Source: an uncultured Mucispirillum sp. (lineage in GTDB: Bacteria; Chrysiogenota; Deferribacteres; Deferribacterales; Mucispirillaceae). Taken from it: a stretch of DNA of 60,817 nucleotides. Location: the NCBI GenBank assembly GCA_944324465.1, contig CALUWI010000015.1, forward strand, positions 1-60,817, in the 5' to 3' direction. Shown piece after piece: positions 1-60,817 of the stretch. The notes under the pieces were generated by a model. It saw only the letters and a list, made by a program, of their open reading frames with translations. It had not been told where the DNA came from and ran no database searches. Made by a program: the position numbers and the translations under genes. The number at the start of each line of letters is the position of its first letter. Position 1 is the first letter of the stretch.

Positions 1-336
1 AGTCTTGAAGACAACACAAGAGAGTTAAACGGTATAATAGAACAGAAAGAAAACTATATATGCGAACAGCGTGAAAAGATAGGAAGATTAGAAGACAACA
101 CAAGAGAATTAAACGGTATAATAGAGCAGAAAGAAAACTATATATTAGAGCAGCGAGAGAAAATAGGCAGTCTTGAAGACAACACAAGAGAGTTAAACGG
201 TATAATAGAACAGAAAGAAAACTATATATGCGAACAGCGTGAAAAAATAGGTGGTTTAGAAGATAGCACAAGAGAGTTAAATGGTATAGTAGAGCAGCAG
301 ACAAATTATATTTATGACCAAAATGAAACAATTGGC
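1..336 (+). repeat. Four tandem 84-bp in-frame repeats
   Basis: Units start at 1, 85, 169 and 253. Units 1 and 3 are nearly identical to each other (differing only near the end), while unit 2 differs more and unit 4 is clearly degenerate, which suggests an older 168-bp duplication. Because 84 is divisible by three, gain or loss of units changes protein length without shifting the frame. The array continues upstream of the window. Confidence 0.9.
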
Positions 337-453
337 GAGCTGAAAAATATAAAAAATCAGCAGGAACATGAGCTGAATATATACAGAGGCTTTACTTCAA
401 ATATAATAATAAAAATACTTTATAAAATATATATAAAAATGGCGGGGAGATAA
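1..453 (+). CDS. Coiled-coil protein, C-terminal part (5' end outside window)
   Basis: The frame is open from base 1 to a TAA at 451-453. It encodes four consecutive 28-residue repeats (84 bases each, starting at 1, 85, 169 and 253) of the type LEDNTRELNGIIEQKENYI followed by a variable residue and EQREKIG. Twenty-eight residues equal four heptads, so this is almost certainly a long alpha-helical coiled coil. The last unit is degenerate and is followed by a short tail ending in a basic, hydrophobic stretch. The stop overlaps the ATG of the next glycosyltransferase gene (TAATG), so the two are probably translationally coupled. The N-terminal part is not visible; in polysaccharide loci such coiled coils are often joined to methyltransferase or glycosyltransferase domains, but I cannot tell here. 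Confidence 0.85.
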   Translation, partial: SLEDNTRELNGIIEQKENYICEQREKIGRLEDNTRELNGIIEQKENYILEQREKIGSLEDNTRELNGIIEQKENYICEQREKIGGLEDSTRELNGIVEQQTNYIYDQNETIGELKNIKNQQEHELNIYRGFTSNIIIKILYKIYIKMAGR

Positions 454-1646
454 TGACTAAAAAAATATGTGTGTTAAACCCATATATACCAACACTTGGT
501 GGTGGTGAAAAACATATGGGTTTATTATGTGCTTTTATGGAAGAATATTATGGAGATGTAGAAATAGATATTCTTGTACATAATTTTAATAATGTAGATA
601 TTTATGCTGATGATTATGTTACTATTGATAAATTAAATAAAAGATTTGATATATCACTTAGTAAAACAAAAATAAGGAAAATAGATGTTATTTCATCTAA
701 TAAACTTATTGATAAAATAAGAAATAAATTTAAAGTTGAAAAGGAAACTAAGAAATATGATTTGTTTGTGAATTTTATGTTTTTAAGCAAACATATAGGC
801 AGAGCAAAAAAGAATTTATTTGTATGTATGTTCCCTGCACATAGATTTGAAAATGAAGTAAATGGATTTTTTAAAAAAATCTTAGCAAAAATAGCAGACA
901 GACTTTATATAAAAAGTTATGATGTATTTGCACCAATATCAGAATATACAAACCACAGGTTTCATACATTCTGGGGTAATGATAACAATTCTAAAATTAT
1001 ATTTCCTCCAGTTATATCAGAGCAGGAAATTGACAAGCTATATGATGAGAAAGATAAAAAAAATATAATCATCAGTGTTGGTCGTTTTTTTGTATCTGCT
1101 CACTGTAAAAGACAGCTTGAAATGGTAAAAATGTTTGTATCTAATCATGAAGCTTTTAAAGGGTATGAGTATCATTTAGTAGGAGCTGTAGCAAATACAA
1201 AAGAAGATTTAGAATATCTTAACCAGGTTAAACAGCTTGCAAAACAAGTTGATAATGTTTTTATCCATGAAAACTGCCCATATAATGAACTGGTTGATTT
1301 ATATAAATCAGCTAAAATATTCTGGCATGCTGCAGGCTATACCATTAATGAAAATATAGAGCCTGAAAAAGTAGAACATTTTGGTATCAGTACAGTTGAA
1401 GCAATGTGTTATGGTGCTGTACCTGTTGTAATCAATAAAGGCGGCTTAAAAGAAACTGTGGAACATACAGTATCAGGGTATGTATGGAATACTGAAGAAG
1501 AATGTGTAAAATATACTTGTGAATTAATTAATAATGATGATAAAAGAAAAATAATGGCTGAAAAAGCTCAGGAAAGAAGCAAAAAGTTTTCAATTGAACA
1601 ATACTTTAGAGCAAATAAGGAGTTGTTTGATGAATACAAATTATAA
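453..1646 (+). CDS. GT4-family glycosyltransferase
   Basis: The 397-residue protein has the N-terminal glycine-rich loop of GT-B retaining transferases (PTLGGGEKHMG, around residues 13-23) and the C-terminal E-x7-E nucleotide-sugar motif (E308 to E316 in EHFGISTVEAM), followed by GAVPVV and GGLKE typical of GT4. It should transfer a sugar from an NDP-sugar on the cytoplasmic face during glycan assembly; donor and acceptor cannot be read from sequence. The start overlaps the preceding stop by one base, and its end overlaps the next gene by 17 bases, so it is part of a tightly coupled polysaccharide operon. Confidence 0.9.
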   Translation: MTKKICVLNPYIPTLGGGEKHMGLLCAFMEEYYGDVEIDILVHNFNNVDIYADDYVTIDKLNKRFDISLSKTKIRKIDVISSNKLIDKIRNKFKVEKETKKYDLFVNFMFLSKHIGRAKKNLFVCMFPAHRFENEVNGFFKKILAKIADRLYIKSYDVFAPISEYTNHRFHTFWGNDNNSKIIFPPVISEQEIDKLYDEKDKKNIIISVGRFFVSAHCKRQLEMVKMFVSNHEAFKGYEYHLVGAVANTKEDLEYLNQVKQLAKQVDNVFIHENCPYNELVDLYKSAKIFWHAAGYTINENIEPEKVEHFGISTVEAMCYGAVPVVINKGGLKETVEHTVSGYVWNTEEECVKYTCELINNDDKRKIMAEKAQERSKKFSIEQYFRANKELFDEYKL

Positions 1647-2811
1647 TATTGATGTATCTGTTGTAGTTGTAAACTACAATGGTAAAAAATATATTGATGA
1701 GCTTCTTGCATCATTACAAAATCAAATATCAAAAAATTTTACATATGAGATAGTCTTTGTAGATAATAACTCTGCAGATGATTCTGTAAAATATATACAA
1801 CAGCATTGGGCAGATAAAATTAAAAACTTAAGGGTTGTAGAAAGTAAAGAAAATTTAGGCTTTGCTGGTGGAAATAATTTAGGAGTGAAAGAGTCACATG
1901 GTAAGTATGTAGTTTTATTAAATAATGATACTAAACCTAACGAAGACTGGCTGCAGAATCTCTATAATTTTTTTATTAATAAAGAAAATATAGTAATAGC
2001 AAACTCTTTATTATTATTCTATAATGACTATATAAAGATAAAATTTCATACACAGGATAAATTTTTTATTTCAAATAAAATAAAAATAAATGAAATAGAG
2101 TATATCATAGACAATAAATTCTGCAGGAATTTATTATACAATCAGGATACATTAACTTGTTTTGGACATTCTGAAATATATATTCCACTTATTAACGGTG
2201 TAAGGGATTACAATATAGAACTTAATAAAATAAGCGGCTTAGAAAACGATAAAGTTATAATTGGCGAAAGCGAGTACACTTTTAGCAGTACAATAAAAAT
2301 AAATTTATCAAAAGAAGTTATAGATAATAATAAAAAAACATTAGTTCAAAATGCAGGCTCTGGAGTTAATGAAAACTATGATGGATATGATATAGGGTTT
2401 ACAGATGAATATGATGAAAAATATATGAAACCATATCAAATCACAAATTCCTGTGGTGCATCTATGATGATGGAAAAAGAAAAGTTTATATCAGCCGGCG
2501 GGTTTGATGAAACATTTTTTATGTATTATGAAGATACTGATTTATCTTTTAGAGCTAGAAGAAACGGGGGAGAAATCTGGTATTGTCCTGATTCAATAGT
2601 AAGGCATATACATACAGGCAGCAGTAAAGAATGGTCTCCATTTTTTATTTTCCATGTTACTAAAAATAAACTTTTATTTGTATATAAAAATATATCACGA
2701 AAACTGTATCTGAAACTTTTAATCAAACAAGTGATTCACAGTATTAGAGGACGCAATATGAATATGTTAAAAGGTTCTCTTGCAAGTGTAAAAATATTAT
2801 TTAAGGTGTAA
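1630..2811 (+). CDS. GT2-family glycosyltransferase
   Basis: GT-A fold family 2 transferase. It opens with VSVVVVNYNGKKYIDELL, then FVDNNSADDSV, LLNNDTKPN (the DXD-like metal and nucleotide site) and, near the C-terminus, GGFDETFFMYYEDTDLSFR and a histidine after VRHIHTG, the arrangement of rhamnosyltransferase-like GT2 enzymes. A longer frame opens at 1594, but AAGGAG at 1616-1621 sits ideally in front of the ATG at 1630, giving 393 residues. A long insertion of about 140 residues between the DXD region and the ED motif is unusual for the family and may bind acceptor. The gene overlaps the previous GT4 gene by 17 bases. Confidence 0.88.
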   Translation: MNTNYNIDVSVVVVNYNGKKYIDELLASLQNQISKNFTYEIVFVDNNSADDSVKYIQQHWADKIKNLRVVESKENLGFAGGNNLGVKESHGKYVVLLNNDTKPNEDWLQNLYNFFINKENIVIANSLLLFYNDYIKIKFHTQDKFFISNKIKINEIEYIIDNKFCRNLLYNQDTLTCFGHSEIYIPLINGVRDYNIELNKISGLENDKVIIGESEYTFSSTIKINLSKEVIDNNKKTLVQNAGSGVNENYDGYDIGFTDEYDEKYMKPYQITNSCGASMMMEKEKFISAGGFDETFFMYYEDTDLSFRARRNGGEIWYCPDSIVRHIHTGSSKEWSPFFIFHVTKNKLLFVYKNISRKLYLKLLIKQVIHSIRGRNMNMLKGSLASVKILFKV

Positions 2812-2812
2812 A

Positions 2813-5800
2813 ATGAAAAAAATTAATATAACACAACAGTTATTTATTCCATTTTTATTAGCAGTGATGATTTATTTTTTTATTCCATCAGAAATATATT
2901 TTACTAATATTCAAGAAATGACATCTTCTTACAGCACATTATTAAAAGGATTTATACCTAATTTACTATTACTTTATTTTGGGCTGTTAATAATTACCTT
3001 TTTGCTTTTATATCTTAATGATAAACTTTATAGAATATTTATAGCTGTAATTACATCTGTTATTTTTATTTTTTTTATAAATAACTTTTTTTTCCAAGTG
3101 CAGGTAGTGTTAGACGGAACAGAGAAAATAAACATATTCTCTATGAATTCAATTATAAACATAATTGTCAATACTGCTGTATTAATCTTAACTTTTTTTA
3201 TCATTATTAAGAAAAATAATATTAAAGCTTTATATCCACTATTGTATATCATATTGGTTGTTCAAATAGGTATATATATGTATGGATATATAAATAATCA
3301 TAATGAAATTATAAAGATAAGCGAAAATAATAAACTGGAACAAAAAAATATAGATAAATATAATATTCTGCAGCTTTCAAAAGAACAAAATATTATATAT
3401 ATAGTTTTAGATGCATTTGACCATGAAATTTTAGCAGAGATAATAAAAGATAATAAATTAGATGTTGCTAATGATTTTAAGGATTTTATATATTTTAGCA
3501 ATTATACAAGTCTTTATCCGCAAACAAAATCTTCTGGTATAGCCCAATTTACTGATAAAATATATCAAAATGAAATGCCATTTAAAGAGTTTCAAGAAAA
3601 AGCATTTTCTTCAGGTAAATCTACATTTGAGCAGTTAAAAAAACAAGGGTGGGATAATATTATTTATCCATCAAATACTATATATGCCCCTAATATTGAA
3701 TTATATAGTAATGTCAGTGATGGAAGTAATGATATGCGGCAGCTGAATTCATTAGAAGACATTACATACTATAAGATAGTTCCATTAATGTTTAAAAATT
3801 TGATTAGAGGATTACAACAATACTCAAAAGATAACTGGGATTTTACATTTTTAAATATTTTAAATAATAAAGTAAATGGAAATGATAATAAAACATTTCT
3901 ACTTATTCATTTAATTGGAGCACATCCCCCTTATGTTGTTAATGAAAATCTTGAAATGAGTACTGAAAGTTCGCGGCAGAAACAGGCAGTTGCATCTCTT
4001 AAATTAATGAAAAAATTTATTGATAAACTTAAAAAAGAAGGATTTTACGATAATTCTTTAATAGTGATAACTGCAGACCATGGTGCTATTGCTTTAAGAT
4101 CGCATCCAATACTTTTTATTAAGCCATATAACGCTGAAAATAATAAATTAATTACTGATAATAAATCACTTTCTCAGCATAGTATGAACAAAATATTATT
4201 AAATTATGCAGCAGATAAAACTTATAATATTAATTTATTACCAGATGAAGAAAATAGAGTTTTTTATTCTTATAGTAATACTCAACTAGGTGATGCCAGA
4301 TATTTACCTCCTATGACAGAATATGTTGTACCTGAAAATGCTGCTGATTATGATAAATATGTATTAAGCAGTATTATGAATACTGAACCTATTGGCACTT
4401 TACCTGTAAAATACAGCTTACAAGATAATATTTCTAATTTACCTAAAGGTATGTTTGATAAAACATGGGAAAAAACATCTGATGGATTACTTGGCAAAAA
4501 TGCTATTAATATAAAAGTAAAAGAACGTAATGGTATCATATTTAAGAGTGAAATAAAAAATCCAAATCCAGCTCCAGTGCTTATGACAGTTTTTGAAAAA
4601 AATAAATTACTGTATAAAACATCTATAAACGGAAATTCTACAAAAAAAATTGAAACAACACTGCTTTTAGATGAAATAGTACAAGTTGCGTTTGACAATA
4701 AAGTAATAATTAAAAATATAGAAATAGAACAGGCAGAAAAATATAGTAATTTAAATAATATTAGTGGCAATAAGGTAGTTATATCAGATAATTTATATGA
4801 TAATAAATCAGGTATGGTTGTAAAATTAAATGCAGATATTACCTTTAAAGATAAAGTGGCTACAATAAACAGGAATATAATAATTAAATATAATAATATT
4901 ATATTAAGCAGATATACAGTATATAATAAAAATAGTAATTATTATGTTATTATACCAGCAAATATAATAAAGAGAAATGGTATAATAGAAATCAGTGCAG
5001 ATGATAAACTGCTTGAGCAGATAAATATTAAATCTGCTTCTATTATTAGTGGTAAAGGATATGAAGATATATTCAAAATGCTGCAAGAGCCAAATAGATT
5101 TATATCATCAGACGAACTTCCTGAAATGACTTATATGCAGGGATGGCAAAATACAGAGGCTGATAGAAGATGGGGCAGAAAAGATAATTATGTTTATTTA
5201 CCAATTCCTCAATCAAGTTCAGCAAATATGCTTTTAAACATATATGGTCATGCATTTATTAATTTGTCAAAAAAGCAAGATGTGTCATTTTATTCAAATG
5301 ATAAATTATTATATAAAACAGATGTTAGTGAACGCAGAGAGAAAAAATTCACAATTAAATTAAATGAAAATGATGTAGAAAATGGATTTATACTGCTTCA
5401 CATAAAAACTAATTATACAGACACAGCTTCAAATAATAAATTAGGAAATGATACAAGAGTTCTAGGATTTGCACTAACTGGGATAGAATTTAAAACTATT
5501 GATAATACAGCTGATATAAATGACTATGTGGATTACAGCATTAGAGATATATCATTAATGGGAATAGATGGTTTATATTCGCCAGAAAAAAACTTAATAT
5601 GGACAGATAAAAATTTTATAATCAAGATACCATATGAAGATATTCCTAAACATACAGAAAATATTGTGGTGGAAATTGATGGTAGATTTTATTTTAATAA
5701 AGAAAAAGATGCTCAAAATATAGAGGTATATTATAATAACAGCCTTGTAAAGAAATTTACAGCACAAGATGATAATGTAAAATCATACTCTATAATGTTA

Positions 5801-7702
5801 GATACAAAAAATATAAGTAAAGATTTAGAATTAGTATTTAAAGCAAAATATGCCTGTTCACCTGCTGATAATGGAGAGAATAGTGATAAAAGAAAACTGT
5901 CTTTTGCAGTTAGTGGTTTAAAAATATATAAACCTGTGGTATTTAATACTGGGGAATATTTAGTTAAAGATATAGATAATAATACATTTAAATCTAACTG
6001 GTATTCTAAAGAACCAACATTAATATGGTCCAGCAACAATGCAGAACTTACGCTTCCATTAAGTAAGGAACTGCAGGAACAGGCAAGTATATTTATAGAT
6101 ATAAAAGGAATGGCATATTTTAATAAATCTAATGAAATGCAGACATTAGGAATATATGCAGATGATACTTTATTAAAAGAATTTGAAGTTATTAATAATG
6201 ATTATAATACATATACTGTAGAAGTTCCAAAAAAATATTTAAAAGATGTATTAAATTTAACCTTTAGAACAAAATATAATTCATCACCAAAATTAGACGG
6301 CAGAGGAGATGACAGCAGACTATTAGGTTTTGCCTTGACAGGTATAAATATTAAAAAAGACAATACAGTGAGTGCAGTTCAAAAAACAGTAAAAGAAGAA
6401 AAAGTATCCTATTCGCAGATATTTAATACTAGAGAATATTTAGTTAAAGATATAGATAATAATACATTTAAATCTAACTGGTATTCTAAAGAACCAACAT
6501 TGATATGGTCCAGCAATAATGCAGTATTAACGCTTCCATTAAGCAAGGAACTGCAGGCGCAGGAAAGCATATTTATAGATATAAAAGGAATGGCATATTT
6601 TAATAAATCTAATGATATGCAGACATTAGGAATATATGCAGATGATACTTTATTAAAAGAATTTGAAGTTATTAATAATAATTATAATACATATACTGTA
6701 GAAGTTCCTAAAAAATATTTAAAAGATGTATTAAACTTAACCTTTAGAACAAAATATAATTCATCACCAAAATTAGATGGCAGAGGAGATGACAGCAGAC
6801 TATTAGGTTTTGCCTTGACAGGTATAAATATTAAAAAAGAAAATATAGTGAATGAAGTTCAAAAAACAGTAAAAGAAGAAAAAGTATCCTATTCGCAGAT
6901 ATTTAATACTGGGGAATATTTAGTTAAAGATATAGATAACAGCACATTTAAATCTAACTGGTATTTTAAAGAACCAACATTAATATGGTCCAGCAACAAT
7001 GCAGAACTTACGCTTCCATTAAGTAAGGAACTGCAGGAACAGGCAAGTATATTTATAGATATAAAAGGAATGGCATATTTTAATAAATCTAATGATATGC
7101 AGACATTAGGAATATATGCAGATGATACTTTATTAAAAGAATTTGAAGTTATAAGTAATGATTATAATACATATACTGTAGAAGTTCCAAAAAAATATTT
7201 AAAAGATGTATTAAATTTAACTATTAGAACAAAATATAATTCGTCTCCAAAATTAGACGGCAGAGGAGATGACAGTAGACTATTAGGTTTTGCCCTTACA
7301 GGTATAAATATACGAAATAATGATAATAATATAAATGCAGTTCAAAATGAAATTAAATATGGTATTAAAGAGATTTCTATGATGAATGGCAAAGGATGGT
7401 ATCAGCCTGAGCCTGAGCTTATTTGGGCGAGGAAAAATGCTGAGTTATTAATTCCTGTAAGTAATATAAATAATACAGCTTCAATTAGTATAATATTAAA
7501 AGGACAGATGTTTATAAGTAATGCAAAAGAGCAATCATTGAGCATATACTGCAAAGATAAAAAAATAAATGAATATAAAGTAAATGATAATAATATTTAT
7601 GATTATTCTTTTACAGTTGATGTGGATAAAAATATGGAGTATATTCCTTTAAAATTAGAAGCAGGATATGAGGAGCAGCCAAAAATACAGGCGAAAGTTT
7701 AG
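2813..7702 (+). CDS. Giant LtaS/sulfatase-fold membrane protein with repeated C-terminal modules; frameshifted near the 3' end
   Basis: As read, 1629 residues. Residues 1 to about 160 carry several strongly hydrophobic segments; about 190 to 480 form an alkaline-phosphatase/sulfatase-superfamily domain (IVLDAFDHE, SLYPQTKSSG, ITADHGAI), as in lipoteichoic-acid synthase and phosphoglycerol transferase enzymes that decorate surface glycans. From about residue 770 on there are six beta-rich modules of roughly 130-160 residues with a common pattern (GWY-xEP-xLIW, IxIxGxxYFN, SPxxxxxDDRLLGFALTGI). Modules 3-5 are almost identical. The sixth is cut by a stop at 7700-7702, whereas one extra A in the A5 run at 7680-7684 would extend the protein through DDRLLAFG to a stop at 7753-7755, one base before the next ATG. 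I regard this as a real or artefactual one-base deletion. The substrate group transferred is unknown. Confidence 0.85.
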   Translation: MKKINITQQLFIPFLLAVMIYFFIPSEIYFTNIQEMTSSYSTLLKGFIPNLLLLYFGLLIITFLLLYLNDKLYRIFIAVITSVIFIFFINNFFFQVQVVLDGTEKINIFSMNSIINIIVNTAVLILTFFIIIKKNNIKALYPLLYIILVVQIGIYMYGYINNHNEIIKISENNKLEQKNIDKYNILQLSKEQNIIYIVLDAFDHEILAEIIKDNKLDVANDFKDFIYFSNYTSLYPQTKSSGIAQFTDKIYQNEMPFKEFQEKAFSSGKSTFEQLKKQGWDNIIYPSNTIYAPNIELYSNVSDGSNDMRQLNSLEDITYYKIVPLMFKNLIRGLQQYSKDNWDFTFLNILNNKVNGNDNKTFLLIHLIGAHPPYVVNENLEMSTESSRQKQAVASLKLMKKFIDKLKKEGFYDNSLIVITADHGAIALRSHPILFIKPYNAENNKLITDNKSLSQHSMNKILLNYAADKTYNINLLPDEENRVFYSYSNTQLGDARYLPPMTEYVVPENAADYDKYVLSSIMNTEPIGTLPVKYSLQDNISNLPKGMFDKTWEKTSDGLLGKNAINIKVKERNGIIFKSEIKNPNPAPVLMTVFEKNKLLYKTSINGNSTKKIETTLLLDEIVQVAFDNKVIIKNIEIEQAEKYSNLNNISGNKVVISDNLYDNKSGMVVKLNADITFKDKVATINRNIIIKYNNIILSRYTVYNKNSNYYVIIPANIIKRNGIIEISADDKLLEQINIKSASIISGKGYEDIFKMLQEPNRFISSDELPEMTYMQGWQNTEADRRWGRKDNYVYLPIPQSSSANMLLNIYGHAFINLSKKQDVSFYSNDKLLYKTDVSERREKKFTIKLNENDVENGFILLHIKTNYTDTASNNKLGNDTRVLGFALTGIEFKTIDNTADINDYVDYSIRDISLMGIDGLYSPEKNLIWTDKNFIIKIPYEDIPKHTENIVVEIDGRFYFNKEKDAQNIEVYYNNSLVKKFTAQDDNVKSYSIMLDTKNISKDLELVFKAKYACSPADNGENSDKRKLSFAVSGLKIYKPVVFNTGEYLVKDIDNNTFKSNWYSKEPTLIWSSNNAELTLPLSKELQEQASIFIDIKGMAYFNKSNEMQTLGIYADDTLLKEFEVINNDYNTYTVEVPKKYLKDVLNLTFRTKYNSSPKLDGRGDDSRLLGFALTGINIKKDNTVSAVQKTVKEEKVSYSQIFNTREYLVKDIDNNTFKSNWYSKEPTLIWSSNNAVLTLPLSKELQAQESIFIDIKGMAYFNKSNDMQTLGIYADDTLLKEFEVINNNYNTYTVEVPKKYLKDVLNLTFRTKYNSSPKLDGRGDDSRLLGFALTGINIKKENIVNEVQKTVKEEKVSYSQIFNTGEYLVKDIDNSTFKSNWYFKEPTLIWSSNNAELTLPLSKELQEQASIFIDIKGMAYFNKSNDMQTLGIYADDTLLKEFEVISNDYNTYTVEVPKKYLKDVLNLTIRTKYNSSPKLDGRGDDSRLLGFALTGINIRNNDNNINAVQNEIKYGIKEISMMNGKGWYQPEPELIWARKNAELLIPVSNINNTASISIILKGQMFISNAKEQSLSIYCKDKKINEYKVNDNNIYDYSFTVDVDKNMEYIPLKLEAGYEEQPKIQAKV
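5941..7313 (+). repeat. Three tandem 480-bp repeats inside the sulfatase-like gene
   Basis: The sequence ATTTAATACT followed by GAATATTTAGTTAAAGATAT begins units at 5941, 6421 and 6901, giving an exact 480-base (160-codon) period. Only scattered substitutions separate the units, so the array expanded recently or is kept uniform by recombination. The period is a multiple of three. Confidence 0.92.
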
Positions 7703-7756
7703 ATGACAGACTGCTGGCATTTGGAATAAGAGAAATAGTGATAAAACGGGATTAAT

Positions 7757-9829
7757 ATGATAGATTATTTTAAAAGTATAATACAAAATGTTATAATAGG
7801 AGCAGTAATAGGTATTTTCTGCTATTTTATATTATTTAATGCAAAAACAGTAAACCCTTTTAATGTTGAATGGTATGTTAATTTATCAGGAGATTCTGGT
7901 CAGCATATAATTGGCTGGCTTGCATATATTAAGAGCCAATATTTTTTCCCTGTAGGTTTAACAGATTATTTATTATATCCAGATAAAATATCTATTATAT
8001 ATTCAGATTCAATACCTTTATTATCATTTCTTTTGAAACCAGTAACGGCAGTAGCTGGCACTTTTCAATTTTTTGGTTTATATGGTTTACTTAATTTTAT
8101 ATTACAGGGAGTATTTGCAGCTTTCATTATTGGAAGATGGACTAATAATAAAATAATAACAGTAATTTTTACAGTAATGATTGTTTTAAGTCCTATAATG
8201 ATTAACCGTATGTATGGTCATCATTCGTTATCAAGTCATTGGCTTATTTTAATGAGTATAGCATATATTTTATACAATCACGATGCACCTATTAATTTCA
8301 AAAAGGATATAATTTTTTGGAGTGTACTTTTTTGTATAATACCAGGAATTCATTTATATTTTTTTCCAATGGTTTATGGGCTTGCATTTATGTACTGTCT
8401 GTATAAATATTATAAAAATAAAAAAGAACTTATTATTCAACTGGTGCTTTATATAGCAATAATCTTAATATCTCTTTCTTTTTACGGTGCATTTTATAAT
8501 GTTGGAGGAGCAAATCATGATAATAATGTAGGAAATTATGGAGCAAATTTAAATACATTTATCAATTCAGCACATATAGGGCAGATATTGCCTGGCATGA
8601 AACTTGTAGGTGCACAGTATGAGGGTATAGGATATTTAGGGTTTGGTTTTATACTTTTGGCATTTATTGCAATAGGTATAGTAATTTATAAAAAAATAAG
8701 AAAGCAGGCAATATTTATAGAAAAGAAAAAGTTTTATTTTATACTTGCTGCATTTCTTATTTATCTGTTTGTTTCTACAGGTGGCAGTGGTTATTTTAAT
8801 GGATATAAACTATTTTATATAGATTTAAATAGTGTTCTTTCAGCATTCAGGTCAAGTGGAAGATTTATATGGGTATGTGTATATATAATAGAATTTGCTG
8901 TAGTATATATAGTAATAAAAACTATCAGCAATAAGAGAATTAAATATCTTATTCCACTGCTATTAGTTATATTATTCTTGCAGATTATAGATATATATAA
9001 TTTTTTACAAAGAAAATCACAAATAATTGATGATAGTTTTAAAAATGAATCTATAATGATATTTAATGAAAATGAGTGTAAATATTTAAAAGAAAATTAT
9101 GAATATGTTCACCTTAATACTACCACTTATAATGATTATAACATTATGTATCCATATATATACAGCTTTATACAGTGCGGTTTACCAGTTAATAATTTTT
9201 ATCTGGCAAGAGATGCTGGTAAATTAAGACATGAAAAATATAGAACAATTCTAGAGAAGATGGAAAATGGAAGTCTTGGTAACATATTGGTATTAAATAC
9301 AAAAGAAAATAAATTAAATCTTAAAAATGTATATGTACAATCATTGAGTGATGTTCTTTTAATTTCAGAGAATAAAATACCATTTTTAGAGACTATCCCA
9401 ACAAAATTGATTAGTAAAAAGTCTAAATTTACAACAGTGAAAATAAATGCAGATAAATATTTTCCTAAAGGCTGGCATAATGCAGAAAAAACATTAAGGT
9501 GGTCTAGTGGAAATAAATCACAAATTGTAATTCCTGTTGGAAATAAAACAAATAGTGCATTAATAAGACTAAGATTAAGACCATATTTAAATGAAAAAGT
9601 GAAGGAACAGGAAATAAGTATTTCTGTTAATAATAAAAAACTTCTTATTAGGAAAATGGATAAAAATTACGCATTTTATGAAGTTATTGTTCCAAAAAAA
9701 TTAATAGTTGACAATAAAATTATTTTAGATATAACAGTATCGAATAATATATCCACTCCTTCTGCCGTTGGAAAAAATGATGGCAGATTATTAGGGGTTG
9801 CTGTTTCTAATATAGAATACTATGAATGA
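7757..9829 (+). CDS. Polytopic membrane protein (GT-C-like) with one C-terminal beta module
   Basis: The 690-residue protein begins with a membrane segment, then a loop with SGDSGQHIIGWL and YSDSIPLLSF, and about ten further hydrophobic segments to around residue 420. This looks like the DUF6311-type group of bacterial polytopic proteins found in glycan loci, possibly GT-C transferases using a lipid-linked sugar; that family assignment is from memory. The last 130 residues (KGWHNAEKTLRWSS to NDGRLLGVAVSNI) are a single copy of the module repeated in the preceding protein, so both probably bind the same glycan or each other. The ATG lies one base after the reconstructed stop of the preceding gene. 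Confidence 0.75.
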   Translation: MIDYFKSIIQNVIIGAVIGIFCYFILFNAKTVNPFNVEWYVNLSGDSGQHIIGWLAYIKSQYFFPVGLTDYLLYPDKISIIYSDSIPLLSFLLKPVTAVAGTFQFFGLYGLLNFILQGVFAAFIIGRWTNNKIITVIFTVMIVLSPIMINRMYGHHSLSSHWLILMSIAYILYNHDAPINFKKDIIFWSVLFCIIPGIHLYFFPMVYGLAFMYCLYKYYKNKKELIIQLVLYIAIILISLSFYGAFYNVGGANHDNNVGNYGANLNTFINSAHIGQILPGMKLVGAQYEGIGYLGFGFILLAFIAIGIVIYKKIRKQAIFIEKKKFYFILAAFLIYLFVSTGGSGYFNGYKLFYIDLNSVLSAFRSSGRFIWVCVYIIEFAVVYIVIKTISNKRIKYLIPLLLVILFLQIIDIYNFLQRKSQIIDDSFKNESIMIFNENECKYLKENYEYVHLNTTTYNDYNIMYPYIYSFIQCGLPVNNFYLARDAGKLRHEKYRTILEKMENGSLGNILVLNTKENKLNLKNVYVQSLSDVLLISENKIPFLETIPTKLISKKSKFTTVKINADKYFPKGWHNAEKTLRWSSGNKSQIVIPVGNKTNSALIRLRLRPYLNEKVKEQEISISVNNKKLLIRKMDKNYAFYEVIVPKKLIVDNKIILDITVSNNISTPSAVGKNDGRLLGVAVSNIEYYE

Positions 9830-10011
9830 TTGAACCTGAGAAAAATCTGTAAAAACTTTTTTCTATAATTATTTTTTATTTTAAATAAAAATATATTTGA
9901 ATTGAGTATGGAATTATTTGTTAATATTTTTAAATAATGCTATCAATTACTGTAGGGTAAATAAATGTTGACATAATTCTAGAAATATATTAAATAAAAT
10001 GAGGAGAAATA

Positions 10012-11589
10012 ATGTTTAAGTTTATTCAGAGAAAAAAATATACACTTTTCTTTTTGTTTGTTTTCATGTTTTGGGTAATATTTCAAATTCTATTCCCAAA
10101 GAGTATGTCAACAGGTGATACAGGAGCACTAATTTCATATTCAAAATTAATAGCTGAAGAAATGACACTATTGACAAAGAATTATTATTATCCAACTGAG
10201 TTAAGATTTTTATGGGTGTCAAATATTTATGCTCCACTGTTCTATATCTTTAATGATTATGATTATGTAAGATTATTTGCAAATATTATTTTATATGCCA
10301 TATTGTTGATATCATTTATTTTGTTAATGAAGCAGTATGATATAGATATTCAGTATGCTTTTTTAGCAATGGCTGTGTTTTTAATACCAATATCAAATCA
10401 TTATCTATATATAGGAATTATTTCATCTTTCTACTTAGGTTACTATATATTAAGTATATTGATTTTTGCTATATTATTAGGAATAGTTAAGTCAGAGCAA
10501 AAAAAATGGTTATATGTAGCTTTTTTTGCTGTTATAACATTTATGTACAGTCTTAATGGAATAAGAGCTTTGATAAATATGTATTTCCCTCTATTTATAT
10601 CATGTATTATACTATATGTTATAGAGAGAGTTGTTTTAAAAACAAAAATAAATATAAATATTATATGGTATAGTGCATTAGGATTAATTATTTCATTATT
10701 AGGGTATTTCATCAGTGATTATTTTTTAAGAGATATTGTTCATTATGTTGATTATACTAAATCAGGTTGGTATTCTTTTGATATTACACAAGAGAAAATA
10801 ATAAAAGTTATTAGTATGATAAAACCATTGCTTTCAATTTATTATTGGGGAGATTTTATATCTATTATCTCAAATATTGGAATAATTTTATTAGTTGTTC
10901 TTTTCTTTTATATGATTTACTATATTATTAGAAATTTAAATAATACATATATACGATTATTATTATTATTTTTCATAATATCTTTATTGGAGCAGATAGC
11001 TCTTGCTTTAATATTTACGGCATACAAACCAAGATATTTATATCCAGTAACAATTTTTATACCAGCAATAGTTGCAATTTATTGTTATATTACAAAAGAT
11101 ATCAAACTGCATAAAATAATACAGCTAATTTTTATATGTTCATTACTTGTGCATGGAAGTGCTGTGGTTATAAATACATTCAGTGAAGATAGATATGCAA
11201 AACAAAAGTACTTCATATATGCTCCAACAAATAAGGAAGCATTTAAACCAATTATAGAATTTTTAGATAACACTAATATTAATTTTGGTTATAGTTTTTA
11301 TGGAGAAGCTCATTTGTTAAATGAGCTTACGAATGGAAGAATAGAAGGAGGAGGTATTCGTGTAGCTAAATGTGAATTTCATGCTATGAAGTGGGATACA
11401 TTACATAAATATTATGACAGAACGAATACTGATGACAATATCTATTTTATGATTACTAATAGAATAAATGATGAATGTAAAGATTCAAACAAGTTGTTAA
11501 AATCAAAAAAATATGTGTATAGAGATAGCAGATATACAGTTTATATTCTAAACAAGGGAGTTGTATTAGATTATTTGAATAGAAAATAA
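10012..11589 (+). CDS. Polytopic membrane protein, possible GT-C glycosyltransferase
   Basis: The 525-residue protein has about ten hydrophobic segments up to residue 385 and a soluble C-terminal domain of about 140 residues. An N-terminal hydrophobic anchor is followed by a loop with STGDTGALISYSK, a layout seen in GT-C glycosyltransferases, where an acidic residue in the first periplasmic loop is catalytic; I cannot confirm the family. GAGGAG lies six bases before the ATG. A 182-base gap separates it from the upstream gene. That gap has a TTGACA at 9968 but no convincing -10 element. Confidence 0.7.
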   Translation: MFKFIQRKKYTLFFLFVFMFWVIFQILFPKSMSTGDTGALISYSKLIAEEMTLLTKNYYYPTELRFLWVSNIYAPLFYIFNDYDYVRLFANIILYAILLISFILLMKQYDIDIQYAFLAMAVFLIPISNHYLYIGIISSFYLGYYILSILIFAILLGIVKSEQKKWLYVAFFAVITFMYSLNGIRALINMYFPLFISCIILYVIERVVLKTKININIIWYSALGLIISLLGYFISDYFLRDIVHYVDYTKSGWYSFDITQEKIIKVISMIKPLLSIYYWGDFISIISNIGIILLVVLFFYMIYYIIRNLNNTYIRLLLLFFIISLLEQIALALIFTAYKPRYLYPVTIFIPAIVAIYCYITKDIKLHKIIQLIFICSLLVHGSAVVINTFSEDRYAKQKYFIYAPTNKEAFKPIIEFLDNTNINFGYSFYGEAHLLNELTNGRIEGGGIRVAKCEFHAMKWDTLHKYYDRTNTDDNIYFMITNRINDECKDSNKLLKSKKYVYRDSRYTVYILNKGVVLDYLNRK

Positions 11590-11611
11590 AGATTATTATA
11601 TGAGGTTATAT

Positions 11612-11815
11612 ATGATGAAATCAATATTATATTTTACATTAGTTATTACATTTGTTATGAGCGGGAGTGCATTTGCATATTTAAACCCAAGTTCTGGTAC
11701 TGGTTTAATTGCATTTTTAGTTGCAATTGCTGCGGGTCTTATATTCTACTCTAAAAAAATCTTTTATGGAATAAAAAGTCTCTTTAAAAAAGATAAAAAT
11801 ACAGAAGAAAAGTAG
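11612..11815 (+). CDS. Small membrane protein of the YLDPGTG type
   Basis: A 67-residue protein with an N-terminal hydrophobic signal-like segment ending at SAFA, then YLNPSSGTG, a second membrane segment (IAFLVAIAAGLIFYS) and a lysine-rich tail. Short proteins with a YLDPGTGS-like motif followed by one membrane helix are common in surface-polysaccharide and exosortase-like loci, with no known function. An ATG exists at 11600, but GAGG at 11602-11605 places the likely start at 11612. Confidence 0.7.
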   Translation: MMKSILYFTLVITFVMSGSAFAYLNPSSGTGLIAFLVAIAAGLIFYSKKIFYGIKSLFKKDKNTEEK

Positions 11816-11913
11816 ATATTTAGCTTGAGGGTAGTGTCATAGAATTCATAGGACATATTCTTTATTTAATATGTATTTTTCCATTTGAATATATATTTTC
11901 ATTAATACTGAAA

Positions 11914-12543
11914 GTGTGTCTTATGATACTGCCGCATGGCTATGCACTGATAATGATGTCATTGGTAGTTAATTTATTAACTCTGCCAATTATGTCATGG
12001 GCAAAACATGTTGAAAATAAAGAAAGAGAAAAGCAGTTTAAAGTTAAGCAGGAAGTAATTGGCATAAAAAAACAGTATAAAGGCGAAGAAGCTTTTAGAA
12101 AGATAGATGCAGTCTATAAAAAATATCATTATTCTGCATTACTTGCATTCCGTGCAGATTTATCAATATTTCTTCAAATTCCCATATTTGTAGCAGCTAT
12201 TACAACTCTTGATAACAACCCTGTATTTAATAATGTTTCTTTTTGGATGATAGATAATCTTGGAGAGCCAGACCACTTATTTTTCGGCTGGAATTTTCTT
12301 CCATTTTTTATGACAGCAGTAAATTTAATTTCCATAAAATTATATAATAATGACAATAAATTTTTTGATAGAGCAAATATTAAATTGATAATAATTGCAT
12401 TACTTTTCCTTGTATATTTGTATGGAAGAAGTTCTGCACTTATGGTATACTGGACAAGTAATAATATTTTATCTACATTAATTATAGTATTAGGATTTGT
12501 CAATAAATATACAAAAGAGAAAGATGAGTCTTCTAATGGATAA
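11914..12543 (+). CDS. YidC/Oxa1-like membrane protein
   Basis: The protein resembles the conserved core of YidC/Oxa1 insertases: a first membrane helix (GYALIMMSLVVNLLTLPI), a charged cytoplasmic hairpin rich in Lys and Gln (KQFKVKQEVIGIKKQYKG), a second helix with FLQIPIFVA and two to three further helices ending in LMVYWTSNNILS, matching the YWxxNN signature. At about 209 residues it lacks the periplasmic domain of true YidC. The first in-frame canonical start is GTG 11914, which has no ribosome site; homologous-looking sequence (IEFIGHILYLICIFPFEYIFSL) continues in frame upstream to an ATA codon at 11839 that follows GAGGGT at 11827. It overlaps the next gene by 20 bases. A glycan-locus role is inferred from position. 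Confidence 0.78.
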   Translation: MCLMILPHGYALIMMSLVVNLLTLPIMSWAKHVENKEREKQFKVKQEVIGIKKQYKGEEAFRKIDAVYKKYHYSALLAFRADLSIFLQIPIFVAAITTLDNNPVFNNVSFWMIDNLGEPDHLFFGWNFLPFFMTAVNLISIKLYNNDNKFFDRANIKLIIIALLFLVYLYGRSSALMVYWTSNNILSTLIIVLGFVNKYTKEKDESSNG

Positions 12544-13390
12544 AAGATTAAATGTGGTTTTACTAATAGACAATGAGCCTCTTTATGCACCTTATGTAAT
12601 AAAGCAATTGCTTAGTGGTTTGAATGATAATTTAATATTAAAAGCTGTTGTTTTTACAGAAGGAAATTACCGCAAAATATCAGATAAACAAAATAAGCAG
12701 GAAATAAACAATTTATATGGCTCATTTAATAGTTTTATGTTGAATTTGTTTTATAGTTATAAGTCTGCAGTATTAAATAATGATGCAGAGAACAACTGCT
12801 TTAGAGTATTAGAAAAAGCTGGTATAGAATATAGAGTAACTAATAGAATAAATTCTGATGAAATAGTTGATTTTATAAAATCAAAAGAAATAGATATATT
12901 ATTTTCATTAACACATCATATATTAAAATCAAATATTCTAAATGCTCCAAAATTAGTATGTATCAACAGACATCCAGGTAAACTGCCAAAACATGCAGGT
13001 TTACAGCCTATTTTATATACTATGCTTGAACAAAAAGATAGCCAGCAGATAACTATTACGCAAACTATGCATACAATGGTAGAGCAAATAGATGCAGGAA
13101 AAATTTTAATAGAAACTGATTACAGTATACCAAGAAATTCGTCATTATTTTATGGTTACACTGTTGTATATAAAGATACTACCAGAATGTTTAATACTGC
13201 AGTAGAAAATTACTTATCAAACCAAATGTATACTCATGATATGAATCAGAGAAAATATTATTCTTTTCCAAATAAAGAAATATGCAAAGAATTCAGAAAA
13301 CTGTATAAGATATTCACTTGGAAAGAATACTTTAATAATATGGGATTAAAAGATAATATCAAACAAATAAATAGGGGGGGGGGTAAGTAG
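12524..13390 (+). CDS. Formyltransferase-family enzyme (probable sugar N-formyltransferase), poly-G tract at its 3' end
   Basis: The 288-residue protein has the formyltransferase core: CINRHPGKLPKHAGLQP with catalytic N148 and H150, and EQIDAGKIL with D190, the Asn-His-Asp triad that transfers formyl from N10-formyl-tetrahydrofolate. In this locus the likely acceptor is an amino sugar, as in VioF or WbtJ-type enzymes; this is inference. A frame opens at TTG 12497 but ATG 12524, just after AGAGAAAG, is more plausible. The gene ends within a run of ten G (13374-13383): with ten it stops at 13390; with nine it would add 11 further residues and stop at 13424, overlapping the next gene's ATG. Confidence 0.8.
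   Translation: MSLLMDKRLNVVLLIDNEPLYAPYVIKQLLSGLNDNLILKAVVFTEGNYRKISDKQNKQEINNLYGSFNSFMLNLFYSYKSAVLNNDAENNCFRVLEKAGIEYRVTNRINSDEIVDFIKSKEIDILFSLTHHILKSNILNAPKLVCINRHPGKLPKHAGLQPILYTMLEQKDSQQITITQTMHTMVEQIDAGKILIETDYSIPRNSSLFYGYTVVYKDTTRMFNTAVENYLSNQMYTHDMNQRKYYSFPNKEICKEFRKLYKIFTWKEYFNNMGLKDNIKQINRGGGK
13374..13383 (+). repeat. Homopolymer G10, candidate slipped-strand site
   Basis: Ten consecutive G in an AT-rich context, at the last codons of the formyltransferase gene. Nine, ten or eleven G give different C-termini: read-through to 13424, stop at 13390, or an immediate TAA. Confidence 0.85.
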
Positions 13391-13392
13391 AC

Positions 13393-13416
13393 AATTATAC
13401 CCTATTGGGTATAATT
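13393..13416 (+). promoter_or_regulatory. Perfect 10-bp hairpin immediately before a start codon
   Basis: AATTATACCC (13393-13402), loop TATT (13403-13406) and GGGTATAATT (13407-13416) form an uninterrupted 10-bp stem directly abutting the ATG at 13417. The only Shine-Dalgarno-like bases, GGG at 13407-13409, lie inside the stem, so folding would hide the start from ribosomes unless translation from upstream opens it. Confidence 0.7.
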
Positions 13417-14061
13417 ATGTCTAAGATAAGATATATAAGAAAAAGCGATTATGAATATATCACTAAAGCGCAAATTAATTATGGAACTTTTGTTAGTGAT
13501 TATGCAGACATACTGACAAAGATACTGATAAATTTTAATAGTTTTTTATCATCAACATTAATTGTTGAAACAGATAATGGCGAAATTATAGGTTTTGATA
13601 TCAATATATTAAAACCATATTCTTTTTGGAAAGAATTTTATAAAAATTTAAGTTTTTTTAAAAAAATAAAGTGGTTATATTCTAATAAAATACAACATGA
13701 TATAATTAATAAATATGATGATGAATTTAAAGATATATACGATGATTTATATAAAATAGATGATAAAGTAGCATATACTTTCCTATATATGTTTGATAAA
13801 AAAATAGAAAATAATATACGAGCAGCAGATGTTGGTATTATGCAGTTGAAATTGATAGCGGATAAATATGAATATCAAACCGCTGAGATAAAAAATAGCA
13901 ATATAGCTTCTATTAAAAGTTATACTAGAAGAGGTTTTAATACAACGAAGTATTTTGAATATGAAAAAGGTGTACTTTTTTCTGTAATCAAGATAGACGA
14001 TATAAGAGATAGTATTAAAAATTATAATATTAATTGCGATATAGACTTAGGAGTTAAATAA
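13417..14061 (+). CDS. GNAT-superfamily acetyltransferase
   Basis: The 214-residue protein begins MSKIRYIRKSDYEYITKAQ and ends with IKNSNIASIKSYTRRGFNTTKYF, the N-x-x-S-I-x-x-Y-x-x-x-G-F pattern of the last acetyl-CoA-binding part of GNAT enzymes. The central 100 residues are divergent and Lys/Asp-rich. It probably acetylates an amino group on a sugar or sugar nucleotide in this pathway, given its place after the formyltransferase. A TTG at 13405 opens the same frame, but the ATG at 13417 is the better start. Its initiation region is occluded by a hairpin (13393-13416). Confidence 0.7.
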   Translation: MSKIRYIRKSDYEYITKAQINYGTFVSDYADILTKILINFNSFLSSTLIVETDNGEIIGFDINILKPYSFWKEFYKNLSFFKKIKWLYSNKIQHDIINKYDDEFKDIYDDLYKIDDKVAYTFLYMFDKKIENNIRAADVGIMQLKLIADKYEYQTAEIKNSNIASIKSYTRRGFNTTKYFEYEKGVLFSVIKIDDIRDSIKNYNINCDIDLGVK

Positions 14062-14062
14062 A

Positions 14063-15178
14063 ATGGGTTTGCTTAATTTCATAAAAGCAAAAAAAAATAT
14101 TAAAAGCTGGTCAGAAAAAAGTATTGTTATTTTTTCAGAAGGGAATGTATATAATACAACAAATAAACCAGTGATTGATGAACTGATAAAAGAAATTGAT
14201 GTATTATATATAACTATAGATAAAGATGATGAACTTCTTTTATTTAATCATGAAAAATTTCATCCAGTCTATTTAGAATTTGACTTCTGGGGACAGCTTT
14301 TAATGGCAACTATTAAGGGTAAGTTGTTTTTAACTGCTACATATAGCCTTGAAGTATTATCACTTAAAAAATCAAAGTTTATGAAATACTATGTATGTAT
14401 GCTTCATTCTAGTACAGATTTACAGGCAGGTCAAAAATATTCATTTGATTTTTTTGATTCAGTAATATGTTTTACTAAAGCACAATTGCAGACATTAGAA
14501 GAGTTGGAACAAATAAGAAAGTCTAGTGTGAAAGAAAAACCACTTCTTGGTTTAGCATATTATGATGTGTATGATAAACTTAATAAAAGTATAGATGTAG
14601 AAGATGATGAAAAATATGTTTTAGTTGCTCCATCATGGGGCAGTAATAATTTTTTAAATTATATAGATTTTGATATATTTGAGTATATTTTTCAGGCAGG
14701 ATATAATGTGATTTTTAGACCACATCCAATGAGTTTAACATATGAAACTGAATTATTATCTAATATTAAATCAAAATATATGAATGGATATAATGGACTT
14801 AAATTTGAAATAGATACAGATAATATTGCTATAAAATCTATTAAAAAGTCATTATGTCTTGTTTCTGCATGCTCTGGTTTTGTTATAGATTATGCAATGT
14901 TTGCAAATAAAGGGCTTATATTATTTAATAATGAAAGAAAGATTGATAATTTAGACCAAATTGACTTACCAAAAAGAATATTTTGGGATGAGCAGGTTGT
15001 GGAAGATATTGCCAGATTTGTTACTACAAAAGAAGATTTTGGCAAAGCATTGACTTATTGTATAAAAGAACAAACTAAGATTGGTAGTAAAATAGAAAAA
15101 TATAGAAATGAAATTATGAACTATGGTAATGCAGCAGTATATATAGCAAAATACTGTGTAGAAAAATATAATTTATAG
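14063..15178 (+). CDS. CDP-glycerol glycerophosphotransferase-like (GT-B) protein
   Basis: The 371-residue protein resembles the TagB/TagF-type glycerophosphotransferase fold: LFLTATYSLEVL and YYVCMLHSSTDL in the N-terminal half, VLVAPSWGSN in the middle, FRPHPMS (the conserved HP of the donor-binding half), then SACSGFVIDYAMF near residue 275, corresponding to the SDYSS-x-x-x-DY element. It probably moves a phospho-polyol or related group from a CDP donor to a glycan. A TagD-like cytidylyltransferase gene ends five bases beyond its end on the other strand, which fits a shared CDP-linked donor. GGAG lies nine bases before the ATG. Confidence 0.72.
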   Translation: MGLLNFIKAKKNIKSWSEKSIVIFSEGNVYNTTNKPVIDELIKEIDVLYITIDKDDELLLFNHEKFHPVYLEFDFWGQLLMATIKGKLFLTATYSLEVLSLKKSKFMKYYVCMLHSSTDLQAGQKYSFDFFDSVICFTKAQLQTLEELEQIRKSSVKEKPLLGLAYYDVYDKLNKSIDVEDDEKYVLVAPSWGSNNFLNYIDFDIFEYIFQAGYNVIFRPHPMSLTYETELLSNIKSKYMNGYNGLKFEIDTDNIAIKSIKKSLCLVSACSGFVIDYAMFANKGLILFNNERKIDNLDQIDLPKRIFWDEQVVEDIARFVTTKEDFGKALTYCIKEQTKIGSKIEKYRNEIMNYGNAAVYIAKYCVEKYNL

Positions 15179-15182
15179 CTGA

Positions 15183-15644
15183 TTATTTTCTTACATCTAC
15201 ATCATCAGGCATATGGGAGCTTGCTTTTTGCTGCAGCTTACTGTATCTTTTATAAATTCTTTCTTTTAAGTTTGAAGAAGATACTCCAGCACCATAAGGG
15301 AAGTATACTACATCTACTCCAAGTTCTCTTAGATAGTCATATTTATGGTTCCAGTCATCGCCTACTACAAAGATATCAAAATTTAAATCTTTAACTTTTT
15401 CAGTATGGTCTAATGACCTTTGTGGTATTACTATATCAGGCATTTTTAATGCTTTCATTAAGGCAATTCTTTCATCAAATGGTATAATAGGTTCAGATTT
15501 ATATGATGCTACTAATTCATCAGTATTAACACCAACAATCAAAATATCACCTAAGGCTCTAGCATATTCCAAAAGTTTTAAATGGTTAATGTGGAGCATA
15601 TCAAATGTTCCTGAAGTATATACAACTGTTTTTCCGCCTATCAT
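15183..15644 (-). CDS. Cytidylyltransferase of the TagD / glycerol-3-phosphate type
   Basis: The 153-residue protein has the nucleotidyltransferase opening TSGTFDMLHINHLKLLEYA, with the HxxH pair H18 and H21 (the usual HxGH glycine is N20), and VGDDWNHKYDYL and GVSSSNLKERI near the end, equivalent to the RTEGISTT/K region. It should activate a small phosphorylated alcohol with CTP. AAGGTG precedes the ATG at 15644 by six bases. It follows the class V aminotransferase by two bases, so the two form an operon; the pairing suggests a CDP-activated amino alcohol rather than plain glycerol. Confidence 0.8.
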   Translation of the reverse strand: MIGGKTVVYTSGTFDMLHINHLKLLEYARALGDILIVGVNTDELVASYKSEPIIPFDERIALMKALKMPDIVIPQRSLDHTEKVKDLNFDIFVVGDDWNHKYDYLRELGVDVVYFPYGAGVSSSNLKERIYKRYSKLQQKASSHMPDDVDVRK

Positions 15645-15646
15645 TT

Positions 15647-16732
15647 TCAACACCTTGATTTAGATAATTCACTGATTGTTTTTTGGAAGGCATTTTTTAG
15701 TAAATCAATTTCTTTATCAGTGATATTACCATAATTACCTATCCTAAAAAGTTTGTGTTTTAGCTCTCCACCAGAAGGAGCAATTTCTATATTATATTTT
15801 TCACGCATTATAGATACTATTTCATAAGCATCATATTTATCTGTATAAACCGCACTGACACAATTTGCTGGATTTTCTGCTAGAATTTTAAAACCAAATT
15901 CAGACAATACACTTCTAATTTTTTTTGTAATATTTTTATAATTAGATTGTATGTTATCTAATCCAATATTTTTTATTTTTTCAAGTCTAACATAAAGCTG
16001 GTCAACAAGAGAAACAGCTGGAGTATATGGAGTTTGATTTCTTTTTAAATCTTTTAAGTGTTCTGATACATCAAAATAATAAGATTTTATATCAGACTGC
16101 ATATGTTTTTTGATTGCTTTTTCATTACAAGAAAGAAAAGAAAGACCAGGAGGCAGTGCAAATGCTTTTTGCGAAGCAGAAATAGCAACATCAACATTCC
16201 ATTTGTCCTGTAAAAATTTATCTGTTATTAATCCACTTATACAATCAACAACAAATAGTATATCTGGATATTTTTCTAATATTTTACCAATTCCTTCAAT
16301 ATCAGTTAATGCACCAGAAGAAGTTTCATTTAAAGTTGCAAATAATATATTAATTTTATTGTTAGATAAGATATTTTCTATGTCATCTAATCGTGCATTT
16401 TTTCCAAATTCTACTTTATGCTCTATGGTTTTTACACCGTAAAACTCGCATATTTTAAGCCATCTTTCACCAAAACTTCCACCATTAATAACTAACACTG
16501 TATCATCTTTACTGCAGAAATTAGATACTGCAGCGTCCATTGCACCAGTTCCTGATGATGAAAAGCATATAACATCATTGTTTGTTTGAAATACATATTT
16601 GAGGTTTTGGAAAATACTGTTCCATTTTTCTGAATATGATGATGTTCTCATATATTCTAAAGGTTTGCTTCCAACCTCGAGAATATCACTTTCTATTTCA
16701 GCAGGTCCTAATACAAATAATAAGTTATGCAT
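15647..16732 (-). CDS. Class V PLP-dependent aminotransferase (2-aminoethylphosphonate transaminase-like)
   Basis: The 361-residue protein shows the class V fold-type I pattern: FSSSGTGAMDAAVSN near residue 57, FATLNETSSGALTDIEG near 131, VVDCISG with D163, and the PLP lysine K189 in AISASQKAFALPPG. This set is closest to PhnW-like and alanine-glyoxylate-like transaminases. The longer frame from 16768 adds 12 residues, but GGAG at seven bases before the ATG at 16732 fixes the start. Co-transcription with the cytidylyltransferase suggests it makes the amine later linked to CDP; a serinol-phosphate or aminoethylphosphonate product are possible, neither proven. Confidence 0.8.
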   Translation of the reverse strand: MHNLLFVLGPAEIESDILEVGSKPLEYMRTSSYSEKWNSIFQNLKYVFQTNNDVICFSSSGTGAMDAAVSNFCSKDDTVLVINGGSFGERWLKICEFYGVKTIEHKVEFGKNARLDDIENILSNNKINILFATLNETSSGALTDIEGIGKILEKYPDILFVVDCISGLITDKFLQDKWNVDVAISASQKAFALPPGLSFLSCNEKAIKKHMQSDIKSYYFDVSEHLKDLKRNQTPYTPAVSLVDQLYVRLEKIKNIGLDNIQSNYKNITKKIRSVLSEFGFKILAENPANCVSAVYTDKYDAYEIVSIMREKYNIEIAPSGGELKHKLFRIGNYGNITDKEIDLLKNAFQKTISELSKSRC

Positions 16733-16796
16733 ATCTATTCTCCATATTATACAAAATACCACGAACAAAAAATAAAATCAATTATTAATATAGAGC

Positions 16797-17019
16797 CTAA
16801 TATTTTTCTCCGCACCAGCTGAATGTATATCCATTATATTCAGCGGTGTAGACCCACAGTCTTTCTATAGCGTGAGCAATAGTTCCGTCAGCCTGGCCTT
16901 TTTCATTAGGAAAGTTATCTAAAAGTATGTTTGTAAAAAGTGGGAGAATAGCATCTACCCTTGCCCAGAACATATTGCTCACAGGGAAAACAATATTATT
17001 TACAGGAAGTTTTATTAAT
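16797..17019 (-). pseudogene. Remnant of an RgpF-type glycosyltransferase (C-terminal tail only)
   Basis: About 73 codons encode a tail almost identical to the end of the intact gene at 18388 (PVNNIVFP, NMFWARVDA, NEKGQADGTIAHA, EYNGYTF). The match is ungapped at an offset of 1588 bases, with about 15 mismatches over 205 bases by eye, and stops abruptly near 17012-17019, next to the ATPase gene. There is no ribosome site or N-terminal part, so it is a truncated duplicate. Confidence 0.8.
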
Positions 17020-17036
17020 ATCTTATTTTATATATC

Positions 17037-18269
17037 TTACTCCCATAATGCACACATTGGCACTGCCTGCATATTTTCTCCAAAAGACAAAGTATTTTTA
17101 CCTGTATAGAGTATAATACCTTTAAACTCGCAGTTTTTTGCAATATTATCCTTAAACCATTTAATATGTTTAAAATCATCTTTACCTATATTGCTGCCTG
17201 CTTTTACTTCTATTGCATATAGATTATTATTTTCATTATCCTGCAGTATAAAGTCTATCTCGTGTCCTGCATTATCTCTAAAATGGTAAAGGCTGTATTC
17301 TACATTATAATAATCTACATTAGCTGCCAGCTCATGGTATACAAAAGTTTCTACAAGTTTACCAGTAATATCCTGTTCATATCTGACTTTATCCATAGTA
17401 TAGTTTAAAACTGTTGTAATAAGTGCAGTATCTGTCATAAATAATTTTGGTTTTTTAGTAACTCTCTCATAATCTGTTTTTGTAAATGCTGGAAGCTGTT
17501 CTATAATATACATTATATCAAGCAGTGTAAGATATTTAGTAAATGTAGGTTTTTCAATAGATAATGCACTGCCTATTGCATTTTGTTCCATATATTTAGA
17601 GCTCCATGCAGCAGTAGTTTCTACAAGTTTTTTCATATCTTGGTGGTTTCTAATTTTTTCTACATCCATTAAATCTTTTTTTAAAATAGCATCAATATAA
17701 TCTTTACACCAGTTTTTAATATCTCTTATATTATATCCTAATGTTTCAGGATAACCGCCTTTTAAAGCAATATCTAAAATTTCTTCTTTGCCATTATATT
17801 CATAATTTTGTTTAAAGTTTAAATTTTTAAGATTTTCAATAAATATTGGTTCTTTTCCTAATATTTCTCCTTGAGAAAATGTGCGTAATAATACAGGGCC
17901 AATTCTTCCTGCCATAGATTCATTTACCTGTGGGAGAGCCTGTATATTTGCACTGCCAGTAATAATATATCTGCCCATTCTGTTATCTTCATCAACAATT
18001 TCTTTTAATGCAGTAATTATAACAGGTGCTTTTTGAACTTCATCTATAATCATAATGTCTTTATTATGTGTAAGGAAGTATTTAGTATCAGCATTGCAGG
18101 CTGCAAGGCTGGTACTGTTATCCATTGTATGATATATACAGTTATACCGTGCTGATATGTTTTTAGCTACAGTAGTTTTTCCACACTGTCTGGCACCAGT
18201 AATCTGTACAATTCTTCTTTTTTGTCTTAAATATTCAATATTTTTTTCCTGCCATCTTTTAAGAATCAT
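17037..18269 (-). CDS. AAA ATPase with DUF4143 C-terminal domain
   Basis: The 410-residue protein has Walker A GARQCGKTT (residues 25-33), Walker B IMIIDEVQ, a sensor-like IITGSANIQ, and a C-terminal nuclease-like/DUF4143 region (DTALITTVLN, DNAGHEIDFILQDN, YAIEVKAGS). Proteins of this build are common, often in many copies, in gut bacteria; their function is unknown though the last domain resembles PD-(D/E)XK folds. AGGCGG precedes the ATG. It separates a full glycosyltransferase gene from a duplicate of that gene's tail, so it looks inserted rather than part of the polysaccharide pathway. Confidence 0.85.
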   Translation of the reverse strand: MILKRWQEKNIEYLRQKRRIVQITGARQCGKTTVAKNISARYNCIYHTMDNSTSLAACNADTKYFLTHNKDIMIIDEVQKAPVIITALKEIVDEDNRMGRYIITGSANIQALPQVNESMAGRIGPVLLRTFSQGEILGKEPIFIENLKNLNFKQNYEYNGKEEILDIALKGGYPETLGYNIRDIKNWCKDYIDAILKKDLMDVEKIRNHQDMKKLVETTAAWSSKYMEQNAIGSALSIEKPTFTKYLTLLDIMYIIEQLPAFTKTDYERVTKKPKLFMTDTALITTVLNYTMDKVRYEQDITGKLVETFVYHELAANVDYYNVEYSLYHFRDNAGHEIDFILQDNENNNLYAIEVKAGSNIGKDDFKHIKWFKDNIAKNCEFKGIILYTGKNTLSFGENMQAVPMCALWE

Positions 18270-18321
18270 AATGCCGCCTGTATAGATATATTATAAATTT
18301 TTTAGCAAGTATAATATAATT

Positions 18322-18385
18322 ATGTCGAAAAGTAAAATAAAAATATGTCAGAAAGTAAAATAGAATGATGTTGAAAAGTAAAAAA
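18322..18385 (+). repeat. Three 23-bp tandem repeats upstream of the ATPase gene
   Basis: Units begin at 18322, 18345 and 18368 with the pattern ATGT(C/T)(G/A)(G/A)AAAGTAAAA(T)A. They lie about 50 bases upstream of the minus-strand ATPase start and just past the stop of the RgpF-type gene. They could be an operator, a recombination scar or a target site. Confidence 0.6.
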
Positions 18386-18387
18386 AC

Positions 18388-20256
18388 TTATTTCTCTCCG
18401 CAGTAACTGAATGTATATCCATTATATTCAGCGGTGTAGACCCACAGTCTTTCTATTGCATGAGCAATAGTTCCGTCAGCCTGGCCTTTTTCATTAGGAA
18501 AGTTATCTAAAAGTATGTTTGTAAAAAGTGGCAGCACTGCATCTACCCTTGCCCAGAACATATTACCCACAGGGAATACAATATTATTAACAGGCAGTCT
18601 TATATCAATATCCAGTTTCTGCAGCACATTTTCTGCCAGCTCTTTATTCAAGCCCCAGTGGATAGCATTTTCCAGATTATGAAATGGTTTTGGAAAAACT
18701 ATTCCAAGCCCTTTATTCATTTCAAGGTTTTTTATGATATTTTCTATATTTTCTTTGCTGCCAAAAAGCGAGCCAAAAAGATATTCCCGCCAGTTATCAC
18801 CAAAAATGTCTATTTTTGATTTTTTAGTATGCAGGTGGCATATAAATTTATATTTTGTAACATGTTTGCTCATTTGAGCAATAAATGGATAAACATCTCT
18901 GCCTTTATTATCATAAATTTCAACTATAACATTTACGGCATTAGAATGGCTTTTAAAGTAATTTCTAATATATTCTGCTTTTTCTTCATTATCAGTAGAT
19001 ATATAGCAGTCAAAAGCATATGGAATTTTATTTATTTCTGTAACAATATTTTCCAGTAAATCAAGATAAAAAATATGAATTTGCACACATATTTGAGCTT
19101 TGCTGCACATTTCTTCAGGCATATTTTCTTTGTATGATGAAAGTTTTTTGCCGTATATTTTTTTATTAAATACTGCCCGATACATTGTATTTAAAAATGC
19201 ATATCCAGTTCCTTTTTCTGGTGCTATATGGCTGTATTCTTCCCAGTTATTAAAAGAATCTATAAATAAAAATCTTTCATTTTCTTTAAAATTATCTCTA
19301 AGAAATCCGCATTCAGTTTTTATCCAGTTATAAAATATATTAAGGCTGTATTTATAAAATGATGCTTCGTTTTTATAAAGAGTGTCTTTTCCATTGATTA
19401 CTGTTTTATAATATGGTTTATCTGATTTTACAGGGTGGTTACTGAAAAAATGTGCTATATAGTCATAGCTGTATAAAAAGCCTTGTATTTTTTTATTAAT
19501 ATAAGCAATGCCGTTTGCTGAAATAGAAGGTATTTTATCAATATCAGCTGAATAAATAAACCGTGATACTTTATCACTTTTAAAATCAGTAGTATGGAGT
19601 ATTCTGCACCATATTTGAAAATCCTTAATATTATGGGATATAATACTGTATGCAGAATTAATAAAGTTATCAATATCTTTATAGTTTTTAAGCCTGCGAA
19701 TATCTAAAATAATAATATATTTTTCATCGAGTTTTATCATATTAGAAAAATCAGTAATATTTAGCACCGTATTTATATCATCAGCTGTAAGGCATGCATC
19801 AAGGCTTAAGCAGAATGGATATGTTTCATCGCACAGATTTAATGCACTGATAAAGTTCTTGTATTTATTAGTATCATTTATTTCATAGCAGAAAGCATAT
19901 ATTTGATATTCTTTTGCAAGCCTTATATGATAATTTATCCTTTCTGTAGCATTGTTACTGTATACAAGAGGTATTCTTGGTGTATAATGGTTTAAATAAA
20001 GTGGCTTTCTAGAAGCAAGAGAAGTAATATCAGTTTGAGTAATACTGTAAAATGTTATTGGTTTAATATCTGTATGCTGGGTATTTGATGGAATATATTT
20101 TGCCTGATAAAAGCAGTCAAAGGAATATTTGCTTAACTGCTTACTGGCAATAATATTTTTAATAAATATGTCAACTTTTTTATAAGTAGACTTAAAGCCA
20201 GTATATTTAAGTGAGAAAAAAAATTTTTTTATTAAATCATAATATCTATTATACAT
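18388..20256 (-). CDS. WbsX/RgpF-type glycosyltransferase
   Basis: The 622-residue protein appears to be two domains. The first 360 residues resemble the WbsX-like (GH99-like) domain of O-antigen proteins (YLNHYTPRIP, CYEIND, LFIDSFNNWEEYSHIAPEKGTGYAFL). Residues about 390-622 are an RgpF (rhamnan synthesis F)-type domain (VQIHIFYLDLL, NKGRDVYPFI, YKFICHLHTKKS, NIVFPVGNMFWARVDAVLPL). It should add sugars to a surface polysaccharide in the cytoplasm. A truncated duplicate of its tail lies at 16797-17019. Confidence 0.82.
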   Translation of the reverse strand: MYNRYYDLIKKFFFSLKYTGFKSTYKKVDIFIKNIIASKQLSKYSFDCFYQAKYIPSNTQHTDIKPITFYSITQTDITSLASRKPLYLNHYTPRIPLVYSNNATERINYHIRLAKEYQIYAFCYEINDTNKYKNFISALNLCDETYPFCLSLDACLTADDINTVLNITDFSNMIKLDEKYIIILDIRRLKNYKDIDNFINSAYSIISHNIKDFQIWCRILHTTDFKSDKVSRFIYSADIDKIPSISANGIAYINKKIQGFLYSYDYIAHFFSNHPVKSDKPYYKTVINGKDTLYKNEASFYKYSLNIFYNWIKTECGFLRDNFKENERFLFIDSFNNWEEYSHIAPEKGTGYAFLNTMYRAVFNKKIYGKKLSSYKENMPEEMCSKAQICVQIHIFYLDLLENIVTEINKIPYAFDCYISTDNEEKAEYIRNYFKSHSNAVNVIVEIYDNKGRDVYPFIAQMSKHVTKYKFICHLHTKKSKIDIFGDNWREYLFGSLFGSKENIENIIKNLEMNKGLGIVFPKPFHNLENAIHWGLNKELAENVLQKLDIDIRLPVNNIVFPVGNMFWARVDAVLPLFTNILLDNFPNEKGQADGTIAHAIERLWVYTAEYNGYTFSYCGEK

Positions 20257-20406
20257 AATACCACAATAGCAGAAGGCACTTTTTACTAAACCACATTAGA
20301 TTATTGCATATAATTTATTATTTTTCAATGATATTTTACATTAATAAATATTTGCACCTGAAATTTATATGTGATATAAAAAATAAAATAAATTTTTAGG
20401 TGATAT

Positions 20407-21138
20407 ATGTCAGAAAGAAAAGATTATAAAAGTTTATATACCATGGAATATTATAAGCAGTATTCAAATATAGGATATGATAATAAAGATGTCTGGATGT
20501 CTTTTTTTGATAATATGGCAGAAAGAATAATAGAAAAGTATGCTCCCGTTACAGTTTTAGATATGGGTTGTGCATTTGGTTATTTAGTGGCTGTTTTAAG
20601 AAAAAAAGGTGTGCAGGCTTATGGTATAGATATTTCTGAATATGCAGTTAGTCAGGCAGATGCAGCAATAAAGCCATATATAAAAGCAATGTCAGCTTTA
20701 GATGAGCTGCCGCCTGAATTTCCTAAAAAATACGATTTAGTAGTAAGTATAGAGATGATTGAGCATTTATATGAAGATGATGGTTTAGAAGTAATTAAAA
20801 AAATGACAGAATATGCAGACAGAGTGCTTCTTTCATCTACTGATAATGATTTTGCAGAGCCAACCCATGTGAATGTGCAGCCAAAGGAATACTGGTGTGA
20901 AAAATTTGCAGAGCATAATTATTTCAGGGATTTAGATATTGATTTAAGGTATATATCCCCTAATACTTATCTTTTTGAAAGAAATAATAATATGACTTTA
21001 AAAGAGCTTGTAACAAAATATGAAAGTGTTATAAAAATAGAGCCGTTAAAAATAAGCAGGTTAAGGCAGTCTGTCAGCTCTTTTTTAAATGGCAGACTTT
21101 ATTTTATAAAGAAGTTAATAAAGAAAGTAATAAAATAA
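20407..21138 (+). CDS. Class I SAM-dependent methyltransferase
   Basis: The 243-residue protein has motif I VLDMGCAFGYLV with the acidic residue of motif II in YGIDISEYA, then YDLVVSIEMIEHLYED, the motif IV/post-motif region of UbiG/small-molecule methyltransferases. It stands alone, divergent from the glycosyltransferase gene across a 150-base gap. AGGTGAT precedes the ATG. A substrate in the polysaccharide pathway is plausible because of position but not shown. Confidence 0.82.
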   Translation: MSERKDYKSLYTMEYYKQYSNIGYDNKDVWMSFFDNMAERIIEKYAPVTVLDMGCAFGYLVAVLRKKGVQAYGIDISEYAVSQADAAIKPYIKAMSALDELPPEFPKKYDLVVSIEMIEHLYEDDGLEVIKKMTEYADRVLLSSTDNDFAEPTHVNVQPKEYWCEKFAEHNYFRDLDIDLRYISPNTYLFERNNNMTLKELVTKYESVIKIEPLKISRLRQSVSSFLNGRLYFIKKLIKKVIK

Positions 21139-21263
21139 TATATTTTGCTTCAAATAAAAAGTTTATGGCATATGTCAAAAATAATGGTTGCAATTATCTA
21201 AAAAAGGAGTAGTATATATTAAAAGCGAAAGTATTTTATAAGCATAATATGAGGTTATAGATT

Positions 21264-21614
21264 ATGTCACGCCCTAAAAAGTGCCGTAAAGTATGCTGTA
21301 TGCCTGTTGTGAATATGTTTGCTCCATCGCCTTATGAGGATGGAGAAAGCAGAGAAGTAATAGTTATGACAGTAGATGAGTATGAAACAATCAGGCTTAT
21401 AGACAGGGAAGGTCTTTCGCAAAGTGAATGCAGCAAATATATGAATGTTGCCCGCACAACTGTGCAGCAGGTTTATAATAATGCACGGAAAAAAATTGCA
21501 GATGCATTAGTATTAGGTCTGCCATTAGAGATTAATGGCGGCGATTATACAATATGTGATAAAAAGGATAAACCTTGTAGTTTCTGCGGCTGCAACAGCA
21601 TATTTATTAAATAA
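21264..21614 (+). CDS. DUF134 helix-turn-helix protein
   Basis: The 116-residue protein starts [14 protein letters not shown] and contains [29 protein letters not shown] and a sigma-70-region-4-like helix-turn-helix ([21 protein letters not shown]), then CSFCGC at the end. This is the DUF134 family, which often accompanies Mrp and NifX-like genes, as here. It is probably a DNA-binding regulator sensing Fe-S status through its cysteines; that sensing role is inference. GAGGT is nine bases before the ATG. Confidence 0.85.
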
Positions 21615-21648
21615 AAAAATAATACAAATTATTATAAGGAGCTAGGAT

Positions 21649-22476
21649 ATGGGTAGCGATAGTTGTTCACATAACTGCAGCGGATGCGGAGAGGACTGCG
21701 GAGATAGAAGTGAGGAAAGCTTATTTGAAAAGCTGAACGAATTCAGCAGTGTAAAAAAAGTAATAGGGGTAGTCAGCGGTAAAGGTGGTGTTGGTAAAAG
21801 TTTAGTAACATCATTAATGGCTGTAATGGCTCAGCGTAAAGGCTTAAATGCTGCTATTTTAGATGCAGATATTACAGGACCGTCTATTCCAAAATCTTTT
21901 GGTATTAATGAAAGGGCAAGAGTAAGCCCGCAGGGTATGGTGCCATCAATCTCTAAAAAAGGCACACAGATTATGTCACTTAACTTAATTGCAGAAAACG
22001 AAACTGACCCTGTAATATGGAGAGGTCCAGTTATAGCTGGTGTTGTTAAACAGTTTTGGACAGATGTTATTTGGAAAGATGTAGATATAATGTTTATAGA
22101 TATGCCGCCGGGAACTGGTGATGTACCATTAACAGTATTCCAGTCTATTCCAGTAGATGGTATTATTATTGTATCATCACCACAGGAACTTGTTGGTATG
22201 ATTGTTGAAAAAGCTGTTAATATGGCTGATATGATGGATATACCAGTATTAGCACTTGTTGAAAATATGAGCTATTTAAAATGCCCAGACTGTGGCAAAG
22301 AAATAAAAATATTTGGCGAAAGCAATATTGAAAAAATAGCTAAAAAACACAATGTTTCACTTGTGGCAAAAATACCAGTAGACCCAAAAATAGCTTCACT
22401 TGTAGATGCTGGTAAAGTGGAAGATGTGGATATTGATAATTTAAACAGTATTTTAGAAAGCATTATTGCAAAATAG
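21649..22476 (+). CDS. Mrp/NBP35-family Fe-S carrier P-loop ATPase
   Basis: The 275-residue protein has a cysteine-rich head (CSHNCSGCGEDCGD), the deviant Walker A SGKGGVGKS (K45, K50), the switch region IDMPPGTGDVPLT and the dimer CPDC (C212, C215) that holds a bridging [4Fe-4S] cluster. It acts in cytoplasmic Fe-S cluster transfer to apoproteins, which fits a genome rich in Fe-S respiratory enzymes. AAGGAG precedes the start. The 12-base gap to the next gene indicates an operon with the NifX-like gene. Confidence 0.92.
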   Translation: MGSDSCSHNCSGCGEDCGDRSEESLFEKLNEFSSVKKVIGVVSGKGGVGKSLVTSLMAVMAQRKGLNAAILDADITGPSIPKSFGINERARVSPQGMVPSISKKGTQIMSLNLIAENETDPVIWRGPVIAGVVKQFWTDVIWKDVDIMFIDMPPGTGDVPLTVFQSIPVDGIIIVSSPQELVGMIVEKAVNMADMMDIPVLALVENMSYLKCPDCGKEIKIFGESNIEKIAKKHNVSLVAKIPVDPKIASLVDAGKVEDVDIDNLNSILESIIAK

Positions 22477-22488
22477 ATGAGGTGCTTT

Positions 22489-22878
22489 ATGAAAATAGCA
22501 ATAGCAGTAGAAAATGGTCAGGTTTGCGGCCATTTTGGACATAGTCCGTCTTTTTCATTTTATGAAGTGGAAGATGGTAAAATAATATCATCAGAAAATA
22601 TTCAAAGCCCTGGTGAAGGTCATGGTATTCTGCCTGATTTTATAGCATCTAATGGTGCTAAAGTGGTTATTGCAGGCGGTATGGGAGCAGGAGCAGTAAA
22701 TGGCTGCAATGCAAGAGGTATGCAGGTAATTACTGGTGTTACTGGCAATCCTGATGAGGCAGCATTATTATTTGCAAAAGGAGAGCTTAAATCTACCGGC
22801 TCAGTATGTTCTCATCATGGAGACCATCATCATGGCGAAGGTCATGACTGTTCTCATCATGGCAGCTGTGGACACTAA
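22489..22878 (+). CDS. NifX/NifB-C-like (Fe-Mo cofactor domain) protein with His-rich tail
   Basis: The 129-residue protein matches the dinitrogenase iron-molybdenum cofactor biosynthesis fold: MKIAIAVENGQVCGHFGHSP, FYEVEDGKI, KVVIAGGMGAGAVNGCNARG and GVTGNPDEA. The tail is rich in His and Cys (HHGDHHHGEGHDCSHHG), probably metal-binding. Such proteins occur outside nitrogen fixation next to Mrp. An ATG at 22477 opens the frame, but the GAGGT at 22479-22484 places the true start at 22489. Confidence 0.85.
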   Translation: MKIAIAVENGQVCGHFGHSPSFSFYEVEDGKIISSENIQSPGEGHGILPDFIASNGAKVVIAGGMGAGAVNGCNARGMQVITGVTGNPDEAALLFAKGELKSTGSVCSHHGDHHHGEGHDCSHHGSCGH

Positions 22879-22899
22879 TTATTAAAAGTTAAATATACT

Positions 22900-22963
22900 A
22901 TCCTCCTTGTTTTATAATTTCGTTCTAGTTTTTGTAAAAAAAGGGGGATTTTTTCTTTTTTTT
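22900..22963 (+). terminator. Probable intrinsic terminator after the NifX-like gene
   Basis: ATCCTCCTT (22900-22908) can pair with AAGGGGGAT (22941-22949) with one G-U, followed by a long T-rich stretch. The loop is long (about 32 bases), so confidence is moderate. Confidence 0.5.
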
Positions 22964-23033
22964 GTGATTATGCTTGAAGTATTTTTTATTATAATTTATT
23001 ATAATAAAATATATGTTAAAGGGGGCGTAATCT

Positions 23034-24827
23034 ATGTCATTTGAATTTCCAAAGAAAGTTAAAGAAAATAATAACAAGCTGTTTAAAAAAACATCTTATG
23101 ATATAAGAGCTTATGTTGGTGAGCCGGGAGATTTTTTTAATGAAAAGGCAGTATTGACTCCAGAGGCTATGGAAACTGCAGGTATGCTTACAGCAGGTAT
23201 GGTGTTTAATACTCAAAACGGCGGCACAGTTTCTTTAAAAGAAGGCGATACTATTGTAGTAGGTTATGATAACGGTCCTACATCTAAAATATTAGCAGAA
23301 TCTTTTGCAAAAGGGGCAGCATCTCAAGGTGTCAATGTATATGATATTGGCATTTCTTCTTCTGGTCAGGTATATCAAAATCAGGAGCAGTTATCTGCTC
23401 AAGGTCACTGCCAGATTACAAGAAGCCATGTGGAAGTAACTACTAATGGTGCAAAATTCGGCATAGGTACTCAAGGTATCCATACATATTTATTAGGTCA
23501 GATGAATGAAACGGTAGCTAATGGTTCTTTCAGCCCAAGAAATACTAAACCTGGCACAATTACAGATAAAGCAGCAGAAGGCAAAAAAGTATATTTTGAA
23601 AAAATGAAAAATATTTATAAAGATTATTTTGCTAAAAGAGATAATTCTATGGTTGCAGTGAATGTGTTTGGCGGCACAGGTGTGCAGTATGTGGAATTAT
23701 TTAAAGATATATTTGGTGAAAATGTAACAATATTAGGTAAAGATATAAATGTAAATGCTGGCGATTTACTGGCAGACCCTACAAGAAAAGAAATGCTTGA
23801 AAGAGTTCCAGGACTGCAGGCAGCATTAGACAAAGGCTTAAGAGTTCATTCCTTTGATTTAGATGCAGACAGAGGCTCTATAACAGAAGGCAAAGATGCA
23901 TTAACATTAAACGGAGAAGGCCACTATTTAGGTGATAATCTGGCATTTATTTTAGCAGGATATAAACTTACGATAGCAGTGCCCGCATTAAAGAAAAAAT
24001 TAGAAGAATTACATGTTGCAAAAGAAAAAATAGATGAAATCATAAAAACAGCAAGCATTATTTATGTAGACCCTCGTTATACATCAAGTGTAAAAAGCTA
24101 TGTGGAAAAAGAACTGCAAGGTACAACAGAATTTCACAGAAAAGGTCATTCTTTATGGAAAGAAACTATTACTGCTAATATGAATAAAATGGCAGCACTT
24201 GCTGGTTTTTCATCTATAAAAGAGTTTGTTGCAAAAACAGGATACAGAGATATACAGATAGAAGCATCACTGCATATGTTTGCAACAGACACAATGGACG
24301 GCATACCAAGAGATGATGCTGTTGAAAATATCTTCCTGCTTGAAAAAGTATTAGATGAAATGAACATAAAAATATTAAAACCATTTTTTGATAAAATGCC
24401 AAAACGCTTTATTACAAAAGAAATCCGTACTACTTCTGTATCTAATGAAGCAAAAGACGCAATAACAGCATCAATTTTAGATAAACTTAGAAAAACATTT
24501 GAAGGCAAAAAAGGCTTTTCTATAGTAGAGTTTGACGGACAGATTAGAGTGGACTGGTCAACAGGCTTTTTAATGTATGGTATGAGCAACACTTCTCCAA
24601 AACTTACATTTATGGCAGAGGGTGAAACAGTAAAAGAAAGAAATATGGTGCTTGCATATATTATGGCACTTCATAATGAAGCAAAAAAACAAGAAAAAGA
24701 TGATTTACCTATGGATGTATCAGAAAATCCATTTTATATTAAAGATGCAAGTTATGAAATGAATAAGCCTGACGAAGTTGATTTTAATGATGAAAGGGTA
24801 AAAGAATTTATTAAATTTATTGGCTGA
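23034..24827 (+). CDS. Alpha-D-phosphohexomutase family protein (phosphoglucomutase/phosphomannomutase-like)
   Basis: The 597-residue protein has the four-domain phosphohexomutase order: substrate entry VVGYDNGPTSKIL; phosphoserine loop QITRSHVEVTTNG (S131, normally T-A-S-H-N-P); metal loop DLDADRGS (D275, D277, D279); and a C-terminal phosphate-binding region around DGQIRVDWSTGFLMYGMSNTSP. It probably interconverts hexose 1- and 6-phosphates for glycan precursors. The phosphoserine loop lacks the usual N-P after S-H, and the family length is normally 450-580, so it is a divergent branch. AAAGGGGGC precedes the ATG. Confidence 0.78.
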   Translation: MSFEFPKKVKENNNKLFKKTSYDIRAYVGEPGDFFNEKAVLTPEAMETAGMLTAGMVFNTQNGGTVSLKEGDTIVVGYDNGPTSKILAESFAKGAASQGVNVYDIGISSSGQVYQNQEQLSAQGHCQITRSHVEVTTNGAKFGIGTQGIHTYLLGQMNETVANGSFSPRNTKPGTITDKAAEGKKVYFEKMKNIYKDYFAKRDNSMVAVNVFGGTGVQYVELFKDIFGENVTILGKDINVNAGDLLADPTRKEMLERVPGLQAALDKGLRVHSFDLDADRGSITEGKDALTLNGEGHYLGDNLAFILAGYKLTIAVPALKKKLEELHVAKEKIDEIIKTASIIYVDPRYTSSVKSYVEKELQGTTEFHRKGHSLWKETITANMNKMAALAGFSSIKEFVAKTGYRDIQIEASLHMFATDTMDGIPRDDAVENIFLLEKVLDEMNIKILKPFFDKMPKRFITKEIRTTSVSNEAKDAITASILDKLRKTFEGKKGFSIVEFDGQIRVDWSTGFLMYGMSNTSPKLTFMAEGETVKERNMVLAYIMALHNEAKKQEKDDLPMDVSENPFYIKDASYEMNKPDEVDFNDERVKEFIKFIG

Positions 24828-24835
24828 TTTATATA

Positions 24836-24884
24836 TTCTGCCCTGTTTATTACAGTATATTTATAAAGTAAAATCAGGGCAGAA
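24836..24884. repeat. Perfect 10-bp inverted repeat after the phosphohexomutase gene
   Basis: TTCTGCCCTG (24836-24845) and CAGGGCAGAA (24875-24884) are exact reverse complements separated by 29 bases. The right arm is not followed by a T run, so it is either a non-canonical terminator or an mRNA 3'-end structure. Confidence 0.55.
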
Positions 24885-24923
24885 ATTATTGTATAGTATA
24901 GGGTTAGTTACAAGGAGTTTACT

Positions 24924-25124
24924 ATGCATAATTTAATTTATTACAAAGAACATTACGGTAAAATATCATATTCTGCCAGTGATAATAATTTTACAAGCAG
25001 TGTAAAAGGTGTTAAGGCAGGAAATAATGTATCAGTTAAAGGCTCATCAGAAGAAGAAGTGAAAAAAGCCTTTAAAGATTACATTGATGAAATGATTAAT
25101 ACAAATAACACTAAAAAATTATAG
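24924..25124 (+). CDS. Orphan HicB-like small protein
   Basis: The 66-residue protein (YKEHYGKISYSASDNNF, then VKGVKAGNNVSVKGSSEEEVKKAFKDYIDEM) matches the ferredoxin-like/RNase-H-like N-terminal half of HicB-type antitoxins. The C-terminal DNA-binding part is absent and no hicA is beside it. AAGGAG precedes the ATG by seven bases. Its 3' end overlaps the convergent GNAT gene by six bases. It may be a solitary regulator or a decayed toxin-antitoxin remnant. Confidence 0.65.
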   Translation: MHNLIYYKEHYGKISYSASDNNFTSSVKGVKAGNNVSVKGSSEEEVKKAFKDYIDEMINTNNTKKL

Positions 25125-25667
25125 TTTTAAGTCGTTAAAGTTAATAAATGGTGCTGGCGGTATAGTGTGGTTTCCTATAATTTTTTCAAGCCACAGTATA
25201 TCGTGCCATGTGTCATGCTTATAACCGCAGTTATGAAAATGGGCTGTTTCTTTAAACCCAAACTTTTTATGGAAAAGCACGCTTTCTGTATTTGCATAAG
25301 TAATACATGCATATATATTTAATATATTCTGCTGTTTTATATAGTCAAAAAGAGCAGTATAAAGTTTTGTGCCTATTGATTTCTTTAAATATTCATGGTG
25401 AAGATATATTGTTGTTTCGCATGAATACTCATAAGCCTTTCTTGTTCTAAGTGGGGCAGCATAAGCAAAGCCAGCCATTTTCCCGTTAATTTTAGCAGTT
25501 AAATATGGATATTTTTTCTGTATATTTTCCACTCTTAAGGCAAACTCATTAATATCTGGTAACTCTATTTCAAAAGTGGCAGATGAATTTAGAACATAAT
25601 ACCCGTAAATATCTAATATATCTTTAATATCACTTTTGTCTGCAGTACTTATTATTACATTATCCAT
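25119..25667 (-). CDS. GNAT acetyltransferase (phosphinothricin acetyltransferase-like)
   Basis: The 182-residue protein follows the Pat/Bar-type layout: ATFEIELPD, NGKMAGFAYAAPLRTRKAYEYSCETTIYLH, LKKSIGTKLYTALFDYI (acetyl-CoA loop, normally RGxG/A) and ITYANTESVLFHKKFGFKE. It acetylates an unknown small amine. AAAGGAT lies seven bases before its ATG and it begins just after the stop of the Sel1-repeat gene, so the two may be one transcript. Confidence 0.85.
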   Translation of the reverse strand: MDNVIISTADKSDIKDILDIYGYYVLNSSATFEIELPDINEFALRVENIQKKYPYLTAKINGKMAGFAYAAPLRTRKAYEYSCETTIYLHHEYLKKSIGTKLYTALFDYIKQQNILNIYACITYANTESVLFHKKFGFKETAHFHNCGYKHDTWHDILWLEKIIGNHTIPPAPFINFNDLKL

Positions 25668-25668
25668 A

Positions 25669-26271
25669 TTATTTATCCTTTAAAGTATCAGTTAAATTGT
25701 TTAATAGTTTTTCATATTCTAAACAGCCTTTATCAAAGTTTAAGCTGCATGATTTTTTAAAATATTCAAGAGCTTTTTTAGTATCTCTTTTTACCTTTAA
25801 GCCCTGCTGGTATATTACTCCCATATTAAAGCATGATGGAGCGTTCTGCATACTGCATGCTCTGTCATAGAGTTTTCTTGCTTTGGTTAGTGATTTATTT
25901 ACTATATTTCCCTGATAATAAAGTGCAGCAAGTTCAAAGCAGCCGGAAGCAATACTTTCATTGCAGGCAGTATTAAACAGCTTAACAGCTTCTTTCTGCA
26001 TGGATTTATTATAGTCATCTTTATATATTTTTCCAAGTTTTACACATGATTCATATATTTTATTATCGCATGCTTTTTTATAAGCGGTAATTGCAGAAAT
26101 CATAAGTCCAGTATCTTGAAAAAGCTGGCCTGCAAAATAGCATGCAAGGTAATCATTATTACTGCAGTCAGTTTCAAGCTGCTTAATGCTTCTAGCAGGT
26201 ATATCAGTTTGAGCAAAACTGACACTTGAAAGTATCAAAATTATAGATAATATTAATGTAATCTTTTTCAT
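25669..26271 (-). CDS. Periplasmic Sel1-repeat protein
   Basis: The 200-residue protein has a signal peptide (about residues 1-20, ending SVSFA) and four or five Sel1-like (TPR-related) repeats of about 36 residues, each with an A-x-x-x-Y-x-x-A-C-x-x-x pattern and cysteines at regular positions (ACYFAGQL, SCVKLGKIY, GCFELAALYYQGN, SCFNMGVIYQQGL). The cysteine pairs resemble the disulfide-rich Sel1 proteins of epsilonproteobacteria (HcpA type). It probably mediates protein interactions outside the cytoplasm. Confidence 0.82.
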   Translation of the reverse strand: MKKITLILSIILILSSVSFAQTDIPARSIKQLETDCSNNDYLACYFAGQLFQDTGLMISAITAYKKACDNKIYESCVKLGKIYKDDYNKSMQKEAVKLFNTACNESIASGCFELAALYYQGNIVNKSLTKARKLYDRACSMQNAPSCFNMGVIYQQGLKVKRDTKKALEYFKKSCSLNFDKGCLEYEKLLNNLTDTLKDK

Positions 26272-26454
26272 CTGATTACTATATCTTGAAAAATAATTTT
26301 ATGGAAGAAAAATATAATATATTTATACATAAAGAATATAATTTATTTTATACTCTGTATAAAAATATAGCTTATAAAATTAAAACAAATCTAGCATTTT
26401 TTATAAAATTATGAAATAATAATAAAGTATATAAGATGATAAAAGAGGTAGAGT

Positions 26455-28392
26455 ATGCCAAAAGTAGTTTATGGCTTTCGTAAAGGCGAGCGTCTTGATT
26501 TTAGAAATGTTCAGGAGCAGGACAGACCAGAATCTCCCTTTATCTTTCAAGATGATGTAAACGGAAAGCCTGTAAAGCTTGTAATCAGCTGGCATGGTTT
26601 TTTAGTATATGATGAAGGTATAGATATTGCTGCTGCTATGTGCCAGTTTATGAGGTATGTAAGTGAGCACGGCTGCTGCGGCAGATGTATACCTGGTAAA
26701 AACGGTACAACTCTTTTAGCAGATATTATGGAAGAATTAAGGCTTGACCCAGAACTTGCTAAAATGCAAGAAGCCCTTGATTTAGCAGACAGTATTCAGG
26801 CTACTTCCAAATGTTCATTCGCTCCATCATCAGTCAGCATAGTTAAATCATTTTTAAAAGAATATCCTGAAAAATTACATAAATATCACGATGCAACAAA
26901 GTTAGATTATCATTTTCATATGTCAGCACCATGTACTTCTGCATGTCCTGCACATATCCAGATACCAGAGTTTATAGATGAACTTAGAACAAAAAGATTT
27001 CTGCCTGCATTATCTATTATCAGGGAGCATATGCCGCTGCCTGGTCTTTGCGGCAGAATATGTCCTCACCCTTGTGAAGCTGTCTGCAGACGCGGCGAAG
27101 TGGATGAGCCTATAAATATTATGAATTTAAAACAGTCAGCATGGAATTATGAATATTTTAGAAACCATATACCAAATATTCCAGAGAAAAAAGCACCTAC
27201 TGGTAAAACCTGTGCAGTAATAGGGGCAGGACCTGCAGGTCTTTCTGCTGCATATTATTTAGCTCTTATGGGACATCAGGTTGAAATATTTGATAAAATG
27301 CAGGAGCCGGGTGGAATGACTGCAGCAGGTATTCCAGATTTTAGAGAGCCTAGAGAGCATCTGCAGTATGAAGCAAATATTATAAGAAGTTTGGGAGTAA
27401 ATATTCATTATAATAAAACATTAGGTAATGAAATAACATTAGAATATCTTACAACATCTTATGATGCTGCACTTTTAGCAATAGGTGCATGGCTTCCACA
27501 GGATTCCAGAATTGCAGATATTGAGCAGGTGGAAGGCATATGCAATGGTATCGAGTATTTAGAGCGTGTATCAAAATATGAAAAACCAGTAGAAAACAGC
27601 AAAGTGATAGTTGTAGGCGGCGGAAATACTGCCATAGATTGTGCAAGAACAGCCATTCGTTTTAATAATGATGTTACAGTGTTATACAGGCGGACACGGG
27701 ATGAAATGCCCGCAGAAGATTATGAAATAAAAGATGCAGAAGATGAAGGTGTAAAATTTATGTTTTTAGCTGCACCTGTTAGAGCAGTAGGCGAAAATGG
27801 AAAACTTAAAGGTATAGAATGTAATAAAATGCGGCTTGGTTCACCTGATGCAACAGGCAGAAGAAGCCCTGAAGTTGTAAAAGGGGAAAATTTTATTTTA
27901 GACTGTGATTACCTTATACCTGCAATAGGGCAGAAACCTGATATGAGTTTTATACAGGCAGAAGACGGCTTAGAAATTACTAAATGGAACACAATAGTAT
28001 GTGATAAAGTATATTTTACCACATCTATAAAAGGTGTTTTTGCAGCAGGTGATTGTATTGATGGAGAAAATACAGTAGTAAGAGCAATAGGTGATGGCAA
28101 AAGAGCTGCTCAGATGATGGATAGATATATGATGAGCGGCAGTCCTTATTTAGAGCCTTCAGAAGTTATGGAAAAATATTTATATGATAATAAAATATTC
28201 AGCTATGGGGAAGCACCAGAGCCGCCTAGACCTGTTATTAAAAGATATGAAACAGAAAAACTTCCAGTAGATGAGCGTATTAAAAATTTTCATGAAGTAG
28301 AACAGGCATATGATGAGCATACTGCAGCACTTGAAGCAAGACGCTGCCTTAGGTGTATGCGTGTAGGTATGTTTGCAACAGGAGAGAAATAA
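26455..28392 (+). CDS. SfrB-like NADPH oxidoreductase beta subunit (NuoF-tail plus GltD domain)
   Basis: The 645-residue protein fuses a NuoF-type C-terminal Fe-S domain (CCGRCIPGKNG, then SKCSFAPSSVSIVKSFLKEYPE) with a GltD-like flavoprotein: Cys clusters (CTSACPAHIQIPEF, LCGRICPHPCEAVCRR), FAD site VIGAGPAGLSAAYYL (residues 255-269) and NADPH site VIVVGGGNTAIDCA. This is the build of SfrB from Geobacter SfrAB, a cytoplasmic NADPH-dependent enzyme first described as a soluble Fe(III) reductase. It likely moves electrons between NADPH and an unknown partner. GAGGTAGAG precedes the ATG; the stop overlaps the next ATG (TAATG). Confidence 0.8.
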   Translation: MPKVVYGFRKGERLDFRNVQEQDRPESPFIFQDDVNGKPVKLVISWHGFLVYDEGIDIAAAMCQFMRYVSEHGCCGRCIPGKNGTTLLADIMEELRLDPELAKMQEALDLADSIQATSKCSFAPSSVSIVKSFLKEYPEKLHKYHDATKLDYHFHMSAPCTSACPAHIQIPEFIDELRTKRFLPALSIIREHMPLPGLCGRICPHPCEAVCRRGEVDEPINIMNLKQSAWNYEYFRNHIPNIPEKKAPTGKTCAVIGAGPAGLSAAYYLALMGHQVEIFDKMQEPGGMTAAGIPDFREPREHLQYEANIIRSLGVNIHYNKTLGNEITLEYLTTSYDAALLAIGAWLPQDSRIADIEQVEGICNGIEYLERVSKYEKPVENSKVIVVGGGNTAIDCARTAIRFNNDVTVLYRRTRDEMPAEDYEIKDAEDEGVKFMFLAAPVRAVGENGKLKGIECNKMRLGSPDATGRRSPEVVKGENFILDCDYLIPAIGQKPDMSFIQAEDGLEITKWNTIVCDKVYFTTSIKGVFAAGDCIDGENTVVRAIGDGKRAAQMMDRYMMSGSPYLEPSEVMEKYLYDNKIFSYGEAPEPPRPVIKRYETEKLPVDERIKNFHEVEQAYDEHTAALEARRCLRCMRVGMFATGEK

Positions 28393-30536
28393 TGGATAGA
28401 TATATTACAATTAATGACAAAAAGTACCCCTTTAAAGAGGGTGAAACAATACTAATGGTTGCAGAACGCAATAATATCCATATTCCTGTGCTTTGTTATA
28501 TTAGAGATATTGCTGAAACTGGAGCATGCAGAATATGCCTTGTGGAAGTAGAAGGTGTACCACAGCCTGTTGCGTCATGTTCTGCTTTTGCTACTGACGG
28601 TATGGTAGTGCATACTGATACAGAGGAAGTAAAAAGACATAGATTAAAAGCATTAGAATTTATACTTTTAAAGCATCCATTAAAATGCGGGATATGTGAA
28701 AATGCAGAAGACTGTGTATTAAGAGAGCTTGCCCGTCAAATGGGTTTAAGTGAAGTAACTGATGTAGAAGAAGTTGAACATCATCCGCTGCAGGACTGGA
28801 ATATGCTTTTATATGACAGAGATGCATGTGTTTTATGTATGAGATGCGTGAATGTATGCAGAGATGTGGCAGGATGCGATGCAATAGATGTTGTTGCCCG
28901 CGGTAATAATGCTCATATTGAGCCGGTAACTGAACCACTGAACTGTGATTTCTGCGGTATGTGTGTAGACAGCTGCCCAGTTGGAGCTATAAAGGATAAA
29001 CCATTTACTGATTCTTTAAAAGTGTGGGAGTTAGAATATATTAATACTACATGCTCTTTCTGCCCTGTAGGCTGTAAAATTAATTACGGTGTACATCAAA
29101 ACCAGATACACAGAACAAGGCTTTCCTGTGGCACATCTATTTGCTCTAAAGGCCGTTACGGGTTTAAGTTTTTAGATATTGATAAAAGAATAAAATCGCC
29201 ACTGGTAAAAAAAGATGGTGTTTTTATAAAAACAGACTGGCATGATGCAATGGATAAAGTGTATCACGGCTTAACTGAACATGGGATAGAAAACAGTATT
29301 ATTGTTGCAGGGGGCTGGCTTTCAAATGAAGAACTTTTCAGTTATAAAGCATTAGCAGATAAAACAGGTATGAAGTTTATAACAGAGGCAGAAGTTTATT
29401 TTGGCAGATTTGCCCGCCTTTTTAAAGACAAGTTTGGTCATTATGAAAGTGTAGGTACATTAGAAGAAGTGGAAAATTCTGATGTAATATTTGTTATAGG
29501 TGCAGATTTTGCACGAGAAAATGTTGGTGTAAAATGGAGTGTTATTAAAGCAATCCGTAAAAATAATGCTAAAGTTATAACAATAGGACTGCAAAGATAT
29601 GATTATGAAGAAAGGACATTTTTAAGCCTTATTGCAGATTATGCAGATTTTGCAGGTGAATTTGAAAAAATTAAATCATCAGATAAAAATATCTATACAG
29701 CTTTAAGAAAGCAGATTTCTTCCAACGCTAAAATATCAATAATAGTTGGCAACGAATATTTCTGCGGAGAAAGTCAGCTGGAATCTATTTTATCATTTGC
29801 AGATTATATAGGACAGGATAAATTAAGAGCGTTCATATTAACTTATGATAAATTTAACTATGTGGGCAGCTTATATGCAGGCGGGTTAACTATTGATGAG
29901 GCAGTAAGTATTTCCCCTAAAGCTGTATTTGCACTAGCAGTTAACCCATCAACAGGTAAAAATGAAGAACTTATGCATTTAATAGAAAATGCTGAATTTT
30001 ATGCTACACCAGATATGTTTTTAACAGGGACAGTAAATAAAGCAGATGTTGTGCTTCCTGTTATGTCTGTTTTAGAATCAAATGGCACAGCAGTAAGTCT
30101 TGATGGCAGACTTTTACGCACTAAAAGGGTAGTGCAAAGCCCTGTAAACAGCAAAAGCAACCTTGAAATTGCTCATATATTAGGTGATTATTTCAGAAAA
30201 AAAATAGATAAGGATGCTGAAAATGTTTTTAAGCAGATTGCTCTAAGTTTAGGCTTTAATGCAGATGATTATGAAAGTACAGAAGAAGTATATAGAGTAA
30301 AAGATAAAATCTTTAATAAAACAGAATATTCATATACTGAGCCAGAATACAGAGAGCGTGTAGTATATGTAAACCCAAGACATCATGAAGGCGTATTAAC
30401 TAAAATAATATTTGCCCATGAAGAAGAAAATTATCCTAATTTTCCAGAAATAGAAAAATATATTTCCCCAGGTTATGCCCGTTCAGGAAGTATATTAGAT
30501 AATTTAGCAAAAGGAGTAAAATTAATACCTAGATAA
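28392..30536 (+). CDS. SfrA-like alpha subunit (NuoG/formate dehydrogenase-like Fe-S protein)
   Basis: The 714-residue protein begins with a [2Fe-2S] ferredoxin domain (HIPVLCYI, ACRICLVEVEG, ASCSAF), a His/Cys cluster (HPLKCGICENAEDC), two [4Fe-4S] ferredoxin clusters (CVLCMRCVNVC, CDFCGMCVDSCPVGAI) and then a molybdopterin-oxidoreductase-like domain with its own Cys motif (CSFCPVGCKINYG, CSKGRYG). The Mo domain is short and shows no obvious Cys/Sec ligand segment, as in NuoG, so it may be purely electron-transferring. A frame opens at 28353, but GGAGAG and the TAATG overlap fix the start at 28392. It forms an operon with the SfrB-like gene. Confidence 0.8.
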   Translation: MDRYITINDKKYPFKEGETILMVAERNNIHIPVLCYIRDIAETGACRICLVEVEGVPQPVASCSAFATDGMVVHTDTEEVKRHRLKALEFILLKHPLKCGICENAEDCVLRELARQMGLSEVTDVEEVEHHPLQDWNMLLYDRDACVLCMRCVNVCRDVAGCDAIDVVARGNNAHIEPVTEPLNCDFCGMCVDSCPVGAIKDKPFTDSLKVWELEYINTTCSFCPVGCKINYGVHQNQIHRTRLSCGTSICSKGRYGFKFLDIDKRIKSPLVKKDGVFIKTDWHDAMDKVYHGLTEHGIENSIIVAGGWLSNEELFSYKALADKTGMKFITEAEVYFGRFARLFKDKFGHYESVGTLEEVENSDVIFVIGADFARENVGVKWSVIKAIRKNNAKVITIGLQRYDYEERTFLSLIADYADFAGEFEKIKSSDKNIYTALRKQISSNAKISIIVGNEYFCGESQLESILSFADYIGQDKLRAFILTYDKFNYVGSLYAGGLTIDEAVSISPKAVFALAVNPSTGKNEELMHLIENAEFYATPDMFLTGTVNKADVVLPVMSVLESNGTAVSLDGRLLRTKRVVQSPVNSKSNLEIAHILGDYFRKKIDKDAENVFKQIALSLGFNADDYESTEEVYRVKDKIFNKTEYSYTEPEYRERVVYVNPRHHEGVLTKIIFAHEEENYPNFPEIEKYISPGYARSGSILDNLAKGVKLIPR

Positions 30537-30559
30537 AAGCCGCAGGCAAGGGGGCAGGT

Positions 30560-31072
30560 ATGTATATTAAAGTAGTATTAAGTATTATTTTATCAGCAGT
30601 AATCCCATTTTGCAGTTATGCACAGAATGAATCTGCAATGGCAGCATCCATGGTGAATAATTTAACTGTTCATAACTCAAAAAGTGTTATTATTCCAGGT
30701 GATAATGGAGTATTAAATGAGTATTTTGAAAAAACAGGCTCGCAGAATGTGTCAGTACATAGTATGGAGCTTATATATAACGGCATACGCTCTACTTTTC
30801 AAATAGGCACAAATATTGCCATAACACAAAACGGCAGGCTGGTTTTTGCTCAAAAAGATGATAAAGTATATGTAAAAGCTCACAGCGACTGTAAGGAAGA
30901 TTTAAAAATACAGCTTGGCAGTGTAAAATATATGTATCATAAAAATTATGTGGCTGTACAATATAAAGACAGCGAATTTAAGTTTAATGAAGCAGTGTAT
31001 GATAAAAGTAAATCAAATTTTAAAGTATATAATAACGGGCAGTATGTAAAAACAGTTGAAATGAAAAAGTAA
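30560..31072 (+). CDS. Exported protein of unknown function
   Basis: The 170-residue protein has a clear signal peptide (first 21 residues, ending FCSYA) and a beta-rich body without motifs I recognise (MELIYNGIRSTFQIG, ITQNGRLVFAQKDDKVYVKA). It starts 23 bases after the SfrA-like gene behind AGGGGGCAGG, so it may be co-transcribed, and it converges with ubiE with a four-base gap. Confidence 0.7.
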   Translation: MYIKVVLSIILSAVIPFCSYAQNESAMAASMVNNLTVHNSKSVIIPGDNGVLNEYFEKTGSQNVSVHSMELIYNGIRSTFQIGTNIAITQNGRLVFAQKDDKVYVKAHSDCKEDLKIQLGSVKYMYHKNYVAVQYKDSEFKFNEAVYDKSKSNFKVYNNGQYVKTVEMKK

Positions 31073-31076
31073 GTAA

Positions 31077-31778
31077 TTACTTTTCCATAACAGCTATTGT
31101 AACAGCTCCAAAAACAAGTGATTTAAATGTTATATTTTTAAATCCAGCATCTTCTATTAACTGCCTGTATTCTTTACGCTTAGGGAAGTGGTAAACTGAT
31201 TCAGGCAGATATTTATATGCTTTTTTAGAAGAAAATATTCCGCCTATTACTGGCAGTATATACATAAAATATAGCTTATAAAAAAAGCCTGTAAATGAGT
31301 TTTCTGGTTTTGTAAGTTCTAATATGCATACTTTCCCGCCAGGCTTAATTACCCGCCTGAATTCAGAAAGTCCTTTCAGTTTGTTTGTAACATTTCTAAA
31401 TCCAAAAGCAATAGTTAACCTGTCAAAAGAGTTATCTTTAAAGGGAAGGTTATGAGCATCAGCTGCAGAAAGGGGACACGCTGGTATTTTTTCTCTGCAG
31501 TGGTGCAGCATATTTATACTGAAATCACCGCCAAATACATGGCATAAAGGGTGCTGTTTTTTTATTTCTATTATCATATCACCTGTGCCGCAGGCTAAAT
31601 CAAGCACTTTATGGTTATCATTAATTTCTGCAAGCTGTATAGCTTTTTTACGCCATTTATCATCCATGGCAAAGCTTAATACACCGTTTAAAAAGTCATA
31701 TTTATCTGCAATATTATCAAACATACTTTGTATGTTTTTAGATTTTTCTTCATTTGTTATATTTTCATTATTAGGCAT
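31077..31778 (-). CDS. ubiE: Demethylmenaquinone / 2-polyprenyl methyltransferase UbiE/MenG
   Basis: The 233-residue protein has KSKNIQSMFDNIADKYDFLN near the N-terminus, motif I KVLDLACGTGDMIIEI, LSAADAHNLPFKDNSFDRLTIAFGFRNV and EFRRVIKPGGKVCILELTKPE: the full UbiE/MenG signature at usual length. It methylates demethylmenaquinol in the last step of menaquinone synthesis, the quinone feeding anaerobic reductases. AAAGGATG lies before the ATG. It overlaps the upstream phosphatase gene by 22 bases, so it is the last gene of a signalling operon, an odd pairing. Confidence 0.93.
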   Translation of the reverse strand: MPNNENITNEEKSKNIQSMFDNIADKYDFLNGVLSFAMDDKWRKKAIQLAEINDNHKVLDLACGTGDMIIEIKKQHPLCHVFGGDFSINMLHHCREKIPACPLSAADAHNLPFKDNSFDRLTIAFGFRNVTNKLKGLSEFRRVIKPGGKVCILELTKPENSFTGFFYKLYFMYILPVIGGIFSSKKAYKYLPESVYHFPKRKEYRQLIEDAGFKNITFKSLVFGAVTIAVMEK

Positions 31779-33334
31779 GTAAAATCATCCTTTTGAAGAC
31801 TTGTATCTGTAACAAGCTCTTGATATAAAGATTCTGCTATATCTTTTGAATTTTTTTCAGATAGTGCATTTACTAAACAAAGTAAATCATCAAGAGAAGA
31901 ATATTCTATTAATCCATCGGTATATATAAAAATAATGCTGTCATCATCTATTTTAATAGATTTTGATTTATAATCTTCCAGCATAATACCCATAGGCATA
32001 TAGTCAGAAGTCATGTATTCTATTTTATTATTTTTTGAAAGAACAGCAGCAGGGTCATGACCGCATGAAATATATTCAAGCTCTTTAGTATCGCTGTGAT
32101 ATACTCCAAAAAAGCTGGTAATAAACCTGTCGCCAAAGTTTTTAGATATTAAAAACTGGTTTAAGTTAGTAACTTTTGCAGTAAGTTCATCGGAGGATTT
32201 AAAATGTGACATAAATACACTAAGAACAACAGTAAGAACTGCTGCTGAATAACCTTTTCCACATACATCAGCAACACAGAAAATGTAGTCATTGCCTATC
32301 TGCATAAGGTTTACAAAGTCGCCCCCTGCGTTCCTTGCAGGATAGCTTATTCCATATATTTTATCGTTATTATTAAGCTGGATAGTTCGTTTAACAAATT
32401 TATTTAAAATTTCTGCAGTATGTGCAATCTCAGTTTCTTCTATTTTAAATTTTGTAAGTGCTTCATGGTTTAAGGCATTTTCTGTAGCAATAGAAACAAT
32501 GCTTGATACAAGAGATGAAAAATCCTTATCAGGCACAATATCTACAATAATATTAAAAAGAGCAAACCTTAAATCTGATGATTTATCATAGATAAAAAAA
32601 GTATTTTTTATATTAAATTTTGATGAAATAACTTCATTTTCCACAAATATAGTTTCACCAATATTCATAATATAATCTTTAAGGGGCATATCATATATTG
32701 TAATGCTTTCTATTAAATCTTCCTCATTTACACCTATGCCGTGAAATTCATTATTATATATAGCACAGACTGCATCAGCAGAAAATACATCCATAAAAAA
32801 GGAAAGTGACATAGAGATAACTTCTTCTATCTCAAGTCCCATAAAAATTATACTTGCTCTTTTTACGAAGTCTACTTTTTTCTGGTAGTCTATGTATAAA
32901 TCCATCTGCCTTTCTTTTGAAAAAAGCTCTACAGAGCGTTTGCCAAAATAAGGTGCAATAAATATAATTTTTTCTTCCAAATCTTCAGGCAGCGGGCTTT
33001 CAAAAGTAATAATATGTGTTACTCTTGAATTGTGTGAGAAAAATATTGCAGAATCTATGTGGTATGTATAGTCAAAGTATGATATATCAAGATTAATATT
33101 TTTTAAAAATACTTCATCTTTTTTAAAGCCAAGTTCATATATATCAAAAGTAGCATAAATATCAGAATTAATATACTGGCATGGTTCGCATATATTGCCT
33201 ATTACATCCCATATATGATACTTGCCTACACAGCATTTTGTAAAAAGCTCATTAATATGCTTAATAAAATCTTCTGTTGTATCAGATGAAACAATATTTA
33301 ATAAGTCTGATATATTAGTATCATTAGTTGCCAT
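31757..33334 (-). CDS. SpoIIE/PP2C-type serine phosphatase with sensory N-terminus
   Basis: The 525-residue protein ends in a PP2C-like SpoIIE domain (residues about 320-525): YPARNAGGDFVNLMQ, IFCVADVCGKGYSAAVLTV, ISCGHDPAAVL, SIIFIYTDGLIEYS, all metal-binding aspartates visible. The N-terminal 300 residues include a GAF-like region. It probably dephosphorylates an anti-sigma antagonist or similar partner, controlled by the neighbouring receiver protein. A GTG at 33346 opens the frame, but ATG 33334 gives a typical 11-base overlap with the HDOD gene. Confidence 0.85.
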   Translation of the reverse strand: MATNDTNISDLLNIVSSDTTEDFIKHINELFTKCCVGKYHIWDVIGNICEPCQYINSDIYATFDIYELGFKKDEVFLKNINLDISYFDYTYHIDSAIFFSHNSRVTHIITFESPLPEDLEEKIIFIAPYFGKRSVELFSKERQMDLYIDYQKKVDFVKRASIIFMGLEIEEVISMSLSFFMDVFSADAVCAIYNNEFHGIGVNEEDLIESITIYDMPLKDYIMNIGETIFVENEVISSKFNIKNTFFIYDKSSDLRFALFNIIVDIVPDKDFSSLVSSIVSIATENALNHEALTKFKIEETEIAHTAEILNKFVKRTIQLNNNDKIYGISYPARNAGGDFVNLMQIGNDYIFCVADVCGKGYSAAVLTVVLSVFMSHFKSSDELTAKVTNLNQFLISKNFGDRFITSFFGVYHSDTKELEYISCGHDPAAVLSKNNKIEYMTSDYMPMGIMLEDYKSKSIKIDDDSIIFIYTDGLIEYSSLDDLLCLVNALSEKNSKDIAESLYQELVTDTSLQKDDFTCLIMKI

Positions 33335-34415
33335 CTGTATTATCACTTAAAATAGTTTGTATAGATTCTTTTAATGTATCTATATCTTGTATCTGGTATG
33401 TTGAGCTGAGCTGATAAAGATATTCATCCATATTATCTTTATCATGGTCAATATTATTTGCAGCAGCAACAACTCTGCCATATAATTCAGGACCTGCATC
33501 ATGGTGAGTCTTAACAGCTTCTACAATGGCAGGGGCAACAGACCATTTATTCATAATAACAGATGCAATTTCTGCATGGTCGCACCCAAGCTGTTCTCTT
33601 TCGTCCTGCACACATTCTACTTCTTTTACAAGAAAATCTGCCATTACTACCTTGCCTATATCATGCATTAAACCTGCCATATAAAGAGCATCGCAGTCCT
33701 GCTGCAGGTGTTTACCAATTTCAGAAGAAATTAATGCTACATTATAAGCATGCTGCCACATAGCCTGTCCAGTAGTTTTATACATATTAAATGGTTTTTG
33801 GTAATACTGGTCTAAAGAGATAGCAAGAGCAATATTTTTTACAGAGCTGAACCCTAAAAGCATAGTAGCTCTGTCTATGGAAGCTATTTCTTTACGGACA
33901 CCATAAAATGGAGAGTTTACAAGTTTAATAACTTTAGAAGATATCCCTTGGTCCATTTTGATTTTTGAAGTAACCTGTCCTATTGCTGCCTGAGAAGTAT
34001 TGCATGTTAATTTAATTAACTCTTGAGCAATAGTTGGCAGTGTAGGAATATTTTCAGCTTTTGCAATAATTTTAATACGGAGTGTTTCATAATCTCTTTC
34101 ATTAACTGCTGCATCCTGAGTCTGTGAGCGGACAAGTTTAGACATTATAGCATCAGCATTTAATGGCGGAAAAAGTATTCCAGAAATTCTGTATTCTTTT
34201 ATATTAGATATAACAGTTTTATTTGGAGTGGTCAGATAGAAAAATACTGGCACGCCAAAATTGCGTTTTGGTATTTTATAAAGCACTTCTAATGATGATA
34301 TTTCAAAAATTAAAGCATCTTTTGCATCAGCTCCATTTGAAACATTTGCTTTACCATTCAGCAGTTTTTTAAATGTAAGTAATCCGTTTTCACTTCCAAT
34401 AAAGTGTATATTCAT
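33324..34415 (-). CDS. HDOD-domain signalling protein
   Basis: The 363-residue protein has an N-terminal receiver-like alpha/beta domain (about 105 residues, without a convincing phospho-Asp) followed by an HDOD domain: LPTLPTIAQELIKLTC, IKMDQGISSKVIKLVNSPFYG, ATMLLGFSSVKNIALA and a retained HD-like ALYMAGLMHDIGKVVMA. HDOD proteins act as regulatory scaffolds in bacterial signalling and are usually catalytically degenerate; here H-D is present, so hydrolase activity is possible. It lies between the receiver gene and the phosphatase gene in the same operon. Confidence 0.85.
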   Translation of the reverse strand: MNIHFIGSENGLLTFKKLLNGKANVSNGADAKDALIFEISSLEVLYKIPKRNFGVPVFFYLTTPNKTVISNIKEYRISGILFPPLNADAIMSKLVRSQTQDAAVNERDYETLRIKIIAKAENIPTLPTIAQELIKLTCNTSQAAIGQVTSKIKMDQGISSKVIKLVNSPFYGVRKEIASIDRATMLLGFSSVKNIALAISLDQYYQKPFNMYKTTGQAMWQHAYNVALISSEIGKHLQQDCDALYMAGLMHDIGKVVMADFLVKEVECVQDEREQLGCDHAEIASVIMNKWSVAPAIVEAVKTHHDAGPELYGRVVAAANNIDHDKDNMDEYLYQLSSTYQIQDIDTLKESIQTILSDNTDGN

Positions 34416-34433
34416 AAGTATTCCATTTATTAA

Positions 34434-34793
34434 TTATTTTACAAAATTATCTATTGATTCTACTAATTCTTTAGGAGAAAATGGTTTTGTAATATATTTA
34501 TCTGCACCAGAAGCAAGCCCTATTTTAATGTCATCTTCACTGGCATTAGCTGTTAAAAGAATAATAGGAGTTTTTGCAAATTCTGGCAGTTCTCTGATTT
34601 TTTTAGTGGCTTCAATACCTGTCATACCAGGCATCATAACATCTAAAACTATTGCATCAGGTTTATTTTCTTTTGCAAGTTCAATAGCTGTTTCGCCGTT
34701 TCCTGCTTCTATTATTTCATATCCGCATTTAGACATATAAAGTGCGATAACTTTGCGGAGTCTAAGTTCATCATCTGCAATTAAAACTTTCAT
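34434..34793 (-). CDS. Single-domain response regulator (CheY-like receiver)
   Basis: The 119-residue protein is a receiver domain only: acidic pair D7-D8, phosphoacceptor D51 in AIVLDVMMPG, Thr in ILLTAN and Lys in ITKPFSP. It has no output domain, so it must act through a partner, most likely the HDOD or SpoIIE proteins encoded directly downstream. Its start overlaps the stop of the sensor-like gene by four bases. Confidence 0.93.
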   Translation of the reverse strand: MKVLIADDELRLRKVIALYMSKCGYEIIEAGNGETAIELAKENKPDAIVLDVMMPGMTGIEATKKIRELPEFAKTPIILLTANASEDDIKIGLASGADKYITKPFSPKELVESIDNFVK

Positions 34794-35371
34794 TTTGCAA
34801 ACCTCAGTGTAAGAGTATCAAGAGTATAAGTGAATTCTATATTAAATTCAGCAAAAAATCTGGCGAAGATTTTATATATTTCTGGGTTTTTAGTTTCTTC
34901 AGCTTTTTTAATGTATAAAACATTATCTCTTGAAGAAATAGTCATTTCTGCAGTGCATTTTCTAATTTCTTCGCATAAGATAAGTTCCAGCAGAGTTTTT
35001 GCTACATAGCTGTTAGTTTCCCATGTATTCATATCTTCAAAAAAACATGAAATATTAATATTCTGCTCTTTAATAGTGCTTCTTAAATCTTCTATCACTT
35101 TACCTGTAATTTTTACAGGGTCAAATGTTTCTTTATCATTTCGTATTGGTTTGCCTAATATATAGTTAAACAATACTTCCATTCCTTTATCATAAACATC
35201 AAGAAAGTATGATGATTCTACAATCATATCTGCCATACTGTCAGTATCATCACTAAGACCAAATTTAAAAAGGCTGACAGTAGCTACAACCATAGCAGTA
35301 GATGTGCGTAAGTTGTGAGAAAAATATTCTCTTACAACACTAAGGTCATTTATAAGTGTATCTGAATTCAT
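34790..35371 (-). CDS. Histidine-kinase-like dimerisation domain protein lacking a visible ATPase core
   Basis: The 193-residue protein starts with VVREYFSHNLRTSTAMV, closely resembling the kinase H-box (usually SHELRTPL), with H19 as candidate phosphoacceptor. After that helical part, residues 95-193 have only a loose resemblance to the kinase ATP-binding fold; I cannot find the G1 (DxGxG) or G2 boxes. It may be a histidine phosphotransfer protein or a degenerate kinase that passes phosphate to the receiver encoded immediately downstream. GGCGG precedes the ATG. Confidence 0.6.
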   Translation of the reverse strand: MNSDTLINDLSVVREYFSHNLRTSTAMVVATVSLFKFGLSDDTDSMADMIVESSYFLDVYDKGMEVLFNYILGKPIRNDKETFDPVKITGKVIEDLRSTIKEQNINISCFFEDMNTWETNSYVAKTLLELILCEEIRKCTAEMTISSRDNVLYIKKAEETKNPEIYKIFARFFAEFNIEFTYTLDTLTLRFAK

Positions 35372-35626
35372 AACACCGCCTTATATTATACTTTATTAAA
35401 CAGCATATAAAATTAATAAAATAAAATCAACTAAAATAATAAAGATATTATTCTTCAAAACAAAATATAAAATTTTTATTTACATCTGTCTGGTAAAATA
35501 TATATATCTGTATAAAATTTTTTTAAATTATAAAATGAAAATGTATTTATCTTATATATTTTTTATATTTACATATAAAAATTTGTATAGCATACTATAT
35601 ATTATTTATCAAATATGAGGTGTATA

Positions 35627-36043
35627 ATGGAAAGTGATTGCATATTTTGTAAAATTATTGCAGGGGAAATTCCTTCCTGTAAGGTATATGAAGATGAGAA
35701 TTTTCTAGCTTTTATGGATATTAATCCGGCTGTTCGCGGCCATACACTTGTTATACCAAAACACCACTGCCGCAACCTGCTTGATACTCCAGATAATGTG
35801 GGAGAAGGTTTTTATCCTGTACTTAAAAAAGTGGCAAATGCAGTAAAGGCTGCTTTTAATGCAGAAGGTATATATATGTTTCAGCAAAATGAGCCTGCTT
35901 CTGGTCAGGAAGTGTTCCATTCTCATGTACATATTATTCCAAGATATAATAATGACGATTTTGGCAAACACACTCCGCCAAGATTAAAAGTAGAAATTCT
36001 GGAAATTGCAAAAGATGCAGAAAAGATTAAAAAACATATATAA
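35627..36043 (+). CDS. HIT-family nucleotide-binding protein (HINT-like)
   Basis: The 138-residue protein begins ESDCIFCKIIAGEIPS with the zinc-type CxxC and contains the histidine triad VFHSHVHIIPRY (H98, H100, H102). It hydrolyses or transfers adenylyl groups from phosphoramidate-like or dinucleotide substrates. An ATG at 35615 opens the frame, but the GAGGT at 35617-35621 marks 35627 as the start. It is a single-gene unit with its own terminator. Confidence 0.92.
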   Translation: MESDCIFCKIIAGEIPSCKVYEDENFLAFMDINPAVRGHTLVIPKHHCRNLLDTPDNVGEGFYPVLKKVANAVKAAFNAEGIYMFQQNEPASGQEVFHSHVHIIPRYNNDDFGKHTPPRLKVEILEIAKDAEKIKKHI

Positions 36044-36087
36044 TCATATATAATTGTGTGTTTTGCTTAAAAATTATGCAGAAATAC

Positions 36088-36127
36088 AGGCAGATATTAG
36101 TGCAGACTAAGTATCTGCCTTTTTTTT
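36088..36127 (+). terminator. Intrinsic terminator of the HIT gene
   Basis: AGGCAGATA (36088-36096) and TATCTGCCT (36112-36120) form a perfect 9-bp stem with a 15-base loop, followed by seven T. Confidence 0.9.
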
Positions 36128-36332
36128 AAGCAAATATAAAATATTGACCAATTCAAGTTAAAAAAATATGTAAAATAAAACCTAATAAAATAAAGATTAT
36201 TTTTTGAAATTACAAAAATATTTATAAAAAATTAAATATTTTTAAATTATTGATAAATAAAGTAAATTTAAAATTTACTGCTTAAAATTTAAGCAAAAAC
36301 GCAAGAATTTTTTAAATTGTAAAAATAAGTGG

Positions 36333-36361
36333 TTGACATTATTAAGAATTATTACTATATT
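36333..36361 (+). promoter_or_regulatory. Consensus-like sigma-70 promoter
   Basis: TTGACA at 36333-36338, exactly 17 bases, then TATATT at 36356-36361. Transcription would start near 36368, giving a leader of about 370 bases before the lipoprotein gene, or a separate short RNA. Confidence 0.7.
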
Positions 36362-36530
36362 ACAGTCATAGAGAATAAGTAGAATAATAAATATATAAGT
36401 ATATAAAGTATATTTTTTAAGTATATAAGTATAATAAATATAGAAAGTATAATTAATTATATAAAGTATTAACTAATAGTAGTATATATAGTATATTTAG
36501 TAGTAATTCTAGTAGTGTTACAAATAGTAG

Positions 36531-36568
36531 ACGGAAAAGAGGGTGCCTTTTGGTATCCTCTTTTCCGT
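36531..36568 (+). promoter_or_regulatory. 12-bp perfect hairpin in the leader
   Basis: ACGGAAAAGAGG (36531-36542) pairs fully with CCTCTTTTCCGT (36557-36568), loop 14 bases. No T run follows, so it is not a standard intrinsic terminator. Confidence 0.65.
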
Positions 36569-36736
36569 ATACTGCCAAATTATTCATATGATTTATTCCT
36601 TTTGATTATATAGTTTTGATAGCTGCTTATCTTTAAAGCATCATCAGGTTATTTTATATGTTGAAAATTTTTATGTATATTAACCAATCTTTTGGGTAGG
36701 TTTTTAATATTATCTTAAATTTTTCTGGAGGGTAAT

Positions 36737-39283
36737 ATGTCTGCAAAAAAAATTCAATTAAAGTTTTTGCTTATTTTTGCATTATCTATAATGCTTTGTC
36801 TTTTTTTATCCAGCTGTTCTAGTTCTGGTGGCAGCTCTGGTGGTGGAGATACTCCCCCTGTAGTAATAACGAGTATCAGCATTATCAATGCACCAGAATA
36901 TTTAAATTATGGTGAAGAACATCAGCTTATGACAGATAGGCCTGAATTAAATATTATGTGGGATACAAGTAATCAAGATTTGCTTGAAATTGATAATAAT
37001 GGTTTAATTCGTGCCAAAGATGTTGCTGAAGGTATGGTAGAAGTTACTGCAAGTTATGGCAATATAAAAGATGTTGTATCTATTTATGTAAAAGCACCAG
37101 ATGAACCATTTATTCCTGTCAGCTCAATTAATATTGGCGTAGAGGAATTAAAGTTTGATATGTTAGCAGGAGAACAGCTTCATTTAACATCAGAAGTTTT
37201 GCCAGAGAATGCTACAAATAAAACTGTTATGTGGTGGGTAAGTGATACTTCTCTTGCGACTATTGATGAAAATGGTGTTTTATCAGCAAATGGTGAAAAT
37301 AAAAGCGGAAAAGTTACTGTTACAGCAAAAGCAGGAAACCAGACTGACAGTGTGGAAATAACAATAAATCCTCAAGAACAGGTGATACCTGTACAGGAAA
37401 TAAAAATTACTGGCAGTGCAGAAATAATGAGAGGACAGGAGCCTGTACAGTTTGTGGCAGAAGTAATTCCAAGTGATGCTACATTTAATGAAGTTACATG
37501 GACATCAGATGATGAATGGGTGGCAGTAGTAGATGAGACAGGAAAAGTTTCTGCAAGTGATAAACCAGGTGCTTATCCTGGCACTGCTGTAATCACAGCA
37601 ACAGCAGGTGGAGTATCATCAACTTTTAAAGTTACAGTTAAAGAAGTGCCTGTAGAACAGGTAAAAATTACAGGTTATGAAAATGTTACTGTTAATGGAA
37701 AAACAACTCTTGGAATACATGATATACTGCAGCTGCAGGCATCTATTTTACCAGCAGATGCATCATGCCAGGATATACTGTGGACATCTAGTAATATGGA
37801 GGTTGCATTAGTAGATGCTAATGGCAGAGTAGAAAATGGAAATCAAACAGGACCTGTTACTATTACAGCAGCAGCCGTTGATAAATCAAATCGACCTTGC
37901 GGAGAAAAAGCAAGTGTAAGTATTGATGTAGAGTTTGTACCAAACGGCACAGAAATTCCAGTATCTGAGATAAAAATTAAAGGTTATGATGAAATGGGTG
38001 TTGAAGGGCAGGTTACTTTTAAAGCAGAGTTTTTCCCAGCTAATGCTACAGATAATAAAGTAACATGGTCATCAAATAATGATACAGCAGTTTCAATAGA
38101 GCAGGATAGTATAACAGGAGATGCAGTTATTACAGCTTTGGCAGAGGCAGAAAATGTTGTAATTACTGCAGCAGCAGGTGGTAAAACTGCAGAATACACT
38201 ATTAAAACAATAAGAAAAGTGCTGCATGGATATGAGCAGGACGAAAATGGTGTATATTTGATATATAACAGACAAGGGTTTTCAAACTGCTTTTATGATA
38301 TAGAAAATAAATCATTTAAATTAATGACAGATTTAGATTTCAGAGGTGTTGAAACAGAACATGCTGGTGAAATTTTTGATGGCACTTTTGATGGAAACGG
38401 TCATATAATAAGGGAATATAAAGTAGATTACAGCTTAAGCGGAAGTTATGGTTTTGTAAGTGTGCTTGGCGGTACTATTATGAATGTTGTTTTTGATACT
38501 CCTGTTATAAGATTACTGGGGATAACACACAGAGAGACTTATACTGGTGTTATTGCTGGTAAAAATAATGGTACTATTAAAAATGTATCTATTAATAATG
38601 CTGCAGTTGAGTTGCAACAAGTATTTGCAAATTTGTCTGCTAATGCTGGTATGATTGCCGGGCAGTCTACAGGAGTAATTGATAACTGCACTGTTGATAC
38701 AGGAAGCCTTGTTATAAAGTTTGCTACTTCAAGAACTGTGCTTGGCGGTATAACAGGTATTAACAAAGGTAAAATAATCTCATCAGCAGCAAATAATATT
38801 AATCTTACAAACCCTGCTAAATCAGTAGATTACATAACAGCAACTGGCGGTATAGCTGGAGTGCTTTCTTCTGGTTCTTATGTGAAAGGCTCTTATGCTG
38901 CTGGGCAGATTACAGCTGATGACTATGCAGGTGGAATTGCTGGTGTAGTAGAGCAGGGTGCAGCTGATGTTTCAGCGTCCATTTTTGTAGGCTTAATTAA
39001 ACCTACTGGTGCAAATACAAATACAGGATTAGATTACGGCAGTTATACATCTATAACAAATGAAGAAGAAGTATATGTAAAAAGTGTGCCAGCAGAAAGT
39101 ACTCCAAAAATAAAAAGCCCTGTTGCAAAAATAATAAGAAATAATGGGCAGCTTGAAGATTCTTTAGCTGAAGCAGCACGAGATATGAATAAATTACTGA
39201 ATAAAGATGCAGATATTCATTACCTTTTTAAAGCTGGTGAAAATGAATATGAAGATATTGAATTGATGCCAAAATTAAATTAA
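36737..39283 (+). CDS. Surface lipoprotein with Ig-like (BIG2) repeats and GLUG-type C-terminus
   Basis: The 848-residue protein has a lipoprotein signal peptide (lipobox LSSC, C27) followed by a Ser/Gly-rich linker. About five Ig-like BIG2 domains follow (each with a form of NATNKTVMWWVSDTSLATID and a final VTVTAKAG strand), covering residues 45-490. The C-terminal 300 residues contain GLUG-like repeats (GTFDGNGHIIREY, GVIAGKNNGTIKNVS, GMIAGQSTGVIDNC, GGITGINKGKIISS). Both repeat types are known from bacterial adhesins, so a role in mucus or cell binding is likely but inferred. It is a monocistronic unit with a long leader and a strong terminator. Confidence 0.85.
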   Translation: MSAKKIQLKFLLIFALSIMLCLFLSSCSSSGGSSGGGDTPPVVITSISIINAPEYLNYGEEHQLMTDRPELNIMWDTSNQDLLEIDNNGLIRAKDVAEGMVEVTASYGNIKDVVSIYVKAPDEPFIPVSSINIGVEELKFDMLAGEQLHLTSEVLPENATNKTVMWWVSDTSLATIDENGVLSANGENKSGKVTVTAKAGNQTDSVEITINPQEQVIPVQEIKITGSAEIMRGQEPVQFVAEVIPSDATFNEVTWTSDDEWVAVVDETGKVSASDKPGAYPGTAVITATAGGVSSTFKVTVKEVPVEQVKITGYENVTVNGKTTLGIHDILQLQASILPADASCQDILWTSSNMEVALVDANGRVENGNQTGPVTITAAAVDKSNRPCGEKASVSIDVEFVPNGTEIPVSEIKIKGYDEMGVEGQVTFKAEFFPANATDNKVTWSSNNDTAVSIEQDSITGDAVITALAEAENVVITAAAGGKTAEYTIKTIRKVLHGYEQDENGVYLIYNRQGFSNCFYDIENKSFKLMTDLDFRGVETEHAGEIFDGTFDGNGHIIREYKVDYSLSGSYGFVSVLGGTIMNVVFDTPVIRLLGITHRETYTGVIAGKNNGTIKNVSINNAAVELQQVFANLSANAGMIAGQSTGVIDNCTVDTGSLVIKFATSRTVLGGITGINKGKIISSAANNINLTNPAKSVDYITATGGIAGVLSSGSYVKGSYAAGQITADDYAGGIAGVVEQGAADVSASIFVGLIKPTGANTNTGLDYGSYTSITNEEEVYVKSVPAESTPKIKSPVAKIIRNNGQLEDSLAEAARDMNKLLNKDADIHYLFKAGENEYEDIELMPKLN

Positions 39284-39290
39284 TTAAATA

Positions 39291-39323
39291 AAAGCAGGTA
39301 TATATTTTATACCTGCTTTTTTT
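39291..39323 (+). terminator. Intrinsic terminator of the lipoprotein gene
   Basis: AAAGCAGGTATA (39291-39302), five-base loop, TATACCTGCTTT (39308-39319), then further T residues; a perfect 12-bp stem. Confidence 0.92.
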
Positions 39324-39506
39324 ATAAATCAAAAACCTTGTTTTTTTATATAAATTCTTAACTTATTAATACAAAAGTATAATTTTTTAATCCTAAAAAA
39401 ATTTCGCCAAAAATTAAAAAAATCGCTACCAAAATTTAAATTTATATTATATATTGCGAATACTTATGAGTTTTTTATAAAATAATTAAATATAATGAAG
39501 GGTAAA

Positions 39507-41090
39507 ATGTCGATACTTGAAAGAATTAAACAAATTATTAAGAAAAACAAGACTGCACAAAATCAAATAATCATTAAAGAGATTTCAAAAAAAATTGCAC
39601 AACAAGAAATAAATAAAGCAAGTCAGTCAGTATCACCAGAAAACAAACATCAAGAAAGAAGAAAATCCAGCAAAAATATTTCAAGCAAAGCTAAAGGCAG
39701 ACAGAGTAAAAATGCTGAGCTTAAAAATATTAATATGGAAGATGAAGCAGCAGATTTTGGAAACTGGGATATAAATGAATTTCAGGTGGAAGAAAAAGAA
39801 GGTATGCTCCGCTTCCATGATTTAGGGCTTTCACCAAAACTTATGAAAGGCATATATGAGTGTGAATATAAATACTGCACACCAATTCAGCAGCTTATTC
39901 TGCCAGAAAGTTTAAAAGGTAAAGATGTATCAGGTAAAGCTCAGACCGGCACAGGCAAAACTGCTGCATTTTTAATTACATTATTTACAAGACTTATGAA
40001 TAATGAATTAAATAACAGGAAAAAAGGCACTCCAAGAGCATTAATTATGGCACCAACAAGAGAGCTTGTTATCCAGATAGAAAAAGATGCAAGAAATATT
40101 GGCAGATACTGCGGTTTAACTATACAGTCAGTTTTTGGCGGTATTAACTATGAAAAACAAAAACGCCAGATTGAAAATAAGTTTATTGATATATTAGTTG
40201 CTACTCCAGGCAGACTTCTTGATTATAAAGACCAGGGTGTGCTTGATTTAAGCGAAGTGGAAATACTTGTTATTGATGAAGCAGACAGAATGCTTGATAT
40301 GGGCTTTATTCCAGATATGAAAAAAATTATCAGTGCAGCCCCATCTAAATCAAAAAGGCAGACAATGCTTTTTAGTGCCACATTAAATCAGGATATTTTA
40401 AGACTTGCTGCCCAGTGGACTAAAGACCCGCTTAGCTTTGAAGTAGAATCAAAAGAAATAACTTCTGAAAATATTGAACAGATTGCTTATATTGCATCAG
40501 ATAAAGAGAAGTTCTCTATTATATATAATATTATTTCTCAGGATATGTTAAGCAGAGTAATTATTTTTGGCAACAGGCGGGATGAAGTTGCAAGACTTAC
40601 AGATATGTTTAAAGCCTGCGGACTTTCATGCGGTCTTTTATCAGGTGATGTTACTCAGTCAAGAAGAATTAAAACATTAGAAGAGCTTAGAAACGGCACA
40701 ATACGCATACTATGTGCAACAGATGTTGCTGCAAGAGGCATACATGTTGACGGTATAACACATGTATTTAATTACTCACTGCCAGAAGACCCAGAAGACT
40801 ATGTACATAGAATAGGAAGAACAGGCAGAGCTGGTGAAAAAGGTGTGTCAGTTATTTTTGCAACTGAAGAAGATTCTTATCTTATTCCTAAAATAGAAAG
40901 CTATACAAAACATAAGTTAAATTATATAAACCCGGAAGAAAGACTTGTTGTTATACCTGATGATTTAAATAAAATATTAAAACAGTTTAAATCAGGCAGA
41001 GGAAGAAGAAAATCAGGTCATTTAAGAGAAAAAATAGTGAAAAACAGAAAAGAAGTGTCAAATAGACGACCTGTTAAAAGGAAAAAATAA
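39507..41090 (+). CDS. DEAD-box RNA helicase (RhlB/RhlE-like) with basic N-terminal extension
   Basis: The 527-residue protein has a Lys/Ser/Gln-rich, probably disordered extension of about 100 residues, then a full helicase core: Q-motif CTPIQQLILP, motif I AQTGTGKT (145-152), PTRELVIQI, TPGRLLDY, DEAD (257-260), SAT in LFSATLN, CATDVAARGIHVDG and HRIGRTGRAG. The core and the wording around the Q-motif are closest to RhlB, an RNA-degradosome helicase; the tail is short, basic and Arg/Lys-rich. ATG 39495 opens the frame but AAGGGT points to 39507. Confidence 0.9.
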   Translation: MSILERIKQIIKKNKTAQNQIIIKEISKKIAQQEINKASQSVSPENKHQERRKSSKNISSKAKGRQSKNAELKNINMEDEAADFGNWDINEFQVEEKEGMLRFHDLGLSPKLMKGIYECEYKYCTPIQQLILPESLKGKDVSGKAQTGTGKTAAFLITLFTRLMNNELNNRKKGTPRALIMAPTRELVIQIEKDARNIGRYCGLTIQSVFGGINYEKQKRQIENKFIDILVATPGRLLDYKDQGVLDLSEVEILVIDEADRMLDMGFIPDMKKIISAAPSKSKRQTMLFSATLNQDILRLAAQWTKDPLSFEVESKEITSENIEQIAYIASDKEKFSIIYNIISQDMLSRVIIFGNRRDEVARLTDMFKACGLSCGLLSGDVTQSRRIKTLEELRNGTIRILCATDVAARGIHVDGITHVFNYSLPEDPEDYVHRIGRTGRAGEKGVSVIFATEEDSYLIPKIESYTKHKLNYINPEERLVVIPDDLNKILKQFKSGRGRRKSGHLREKIVKNRKEVSNRRPVKRKK

Positions 41091-41104
41091 AAAGGATATA
41101 ATTA

Positions 41105-41528
41105 CTGCTTAACCCCCATTTTTTTACAATAATGCTAATAACTATATAATAATTAAAATAAAATATTTACTAGAATTAAAAATAGAGCTTAAAAATAAGT
41201 ATATATTAATATGACATTATATCCGCTTTTAAAGAATGCACCCATGTTATTTCATTCTCTTTGCGACTTAATTTCTTATGAGCTGTTTTTTTGGAACGGT
41301 TAGCAAGCTGATTGTCTGAGCGATAGCGAGTTGCAGTTGCTGTGGAGAAAAAACAGCGAATGTTTAAGGAATTGGAGCATAAGAAATGAAATAACGAAAA
41401 CTTGATTTATGAGATTTGCGGCGGTAAGATAGTTTAAAATATACTACAAATACATAAATAATAATTACTAAGTTTATTATAAATTAGTATTTTTAATTAT
41501 AGTTTCAAAAAAATGGGGGTGAAGCAGC
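41105..41528. mobile_element. MITE-like fold-back element with 21-bp terminal inverted repeats
   Basis: Left end 41105-41125 (CTGCTTAACCCCCATTTTTT plus T) and right end 41507-41527 are inverted copies with one mismatch in 21. Both sides carry the direct repeat TATAATTA (41097-41104 and 41529-41536), as expected for an 8-bp target-site duplication. The interior (41246-41395) is also symmetrical about the same centre, with nested arms GTTATTTCATT/AATGAAATAAC, TTTCTTATG/CATAAGAAA, GCTGTTTTTT/AAAAAACAGC and AGCAAgCTG/CAGTTGCT. No transposase frame is present. It sits 14 bases after the helicase stop. Confidence 0.72.
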
Positions 41529-41696
41529 TATAATTATACTTGATAACTGGGAAAAATGGGTATAAAATTACTTTTGTTTAATAAAAAATATACACAAAAG
41601 TAATAAAGGTATTGAATTTATCACGGTTTAGGTTTAAAATTTCATGGGTGAAATTTTTTAATATAATTATATAATTATTTTTTAAGATGAGGTTCA

Positions 41697-41697
41697 A
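41697..41697 (+). other. End of the mmd leader
   Basis: The ribosome site GATGAGGT (41684-41691) lies six bases before the mmdA ATG at 41698; no consensus promoter is evident between the fold-back element and this site. Confidence 0.35.
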
Positions 41698-43248
41698 ATG
41701 AGCAAGGACAAAATTAAAGAGCTGGTTGAGCTTCGTTCCCGCTTATACAAAGGGGGCGGTGATGCTCAGATTGAGAAAATGCACTCTCAAGGCAAATATA
41801 CAGCCAGAGAGCGTATAGGAATGCTTCTTGATGAAGATACTTTCCAAGAAGATTTCCTGATGGTTCAACACCGTTGTAATGATTTTGGCATGGATAAAAA
41901 AGACCTGCCAGCAGACGGTATGGTTACAGGAATGGGGCTTGTAGACGGCAGGTCAGTATTTGTTGCCAGCCAAGACTTTACTGTTAATGCAGGAACTATG
42001 GGTGAAGCAGGTGCTAAAAAAGCTCAAGAGTTAATGGACGCAGCACTTAAAACTGGTTCCCCTTTCATATTTATTAATGACTCAGGCGGTGCAAGGGTTC
42101 AGGAAGGTGTAAGTGCCTTATCAGGTTATGGCGGTATTTTCTATCGCAATGTTCTCCTTTCTGGTGTTGTTCCGCAGATTAGTATTATTGCAGGTCCATG
42201 TGCAGGTGGTGCTGCTTATTCCCCAGCATTAACTGATTTTATTATACAGGTTCAAAGAGAAGGTCAAATGTATATTACAGGCCCTAAAATTATTAAAGAA
42301 GTTACAGGTGAAGAAGTTTCTCTTGAACAGCTTGGCGGTGTTGACGCTCAGGCTCATTATTCAGGTGTTGTTCACTTTGTTGCAAAATCAGGACCTGAAG
42401 CATTAGGACTTGCTAGAAGGCTTTTATCATTCCTTCCATCTAATAACTCAGAAGAAGCACCTATTATAGAAACATCAAGAAACAGTGTAATAGGTCCAGA
42501 TGAATCATTTAACTTTATTGTGCCAGAAGATCCGAAAAAACCTTATGATATGCATGAAATCATATGGCGAATAGTAGATAATGCAGACTTTTTAGAAGTT
42601 CAGGAAAATTTTGCTAAAAATATTATTGTAGGCTTTGGCAGATTAAATGGCAGAAGTGTTGGTATTATAGCTAACCAGCCGGCATTTAAAGCTGGAGTGT
42701 TAGATATTGATTCTTCAGATAAAGCAGCCCGTTTTATCCGTTTTTGTAATGCATTTAATATACCATTAATTACTCTTGTTGATGTTCCAGGATTTATGCC
42801 GGGAGTTGACCAGGAATATGGCGGTATTATTAGACACGGTGCAAAACTTTTATATGCTTATGCATCAGCAACTGTTCCTAAATTTACAGTAATATTAAGG
42901 AAAGCTTATGGTGGTGCATATATTGGTATGTGTTCTAAAGAGCTTGGAGCAGATAGAGTTGCTGCATGGCCTACTGCAGAAATTGCAGTTATGGGAGCAG
43001 AAGGTGCTGTCAGCCTGCTTTATGGCAAAGAAATTAAAAATGCAGAGGATAAAGCTGCTGAAACTAAAAAAAGACTTGATGAATATAGGGAATTATTTGC
43101 AAATCCTTATGTTGCAGCAAAAAGGGGTTATATTCACAATGTTATACTTCCAGCAGATACAAGAAGCTATTTAGCAGCATCACTTGAAATGTATGCTTCT
43201 AAACGAGAAACAAGACCATATAAAAAACACGGTCTTATTCCATTATAG
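41698..43248 (+). CDS. mmdA: Methylmalonyl-CoA decarboxylase carboxyltransferase (alpha) subunit
   Basis: The 516-residue protein is an acyl-CoA carboxyltransferase (PccB/MmdA fold): GKYTARERIGMLLDEDTFQE, the first oxyanion region FINDSGGARVQEGVSALSGYGGIFYRNVLLSGVVPQIS, AGPCAGGAAYSPALTDF, and the second LVDVPGFMPGVDQEYGGIIRHGAKLLYAYA with KAYGGAYIGM. It moves CO2 from methylmalonyl-CoA (or a similar acyl-CoA) to biotin. The genes downstream encode the biotin carrier and Na+-pump subunits, so it belongs to a sodium-translocating decarboxylase rather than a carboxylase. GAGGT precedes the ATG. Confidence 0.9.
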   Translation: MSKDKIKELVELRSRLYKGGGDAQIEKMHSQGKYTARERIGMLLDEDTFQEDFLMVQHRCNDFGMDKKDLPADGMVTGMGLVDGRSVFVASQDFTVNAGTMGEAGAKKAQELMDAALKTGSPFIFINDSGGARVQEGVSALSGYGGIFYRNVLLSGVVPQISIIAGPCAGGAAYSPALTDFIIQVQREGQMYITGPKIIKEVTGEEVSLEQLGGVDAQAHYSGVVHFVAKSGPEALGLARRLLSFLPSNNSEEAPIIETSRNSVIGPDESFNFIVPEDPKKPYDMHEIIWRIVDNADFLEVQENFAKNIIVGFGRLNGRSVGIIANQPAFKAGVLDIDSSDKAARFIRFCNAFNIPLITLVDVPGFMPGVDQEYGGIIRHGAKLLYAYASATVPKFTVILRKAYGGAYIGMCSKELGADRVAAWPTAEIAVMGAEGAVSLLYGKEIKNAEDKAAETKKRLDEYRELFANPYVAAKRGYIHNVILPADTRSYLAASLEMYASKRETRPYKKHGLIPL

Positions 43249-43260
43249 GAGTTTGGTATT

Positions 43261-43701
43261 ATGGCTGAATATACAAATATACAGCTTGCACAGGCTGAGT
43301 TAAATACAACTGTAACCCAAACAGTAAACAGCAGCAGAGATTATCATGAAACCCTTGGTGAGGGTGTAATGGTAACACTTGTAGGCATGGGTGTTGTATT
43401 TGCTGTCCTTATTATTATGATTCTCTTTATTAATTTATTTAAGAAAGTTGAGCCACTGCTTGATAGAGCAGGAGCATTCTTTTCCAAAAATAAAGGTAAA
43501 GCTGCAGCACAAAACTCTCAGGAAGCACAAAATATTGATAATACCACATTAGTGCTTATCAGTGCAGCAGTTGCAGCATATACTCATAATAAAGCAAGAG
43601 TTAGAAGAATTAGAGTGCTGCCGGCTAAGGCAAAACAAGGTGGTAACTGGGCTATGCAGGTACGAAGTGCATTGCAGTCATCACATAGTAGAAAACAATA
43701 A
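43261..43701 (+). CDS. mmdD: Decarboxylase delta subunit (OadG/MmdD-like membrane protein)
   Basis: The 146-residue protein has one membrane helix (residues 35-60) preceded by LGEGVMVTLVGMGVVF, the usual OadG-type opening (EG-x-x-x-x-x-GMG-x-VF). The C-terminal half includes TTLVLISAAVAAYTHNK, a conserved piece also found fused in other OadG-like subunits, ending in a basic tail. It holds the peripheral carboxyltransferase to the membrane pump. It starts 12 bases after mmdA behind AGGAG. Confidence 0.82.
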   Translation: MAEYTNIQLAQAELNTTVTQTVNSSRDYHETLGEGVMVTLVGMGVVFAVLIIMILFINLFKKVEPLLDRAGAFFSKNKGKAAAQNSQEAQNIDNTTLVLISAAVAAYTHNKARVRRIRVLPAKAKQGGNWAMQVRSALQSSHSRKQ

Positions 43702-43731
43702 ATTAAAAAATAAAAATTAGGAGCATATATT

Positions 43732-44160
43732 ATGAAAATGAAAATTACTCTTCACGGTGTAGCTTACGAAGTAGAAGTTGAGCTTTTAGACGAAGTAGAA
43801 GGTTATGGCACATTAAGCGGTATTCCGCCAGTTCCAAGATTTGTTCAATCTCAGCCAATGCCAACAAACCAAAGTAATGATGGTATATTACCTCCGCCTA
43901 GCAGAGCAGCAGCAGGAGCAGCTGCAGCAGCGGCTGCAAATGCAGGTGGTAAAACTATTATTTCTCCAGTTGGCGGCACAATTGTAGAAGTAAAAGCAAA
44001 AAATGGTGATAATGTAAAAGTTGGGCAGGAATTATTAATATTAGAAGCTATGAAAATGCAGACATCTATTAATTCACCAGTTGATGGTGTTATTAAATCT
44101 ATTAATGTTTCAGCAGGCGATACTGTTAGAGAAAGCCAAGTGCTTGTAGAATTTCAGTAA
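43732..44160 (+). CDS. mmdC: Biotin carrier (gamma) subunit of the decarboxylase
   Basis: The 142-residue protein ends in a biotinyl domain with LEAMKMQTSI (biotinylated lysine K108) and VDGVIKSINVSAGDTV, preceded by a flexible Ala/Pro-rich linker (residues about 45-72). It carries carboxybiotin from the carboxyltransferase to the membrane pump. TTAGGAGC lies before the ATG. Confidence 0.93.
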   Translation: MKMKITLHGVAYEVEVELLDEVEGYGTLSGIPPVPRFVQSQPMPTNQSNDGILPPPSRAAAGAAAAAAANAGGKTIISPVGGTIVEVKAKNGDNVKVGQELLILEAMKMQTSINSPVDGVIKSINVSAGDTVRESQVLVEFQ

Positions 44161-44186
44161 ACCATTTAAATTGCGGAGGCAAAAAA

Positions 44187-45320
44187 ATGGATATTTTAAT
44201 GAATTTTATTGATACTGGAGCTTTAGGGGGCCTGCTTTCTTATAAACATATTATAATGATTATTGTAGGCTGTATTTTCCTGTATCTTGCAATAGCAAAA
44301 CAATATGAACCGCTTTTACTTGTTCCTATTGGTTTTGGTATAATAGTTGGTAATATTCCAGCAGACCCAATACTAGAAATGGGTATATATGACCATAATA
44401 GTGTATTAGGTTTTTTATATAAAGGTGTAGAGCTTGGTATTTATCCACCACTTATATTTTTAGGTGTTGGAGCTATGACAGATTTTTCTGCTATGCTTTC
44501 TCAGCCTAGACTTATGCTTTTAGGTGCTGCTGCACAGCTTGGTGTGTTTATAACATTCCTTGGTAGTTTATTTTTAGGCTTTACATTAAAAGAAGCTGCT
44601 GCAATAGGTATTATTGGTGGTGCAGATGGTCCAACATCAATATTTGTTGCATCAAAACTTGCAAAAGATTATTTACCAGTTATTACTTTGGCAGGTTATT
44701 CTTATATGGCTCTTGTGCCAGTATTACAGCCGCCAGTTATCAGGCTTTTAACTACTAAAAAAGAGCGTATGATAAAAATGCCGCCTTCAAAACCAGTTTC
44801 TAAAAGAATGCGGGTAATGTTCCCAATATTTACTTTTATTATTGTATCAATGATAGACCCGGGTGCATTAATATTAATTGGTATGCTTTGTTTTGGTAAC
44901 TTATTAAGAGAATCAGGTGTTACAGAGCGTCTTGCAAAAACAGCAAGAACAGTTGTAATTGATGCAGTAGTTATTATATTAGGCTTAACAGTAGGTGCAT
45001 CTACTCAGGCAGATAAATTTTTAACTCCATCATCACTTAAAATATTTGCTTTAGGAGCATTTGCTTTCTGTGTTGCAACAGCAGGCGGTGTGCTTTTTGC
45101 AAAAATTATGAATCTATTTACTAAAAATAAAATTAACCCTATTATTGGTGCAGCAGGTGTTTCTGCCGTTCCGTTGGCAGCCAGAGTATGTCAGGTAGAG
45201 GGTGCAAAAGCAGACCCATCTAACTTCTTAATTATGCATGCTATGGCACCAAATGTTGCAGGTGTAATTGGTTCTGCCGTTGCAGCAGGTGTATTTATTT
45301 CAAAATACGCAGCAGGTTAA
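44187..45320 (+). CDS. mmdB: Na+-pumping decarboxylase beta subunit (MmdB/OadB/GcdB)
   Basis: The 377-residue polytopic protein has the diagnostic GIIGGADGPTSIFVASKLA segment (with the Asp that binds Na+ and CO2-donor), about nine helices, and the final GVSAVPLAARVCQ and NFLIMHAMAPNVAGVIGSAVAAG, all strongly conserved in OadB-like subunits. It decarboxylates carboxybiotin and exports Na+. With mmdADC it turns methylmalonyl-CoA to propionyl-CoA and contributes a sodium gradient, fitting a succinate-to-propionate route. A terminator follows at 45345. Confidence 0.94.
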   Translation: MDILMNFIDTGALGGLLSYKHIIMIIVGCIFLYLAIAKQYEPLLLVPIGFGIIVGNIPADPILEMGIYDHNSVLGFLYKGVELGIYPPLIFLGVGAMTDFSAMLSQPRLMLLGAAAQLGVFITFLGSLFLGFTLKEAAAIGIIGGADGPTSIFVASKLAKDYLPVITLAGYSYMALVPVLQPPVIRLLTTKKERMIKMPPSKPVSKRMRVMFPIFTFIIVSMIDPGALILIGMLCFGNLLRESGVTERLAKTARTVVIDAVVIILGLTVGASTQADKFLTPSSLKIFALGAFAFCVATAGGVLFAKIMNLFTKNKINPIIGAAGVSAVPLAARVCQVEGAKADPSNFLIMHAMAPNVAGVIGSAVAAGVFISKYAAG

Positions 45321-45344
45321 AATTTAATTTAATATCAAATATAG

Positions 45345-45373
45345 AAAGGCTGGTTTAAAATCAGCCTTTTTTT
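45345..45373 (+). terminator. Intrinsic terminator of the mmd operon
   Basis: AAAGGCTG (45345-45352), loop, CAGCCTTT (45362-45369) and a run of T to 45373. Confidence 0.88.
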
Positions 45374-45613
45374 ATATTTTTATCTAATAATATTATTAAT
45401 CTTTAATATTTAATTTTTATTTACATAAAACCTTTTTTAATAATTTTATACCATAAAATAAGATAAATTTGCTCTTAATTATCAATAAGTAATGATATAT
45501 TGACAAAATGATTGTAAGTGTTAATCTTGTATAAATTATGTATTTTTAAGTATTGACTAAGAGCAAAAAGTTTTATAGTTATAATAATATATAATTAATT
45601 GGAGGCAAAAAAT

Positions 45614-48600
45614 ATGGGAAAAGAAACTAATGTTTTAAAATCATTAGAAGAAAGCTCAGTTTCAAGACGTTCCTTTTTAAAAGGCACAGCAGCTCTTGGT
45701 GCAATGGCTGCTATGTATGGCTGCTCTAAAGATGGCGGCTCAGAAATTATCTACGGGGGGGGGGAATAACAATAATACTCCTATAGTAGATGAAACACTT
45801 GAAGAAACAGTGTTTATGGGCTGTTCACCACACAACTGCGGTGGTGGTGCATGCGGAATTGCTGCCCATGTAGCAGGGGGCAGAGTAGTTAGGTTTACAA
45901 CAGATGACAGACCTGGCTATGATATGATAGATAATAAAGGTGTTTATGATTCTCAAAGAAGAGGCTGCGTTCGCTGCCGTTCTAAAAAACAATGGCTTTA
46001 TCGTCCAGACAGACTTTTATATCCATTAAAACAAACTAAAGAGCGTGGTGATTTATCAGGCTTTGTTAAAATTTCCTGGGCTCAGGCTGCAAGAGAAATT
46101 GCAGAAGAAATGATAAGGATTAAAAATGCTTATGGTCCAGAATCTTTCCATAGATTTTATTCAACTGGTGATGGTGCTGCATATCCTCGTTCTCGTCAAT
46201 TCTCTGCAAACCTTTTATTTGGTTTAGGCGGCGAATATGCTTACCATGATGACTATTCATTCCCTAGCTGGTACACAGCAGGTTACTTTACTTGGGGTAA
46301 CACTTACCCAGGTGCAAACTCTGCTCCAGATTTACAAAACTCAAAAGTAATTGTTTTATGGAGTGGTAACCCTTCTGAAATGATTGGTTCATGTAATGTT
46401 TCTTGGTATTTAACTCAAGCAAGAGATATGGGAGTACCCGTAATTTGTGTTGACCAGCGTATTTCTAAAACTGCATCTATGCTTGCAACTGGTGCAGGAA
46501 ATGTTCCAGCAGTAATCACTCCAGTTGGTGGAACAGATGGTGCATTAATTGCTGCTATGCTTTATCACTTAGTAAAAAAACATTTAGAAACAGTTGACAC
46601 TGGCGATATTTGGCAGACTACTAAATATTTAAACCCAAGAATGGTTGCTAAATATGTTCATGGTTTCTTTGATAATATACCTGCTTCAGGAGAAGGCTCT
46701 ACTTATTCTTATAAAGCAGCAAATAGTGAAACTAATTATCCAGTTGCAGATGGCGGCTCATATTCTGCATATATTTTTGGAAGTGAAAAAATAGCTTTTA
46801 ATAATAAAGCTTCTATTTATCCTGAAGAAATAGGCTATAATACAAGTGATGCTTTATTTGACTGGTATGCTGGTGTTGATGATGCAGGTAATATATTAAC
46901 AGAAAATAGAACAGATAATCTTCATGGCAAAAAAACTAAATGTTATGGTCAAACACCAAAAGATCCAGCATGGGCAGAAAAAATCACTGGTGTTCCTGCT
47001 GATACTATTAAAGCATTTGCAGAATATCTTGCAGAAGTTTCTTATAATAATGACTGGGGTGGTATTTCATTACTGCAGATTGGCGGTTTCCAAAGAAATA
47101 CAGAAGGCGAGCAAGGTATTAGAGCATTCTTTGTTCTTGCTGGTGTATTAGGCTGCTTTGGTAAAAATGGTGCAGCTTTTGGTAACCCATCAGCTTCTGC
47201 TGCAAAAGATGCAAGTGTATTACCATCATTTACTCCACATACTACTCCATGGGCAGATGGTAGCTTAAAAGCTAATATTAAAGCTGGTACAGGACTTCAA
47301 AGTATAGCTGCTGGTATCCCAAATATTCAAGCAAGGTTTGATGATACTAAATTAACAGATGCTGTTTCAAATAAAGAAGGAACTAACAGTTCATTCCCAG
47401 TATTTATGTGGCAGGATGCTATTGAAAAAGGCTCTACTGGTAAATCAAGATGGGGAGCTCCTGATGTAGCTAATGGTCCAGCTATTAAACTTATTTTTAA
47501 CTTTGGTGGTAACTGTGTAGTAAATCAGGCAGGTGATTACAACCTTACTACTCAAATCCTTAAAATGCCAAATGCTCAAACAGTATCAGAAGATGCTAAT
47601 TTCCCTAATAGAAAATATCAGTTAGAATTACTTGTAACATCTGATTTCTTTATGACTTCATCTGCTCAATATTCTGACTATGTTCTTCCTGCTTCTATGG
47701 CTTTTGAACGCAACTTTTATAAAACAGTAGATGATGCAGTTCATTTTTCACCAAAAGCAGTTGATGGTCCAGGTGAAGTATTATCTGACTATGAAATGAC
47801 TTGGAGAATCCATGATTATTTAGGCAGCAATTTCACAGGCGGCTTAACTAATGAAACTACAGAAGTTCGTGATGAACGCTTATTATTAAAAAGCATTTAT
47901 CATGCTCCTACTGCAGGTGAATATGCAGGTATGACTTTTGAAGAATTTGTTGCAAAAGGTCTTGTTACTTCTGGTACTCAAGTAAGTAACCCTATATCAA
48001 TCCAATGGAAAGCATTTAGAGAAGCACCAGGAACTCAAATAACAAATTCAAGTGGGAAACTCCAATATCCAGTAAATACTCCTACTGGTAAAATAGAAGC
48101 TTATTCTCAAGGTATGTGTGAATATTATGAAGCAAGAGGCTTTAATAATGATGATACAACAGTCCAGCTTGTAGGTGGTGGTTCTATTAAAACAAAAGGT
48201 TTTACACATACTAACGGTATGTATGTTTATCCAGTTCCTATGTATATACCTCTTGTTGAAGGTGTTCATGCTTCTAAAGAAGAAGGATATGCTCACCCAG
48301 ACCCATTAGGTACTGAAGCAAAAGGTTATACTTATCGTCTGCATAACTGGCACATGCAGTATCGTTCTCACTCTACATTAAACTCAAATGCATACTTAAA
48401 TGAGCTTTACAAAAAAGACATCAATGGTAACCCAGCATTTTACAGTTTAGACAGAGGTCAAAATAAAGTATATGGCGCAGATGCTGCTATATGCGATGAA
48501 AATGTTTACGAACCAGTATTTGTAAGCCCTAATACTGCTTCTGCTTTAGGCATTCCAGAAAAAGGTGCAAGAGTAGTTATTTATAACGACCGTGGTGCAA

Positions 48601-48830
48601 TATATGCTTATGCACAAATTTCTAAACTTATCCATGATGGTGAAATTATGATTGGTCAAGGTGCATGGGCTTCTGTAATTGATGAAACATTTACTACACC
48701 AGTTACAAATATTACTCACAAAATAGATACAGGCGGCTGTTCAAATACTCTTATGAGCATAAGACCTTCAAGAATATGCCAAGGTATGACATTATCAAAC
48801 GATACTAAAGTTGGTATCAAAGTTATATAG
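45614..48830 (+). CDS. DmsA-like molybdopterin oxidoreductase, Tat-exported, out of frame at a G10 tract
   Basis: GGAGGC precedes ATG 45614, which starts a Tat signal (SRRSFLK at residues 17-23, hydrophobic run, then YGC at 37, a possible lipid-attachment cysteine). In this copy ten G at 45755-45764 send that frame to TAA at 45767-45769 after 51 codons; the enzyme frame continues from the other side (also readable from a GTG at 45696 with no ribosome site). Nine G would give one 1071-residue protein. The body shows Fe-S motif CSPHNCGGGAC and a fourth Cys in RGCVRCRSKKQ, and HDDYSFPSWYTAG corresponding to the DmsA segment with the Mo-ligand Ser, so the reductase is of the DMSO/TMAO type. The C-terminal pterin-binding domain is complete. 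Confidence 0.88.
45755..45764 (+). repeat. Homopolymer G10 switching the Tat signal in or out of frame
   Basis: Ten G between the signal-peptide codons and the mature enzyme. The tract follows codons for EIIY in one frame and precedes codons for four Asn in the other. Loss of one G fuses the frames. Confidence 0.92.
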
Positions 48831-48841
48831 GAGATGAGAAT

Positions 48842-49471
48842 ATGCAATACGGATTTTATATAGACCAAACTCGCTGCATTGGCTGCCATGCTTGTGTAGT
48901 TGCTTGTAAAGATAGAAACGATATTTTACCAGGGCCTGTGGCTTTAAGAAAACTTTATGCAGAAGAACAGGGTACTTTCCCTACCTCTAATGTTATTAAT
49001 ACAACATTAAGCTGCAACCACTGTGCAGACCCAAAATGTATACCAGCATGTGCATATAATGCAATATACAAAGATGATGTGTTCGGTGCAGTAGTAGTTG
49101 ACAGAAATAAATGTCAAGGTGCTGGTTCATGTATTACAGCTTGCCCATATAAAGCAATTGACAGAGCTGATACTGGAGTAAATGCTAACCCTAACTATAC
49201 ACAGGAACCACAAAAAGGTATTTACTGGCAGGTAGACCACCCAGCTAATAAATGCGATATGTGCTTACCTTTAATCAAAAAAGGCGAAAAACCTACTTGT
49301 GTTGCAACATGCCCACAAAGAGCATTAGACTGGGGTCCAATCGATATGTTAAAATCAACATATCCTGATGCTGTAGATTATGTAGAAATCAATGTAAATG
49401 GTGCTAATATCTACGCAGACCCATCAGAAACACATCCATCTGTAATATTTAAAGCAAAAGCTCGTATATAA
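48842..49471 (+). CDS. DmsB-like four-cluster Fe-S subunit with one cysteine replaced by alanine
   Basis: The 209-residue protein has the four cysteine groups of DmsB: CIGCHACVVAC, CNHCADPKCIPAC, CQGAGSCITAC and CDMCLPL with a later CVATC. In the third group the second Cys is Ala (A94); spacing C91-A94-C97-C101 equals E. coli DmsB C99-C102-C105-C109. Mutation of that Cys in DmsB is known to give a [3Fe-4S] cluster, so this subunit probably carries one naturally. It lies 11 bases after the Mo subunit with AGGAGATGAG before the ATG and should relay electrons to it. Confidence 0.92.
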   Translation: MQYGFYIDQTRCIGCHACVVACKDRNDILPGPVALRKLYAEEQGTFPTSNVINTTLSCNHCADPKCIPACAYNAIYKDDVFGAVVVDRNKCQGAGSCITACPYKAIDRADTGVNANPNYTQEPQKGIYWQVDHPANKCDMCLPLIKKGEKPTCVATCPQRALDWGPIDMLKSTYPDAVDYVEINVNGANIYADPSETHPSVIFKAKARI

Positions 49472-49492
49472 GCTGTTACAGAAAAATAAATA

Positions 49493-49518
49493 CTCACCTG
49501 CTTATAAAGGCAGGTGAG
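49493..49518 (+). promoter_or_regulatory. Intercistronic hairpin between Fe-S subunit and chaperone genes
   Basis: CTCACCTGC (49493-49501) and GCAGGTGAG (49510-49518) form a perfect 9-bp stem with an eight-base loop, 14 bases before the chaperone ATG. No T run follows, so it is more likely a processing or stability element than a terminator. Confidence 0.65.
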
Positions 49519-49532
49519 CTTATGGAGTTGCA

Positions 49533-50213
49533 ATGCAGTTAAATGATGAAATAATAAGTATAATGCAGGGGAGAGAAGTAACCTATGCTGCAATGTCTGA
49601 CTTATTTCTTTCTCTTATTGAAGTAAAGCAGATAAAAATGCTGGAAGATTTAATGCCAATGTATGAAGAAATGGCAGAAAATACAGACAATCAGCATATA
49701 AAATATGGTGTATCATGCTTATCAGAAGTTGTAAACGAATATAAAAACAGCGATGATACAGCAAGGAAAAACTTATTAGAAGGTTACAGCAGAGAATATT
49801 CAAGGCTTTTCTGTCTTGGTAATGCTGCTGCAATATCAGAATCTGTATATGTTTCTCCACTGCACTTAACTATGCAGGAATCAGAACTTGAAGTCCGCAA
49901 TTTATATAAAATGTGCCATTTTGATATGAAACATACAGCGAATGAGCCACAGGACCATTTATCTTATGAGCTTATGTTTATGTCATACCTTTCAAAAGGA
50001 ACATATCAAAATATGAAAAAAGGCGATAATGCACAGGCTGAAAGTTTAATAAACCTGCAAAAAAGTTTTATAAAAGACCATCTTTTAAACTGGCTTGGTT
50101 ACTTTTCATCAAGCATAAAAAAATATAAAGAAGGTGATAGATTATATTATCCACTATCCTGCCTGCTTTTAGGCTTTATTGAAGAAGATAGTGCTTTTTT
50201 AGAAACTTTATAA
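49533..50213 (+). CDS. TorD/DmsD-family maturation chaperone
   Basis: The 226-residue, all-helical protein has the family landmarks EYSRLFCLG (residues about 88-96), SVYVSPLHLTMQESE and EPQDHLSYELMFMSYLS, the last being the conserved E-x-x-D-H motif. Such chaperones bind the Tat signal of their Mo-enzyme and hold it back until cofactor is inserted. It should serve the enzyme encoded at 45614. TGGAGTT precedes the ATG. Confidence 0.88.
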   Translation: MQLNDEIISIMQGREVTYAAMSDLFLSLIEVKQIKMLEDLMPMYEEMAENTDNQHIKYGVSCLSEVVNEYKNSDDTARKNLLEGYSREYSRLFCLGNAAAISESVYVSPLHLTMQESELEVRNLYKMCHFDMKHTANEPQDHLSYELMFMSYLSKGTYQNMKKGDNAQAESLINLQKSFIKDHLLNWLGYFSSSIKKYKEGDRLYYPLSCLLLGFIEEDSAFLETL

Positions 50214-50235
50214 AAAATATTAAGGAGTTAGGCCT

Positions 50236-51774
50236 ATGAAAAGGCTGATGTTAAATACATTAACATGTTTGTTAGCTTTAGCGCTCCCAGCTTTTGCTTA
50301 TGTTGGCGATGCATATGTTACACCAGACTCATGGAGTAAGCATGTAAATGCCAACGGCATCAAAGCAAGTCTTAACGGTTTAGATTTTGGTGATGCAGGG
50401 ATATTAAAAATAGGGTTAACAACAAGAGCCACAATGAAATTTGGCGAAGATGAAGACTGGTCAATCTATCAGTATGCAAGACTTAGATTAAGTGATGCAA
50501 AACTGGGACAAGGCACAGTGAATGTAAACTTAAATATGCGTGGAGCTTACGACAGCCTTCCAAGTATTGGCGGCAGCACAATGGACGGCATATCAGCAAC
50601 ACAGCAGGGAAGCGGATACAACCAGTTTTATGACGGACTTTATACATCAAGAAAATATGATGAATATACCCGCTTAAACGGTCAGTATGACGGTAACTTT
50701 AGAATATACCAGGCTAATGTAGAGTTTAAAAAAGTAGTGCCATATACAGATATAGCAGCGGGAAGAATCTACTTAAACAACTTAGATATGTATAAAATAG
50801 ACGGCGGCAGCCTTCATTTTGATACATGCGACTATTTCAAACTTGATGTATATGGTGGTTTACCTGTCAGCTATTACAGCAACTTAAAAACATCTGTAGT
50901 AGGTGCAGCAATAGAAGTGCCTGTATCTATAAGCGGCACAAAAATCAGAGCAGAATACAACTACTTTATGCATGAAGATGGCGGCGATTTCAATACACAT
51001 GTAGCCAAAGGCAGAATAGACCAGAACTTAAACTTTCCAGATATAATATCATCAAATATATATCTTGAAGGAGCAATAGTAGGTAAAGCAATGCTTTATG
51101 AAGCAGGCTTAGATGCTAATATTGATGCAAGCCGTACAGGAATATCAGCATATATAGCAGGTCAGTATGACAAAAATACAGGGGACATTAACCCATATGT
51201 ATCAATGTATGAAGATATGTTAGGTGGAAGTAGTGAATATGTAATGGGTGGCGTAATGCTGACACAAGGTATCACAGACTATGTAATAGTAGGCTTAGGC
51301 TGGGAAACAAGATTTAACTTTAGCGAAGCATACGGCGATAGAGATTATCAAAGAGTATTTGGTAATGTAGATTTTGTAGGCTTAATCCATAAAAACAACT
51401 ACTTAAGCTTAATAGTAGACTGGTACGATGTAGCAGAATACAAAAGACAGGACAGCAACTCAAAAGTAATGGGTGGATTTAGAATGACTCAGGTATTTAC
51501 CGACAGAATAGAAGCCTGGTTAGGTGTGAATGTGCAGAATTACCAGTATAGAAACAGCCCAATTAAATCATACCCACAGTATGGCGAAGAAATGCTGAAT
51601 TTAAGCGAAAGAAATGAAAATACAACAATGGCATACATTGGTGCAATGTATCGTCCAGTAGACTGGTGTGTATTACAGCTTGATTATACTTATGAATATG
51701 CAGATTTATTTAAAAGTGCGGACTTCCAGCCTGATATTCATACAGTAAGTATTTGGGCGAACTTTATCTGGTAG
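50236..51774 (+). CDS. Outer-membrane beta-barrel protein (porin-like)
   Basis: The 512-residue protein has a signal peptide (first 21 residues, LALPAFA) and many alternating hydrophobic/polar strands rich in Tyr, Asp and Gly (for example YQYARLRLSDAKLGQG, AWLGVNVQNYQYR, LQLDYTYEYADLF), ending in aromatic NFIW as outer-membrane barrels do. I cannot assign a subfamily. Its place between the reductase chaperone and a multihaem cytochrome suggests that it either carries substrate or, by analogy with Shewanella DmsF, houses electron transfer across the outer membrane. A close paralogue starts at 60742. Confidence 0.72.
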   Translation: MKRLMLNTLTCLLALALPAFAYVGDAYVTPDSWSKHVNANGIKASLNGLDFGDAGILKIGLTTRATMKFGEDEDWSIYQYARLRLSDAKLGQGTVNVNLNMRGAYDSLPSIGGSTMDGISATQQGSGYNQFYDGLYTSRKYDEYTRLNGQYDGNFRIYQANVEFKKVVPYTDIAAGRIYLNNLDMYKIDGGSLHFDTCDYFKLDVYGGLPVSYYSNLKTSVVGAAIEVPVSISGTKIRAEYNYFMHEDGGDFNTHVAKGRIDQNLNFPDIISSNIYLEGAIVGKAMLYEAGLDANIDASRTGISAYIAGQYDKNTGDINPYVSMYEDMLGGSSEYVMGGVMLTQGITDYVIVGLGWETRFNFSEAYGDRDYQRVFGNVDFVGLIHKNNYLSLIVDWYDVAEYKRQDSNSKVMGGFRMTQVFTDRIEAWLGVNVQNYQYRNSPIKSYPQYGEEMLNLSERNENTTMAYIGAMYRPVDWCVLQLDYTYEYADLFKSADFQPDIHTVSIWANFIW

Positions 51775-51786
51775 GGGGAATATATA

Positions 51787-52290
51787 ATGAAAATGAAATT
51801 ATTAATAATCGGTTTATTCTCTTTACTTATAGCAAGTGTATCCTTTGCAGTAGACAGCACAAAACCGTCCACACATAACAGCACTTGGGAGAAACAGCAC
51901 GGGCAGGCAGCTAAAACTAATATGAGTGAATGTTTAATGTGCCACGAAGAAAGAAGTGAATGTATAGCATGTCATGAAGATACAGCCCCAAGAAGCCATA
52001 CAGTAACTTTTGTGAATAAAACACACGGTTTAGAATCAAGGTGGAACAGGACAACATGCCAGACATGTCATAAACAAGATTTCTGTGATTCATGTCATGA
52101 AACAGCATATCCAATGAGCCATGCAAGAGCTAACTTTGCATCAGGAGTTCAAACTGACCCAGGCTCACACTGCGGCACAAGCTGTGTAATCCCTGTAGGC
52201 AACTGGAGCAATACACCAGCTAAAAACTGTATAGTATGTCATAAAACAAGACCAATGACAAAAGCTGGTGCTCTGCATACTATGAAGTAA
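51787..52290 (+). CDS. Periplasmic pentahaem cytochrome c
   Basis: The 167-residue protein has a signal peptide (about residues 1-21, ending VSFA) and five CxxCH haem motifs: CLMCH, CIACH, CQTCH, CDSCH and CIVCH, with additional His residues (RSHT, KTHG, MSHAR) placed to act as distal ligands. A further CGTSC pair has no His. It is the last gene of the first reductase operon and is a likely electron carrier to the Mo/Fe-S pair, replacing a DmsC/NrfD-type anchor. AGGGGGAA precedes the ATG. Confidence 0.9.
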   Translation: MKMKLLIIGLFSLLIASVSFAVDSTKPSTHNSTWEKQHGQAAKTNMSECLMCHEERSECIACHEDTAPRSHTVTFVNKTHGLESRWNRTTCQTCHKQDFCDSCHETAYPMSHARANFASGVQTDPGSHCGTSCVIPVGNWSNTPAKNCIVCHKTRPMTKAGALHTMK

Positions 52291-52610
52291 GAGATAAGAT
52301 ATTTTTATCTTATAATAAATAATATTGTCCGCTCATAATATGAGCGGACATATAAATATATAAATGATTATTAGCAGGTATCTTTTCCCATAAGGTATCT
52401 ACCATTAAATATTTTGCTGCCGCCCAATTTCTGGGCGGTTTTTTTGTTGTTTATATGATAATGAAATAAATATTATCTTAGTTAATATATTGATGAATAA
52501 ATAATTTTAATTTTCTAAAAAATAATGTGCTTTATTAATATAGATTTTTACATTACAATGTAGTAAAAAAAGCATTATGCTGTTAACTATTAAACTTTAT
52601 TGTAAAAGAT
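52291..52610 (+). other. 320-base intergenic region with three hairpins
   Basis: No gene is visible. ATAAGATA/TATCTTAT (52294-52313) and TGTCCGCTCAT/ATGAGCGGACA (52326-52350) are two stable inverted repeats without T runs; a proper terminator follows at 52420. The remaining 165 bases to the radical SAM gene are AT-rich with no clear promoter. Confidence 0.6.
52420..52445 (+). terminator. Intrinsic terminator after the first reductase operon
   Basis: CCGCCCA (52420-52426), five-base loop, TGGGCGG (52432-52438), seven T (52439-52445). Confidence 0.92.
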
Positions 52611-54308
52611 ATGAAATCTATAATACTTATTAATGCAAAAGAAATATCTTCTTTTTTTGATACTGGAGATGTAAATCCAGCTGTATCTACAATATGTGCA
52701 TGTCTTGAAGATGCTGGATTTAGTAATATATATGTTTTCCCAGAAACAGAGGAAGACTGTGATATTTTAAACTATGAAAAAAAACTTGAAAAGTTTTTAA
52801 AAAAATATGATGCAGAAGTTATTGGTATATCCTGCTGGACAAGTGGATATGGTATAGCATCAGATATGGCATCATTATGCAGAAAACTAAAACCAAATGT
52901 TGTGCTTGCTGCAGGCGGTCCACATTTTTCATCAGCAAAAGAAGCAGAGTATGCTTTAGAAAATAATATTTTTGATATAGTATTTAGAGGCGGTGCCACA
53001 CCCTTTATAGATTTCTGCCTAAATTATTTTTCAGGCAGTATTAATGTTTTAAAAAAGAATGATACTGCACAGCTTTCTGGAAATATTCCAGCTTCTGGAA
53101 TATGTTATAGAGATATAAATAATAATATAATTATCAATAAACATGGTTCATTAAATGCTGCAGTAAAGCCTGTAATAGAAGTTAATGATGATTATGCAGA
53201 AATAAGGCTTGTAGTAAAAGATGTATGTCCAAACCACTGTGATTACTGTGTAATTCATCCAGCAATAACTAAAAAGGAATATATAAAAGAGCAGCTTGAA
53301 TACTGCAGAGAATATTCAGATATAATTAAAAAAGAATTAAACAAAAAAATTCGGTTTGCCCTGGCAGACTCTGCCCCATTTGCTCTGAAAAATGAAATAT
53401 ATAATATTTTAGACAGCTTTAAAAATATAGATAAAAACTGTTCATTTGCTTTATTTGCTGACCCGGAAGATATAAATGATGAAATGTTTAATATTATAGA
53501 TAAGTATAATGTTTCATCGCTTTTTTTTGGCAGGGACAGAGTATATGCAGATGAATTACTAGGAAGAAGATATAAAGGTACACTTCGTAGCCAGCATATG
53601 CTTGATGAAGAATTTAATAAGCTGAAAAACCTTATAGCGTTTTTAGAAAAAAGAGATAAACCATTTGAAATATATCTAGGATATATTTTATCCCCTGTTG
53701 AAACTGCAGAATCTTCATTAATGCTTATGAATGAAATAAAATATTTTTTATTATATGAAAGCAAAAATGTTGCAATTCAGACAAATTTATTTGTATTAAA
53801 CCCATATCCAGATACAAAAGTAGGTGAAAGGTTTGAAAAAGAATATATTCCTATGAGATATTTTCATCATCCTTATCCAAATGTATGGAAAGGCAGTGAT
53901 AAAAACCACATACAGATAGAGCTTACCCGCTTTATTTTATCAAAGCTTTTATGCCGCAGTGAAGGGAAAGAGCTTTATGCACCTATGATAGATTTTATTC
54001 ATAAACTTCAGTTTGAAAATTATGCAGATATCAGCTTATGTGAAACTATCAAGGATAATAATTTAAAATCATTATGCAGATACATAATGAAAAAAATTGC
54101 AGAAAGAAATTTTATTTATAATGTAGAAAGTGATAAATATAGTGATGATATAGTATATTTTCATTTATTAGGCTGTATGATGCTTATTATGCTTACTCAT
54201 AAAGACTGGCTTGAAAAACAGTATTTTGAACAGGTAATGAATAAGATAGCAGAAAATGACGGAGTGCTTCCTCTTTTATTAAAAGATTTGGAAGCATTAA
54301 AGTTATAA
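52611..54308 (+). CDS. Radical SAM protein with B12-binding-like N-terminal domain
   Basis: The 565-residue protein has an N-terminal Rossmann-like domain (AEVIGISCWTSGYGIASDMA, VVLAAGGPHFSSAKEAEYAL) like the cobalamin-binding domain of B12-radical SAM enzymes, although no D-x-H-x-x-G base-off motif is visible. The radical SAM cluster is CPNHCDYC (C206, C210, C213). The C-terminal 150 residues are helical. The reaction is unknown. It sits alone between two reductase operons, 18 bases before the regulator gene, so a link to the pathway controlled there is possible. Confidence 0.78.
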   Translation: MKSIILINAKEISSFFDTGDVNPAVSTICACLEDAGFSNIYVFPETEEDCDILNYEKKLEKFLKKYDAEVIGISCWTSGYGIASDMASLCRKLKPNVVLAAGGPHFSSAKEAEYALENNIFDIVFRGGATPFIDFCLNYFSGSINVLKKNDTAQLSGNIPASGICYRDINNNIIINKHGSLNAAVKPVIEVNDDYAEIRLVVKDVCPNHCDYCVIHPAITKKEYIKEQLEYCREYSDIIKKELNKKIRFALADSAPFALKNEIYNILDSFKNIDKNCSFALFADPEDINDEMFNIIDKYNVSSLFFGRDRVYADELLGRRYKGTLRSQHMLDEEFNKLKNLIAFLEKRDKPFEIYLGYILSPVETAESSLMLMNEIKYFLLYESKNVAIQTNLFVLNPYPDTKVGERFEKEYIPMRYFHHPYPNVWKGSDKNHIQIELTRFILSKLLCRSEGKELYAPMIDFIHKLQFENYADISLCETIKDNNLKSLCRYIMKKIAERNFIYNVESDKYSDDIVYFHLLGCMMLIMLTHKDWLEKQYFEQVMNKIAENDGVLPLLLKDLEALKL

Positions 54309-54325
54309 ATATAAAGGAAATTATA

Positions 54326-55774
54326 ATGCCTGAAAGTAACATTGTATTAAAACATATAGAAATTGCGAAAAAGATTTATCAGTATATTCTTGATAATAAA
54401 ATACTAAAAGGTGATAAACTTCCTGGCGGCAGAACTTTTGCTGTTCAATATAATGTTAGTAAAAATACAGTATATGAAGCACTGGAGCTGTTGCAGGCAG
54501 ACGGCTATGTAATTATAAAAAAAGACAGCGGTACATTTGTTACTGATAAAATATGGAATACTGCTCTTTCAGGTGCACCTAACTGGGATGCATACATTAA
54601 TAACAGCTGGTCCCATAATAGAAACGAAATATTAGATAATGTATTTTGTGATGAAAGCAGAATAGAAGATGATGTTATATACTTATCTCAGGACTGTCTT
54701 GCATCTAAATTTAATGCATCTGCATATATAAATAAGGCTTTAGAGATTATTCCATATATTATCCAAAAAAATAAACTTTTTACCCAGTATATTTTTCAGG
54801 GCGACCCATTATACAGGAAAACCATTGCAGAGTATCTTAATAAACGGTGGAATACAGATATTGTGCAGAAAGAAAATATGATATTAACCCCGGGTATGCC
54901 AAACAGTATAGATTCACTTATCAGGGGCATTATCAGCAGGCATGATATTATTTATACTGAATCGCCAACATTTTTTCATGCTGTACCGCTGATTTTATCC
55001 CTTGGTCAGCAGGTTTCTGCAATAGAGTGTGATGAAGAAGGCATCTGTATTGATAAACTTTATAAAAATTTAAAAAGAAACGGAAGGCATATTATTTGTG
55101 TTACTCCAACCTGCAGATATCCAAATGGTAAAACAATGAGCCCGAAAAGGCGTCTTGAGCTGCTTGATTTCAGCTATGAAAATAAGATTCCTTTAATAGA
55201 ATTTGATAATATGTTTGATATGGAAAATATATTGCCGCCTTTATATGTGCTTGATAAACATAATATGGTAATTCATGCAGGAAGTATTGCTTATCCTTAT
55301 GCTTTTGGGCTTGGCATTGGCTGGATACTTGCACCAGAATATCTGCTTACAAGGCTTGCAGTTGTATCTATGGAAACAAACCACTATCCAGCTCAATTAA
55401 ACCATTTAATTACTTCTGTAATGCTTTCAGAAAATGTAAATGGGGGGGGGCTTTACAATCAGTTTGTTGACCAGTTTGTACCATTAAGAAATCATCATTT
55501 AGAAGAATGTGAAAAGCTGTTTAAAAAACATTTATCTAATATTGCATCATGGAACACATATAATGAAAGAGGACTTTATTATATTAAAATGGATAATGAT
55601 ATCAGTGTAAAAAAAATGATGAATTATAACAGTATGGTTCGCTTTGCTTCTGGCTCTATTTTTTCAAGTAACGATTCTCAATATATTCTTATTAATGGAC
55701 TTTCTCTTAGTTTGAAAAAATTAAATCAAGGTTTGGAAATTTTAAAATCTATTGCTTTAAAATCTAATAAATAA
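54326..55774 (+). CDS. GntR/MocR-type regulator with aminotransferase-like domain lacking the PLP lysine; contains a G9 tract
   Basis: The 482-residue protein has an N-terminal GntR winged helix (KGDKLPGGRTFAVQYNVSKNTVYEALELLQADGY) and a fold-type I aminotransferase-like domain (LTPGMPNSIDSLIRGI, TPTCRYPNGKTMSPKRR, EFDNMFD, WILAPEYLL). In MocR proteins the PLP lysine follows G-T-F-S; here the segment is GSIAYPYAFG (residues 319-328), with Tyr323 where Lys should be, so covalent PLP binding looks lost. Nine G at 55442-55450 encode three Gly (373-375); a change to eight or ten truncates the protein. It is 18 bases after the radical SAM gene and upstream of the second operon, which it may control. 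Confidence 0.82.
   Translation: MPESNIVLKHIEIAKKIYQYILDNKILKGDKLPGGRTFAVQYNVSKNTVYEALELLQADGYVIIKKDSGTFVTDKIWNTALSGAPNWDAYINNSWSHNRNEILDNVFCDESRIEDDVIYLSQDCLASKFNASAYINKALEIIPYIIQKNKLFTQYIFQGDPLYRKTIAEYLNKRWNTDIVQKENMILTPGMPNSIDSLIRGIISRHDIIYTESPTFFHAVPLILSLGQQVSAIECDEEGICIDKLYKNLKRNGRHIICVTPTCRYPNGKTMSPKRRLELLDFSYENKIPLIEFDNMFDMENILPPLYVLDKHNMVIHAGSIAYPYAFGLGIGWILAPEYLLTRLAVVSMETNHYPAQLNHLITSVMLSENVNGGGLYNQFVDQFVPLRNHHLEECEKLFKKHLSNIASWNTYNERGLYYIKMDNDISVKKMMNYNSMVRFASGSIFSSNDSQYILINGLSLSLKKLNQGLEILKSIALKSNK
55442..55450 (+). repeat. Homopolymer G9 inside the regulator gene
   Basis: Nine G, in frame, encoding Gly373-375. Ten G would end in a TGA within a few codons and eight G would reach a TAA shortly after, both removing about 105 residues. 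Confidence 0.88.
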
Positions 55775-55842
55775 CCGTCTGACTTTTTTTAAATCAACCG
55801 TCCTTGTAATATTTATAAATATTATATTACAGTATTATTATG

Positions 55843-55869
55843 AAAAGTAGAAATATGTTCTACTTTTTT
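55843..55869 (+). terminator. Intrinsic terminator after the regulator gene
   Basis: AAAAGTAGAA (55843-55852), five-base loop, TTCTACTTTT (55858-55867), then further T. Confidence 0.85.
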
Positions 55870-55895
55870 GGTTATACTTCTATAAATAGGGCTAA

Positions 55896-55937
55896 TATAC
55901 CTAAGTATAGTAAAGTAGGTGGGCAAAGTAATATAAT
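55896..55937 (+). promoter_or_regulatory. Candidate activator site and -10 element of the second reductase operon
   Basis: TATAC-CTAA-GTATA (55896-55909) is a perfect dyad, overlapping ACCTA/TAGGT arms at 55899-55903 and 55916-55920. A TATAAT lies at 55932-55937 but no TTGACA-like -35 is at the right distance, so activation by a protein bound at the dyad is plausible. Confidence 0.4.
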
Positions 55938-55957
55938 ATTAGTTATGGGAGGATTGC

Positions 55958-58900
55958 ATGAGTAATATTTCAAGGCGTTCTTTTTTAAAAGTTGGAGCAG
56001 CCCTTTCAGCCGCTGCAGCTTTTGGCTGTACTAAAGGTGATGAAGATGAGGTGTATACACCACTTTCACCACAGGATGATTTAGTTTTTGATACGGAAGA
56101 AAAAGTTGTATGCAGCAGTGGTGCTTATAACTGCGGCTCAAGGTGTCATCATAAAATTCATGTAAAAAATGGCAGAATGATAGCTATGACTTCTGCAGGT
56201 GATGTGCCTTATGATGCATGTAAAGAGTTAAATGAAAATAATCCAGATGAATTTGTTCATGATACACTTGCTACAATGTCAGAAGGTAAACAGGTGCAGT
56301 ACAGAGCCTGCGCAAGAGGTTATTCATATATTTCAAAAACTTATCAGCCAGACAGATTAAAATATCCATTAATCAGAGATGAAACTCTTGGTTTTCCAAA
56401 AGGTGATGTTCGCGGTTTCAGGCGTGCAACATGGGATGAAGCACTTAAAAAAGCAGTAAATATGATAGTTGCATCTTATAATGCATCAGATGATACAAAT
56501 ATTGGTTATGTAACAGGTACAGGCAGACAGTGGATACATTATAACCTTGTAGCTCGCTTTAGAAAAAAATTCCCATGGGTATGGTTTAATAATAACGAAT
56601 CAACAGGTAATACTGACGGTGCAAAATTTGACAGTATTGGCGGTACATCTAAATCTAACAGCAGAACAGACAGATTTAATTCAAAATTCATACTTACCTG
56701 GGGTCAGGATAACAGCAGCACTACTTTTTATCAAGTAAATGCATACTGGATGGAAACAAAAATAAGAGAAGATTTAAAAACTCCAATAGTTGTAATATCT
56801 TCTACATATAATGATGCTGCAGCAATGCTTGCAACAGGTGTTGAAGTAACTTATAAAAAATGGCAGCCATCAGATACAACAGCTGTACTTGGTCAGGAAA
56901 CAGAAGTATATCAAGAAAATTATATAGATGGTGATTTAGCATATCACAGCTATGAAATAACAGGTGGTGCAACAGGTGCATCAACAAAAGTACAGGTGCC
57001 TGCATGGGTTGCCTGCCGTCCTGCAACTGACGGTGCTTTAATGGTTGCAATGATGTATGTTATTTATAAACGGGGACTTTACGATAGGAAATTTTTACAA
57101 GATGCATGCTTTGGATTTTTTAAAGGGCAGGAAATTATAAGTACAGCACCAGCAAAATGTCAGGCAGGTATGCCGGTATGGGCACCACATGATGGTAAAA
57201 TAGGTGATACAGGCGACCAAATCAGTACAGGTAAAACATTTACAGGCAAAAAAATGGTAGTGCCTGCAGGATATTCATTTGAAGAATATTTGGAATCATT
57301 AGAACAGTCTACAGCAGCTGGCGGCTGGCTCAGCAGTGACGGCAGTGATGACAGCAATAAATATGCAGGCGTATTAAATTATGCTGCAAGACTTACAGGA
57401 GTATCTGCAGATATTATTGAAGCAATAGCCATAAAATATGCAGAAACAAAACCTGCATTTTTAGAAGCAGGCGGCGGCCCGCAAAGAGCATATAACGGTC
57501 TTGAATGGTGCTGGCTCTGTTTCTGCTTTGCTGCTATGTGCGGCCATACTAATAAAAGAGGCGGCGGTCCTGGTATGACAATGTACAGCACACCAGATGA
57601 AATGGTATATGAAGAAAGATTAAGCAGTGCATGGAACTCTGGCTCATCAAGGGTGGACCCATGGAGCGGTGCAACTATTGCAACAAACTTATCTGCATAT
57701 CCTCATACGGCTATTACTGGTAACGACTGGAGAACACCAGAACAGATAGTAGAAGCTGTAAAATTAGAAACAGCATGGTATGAAAACCCTCAAACTGGTG
57801 AATCAACTTATCCTTACGGAATAAGACCAAACGGTCCTATAGATGTATCTGGCAGAGAAAAACCTATTCAGTTAGACTGTTTTGTTGTAGTTCATGCAAA
57901 CTATATGGTATCTCAGGCAAATACTAATAAGTGGGCTGTTGCATTAAGAGACCATTTAAAATCATTGATTGTGGCAGATTTACACATGACACCTACTGCA
58001 AGATATGCAGATGTAGTGTTCCCTATTGCCAGCCATTTTGAAAGTGAATATTTTGGCGACCCATTTATTTTTGGTCCAACTGCAAGATTTTACCATGGTA
58101 AAGCAATAGAGCCAATGTATGAATGCTGGACAGAAGAAAAATTTGAACAGACTTTATGGTCTATGGTAAATGATGCATTAGGTATATCAAATGGCGATAT
58201 AACTGAAGGCGGTATTCCTGCATATATTGCAGAAACAGCAAGACCTTCAGGGGAAGCAACATATACAACAAGGATTGCGCCATCAACATACTATAAAGAG
58301 CTTGTTACAGAAAATGTTCAGACACCTTCATGGGAAGAATTAAAAAATAAAGGATTTTATGATTTAACAATCCCTGCTGATAAACCAATGGTAGGTATGC
58401 GTGATATAACAATCCCTGGCAGTGTAGACCCTAAAACAAATCAGGAAATTCCAGAAGACCATAAAATTGCTACATCAACAGGTCGTATAAACTTTTTCTC
58501 ACCATTCTGGTATCTGCGTATGCAGACATTAAAACAAGACCCTGCAAACCCTGCAAGTGCTGGTTTTAGAACTGCTACAGCTAAATATATACCAAATAGA
58601 GAAGGTTATGAAAAATTCTTTGCTGATATTGATTTGAAAAACTTTACAGGCTTTAAATCAGCAAACAGCCAAAGAACTTATAAACTGCTTTATTTATGCA
58701 ATAAACCAAGATATAGAGCTCAGTCAGTGCTTGATAATGTATCTATGATAAAAAATGAAGTAAAACACCATGGTGTTAGAATGAATGCAATAGATGCAGC
58801 AGAAAGAGGCATTAAAGACGGCGATTTAGTATATGTTTATAATGACAGAGGCTGTATAAAAGTTCATGCAGAAGTTTCATACAGGCTTCCACCTGGAGTT

Positions 58901-59140
58901 GTAAGTGTAGAACATGGTGTATGGTATAGACCTGCAACAGATGAAAATGAACAGGTAACAATTTGGATGTGTAAAAATAAAGATAATAAAACATATGAAC
59001 CTGTAAAAGTTCCTGTTGATTTAGGTGGCTGTGCAAATGTGTTAACTGATGACTGTTTTACATTAGACCCAACATTCTGTGTTCAGACTTTAGCAGCACA
59101 GGGCGGTCCATGTGAAGTCAGCTTAACAAAACCAGAGTAA
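55958..59140 (+). CDS. DmsA-like molybdopterin oxidoreductase, Tat-exported (second operon)
   Basis: The 1060-residue protein starts with a Tat signal (SRRSFLK, residues 5-11) ending in AFGC (Cys24, possible lipid-attachment site), then an Fe-S motif (VVCSSGAYNCGSRCHH and a later RACARGYS), the bis-MGD domains (TWGQDNSS, VVHANYMVSQANT, DLHMTPTARYADVVFPIAS) and a C-terminal domain (NDRGCIKVHAEVS, VSVEHGVWYRP). It is a paralogue of the enzyme at 45614 but clearly divergent. The first Cys of the Fe-S motif is six residues before the second rather than the usual two or three. GGGAGG precedes the ATG. The substrate cannot be read from sequence. Confidence 0.9.
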   Translation: MSNISRRSFLKVGAALSAAAAFGCTKGDEDEVYTPLSPQDDLVFDTEEKVVCSSGAYNCGSRCHHKIHVKNGRMIAMTSAGDVPYDACKELNENNPDEFVHDTLATMSEGKQVQYRACARGYSYISKTYQPDRLKYPLIRDETLGFPKGDVRGFRRATWDEALKKAVNMIVASYNASDDTNIGYVTGTGRQWIHYNLVARFRKKFPWVWFNNNESTGNTDGAKFDSIGGTSKSNSRTDRFNSKFILTWGQDNSSTTFYQVNAYWMETKIREDLKTPIVVISSTYNDAAAMLATGVEVTYKKWQPSDTTAVLGQETEVYQENYIDGDLAYHSYEITGGATGASTKVQVPAWVACRPATDGALMVAMMYVIYKRGLYDRKFLQDACFGFFKGQEIISTAPAKCQAGMPVWAPHDGKIGDTGDQISTGKTFTGKKMVVPAGYSFEEYLESLEQSTAAGGWLSSDGSDDSNKYAGVLNYAARLTGVSADIIEAIAIKYAETKPAFLEAGGGPQRAYNGLEWCWLCFCFAAMCGHTNKRGGGPGMTMYSTPDEMVYEERLSSAWNSGSSRVDPWSGATIATNLSAYPHTAITGNDWRTPEQIVEAVKLETAWYENPQTGESTYPYGIRPNGPIDVSGREKPIQLDCFVVVHANYMVSQANTNKWAVALRDHLKSLIVADLHMTPTARYADVVFPIASHFESEYFGDPFIFGPTARFYHGKAIEPMYECWTEEKFEQTLWSMVNDALGISNGDITEGGIPAYIAETARPSGEATYTTRIAPSTYYKELVTENVQTPSWEELKNKGFYDLTIPADKPMVGMRDITIPGSVDPKTNQEIPEDHKIATSTGRINFFSPFWYLRMQTLKQDPANPASAGFRTATAKYIPNREGYEKFFADIDLKNFTGFKSANSQRTYKLLYLCNKPRYRAQSVLDNVSMIKNEVKHHGVRMNAIDAAERGIKDGDLVYVYNDRGCIKVHAEVSYRLPPGVVSVEHGVWYRPATDENEQVTIWMCKNKDNKTYEPVKVPVDLGGCANVLTDDCFTLDPTFCVQTLAAQGGPCEVSLTKPE

Positions 59141-59152
59141 TGGAGGTAGAAT

Positions 59153-59962
59153 ATGAGTCAATGGGGATTTTATTTTAATCAAGATAGATGTTTAGGCTGC
59201 CTTACATGTAAAATGGCCTGCAAAAACTGGAATGAAAAACGCAGAGGCGATGCATCAATAAATATTCGCTCATATCTGCAGGATAATCAAGAGTATGCAT
59301 CAGAGCAAAATGGCGGCGAATATGGTGTTGGCTTAGGTCAGGAAGAAAATCAAAATATATATCTTGATAGTGAAGGCAGAAGCAACTATGAAGAATTTAA
59401 TAAATTCTATATGAAAGAAGACTGGCGTCGTGTTGAAACATACGAATATGGCACATGCTCATTAGATAAATCTACAAATACATTTGTGCAAGGTGTGGAT
59501 AGAAGATATCTTACTATATCTTGCAACCACTGTTCTGACCCAGTATGTGTTAAAGTATGCCCAATGGGTAACATTAGAAAAGACCCTGTTACTGGTGCTG
59601 TATTAGTGGTTAGTTATGAAAGCTGTATTTCATGTGGAAAATGTAAAGAAGCATGCCCATGGGATGCTCCACAGTTTTATGATAATAATTTTGCAGCATA
59701 TAAACAGGATGACCCAAAAAGACCAAAAATGACAAAATGCACATTATGCGTAGATAGAATATCTGTTGGTTTAAAACCTGCATGTGTGGCTGCCTGCTGG
59801 AACAGAGCTCTTGATGCAGGCCCTGTAGAAGAACTTATTGCAAAATATGGTGAAGGAAATATTACAACTACTTTACCAGAATTTAAAAGCAGCCAGACAC
59901 CACTTGGTGATACTCAGCCAAATATTTTCTTTAAGAAAAAAACAGACAGAATACGCAAATAA
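59153..59962 (+). CDS. DmsB-like four-cluster Fe-S subunit (second operon)
   Basis: The 269-residue protein has all four Cys groups: CLGCLTCKMAC, CNHCSDPVCVKVC, CISCGKCKEAC (complete, unlike the first operon's subunit) and CTLCVDR with CVAAC. It is about 60 residues longer, mainly through an acidic insertion after the first cluster (residues about 38-105). It lies 12 bases after the Mo subunit behind GGAGGTAG and should carry electrons to it. Confidence 0.92.
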   Translation: MSQWGFYFNQDRCLGCLTCKMACKNWNEKRRGDASINIRSYLQDNQEYASEQNGGEYGVGLGQEENQNIYLDSEGRSNYEEFNKFYMKEDWRRVETYEYGTCSLDKSTNTFVQGVDRRYLTISCNHCSDPVCVKVCPMGNIRKDPVTGAVLVVSYESCISCGKCKEACPWDAPQFYDNNFAAYKQDDPKRPKMTKCTLCVDRISVGLKPACVAACWNRALDAGPVEELIAKYGEGNITTTLPEFKSSQTPLGDTQPNIFFKKKTDRIRK

Positions 59963-59970
59963 ATAATATG

Positions 59971-60004
59971 CAGGGCAGTGTATTAAATACTATACACTGT
60001 CCTG
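59971..60004 (+). promoter_or_regulatory. Intercistronic hairpin between Fe-S subunit and chaperone genes (second operon)
   Basis: CAGGGCAGTGTAT (59971-59983) pairs with ATACACTGTCCTG (59992-60004) with one mismatch in 13, eight-base loop, 16 bases before the chaperone ATG. It occupies the same place as the hairpin at 49493 in the first operon, with a different sequence. Confidence 0.65.
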
Positions 60005-60020
60005 TAACAGTAGAGGCATT

Positions 60021-60698
60021 ATGGACAGCATTAAAGAATATTTCAATCTGCATAATAGAATGTTAAGGATTTTTTCGCAGGTATTTTATAAAGAGCCTGA
60101 CATTCATTATTTAGAAGTTATAAAAAAATATATTCCTGTATTAGAAGAAATTAGTAAAGAATATAAGATTAAAATGCTGGATAATGGAATAAAAAATTTA
60201 AAAACCTTTTTTAATAATAATCAGTTAGATGAAAAACACATAAAACAGTATGCAGCAGAATTTGCACAACTGTTTTTAAGTGTTGGTATATCTGTTGGTA
60301 AAAAAAGTATTATTCCGCAGGAATCAGTATATTTATCTCCGTCTGGCCTTTCTATGCAGGATGAAAGAGATGAGGTGCTGCAGTTTTATTACATATACAA
60401 CATTGGTAAAGAAAAAGATTTCAAAGAGCCTGAAGACCATATTTGTGCTGAAATTTATTTTATCAGTATGCTTGGTGATAAAGCTGTAGAAAATATTGAA
60501 ACAGCAGAGGATTTAAAAAGCAGCCAGTATTTAAATGCTATAATAGATTTTATGGATAGACATTTATTAAAATGGCTGCCTATGGTGGAAAAAGATATGT
60601 GCAGTTTAACAGACAATCTTTATTTCCAAGGTTCTGTTCAAGTAATATATGGGCTTTTACTTTTAGAAAAAGAAATGATTAGCGATTTATTAAGCTGA
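60021..60698 (+). CDS. TorD/DmsD-family maturation chaperone (second operon)
   Basis: The 225-residue helical protein repeats the landmarks of the chaperone in the first operon: YAAEFAQLFLS, ESVYLSPSGLSMQDE and EPEDHICAEIYFISML. It presumably serves the enzyme encoded at 55958. AGAGGC precedes the ATG. Confidence 0.86.
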   Translation: MDSIKEYFNLHNRMLRIFSQVFYKEPDIHYLEVIKKYIPVLEEISKEYKIKMLDNGIKNLKTFFNNNQLDEKHIKQYAAEFAQLFLSVGISVGKKSIIPQESVYLSPSGLSMQDERDEVLQFYYIYNIGKEKDFKEPEDHICAEIYFISMLGDKAVENIETAEDLKSSQYLNAIIDFMDRHLLKWLPMVEKDMCSLTDNLYFQGSVQVIYGLLLLEKEMISDLLS

Positions 60699-60741
60699 TA
60701 AGTTTAAAAAGCACAATTATTATGAAAGTTAGGAGAGTTAT

Positions 60742-60817
60742 ATGAAAAGGCTGATGTTATATACATTAACATGTTTGTTAGCGTTATCACTTCCTGCTTT
60801 TGCTTATGTTGGTGATG
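60742..60817 (+). CDS. Outer-membrane beta-barrel protein, N-terminal fragment (3' end outside window)
   Basis: The 25 codons visible encode MKRLMLYTLTCLLALSLPAF and then AYVGD, nearly identical in protein and DNA to the start of the barrel gene at 50236, including the signal peptide. AGGAGAG precedes the ATG. The second operon therefore continues in the same order as the first. Confidence 0.85.
   Translation, partial: MKRLMLYTLTCLLALSLPAFAYVGD

Follow-up and report, generated by a model that had tools for sequence, protein, structure and literature searches.

A homopolymeric run of ten G residues (G10) at positions 13374–13383 on the plus strand, in the last codons of a formyltransferase gene, is far beyond chance in the window (the whole 60,817-nucleotide stretch of Mucispirillum DNA that we analysed, with a G+C content of 31%): G7 words occur there as 11 overlapping matches belonging to three tracts, against 0.56 expected, and none of 100 shuffles reaches 11. 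Judging from the sequence of this junction and of comparable loci in the genus, the run is probably a contingency tract that lies between two genes and acts on the downstream one. The fuller claim, that the tract is hypermutable and acts mainly on translation of the downstream gene, we hold to be evenly balanced; translational coupling through tract length is a plausible component of it.

Frame states at the end of the formyltransferase gene

The formyltransferase gene (12524–13390, plus strand; start at ATG 12524 or 12536, with TTG 12497 also possible) encodes a product that matches PF00551 with an E-value of 1.3e-8 and 35.2 bits, above the curated cut-off of 26.1. The fmt, ArnA and sugar formyltransferase models match at 1.7e-12 and weaker, all below their cut-off, and formyltransferases in the PDB match at 8.4e-9 and weaker. 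The Pfam match covers residues 98–212 of the 297-residue ORF, and the best alignments to PDB entries extend as far as residue 268 of 288 (numbered from ATG 12524), with the tract beginning at about residue 284. A search of the genome contigs with the formyltransferase returned no match, as did plasmid and phage searches, and single-sequence structure models were of no use (mean pLDDT 30.8 and 42.2).

Tract length alters a reading frame, as recomputed for each length. With the ten G of the sequenced state, the frame stops at a TAG (13388–13390) that ends 7 nt past the tract, giving a product that ends in ...NRGGGK and leaving 26 nt (13391–13416) before the ATG of the next gene at 13417. With nine G, the product instead ends in ...NRGGVSRQLYPIGYNYV, at a TAA (13422–13424) that lies inside ATGTCTAA and overlaps that start; with eleven, a TAA that follows the run immediately gives it the ending ...NRGGG and leaves 30 nt to the ATG. 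By the same arithmetic, 12 G is equivalent to 9 G and 8 G to 11 G. The overlap of stop and start at 13417 is thus reached only with 9 or 12 G, the two lying 26 nt apart in the sequenced state, and the contrast between 10 and 11 G is small (gaps of 26 and 30 nt). These frames agree with an earlier note on this DNA, which had placed the G10 tract correctly and given its stops as 13390, 13424 and directly after the run. Fusion of the formyltransferase to the downstream gene, as seen at a related junction in genome G007 (below), is out for the window: with 8 or 11 G the two genes agree in frame, but the TAA directly after the tract stands between them.

With 9, 10 or 11 G, the formyltransferase homology is kept whole, and only the tail after ...QINRGG differs; the tract lies past the end of that homology, and a change in its length is thereby excluded as a cause of truncation in the catalytic region. 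Were the tract to slip in length, the catalytic region would stay intact while only the last residues and the stop would shift, and since the enzyme stays whole, the main consequence would be expected in translation of the next gene. The earlier note had likewise suggested a possibly greater effect on a downstream acetyltransferase than on the formyltransferase itself. That suggestion is supported in part: the homology ends before the tract, so what the frame chiefly changes is how far the stop lies from the next start. The designation of the downstream protein as an acetyltransferase finds no support in Pfam, NCBIfam, PDB sequences or hhalign. The downstream gene (13417–14061, plus strand, 214 aa) is GNAT-like by eye only and has no family match; hhalign gives a probability of 0.2 against three GNATs, and one PHROGs acetyltransferase family appears at an E-value of 0.077 only. 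It was found in one of 59 genomes searched, its own, with no orthologous locus.

The neighbouring junctions are tight. Upstream, the start of the formyltransferase gene overlaps the end of a YidC/Oxa1-like membrane protein gene (11914–12543, plus strand; PF02096, E = 1.1e-17), a short protein of this type being encoded here within a glycan-type gene cluster. Downstream, the next gene of the apparent operon (14063–15178, plus strand, 371 aa) has its ATG one base after the preceding stop at 14061; it is glycerophosphotransferase-like by eye only, with no family match in Pfam or in further profile searches (best E 0.078). Because these neighbours abut or overlap, the 10 G state stands out among them with its 26 nt between genes, and with 9 G this junction, too, would overlap. 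Further along, the minus-strand stretch 15183–16768 encodes two neighbouring enzymes: a CTP_transf_like cytidylyltransferase whose closest model, glycerol-3-phosphate cytidylyltransferase, is below cut-off, and an aminotransferase that matches the models for aspartate-glyoxylate and 2-aminoethylphosphonate aminotransferase, likewise below cut-off.

Hairpin and Shine-Dalgarno potential at the downstream start

Between the tract and the downstream gene lies a perfect palindromic hairpin, AATTATACCC-TATT-GGGTATAATT (13393–13416, plus strand, 24 nt), which adjoins the ATG at 13417. Pairing extends further, joining 13388–13393 with 13418–13423, such that the TAG used with 10 G supplies the first bases of the extended 5' arm and two bases of the ATG are covered (−17.6 kcal/mol). 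The structure is unusually stable in a 57-nt fold (z = −4.8; none of 200 shuffles as stable) and less extreme in a 101-nt fold (z = −2.2; 4 of 200). Perfect stems of at least 9 pairs number 14 across the window, compared with 4.3 on average in ten sequences resampled with a Markov model, and simple arithmetic puts the chance of such a stem in a given 33-nt gap at roughly 0.2 to 0.8%. The palindrome core occurs once in the genome. We rejected two other identities for it: it is not a repeated element, with one further place in the genome at up to one mismatch (it carries one) and, at up to three mismatches, 99 places against 94 for a reversed control; nor is it an intrinsic terminator, being absent from the terminator-like sites. 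Both the hairpin over the start codon and a possible Shine-Dalgarno role for the G run were overlooked in the earlier note.

With the hairpin looped out, the spacing between tract and ATG falls from 33 to 9 nt. Nine G pair with the anti-Shine-Dalgarno at −10.5 kcal/mol, compared with −9.2 for AGGAGG; the anti-Shine-Dalgarno used (CACCTCC) was seen at a 16S-like end in genome G006 and was not found in the window's own assembly. The layout of a split Shine-Dalgarno is therefore present at 13417: an SD-like run, extended spacing and a hairpin that restores functional spacing. The start's own Shine-Dalgarno is weak (−3.8), yet weaker ones are found at 9 of the other 38 starts tested, and while the fold at 13417 is the second most stable of 39 starts, the pairing of its AUG is on average unremarkable, at rank 20 of 39. 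Modelling of the state after a ribosome stops gives an AUG that is almost always paired when the folded 3' end lies at 13440 or beyond (unpaired probability 0.01–0.02 for G11 and G10), and 0.67 and 0.39 for G11 and G10, respectively, when it lies at 13430, an estimate that depends on how much 3' sequence is folded. Because two bases of the ATG are paired in the fold of lowest energy, a simple split Shine-Dalgarno with a purely helpful hairpin is less favoured.

A mechanism consistent with these features would run as follows. With 9 or 12 G, ribosomes translating the formyltransferase gene would traverse the hairpin and terminate just past the next ATG, in ATGTCTAA, a classic overlap of stop and start that would be expected to couple the genes; with 10 or 11 G, they would stop 26 or 30 nt before the ATG, facing a hairpin that in its extended form pairs the start codon, and coupling would be weaker. 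The G run could in addition supply the Shine-Dalgarno sequence for the downstream gene, with the hairpin reducing its distance to 9 nt; we infer this role from T4 genes 38 and 25 as well as from the junctions between fdtA and the acetyltransferase gene in Mucispirillum (both below). The outcome would be a surface-sugar modification that is bright or dim, rather than ON or OFF.

Tracts at gene junctions elsewhere in Mucispirillum

The tract belongs to a large population. The window's own genome (2.42 Mb, 31 contigs) contains 43 overlapping G9 matches, equivalent to 33 tracts of at least nine G, and tracts of this type are present in all ten Mucispirillum genomes searched; together with the excess in the window, this supports the earlier note's reading to the extent that the tract is one of many of contingency type.

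A comparable junction recurs at fdtA. In 7 of 10 Mucispirillum genomes, a G9 or G10 tract lies at the end of fdtA, 9–10 nt before the ATG of a hexapeptide-acetyltransferase-like gene (the three genomes lacking it are 94, 57 and 75% complete). The tract follows a complete FdtA domain (Pfam residues 3–132 of 138) and is shared by genomes whose fdtA DNA identity is as low as 76%; it is absent at four fdtA loci outside the genus. Its length varies between species, at 9 or 10 G, and each of the three frame states is represented in the six genomes that we analysed: the fdtA stop abuts the acetyltransferase ATG in G000 and G003, falls at +3 or +6 in G005 and G007, and is read through to +53 in G006 and G001. 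At a seventh locus, in G002 with 9 G, the stop was read by eye at +6. In all six cases tested, the tract is the sole strong SD-like element of the acetyltransferase gene, with anti-Shine-Dalgarno pairing of −10.5 to −11.6 kcal/mol with the tract and −3.8 to +2.9 without it. The recurrence of this arrangement suggests that placement of the tract is kept on purpose.

A second formyltransferase takes the same arrangement to fusion. In G007, another species, the 569-aa ORF at L054:4930–6639 carries both formyltransferase and GNAT domains (Pfam), and the linker joining them contains a G9 that lies 9 nt upstream of a Met. G001 and G005 instead encode the GNAT portion as a gene of its own, without a tract, whose start coincides exactly with that Met; the G007 tract, too, thus lies at a gene junction. 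There, 9 G fuses the two, 8 G places a stop overlapping the ATG, and 10 G places one just after it. Elsewhere, in G005 (L121, minus strand, tract 1754), another formyltransferase-like gene carries, in one frame, a tract roughly 35 codons from its end, and an ORF that is GNAT-like by eye starts at +161.

That the tracts act on the downstream gene, both by shifting the upstream stop and as that gene's ribosome-binding run, is the most economical reading of these loci. Extended to the genus as a whole, it becomes a tentative proposal, which we consider possible though not probable: that junction contingency tracts in Mucispirillum serve at once as the tail of one sugar-modifying gene, the Shine-Dalgarno of the next and a three-state frame selector (stop before, at or beyond the start, or fusion as in G007), giving graded and reversible expression of the neighbour while the first enzyme is kept.

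We weighed the junction reading of the window tract against the view that the G run arose at, or was brought to, the gene end incidentally and has little effect, given that all states keep the enzyme and may let the next gene start. We sampled 196 tracts from six genomes (33, 43, 34, 31, 29 and 26, the last being 26 of 35 listed), scoring as gene-end tracts those with a frame open for at least 300 nt before the tract and at most 60 nt after it, in every frame. Such placement is rare, at 9 of the 196 sampled, and enrichment of 3'-end tracts as a class was not borne out. The nine comprise the window tract, six fdtA orthologues and two orthologues of another gene (L042 minus 7756 and L164 minus 7623), for which no gene start was found within 200 nt downstream; some 3'-end tracts may thus be incidental, which counts against the junction reading. 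Standing against an incidental origin are the hairpin adjoining the ATG and the retention of the fdtA tract in 7 of 10 genomes while GGG codons are otherwise rare (52 of 922 glycine codons in 29 window ORFs), and we regard such an origin as unlikely.

Further tracts were noted in passing. In G006, a G9 at L087:1726–1746 leaves 9 nt to the ATG that opens a 552-aa gene, VgrG-like by eye at its start, with no gene end upstream. In G007 (L054, minus strand, tract 4299), a G9 at the end of an AMP-ligase gene gives frames that stop at +3, +13 and +92, the next ATG being at +115. The window itself carries a G9 at 55442–55450, late in a GntR/aminotransferase (PdxR/MocR-like) regulator gene, and a G9/G10 at 45755–45764, near the start of a DMSO-reductase-like molybdopterin oxidoreductase gene; G9/G10 tracts likewise occur near the starts of such oxidoreductases, assigned by similar leader sequence, at L034, L044, L051 and L052 in the same genome. 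Tracts at these starts would make anaerobic respiration phase-variable.

An unlikely alternative is that what the tract alters is how the formyltransferase ends at its C-terminus (in GGGK, in GGG or in a longer tail), and with it stability or partner binding, leaving the downstream gene unaffected. The three tails do differ, and the fdtA read-through tail is long and hydrophobic; however, in both genes the conserved region ends before the tails, the tail sequences are unlike between loci, and the spacing of 9–10 nt to the next ATG would be left without an explanation.

It is very unlikely that the element acts in transcription. The palindrome holds TAGACA-16-TATAAT, which matches 11 of 12 positions of a sigma-70-like consensus and is joint best in 10.9 kb, and a tract just upstream could tune such a promoter. 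But transcription would start about 7 nt past the −10, beyond the ATG at 13417, and no in-frame start follows nearby; the spacer does not include the tract; and promoter-like sites overall are not above shuffles (86 against 90.6). Across the genus, 42 of the 196 sampled G/C tracts do fall between a TTGAC-type −35 and a TAnnnT −10, compared with 84 of 20,000 random positions. These include L033, L038, L048 and L050 in the window's own genome; tracts of contingency type in promoter spacers are a major class in the genus.

Known systems and biological meaning

The proposed junction mechanism has partial precedents. In phage T4, a hairpin shortens the distance between Shine-Dalgarno and AUG, 22 nt becoming 5 in gene 38 and 27 nt becoming 11 in gene 25 (PMC3014915). 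The window is similar in that its SD-like run is too distant (33 nt) and an intervening hairpin brings it to 9 nt. It departs from T4 in that the SD-like run is a homopolymer inside the upstream gene and the most stable fold also pairs the AUG.

At tlpB-hp0102 of Helicobacter pylori, the length of a G run gives graded control of a co-transcribed sugar gene; the run lies in the 5' leader, the effector is the small RNA RepG, and the authors argue against direct coupling (PMC8295292). Graded control of a co-transcribed sugar gene by G-run length is what we propose for the window as well, with the run at a gene junction rather than in a 5' leader read by a small RNA. The tlpB leader repeat and RepG (PMC8295292) are also the precedent for the least probable alternative, that the G run or the hairpin is the target of a trans-acting RNA whose control is graded by tract length.

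The window tract resembles the poly-G loci of Campylobacter, Neisseria and Helicobacter, where long G runs in AT-rich genomes lie in surface-sugar genes and promoter spacers and one-base changes alter the frame. It differs from them in lying past the catalytic region, at a junction, where no frame truncates the enzyme and the effect would be expected on the neighbour. An overlapping stop and start is the classic arrangement for translational coupling, and with 9 G the window would have it: the stop would overlap the next start (ATGTCTAA), which the predicted structure may cover. Unlike the classic case, the overlap is present for one tract length in three, the sequenced state having a 26-nt gap. 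Among open-licence papers, where absence is weak evidence, no literature was found on translational coupling with poly-G phase variation, nor on such variation in Mucispirillum generally; in the M. schaedleri genome paper of 2017, the main text is without words starting with "phase" or "homopolymer".

Mucispirillum is a mouse-gut bacterium associated with inflammation, and its genomes hold many contingency tracts, a set that is apparently unreported. The usual view of phase variation is that the gene holding the repeat is itself switched on or off. If the junction reading is true, the neighbour would be the target and control would be graded rather than all-or-none, so that at such loci one would predict the variable surface structures wrongly. 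The conserved fdtA-acetyltransferase junction would offer a clean place to test this control of a neighbour.

Follow-up and report, generated by a model that had tools for sequence, protein, structure and literature searches.

A candidate phase-variation G tract in a MocR-type regulator gene adjoining a DmsA-like reductase operon of Mucispirillum

Between two reductase operons of an uncultured Mucispirillum sp. lies a regulator gene that carries nine consecutive G residues within its coding sequence. This raises the question of whether the tract could act as a reversible switch and, if so, which of the two neighboring operons it would serve.

The regulator gene and its nine-G tract

The window, meaning the whole stretch of DNA analyzed here, is a contig of 60,817 bases from a 2.42-Mb genome in 31 contigs (G000). 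As the preliminary description had it, the MocR open reading frame (ORF; 54326-55774) sits between two reductase operons. Both operon 1 (45696-52290) and operon 2 (55958 to the contig end) are of the DmsA type, each encoding a DmsA/YnfE-like molybdopterin reductase with DmsB-like and TorD-like partners. The features of the region are as follows.

45755..45764, + strand: operon 1 tract, G10, between the Tat leader (ATG 45614) and the enzyme; leader and enzyme frames differ (OFF)
52611..54308, + strand: B12-binding/radical-SAM-like gene, 17 bases upstream of the MocR gene
54326..55774, + strand: MocR/GabR-type regulator gene, 482 aa, in frame (ON) in the assembly; Pfam GntR and Aminotran_1_2
54359..54541, + strand: winged helix-turn-helix domain, aa 12-72, with recognition helix SKNTVYEALE
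55433..55450, + strand: five-residue lineage-specific insertion that includes the tract, about aa 370-374 (alignment and AF2 model)
55442..55450, + strand: G9 tract, codons 373-375 (Gly-Gly-Gly) of the MocR gene
55775..55809, + strand: operator-like direct repeat CCGTC-N18-CCGTCC, then TTGTAA, immediately 3' of the MocR stop codon, ahead of operon 2
55843..55867, + strand: hairpin with 10-bp arms AAAAGTAGAA/TTCTACTTTT, then a T-run
55958..59140, + strand: operon 2 catalytic subunit, a DmsA/YnfE-like molybdopterin oxidoreductase with a Tat signal and without a G tract
59153..59962, + strand: operon 2 iron-sulfur subunit, DmsB-like
60021..60698, + strand: operon 2 TorD/NarJ-type chaperone
60741..60817, + strand: next gene of operon 2, start only (512-aa putative membrane anchor), cut by the contig end

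The B12-binding/radical-SAM-like gene and the MocR gene are probably cotranscribed, and the hairpin at 55843-55867 is a possible MocR terminator or leader element. Operon 2 has a MopB protein of the Tat-exported type (signal predicted), an Fe-S subunit, and a chaperone, and the truncated start of its anchor gene shares 93.5% identity with the operon 1 copy in another genome of the same genus (G003). In operon 1, the 512-aa protein encoded 3' of the core genes matches no Pfam or NCBIfam family and is taken to be a putative membrane anchor from its position in the operon.

The nine G residues at 55442-55450 encode Gly373 to Gly375 of the 482-aa ORF, exactly as described earlier: in frame, as three glycines, and within the aminotransferase-like domain of a GntR/MocR protein. 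Shortening to G8 yields a product of 386 aa and lengthening to G10 one of 381 aa, while G6 or G12 preserves the frame. A one-base slip therefore costs about 107 native residues (376-482), close to the 105 or so first estimated. Gly-Gly-Gly stretches elsewhere in the window genes examined are written in mixed codons, the tract alone reading GGGGGGGGG, and GGG makes up 7% of Gly codons. The tract is thus a homopolymer far longer than expected in which a one-base change alters the product, and its having the sequence hallmarks of a slipped-strand contingency tract is supported. It was seen in this gene once; the nearest orthologue (L066, 47% identity) does not carry it, no intact close orthologue of the MocR gene was present in the other nine Mucispirillum genomes, and no relatives of the MocR locus were found among named genomes.

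Assignment of the protein to the MocR type, made earlier from the sequence, was upheld by Pfam matches to a GntR helix-turn-helix (E 8e-13) and to Aminotran_1_2 (E 4e-8), both over cut-off, whereas NCBIfam PdxR/MocR matches fell below their cut-offs. The protein fuses an N-terminal GntR winged helix-turn-helix to a fold-type-I aminotransferase domain, and its best full-length fold matches were GabR chains (top E 2e-26), with a whole-chain rmsd of about 12 A that is so large that only the domains, not their arrangement, are matched. At the position of the lysine that forms the aldimine with PLP (the SK position of GabR) the window protein has Tyr323, making it MocR-like in architecture but not a PLP-dependent MocR. 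This PLP-binding lysine is missing from 20 of 22 aligned MocR-type proteins, so the lysine-less branch probably responds to a signal different from a PLP adduct, or to none. The five-residue insertion with the tract, found only in the window protein among these 22, stands directly before a nearly invariant Gly-x-Tyr (Gly375, Tyr377), and the AF2 model (mean pLDDT 85) places it in a loop between helices 357-367 and 376-403. As the insertion is unique in the alignment and its predicted position is a loop, the tract would have grown where a change of length is tolerated; on this model it is a derived insertion in a length-tolerant loop, and a slip there is predicted to remove the whole C-terminal subdomain.

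Poly-G tracts across the genome and its relatives

In the whole genome, both strands taken together, 35 runs of at least 8 G were observed, against about 3.6 expected from an order-1 Markov estimate. The length spectrum of G runs is bimodal (seven runs of G6, none of G7, two of G8, 24 of G9, eight of G10, and one of G11), which rules out a chance G run. Exact G9 runs number 18 to 37 in each of seven of the nine other Mucispirillum genomes, with 10 and 2 in the remaining two, one of which is 57% complete. The count is 60 in a genome of a sister genus (G011), 2 in a further genome of the family (G010), and between 0 and 4 in each genome from the order's other families. The poly-G excess is common to the genus and the sister genus and near zero in the other families of the order. 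Genes for MutS and MutL are present in the genome, so slippage need not be fast.

The genome contains 12 molybdopterin-oxidoreductase genes, five of them without a tract. An N-terminal tract is carried by six of the seven accessory DmsA-like reductases; the seventh, that of operon 2, has none, but its MocR gene does. In operon 1, the leader starts at ATG 45614 (MGKETNVLKSLEESSVSRRSFLKG...GCSKDGGSEIIYGGGE, then a stop after GGGE; leader region 45614-45769), and the enzyme, of 1,021 residues (45755-48830), is in a frame different from that of the Tat leader. An in-frame operon 1 tract is thereby ruled out, and the enzyme reads as OFF in the assembly; the regulator tract had been labeled the second in-frame one, a label that fails because the G10 at 45755-45764 is out of frame with the Tat leader of its enzyme. 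Operon 1 in G003 has the same OFF state and the same tract length.

Across four genomes (G000, G003, G006, and G011), 11 leader tracts are in frame and 15 out of frame, a count that leaves out the pair L009/L120, whose ON/OFF state is ambiguous. In two orthologue pairs (L124/L143 and L023/L118), net indels at the tract change the frame from one member to the other. Tract length is the same across two or three species, on the other hand, in groups B and D and in operon 1, as would be expected if slippage is slow. The comparisons indicate that tract lengths change, but not at every locus between species. The G9 and G10 of L009/L120 were considered as a further case of slippage and rejected, the difference being a T-to-G substitution at the tract edge with the length unchanged. 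In this pair the reductase tract (L009:4001-4009 and its counterpart in L120) precedes the Tat motif and lies beside a possible TTG/GTG start, so its effect may be on the start of translation rather than inside the leader.

Long G runs were also noted in genes of other kinds. Tracts of G9 or G10 occur in two genes for N6/N4 DNA methylases and in one for a type I specificity subunit (L010:2655-4028, L029:3317-5197, and L026:3355-4542), one of the tract-bearing methylases being out of frame with the upstream frame and one in frame; these are candidate phase-variable methylation systems. At L021 (G000:C9:107667-127070), seven tracts of G9 to G11 fall within 14 kb, and the two tract-bearing genes checked encode a family 2 glycosyltransferase and an MBOAT acyltransferase, which suggests a variable surface-polysaccharide locus. 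In the window itself, a G10 at 13374-13383 lies at the extreme 3' end of ORF 12497-13390, where the effect of a slip would be limited to the final residues or to fusion with the following frame.

The link between the regulator and operon 2

When the intergenic sequences were set side by side, a shared direct repeat, CCGTC-N18/19-CCGTCC, was found, followed by (T/C)TGTAA. The 2.4-Mb window genome has a single match to the pattern CCGTC-N17-20-CCGTCC, at 55775-55803, in the space that separates the MocR gene from operon 2; shuffling the window 100 times produced no match. Within the window, neither the MocR gene nor the B12 gene is preceded by the repeat, which stands in front of operon 2 only. 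It is shared without mismatch with MocR-linked sites in L066, L067, and L070; in G011, perfect matches occur upstream of two MocR genes on contig C48 and of the gene on C62, and also downstream of the gene at the C48 end. Of 13 further MocR genes examined, none had a perfect match within 300 bases, and two had matches with one mismatch. In a promoter scan, the region gave no more matches than shuffled sequence did.

The recognition helix SKNTVYEALE is common to the four site-bearing genes, namely the window MocR gene and three of G011. A fifth gene (C18), with the near-same helix GKNTVYEALE, has no site, and the other 12 genes have neither helix nor site. Because the site-bearing genes are close paralogues, this association of helix and operator is supporting rather than independent evidence, and because the pattern was derived from some of the same sites, its presence there is partly by construction. 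Isolated matches mean little in G011, whose whole genome gave 25 against 12 for a reversed control pattern. The independent part of the repeat evidence is the single occurrence in the 2.4-Mb window genome.

Among the dozen MocR matches of G011, two genes have tracts of their own. At L067 (G011:C62), a G9 run lies in frame within the MocR gene at about aa 420; at L068 (G011:C18), a G9 run lies where the MocR frame breaks, and a second frame break is found upstream in the gene. Each of these genes is directly upstream of an operon 2-type reductase without its own tract, the two reductases being 39% identical to the operon 2 enzyme of the window, whereas the tract-free MocR genes L070, L072, and L073 neighbor reductases with a G9 in or behind the Tat leader. 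Tracts thus recur at three different C-terminal sites of MocR genes, all directly upstream of operon 2-type reductases. A rule of one tract per module, never two, holds for every tract-bearing module seen in G011 but is compatible with chance (rough hypergeometric by hand, P about 0.24, with few modules) and was set aside.

G003 keeps the B12-binding/radical-SAM-like gene, but only about 65 codons of its MocR gene are left. The operator pattern is absent from that genome, no relative of operon 2 passing E 1e-60 was found in it, and the operon 2 position is held by a different reductase operon with a G9 leader tract of its own. In this single comparison, then, regulator, operator, and operon 2 are present or absent as a set. 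The leader of the replacement operon (G003:C10:45000-70566; L064, L065) is 92% identical to that of operon 1, and its 512-aa and 167-aa genes are 95 to 98% identical to those of operon 1, while the catalytic genes differ, a pattern suggesting that cassettes are exchanged by way of shared flanks. The end of the window contig likewise falls in the 512-aa gene repeat.

By repeat and neighborhood, the connection of the MocR gene with operon 2 is well supported. Control of the 55958 operon by this regulator, considered in the preliminary description, is very probable in view of the operator-like repeat shared with the nearest MocR genes; binding to it, and the direction of the effect, we infer. The accompanying idea of layered control over one system is not supported, since the repeat stands before operon 2 alone and the G10 tract is that of operon 1, a layout that would make two parallel switches of different operons.

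A proposed switch, its alternatives, and known systems

We consider it fairly probable that operon 2 has a dedicated activator of the MocR type and that the G9 run, located in the C-terminal domain of this protein, is its phase-variation (contingency) tract. With nine G, the 482-aa regulator would be made in full, would bind the direct repeat at 55775-55803 beside the -35-like TTGTAA, and would turn the DmsA-like reductase operon at 55958 on. If replication slipped to G8 or G10, a short off-frame tail would stand in place of the final ~107 residues; the aminotransferase-fold domain would be destroyed and the whole operon reversibly switched OFF. The regulator tract would then play the role of the G tracts behind the Tat leaders of other accessory reductases.

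Sequence alone is compatible with either an activator or a repressor, and the main rival is a repressor of operon 2 whose slippage would leave the operon constitutively ON. Some MocR proteins, such as EnuR, are repressors (PMC8739950), and a protein bound at a repeat that abuts the -35-like TTGTAA could block polymerase; yet GabR activates its target genes (PMC6917764; likewise PDB titles), and in the leader-tract reductases a lost frame means an OFF enzyme. We regard repression as unlikely, although a possibility to be taken seriously. It is quite improbable that the MocR protein is a local or autogenous regulator whose adjacency to operon 2 is incidental. The sister-genus MocR genes that carry the repeat upstream of themselves would fit that explanation, but in the window the repeat is missing upstream of the MocR gene and of the B12 gene, and the MocR gene with an operon 2-type reductase is a recurring pair.

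The tract might also be effectively stable, the poly-G excess reflecting a lineage mutational bias and the run only encoding a Gly-rich loop. The presence of MutS and MutL and the identical lengths at several orthologous reductases across species accord with this, but a spectrum in which G7 is absent and G9 and G10 abound is no composition bias, glycine triplets elsewhere use mixed codons, out-of-frame leader tracts outnumber in-frame ones (15 OFF, 11 ON), and two orthologue pairs differ by frame-flipping indels; we therefore hold a stable tract to be improbable. Those same two pairs, being DNA length changes over evolution, argue against transcriptional or ribosomal slippage that would produce a fixed mixture of full-length and truncated regulator from unchanged DNA. 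That explanation would account for G9 being the dominant length in both in-frame and out-of-frame genes and for OFF states common to three species (group B), which low-level slippage could rescue, and we rate it the least probable of all.

The MocR tract may belong to a wider pattern. Mucispirillum and the sister genus may have a combinatorial, stochastic anaerobic respiratory repertoire, in which almost every accessory DmsA-like reductase would have a poly-G switch of its own, either between Tat leader and enzyme or, for an enzyme without one, in a dedicated lysine-less MocR; we hold this proposal to be about as likely as not. If true, one clone would be a mixture of cells using different electron acceptors; the species seems to gamble on which acceptors it can breathe. 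The best-known targets of phase variation are surface structures and restriction-modification systems; here energy metabolism is apparently targeted. The papers searched contained nothing on phase variation in Mucispirillum, nor any work that connects DMSO reductase with phase-variable homopolymer tracts, and the words "homopolymer" and "slipped" are absent from the text of the M. schaedleri genome paper (PMC5285517). Mucispirillum is a gut genus linked to inflammation, and an uncharacterized DMSO-reductase-like system of M. schaedleri is upregulated in inflamed mice (PMC5285517). If tracts switch acceptor use, bulk expression and growth data on the genus would average hidden subpopulations. 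A switch in the regulator beside switches in enzymes would also offer a natural comparison of two routes to a switchable operon.

The closest working analogue of the MocR tract is the poly-C tract in the gene for the regulator Mga of Streptococcus pyogenes, where slippage was shown experimentally (PMC10330708). Each is a C/G homopolymer of about 8 residues within the 3' portion of a gene for a regulator, and a one-base slip that alters the C-terminal end and reversibly switches the regulated gene, shown for Mga, would have its counterpart in MocR. The regulator families differ, as do the targets, a surface protein in the one case and a respiratory operon in the other. With MocR, GabR, and PdxR the window protein shares a GntR-type helix-turn-helix and an aminotransferase-fold domain, its fold matching GabR and PdxR. 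Direct-repeat operators have been reported for MocR-type regulators (PMC4944035), and the repeat before operon 2 is a candidate for one. The window protein differs in having Tyr323 for the PLP lysine and a phase-variation-type tract. Operon 2 resembles DmsA/YnfE-type DMSO/selenate reductases in its catalytic MopB, DmsB-like Fe-S subunit, and TorD-type chaperone, but its scores are far below equivalog cut-offs, so that "-like" names no substrate, and its expression appears to be switched by poly-G tracts. Homopolymer contingency loci are known from epsilonproteobacteria and other bacteria, for example Helicobacter bizzozeronii (PMC3234257), and the Mucispirillum genome is similar to genomes with such loci in having tens of long homopolymer runs, many of them within genes, glycosyltransferase and DNA-methylation genes included; it differs in that accessory molybdopterin reductases form a major class of targets, where the tract follows the Tat leader or, once, lies in a regulator.
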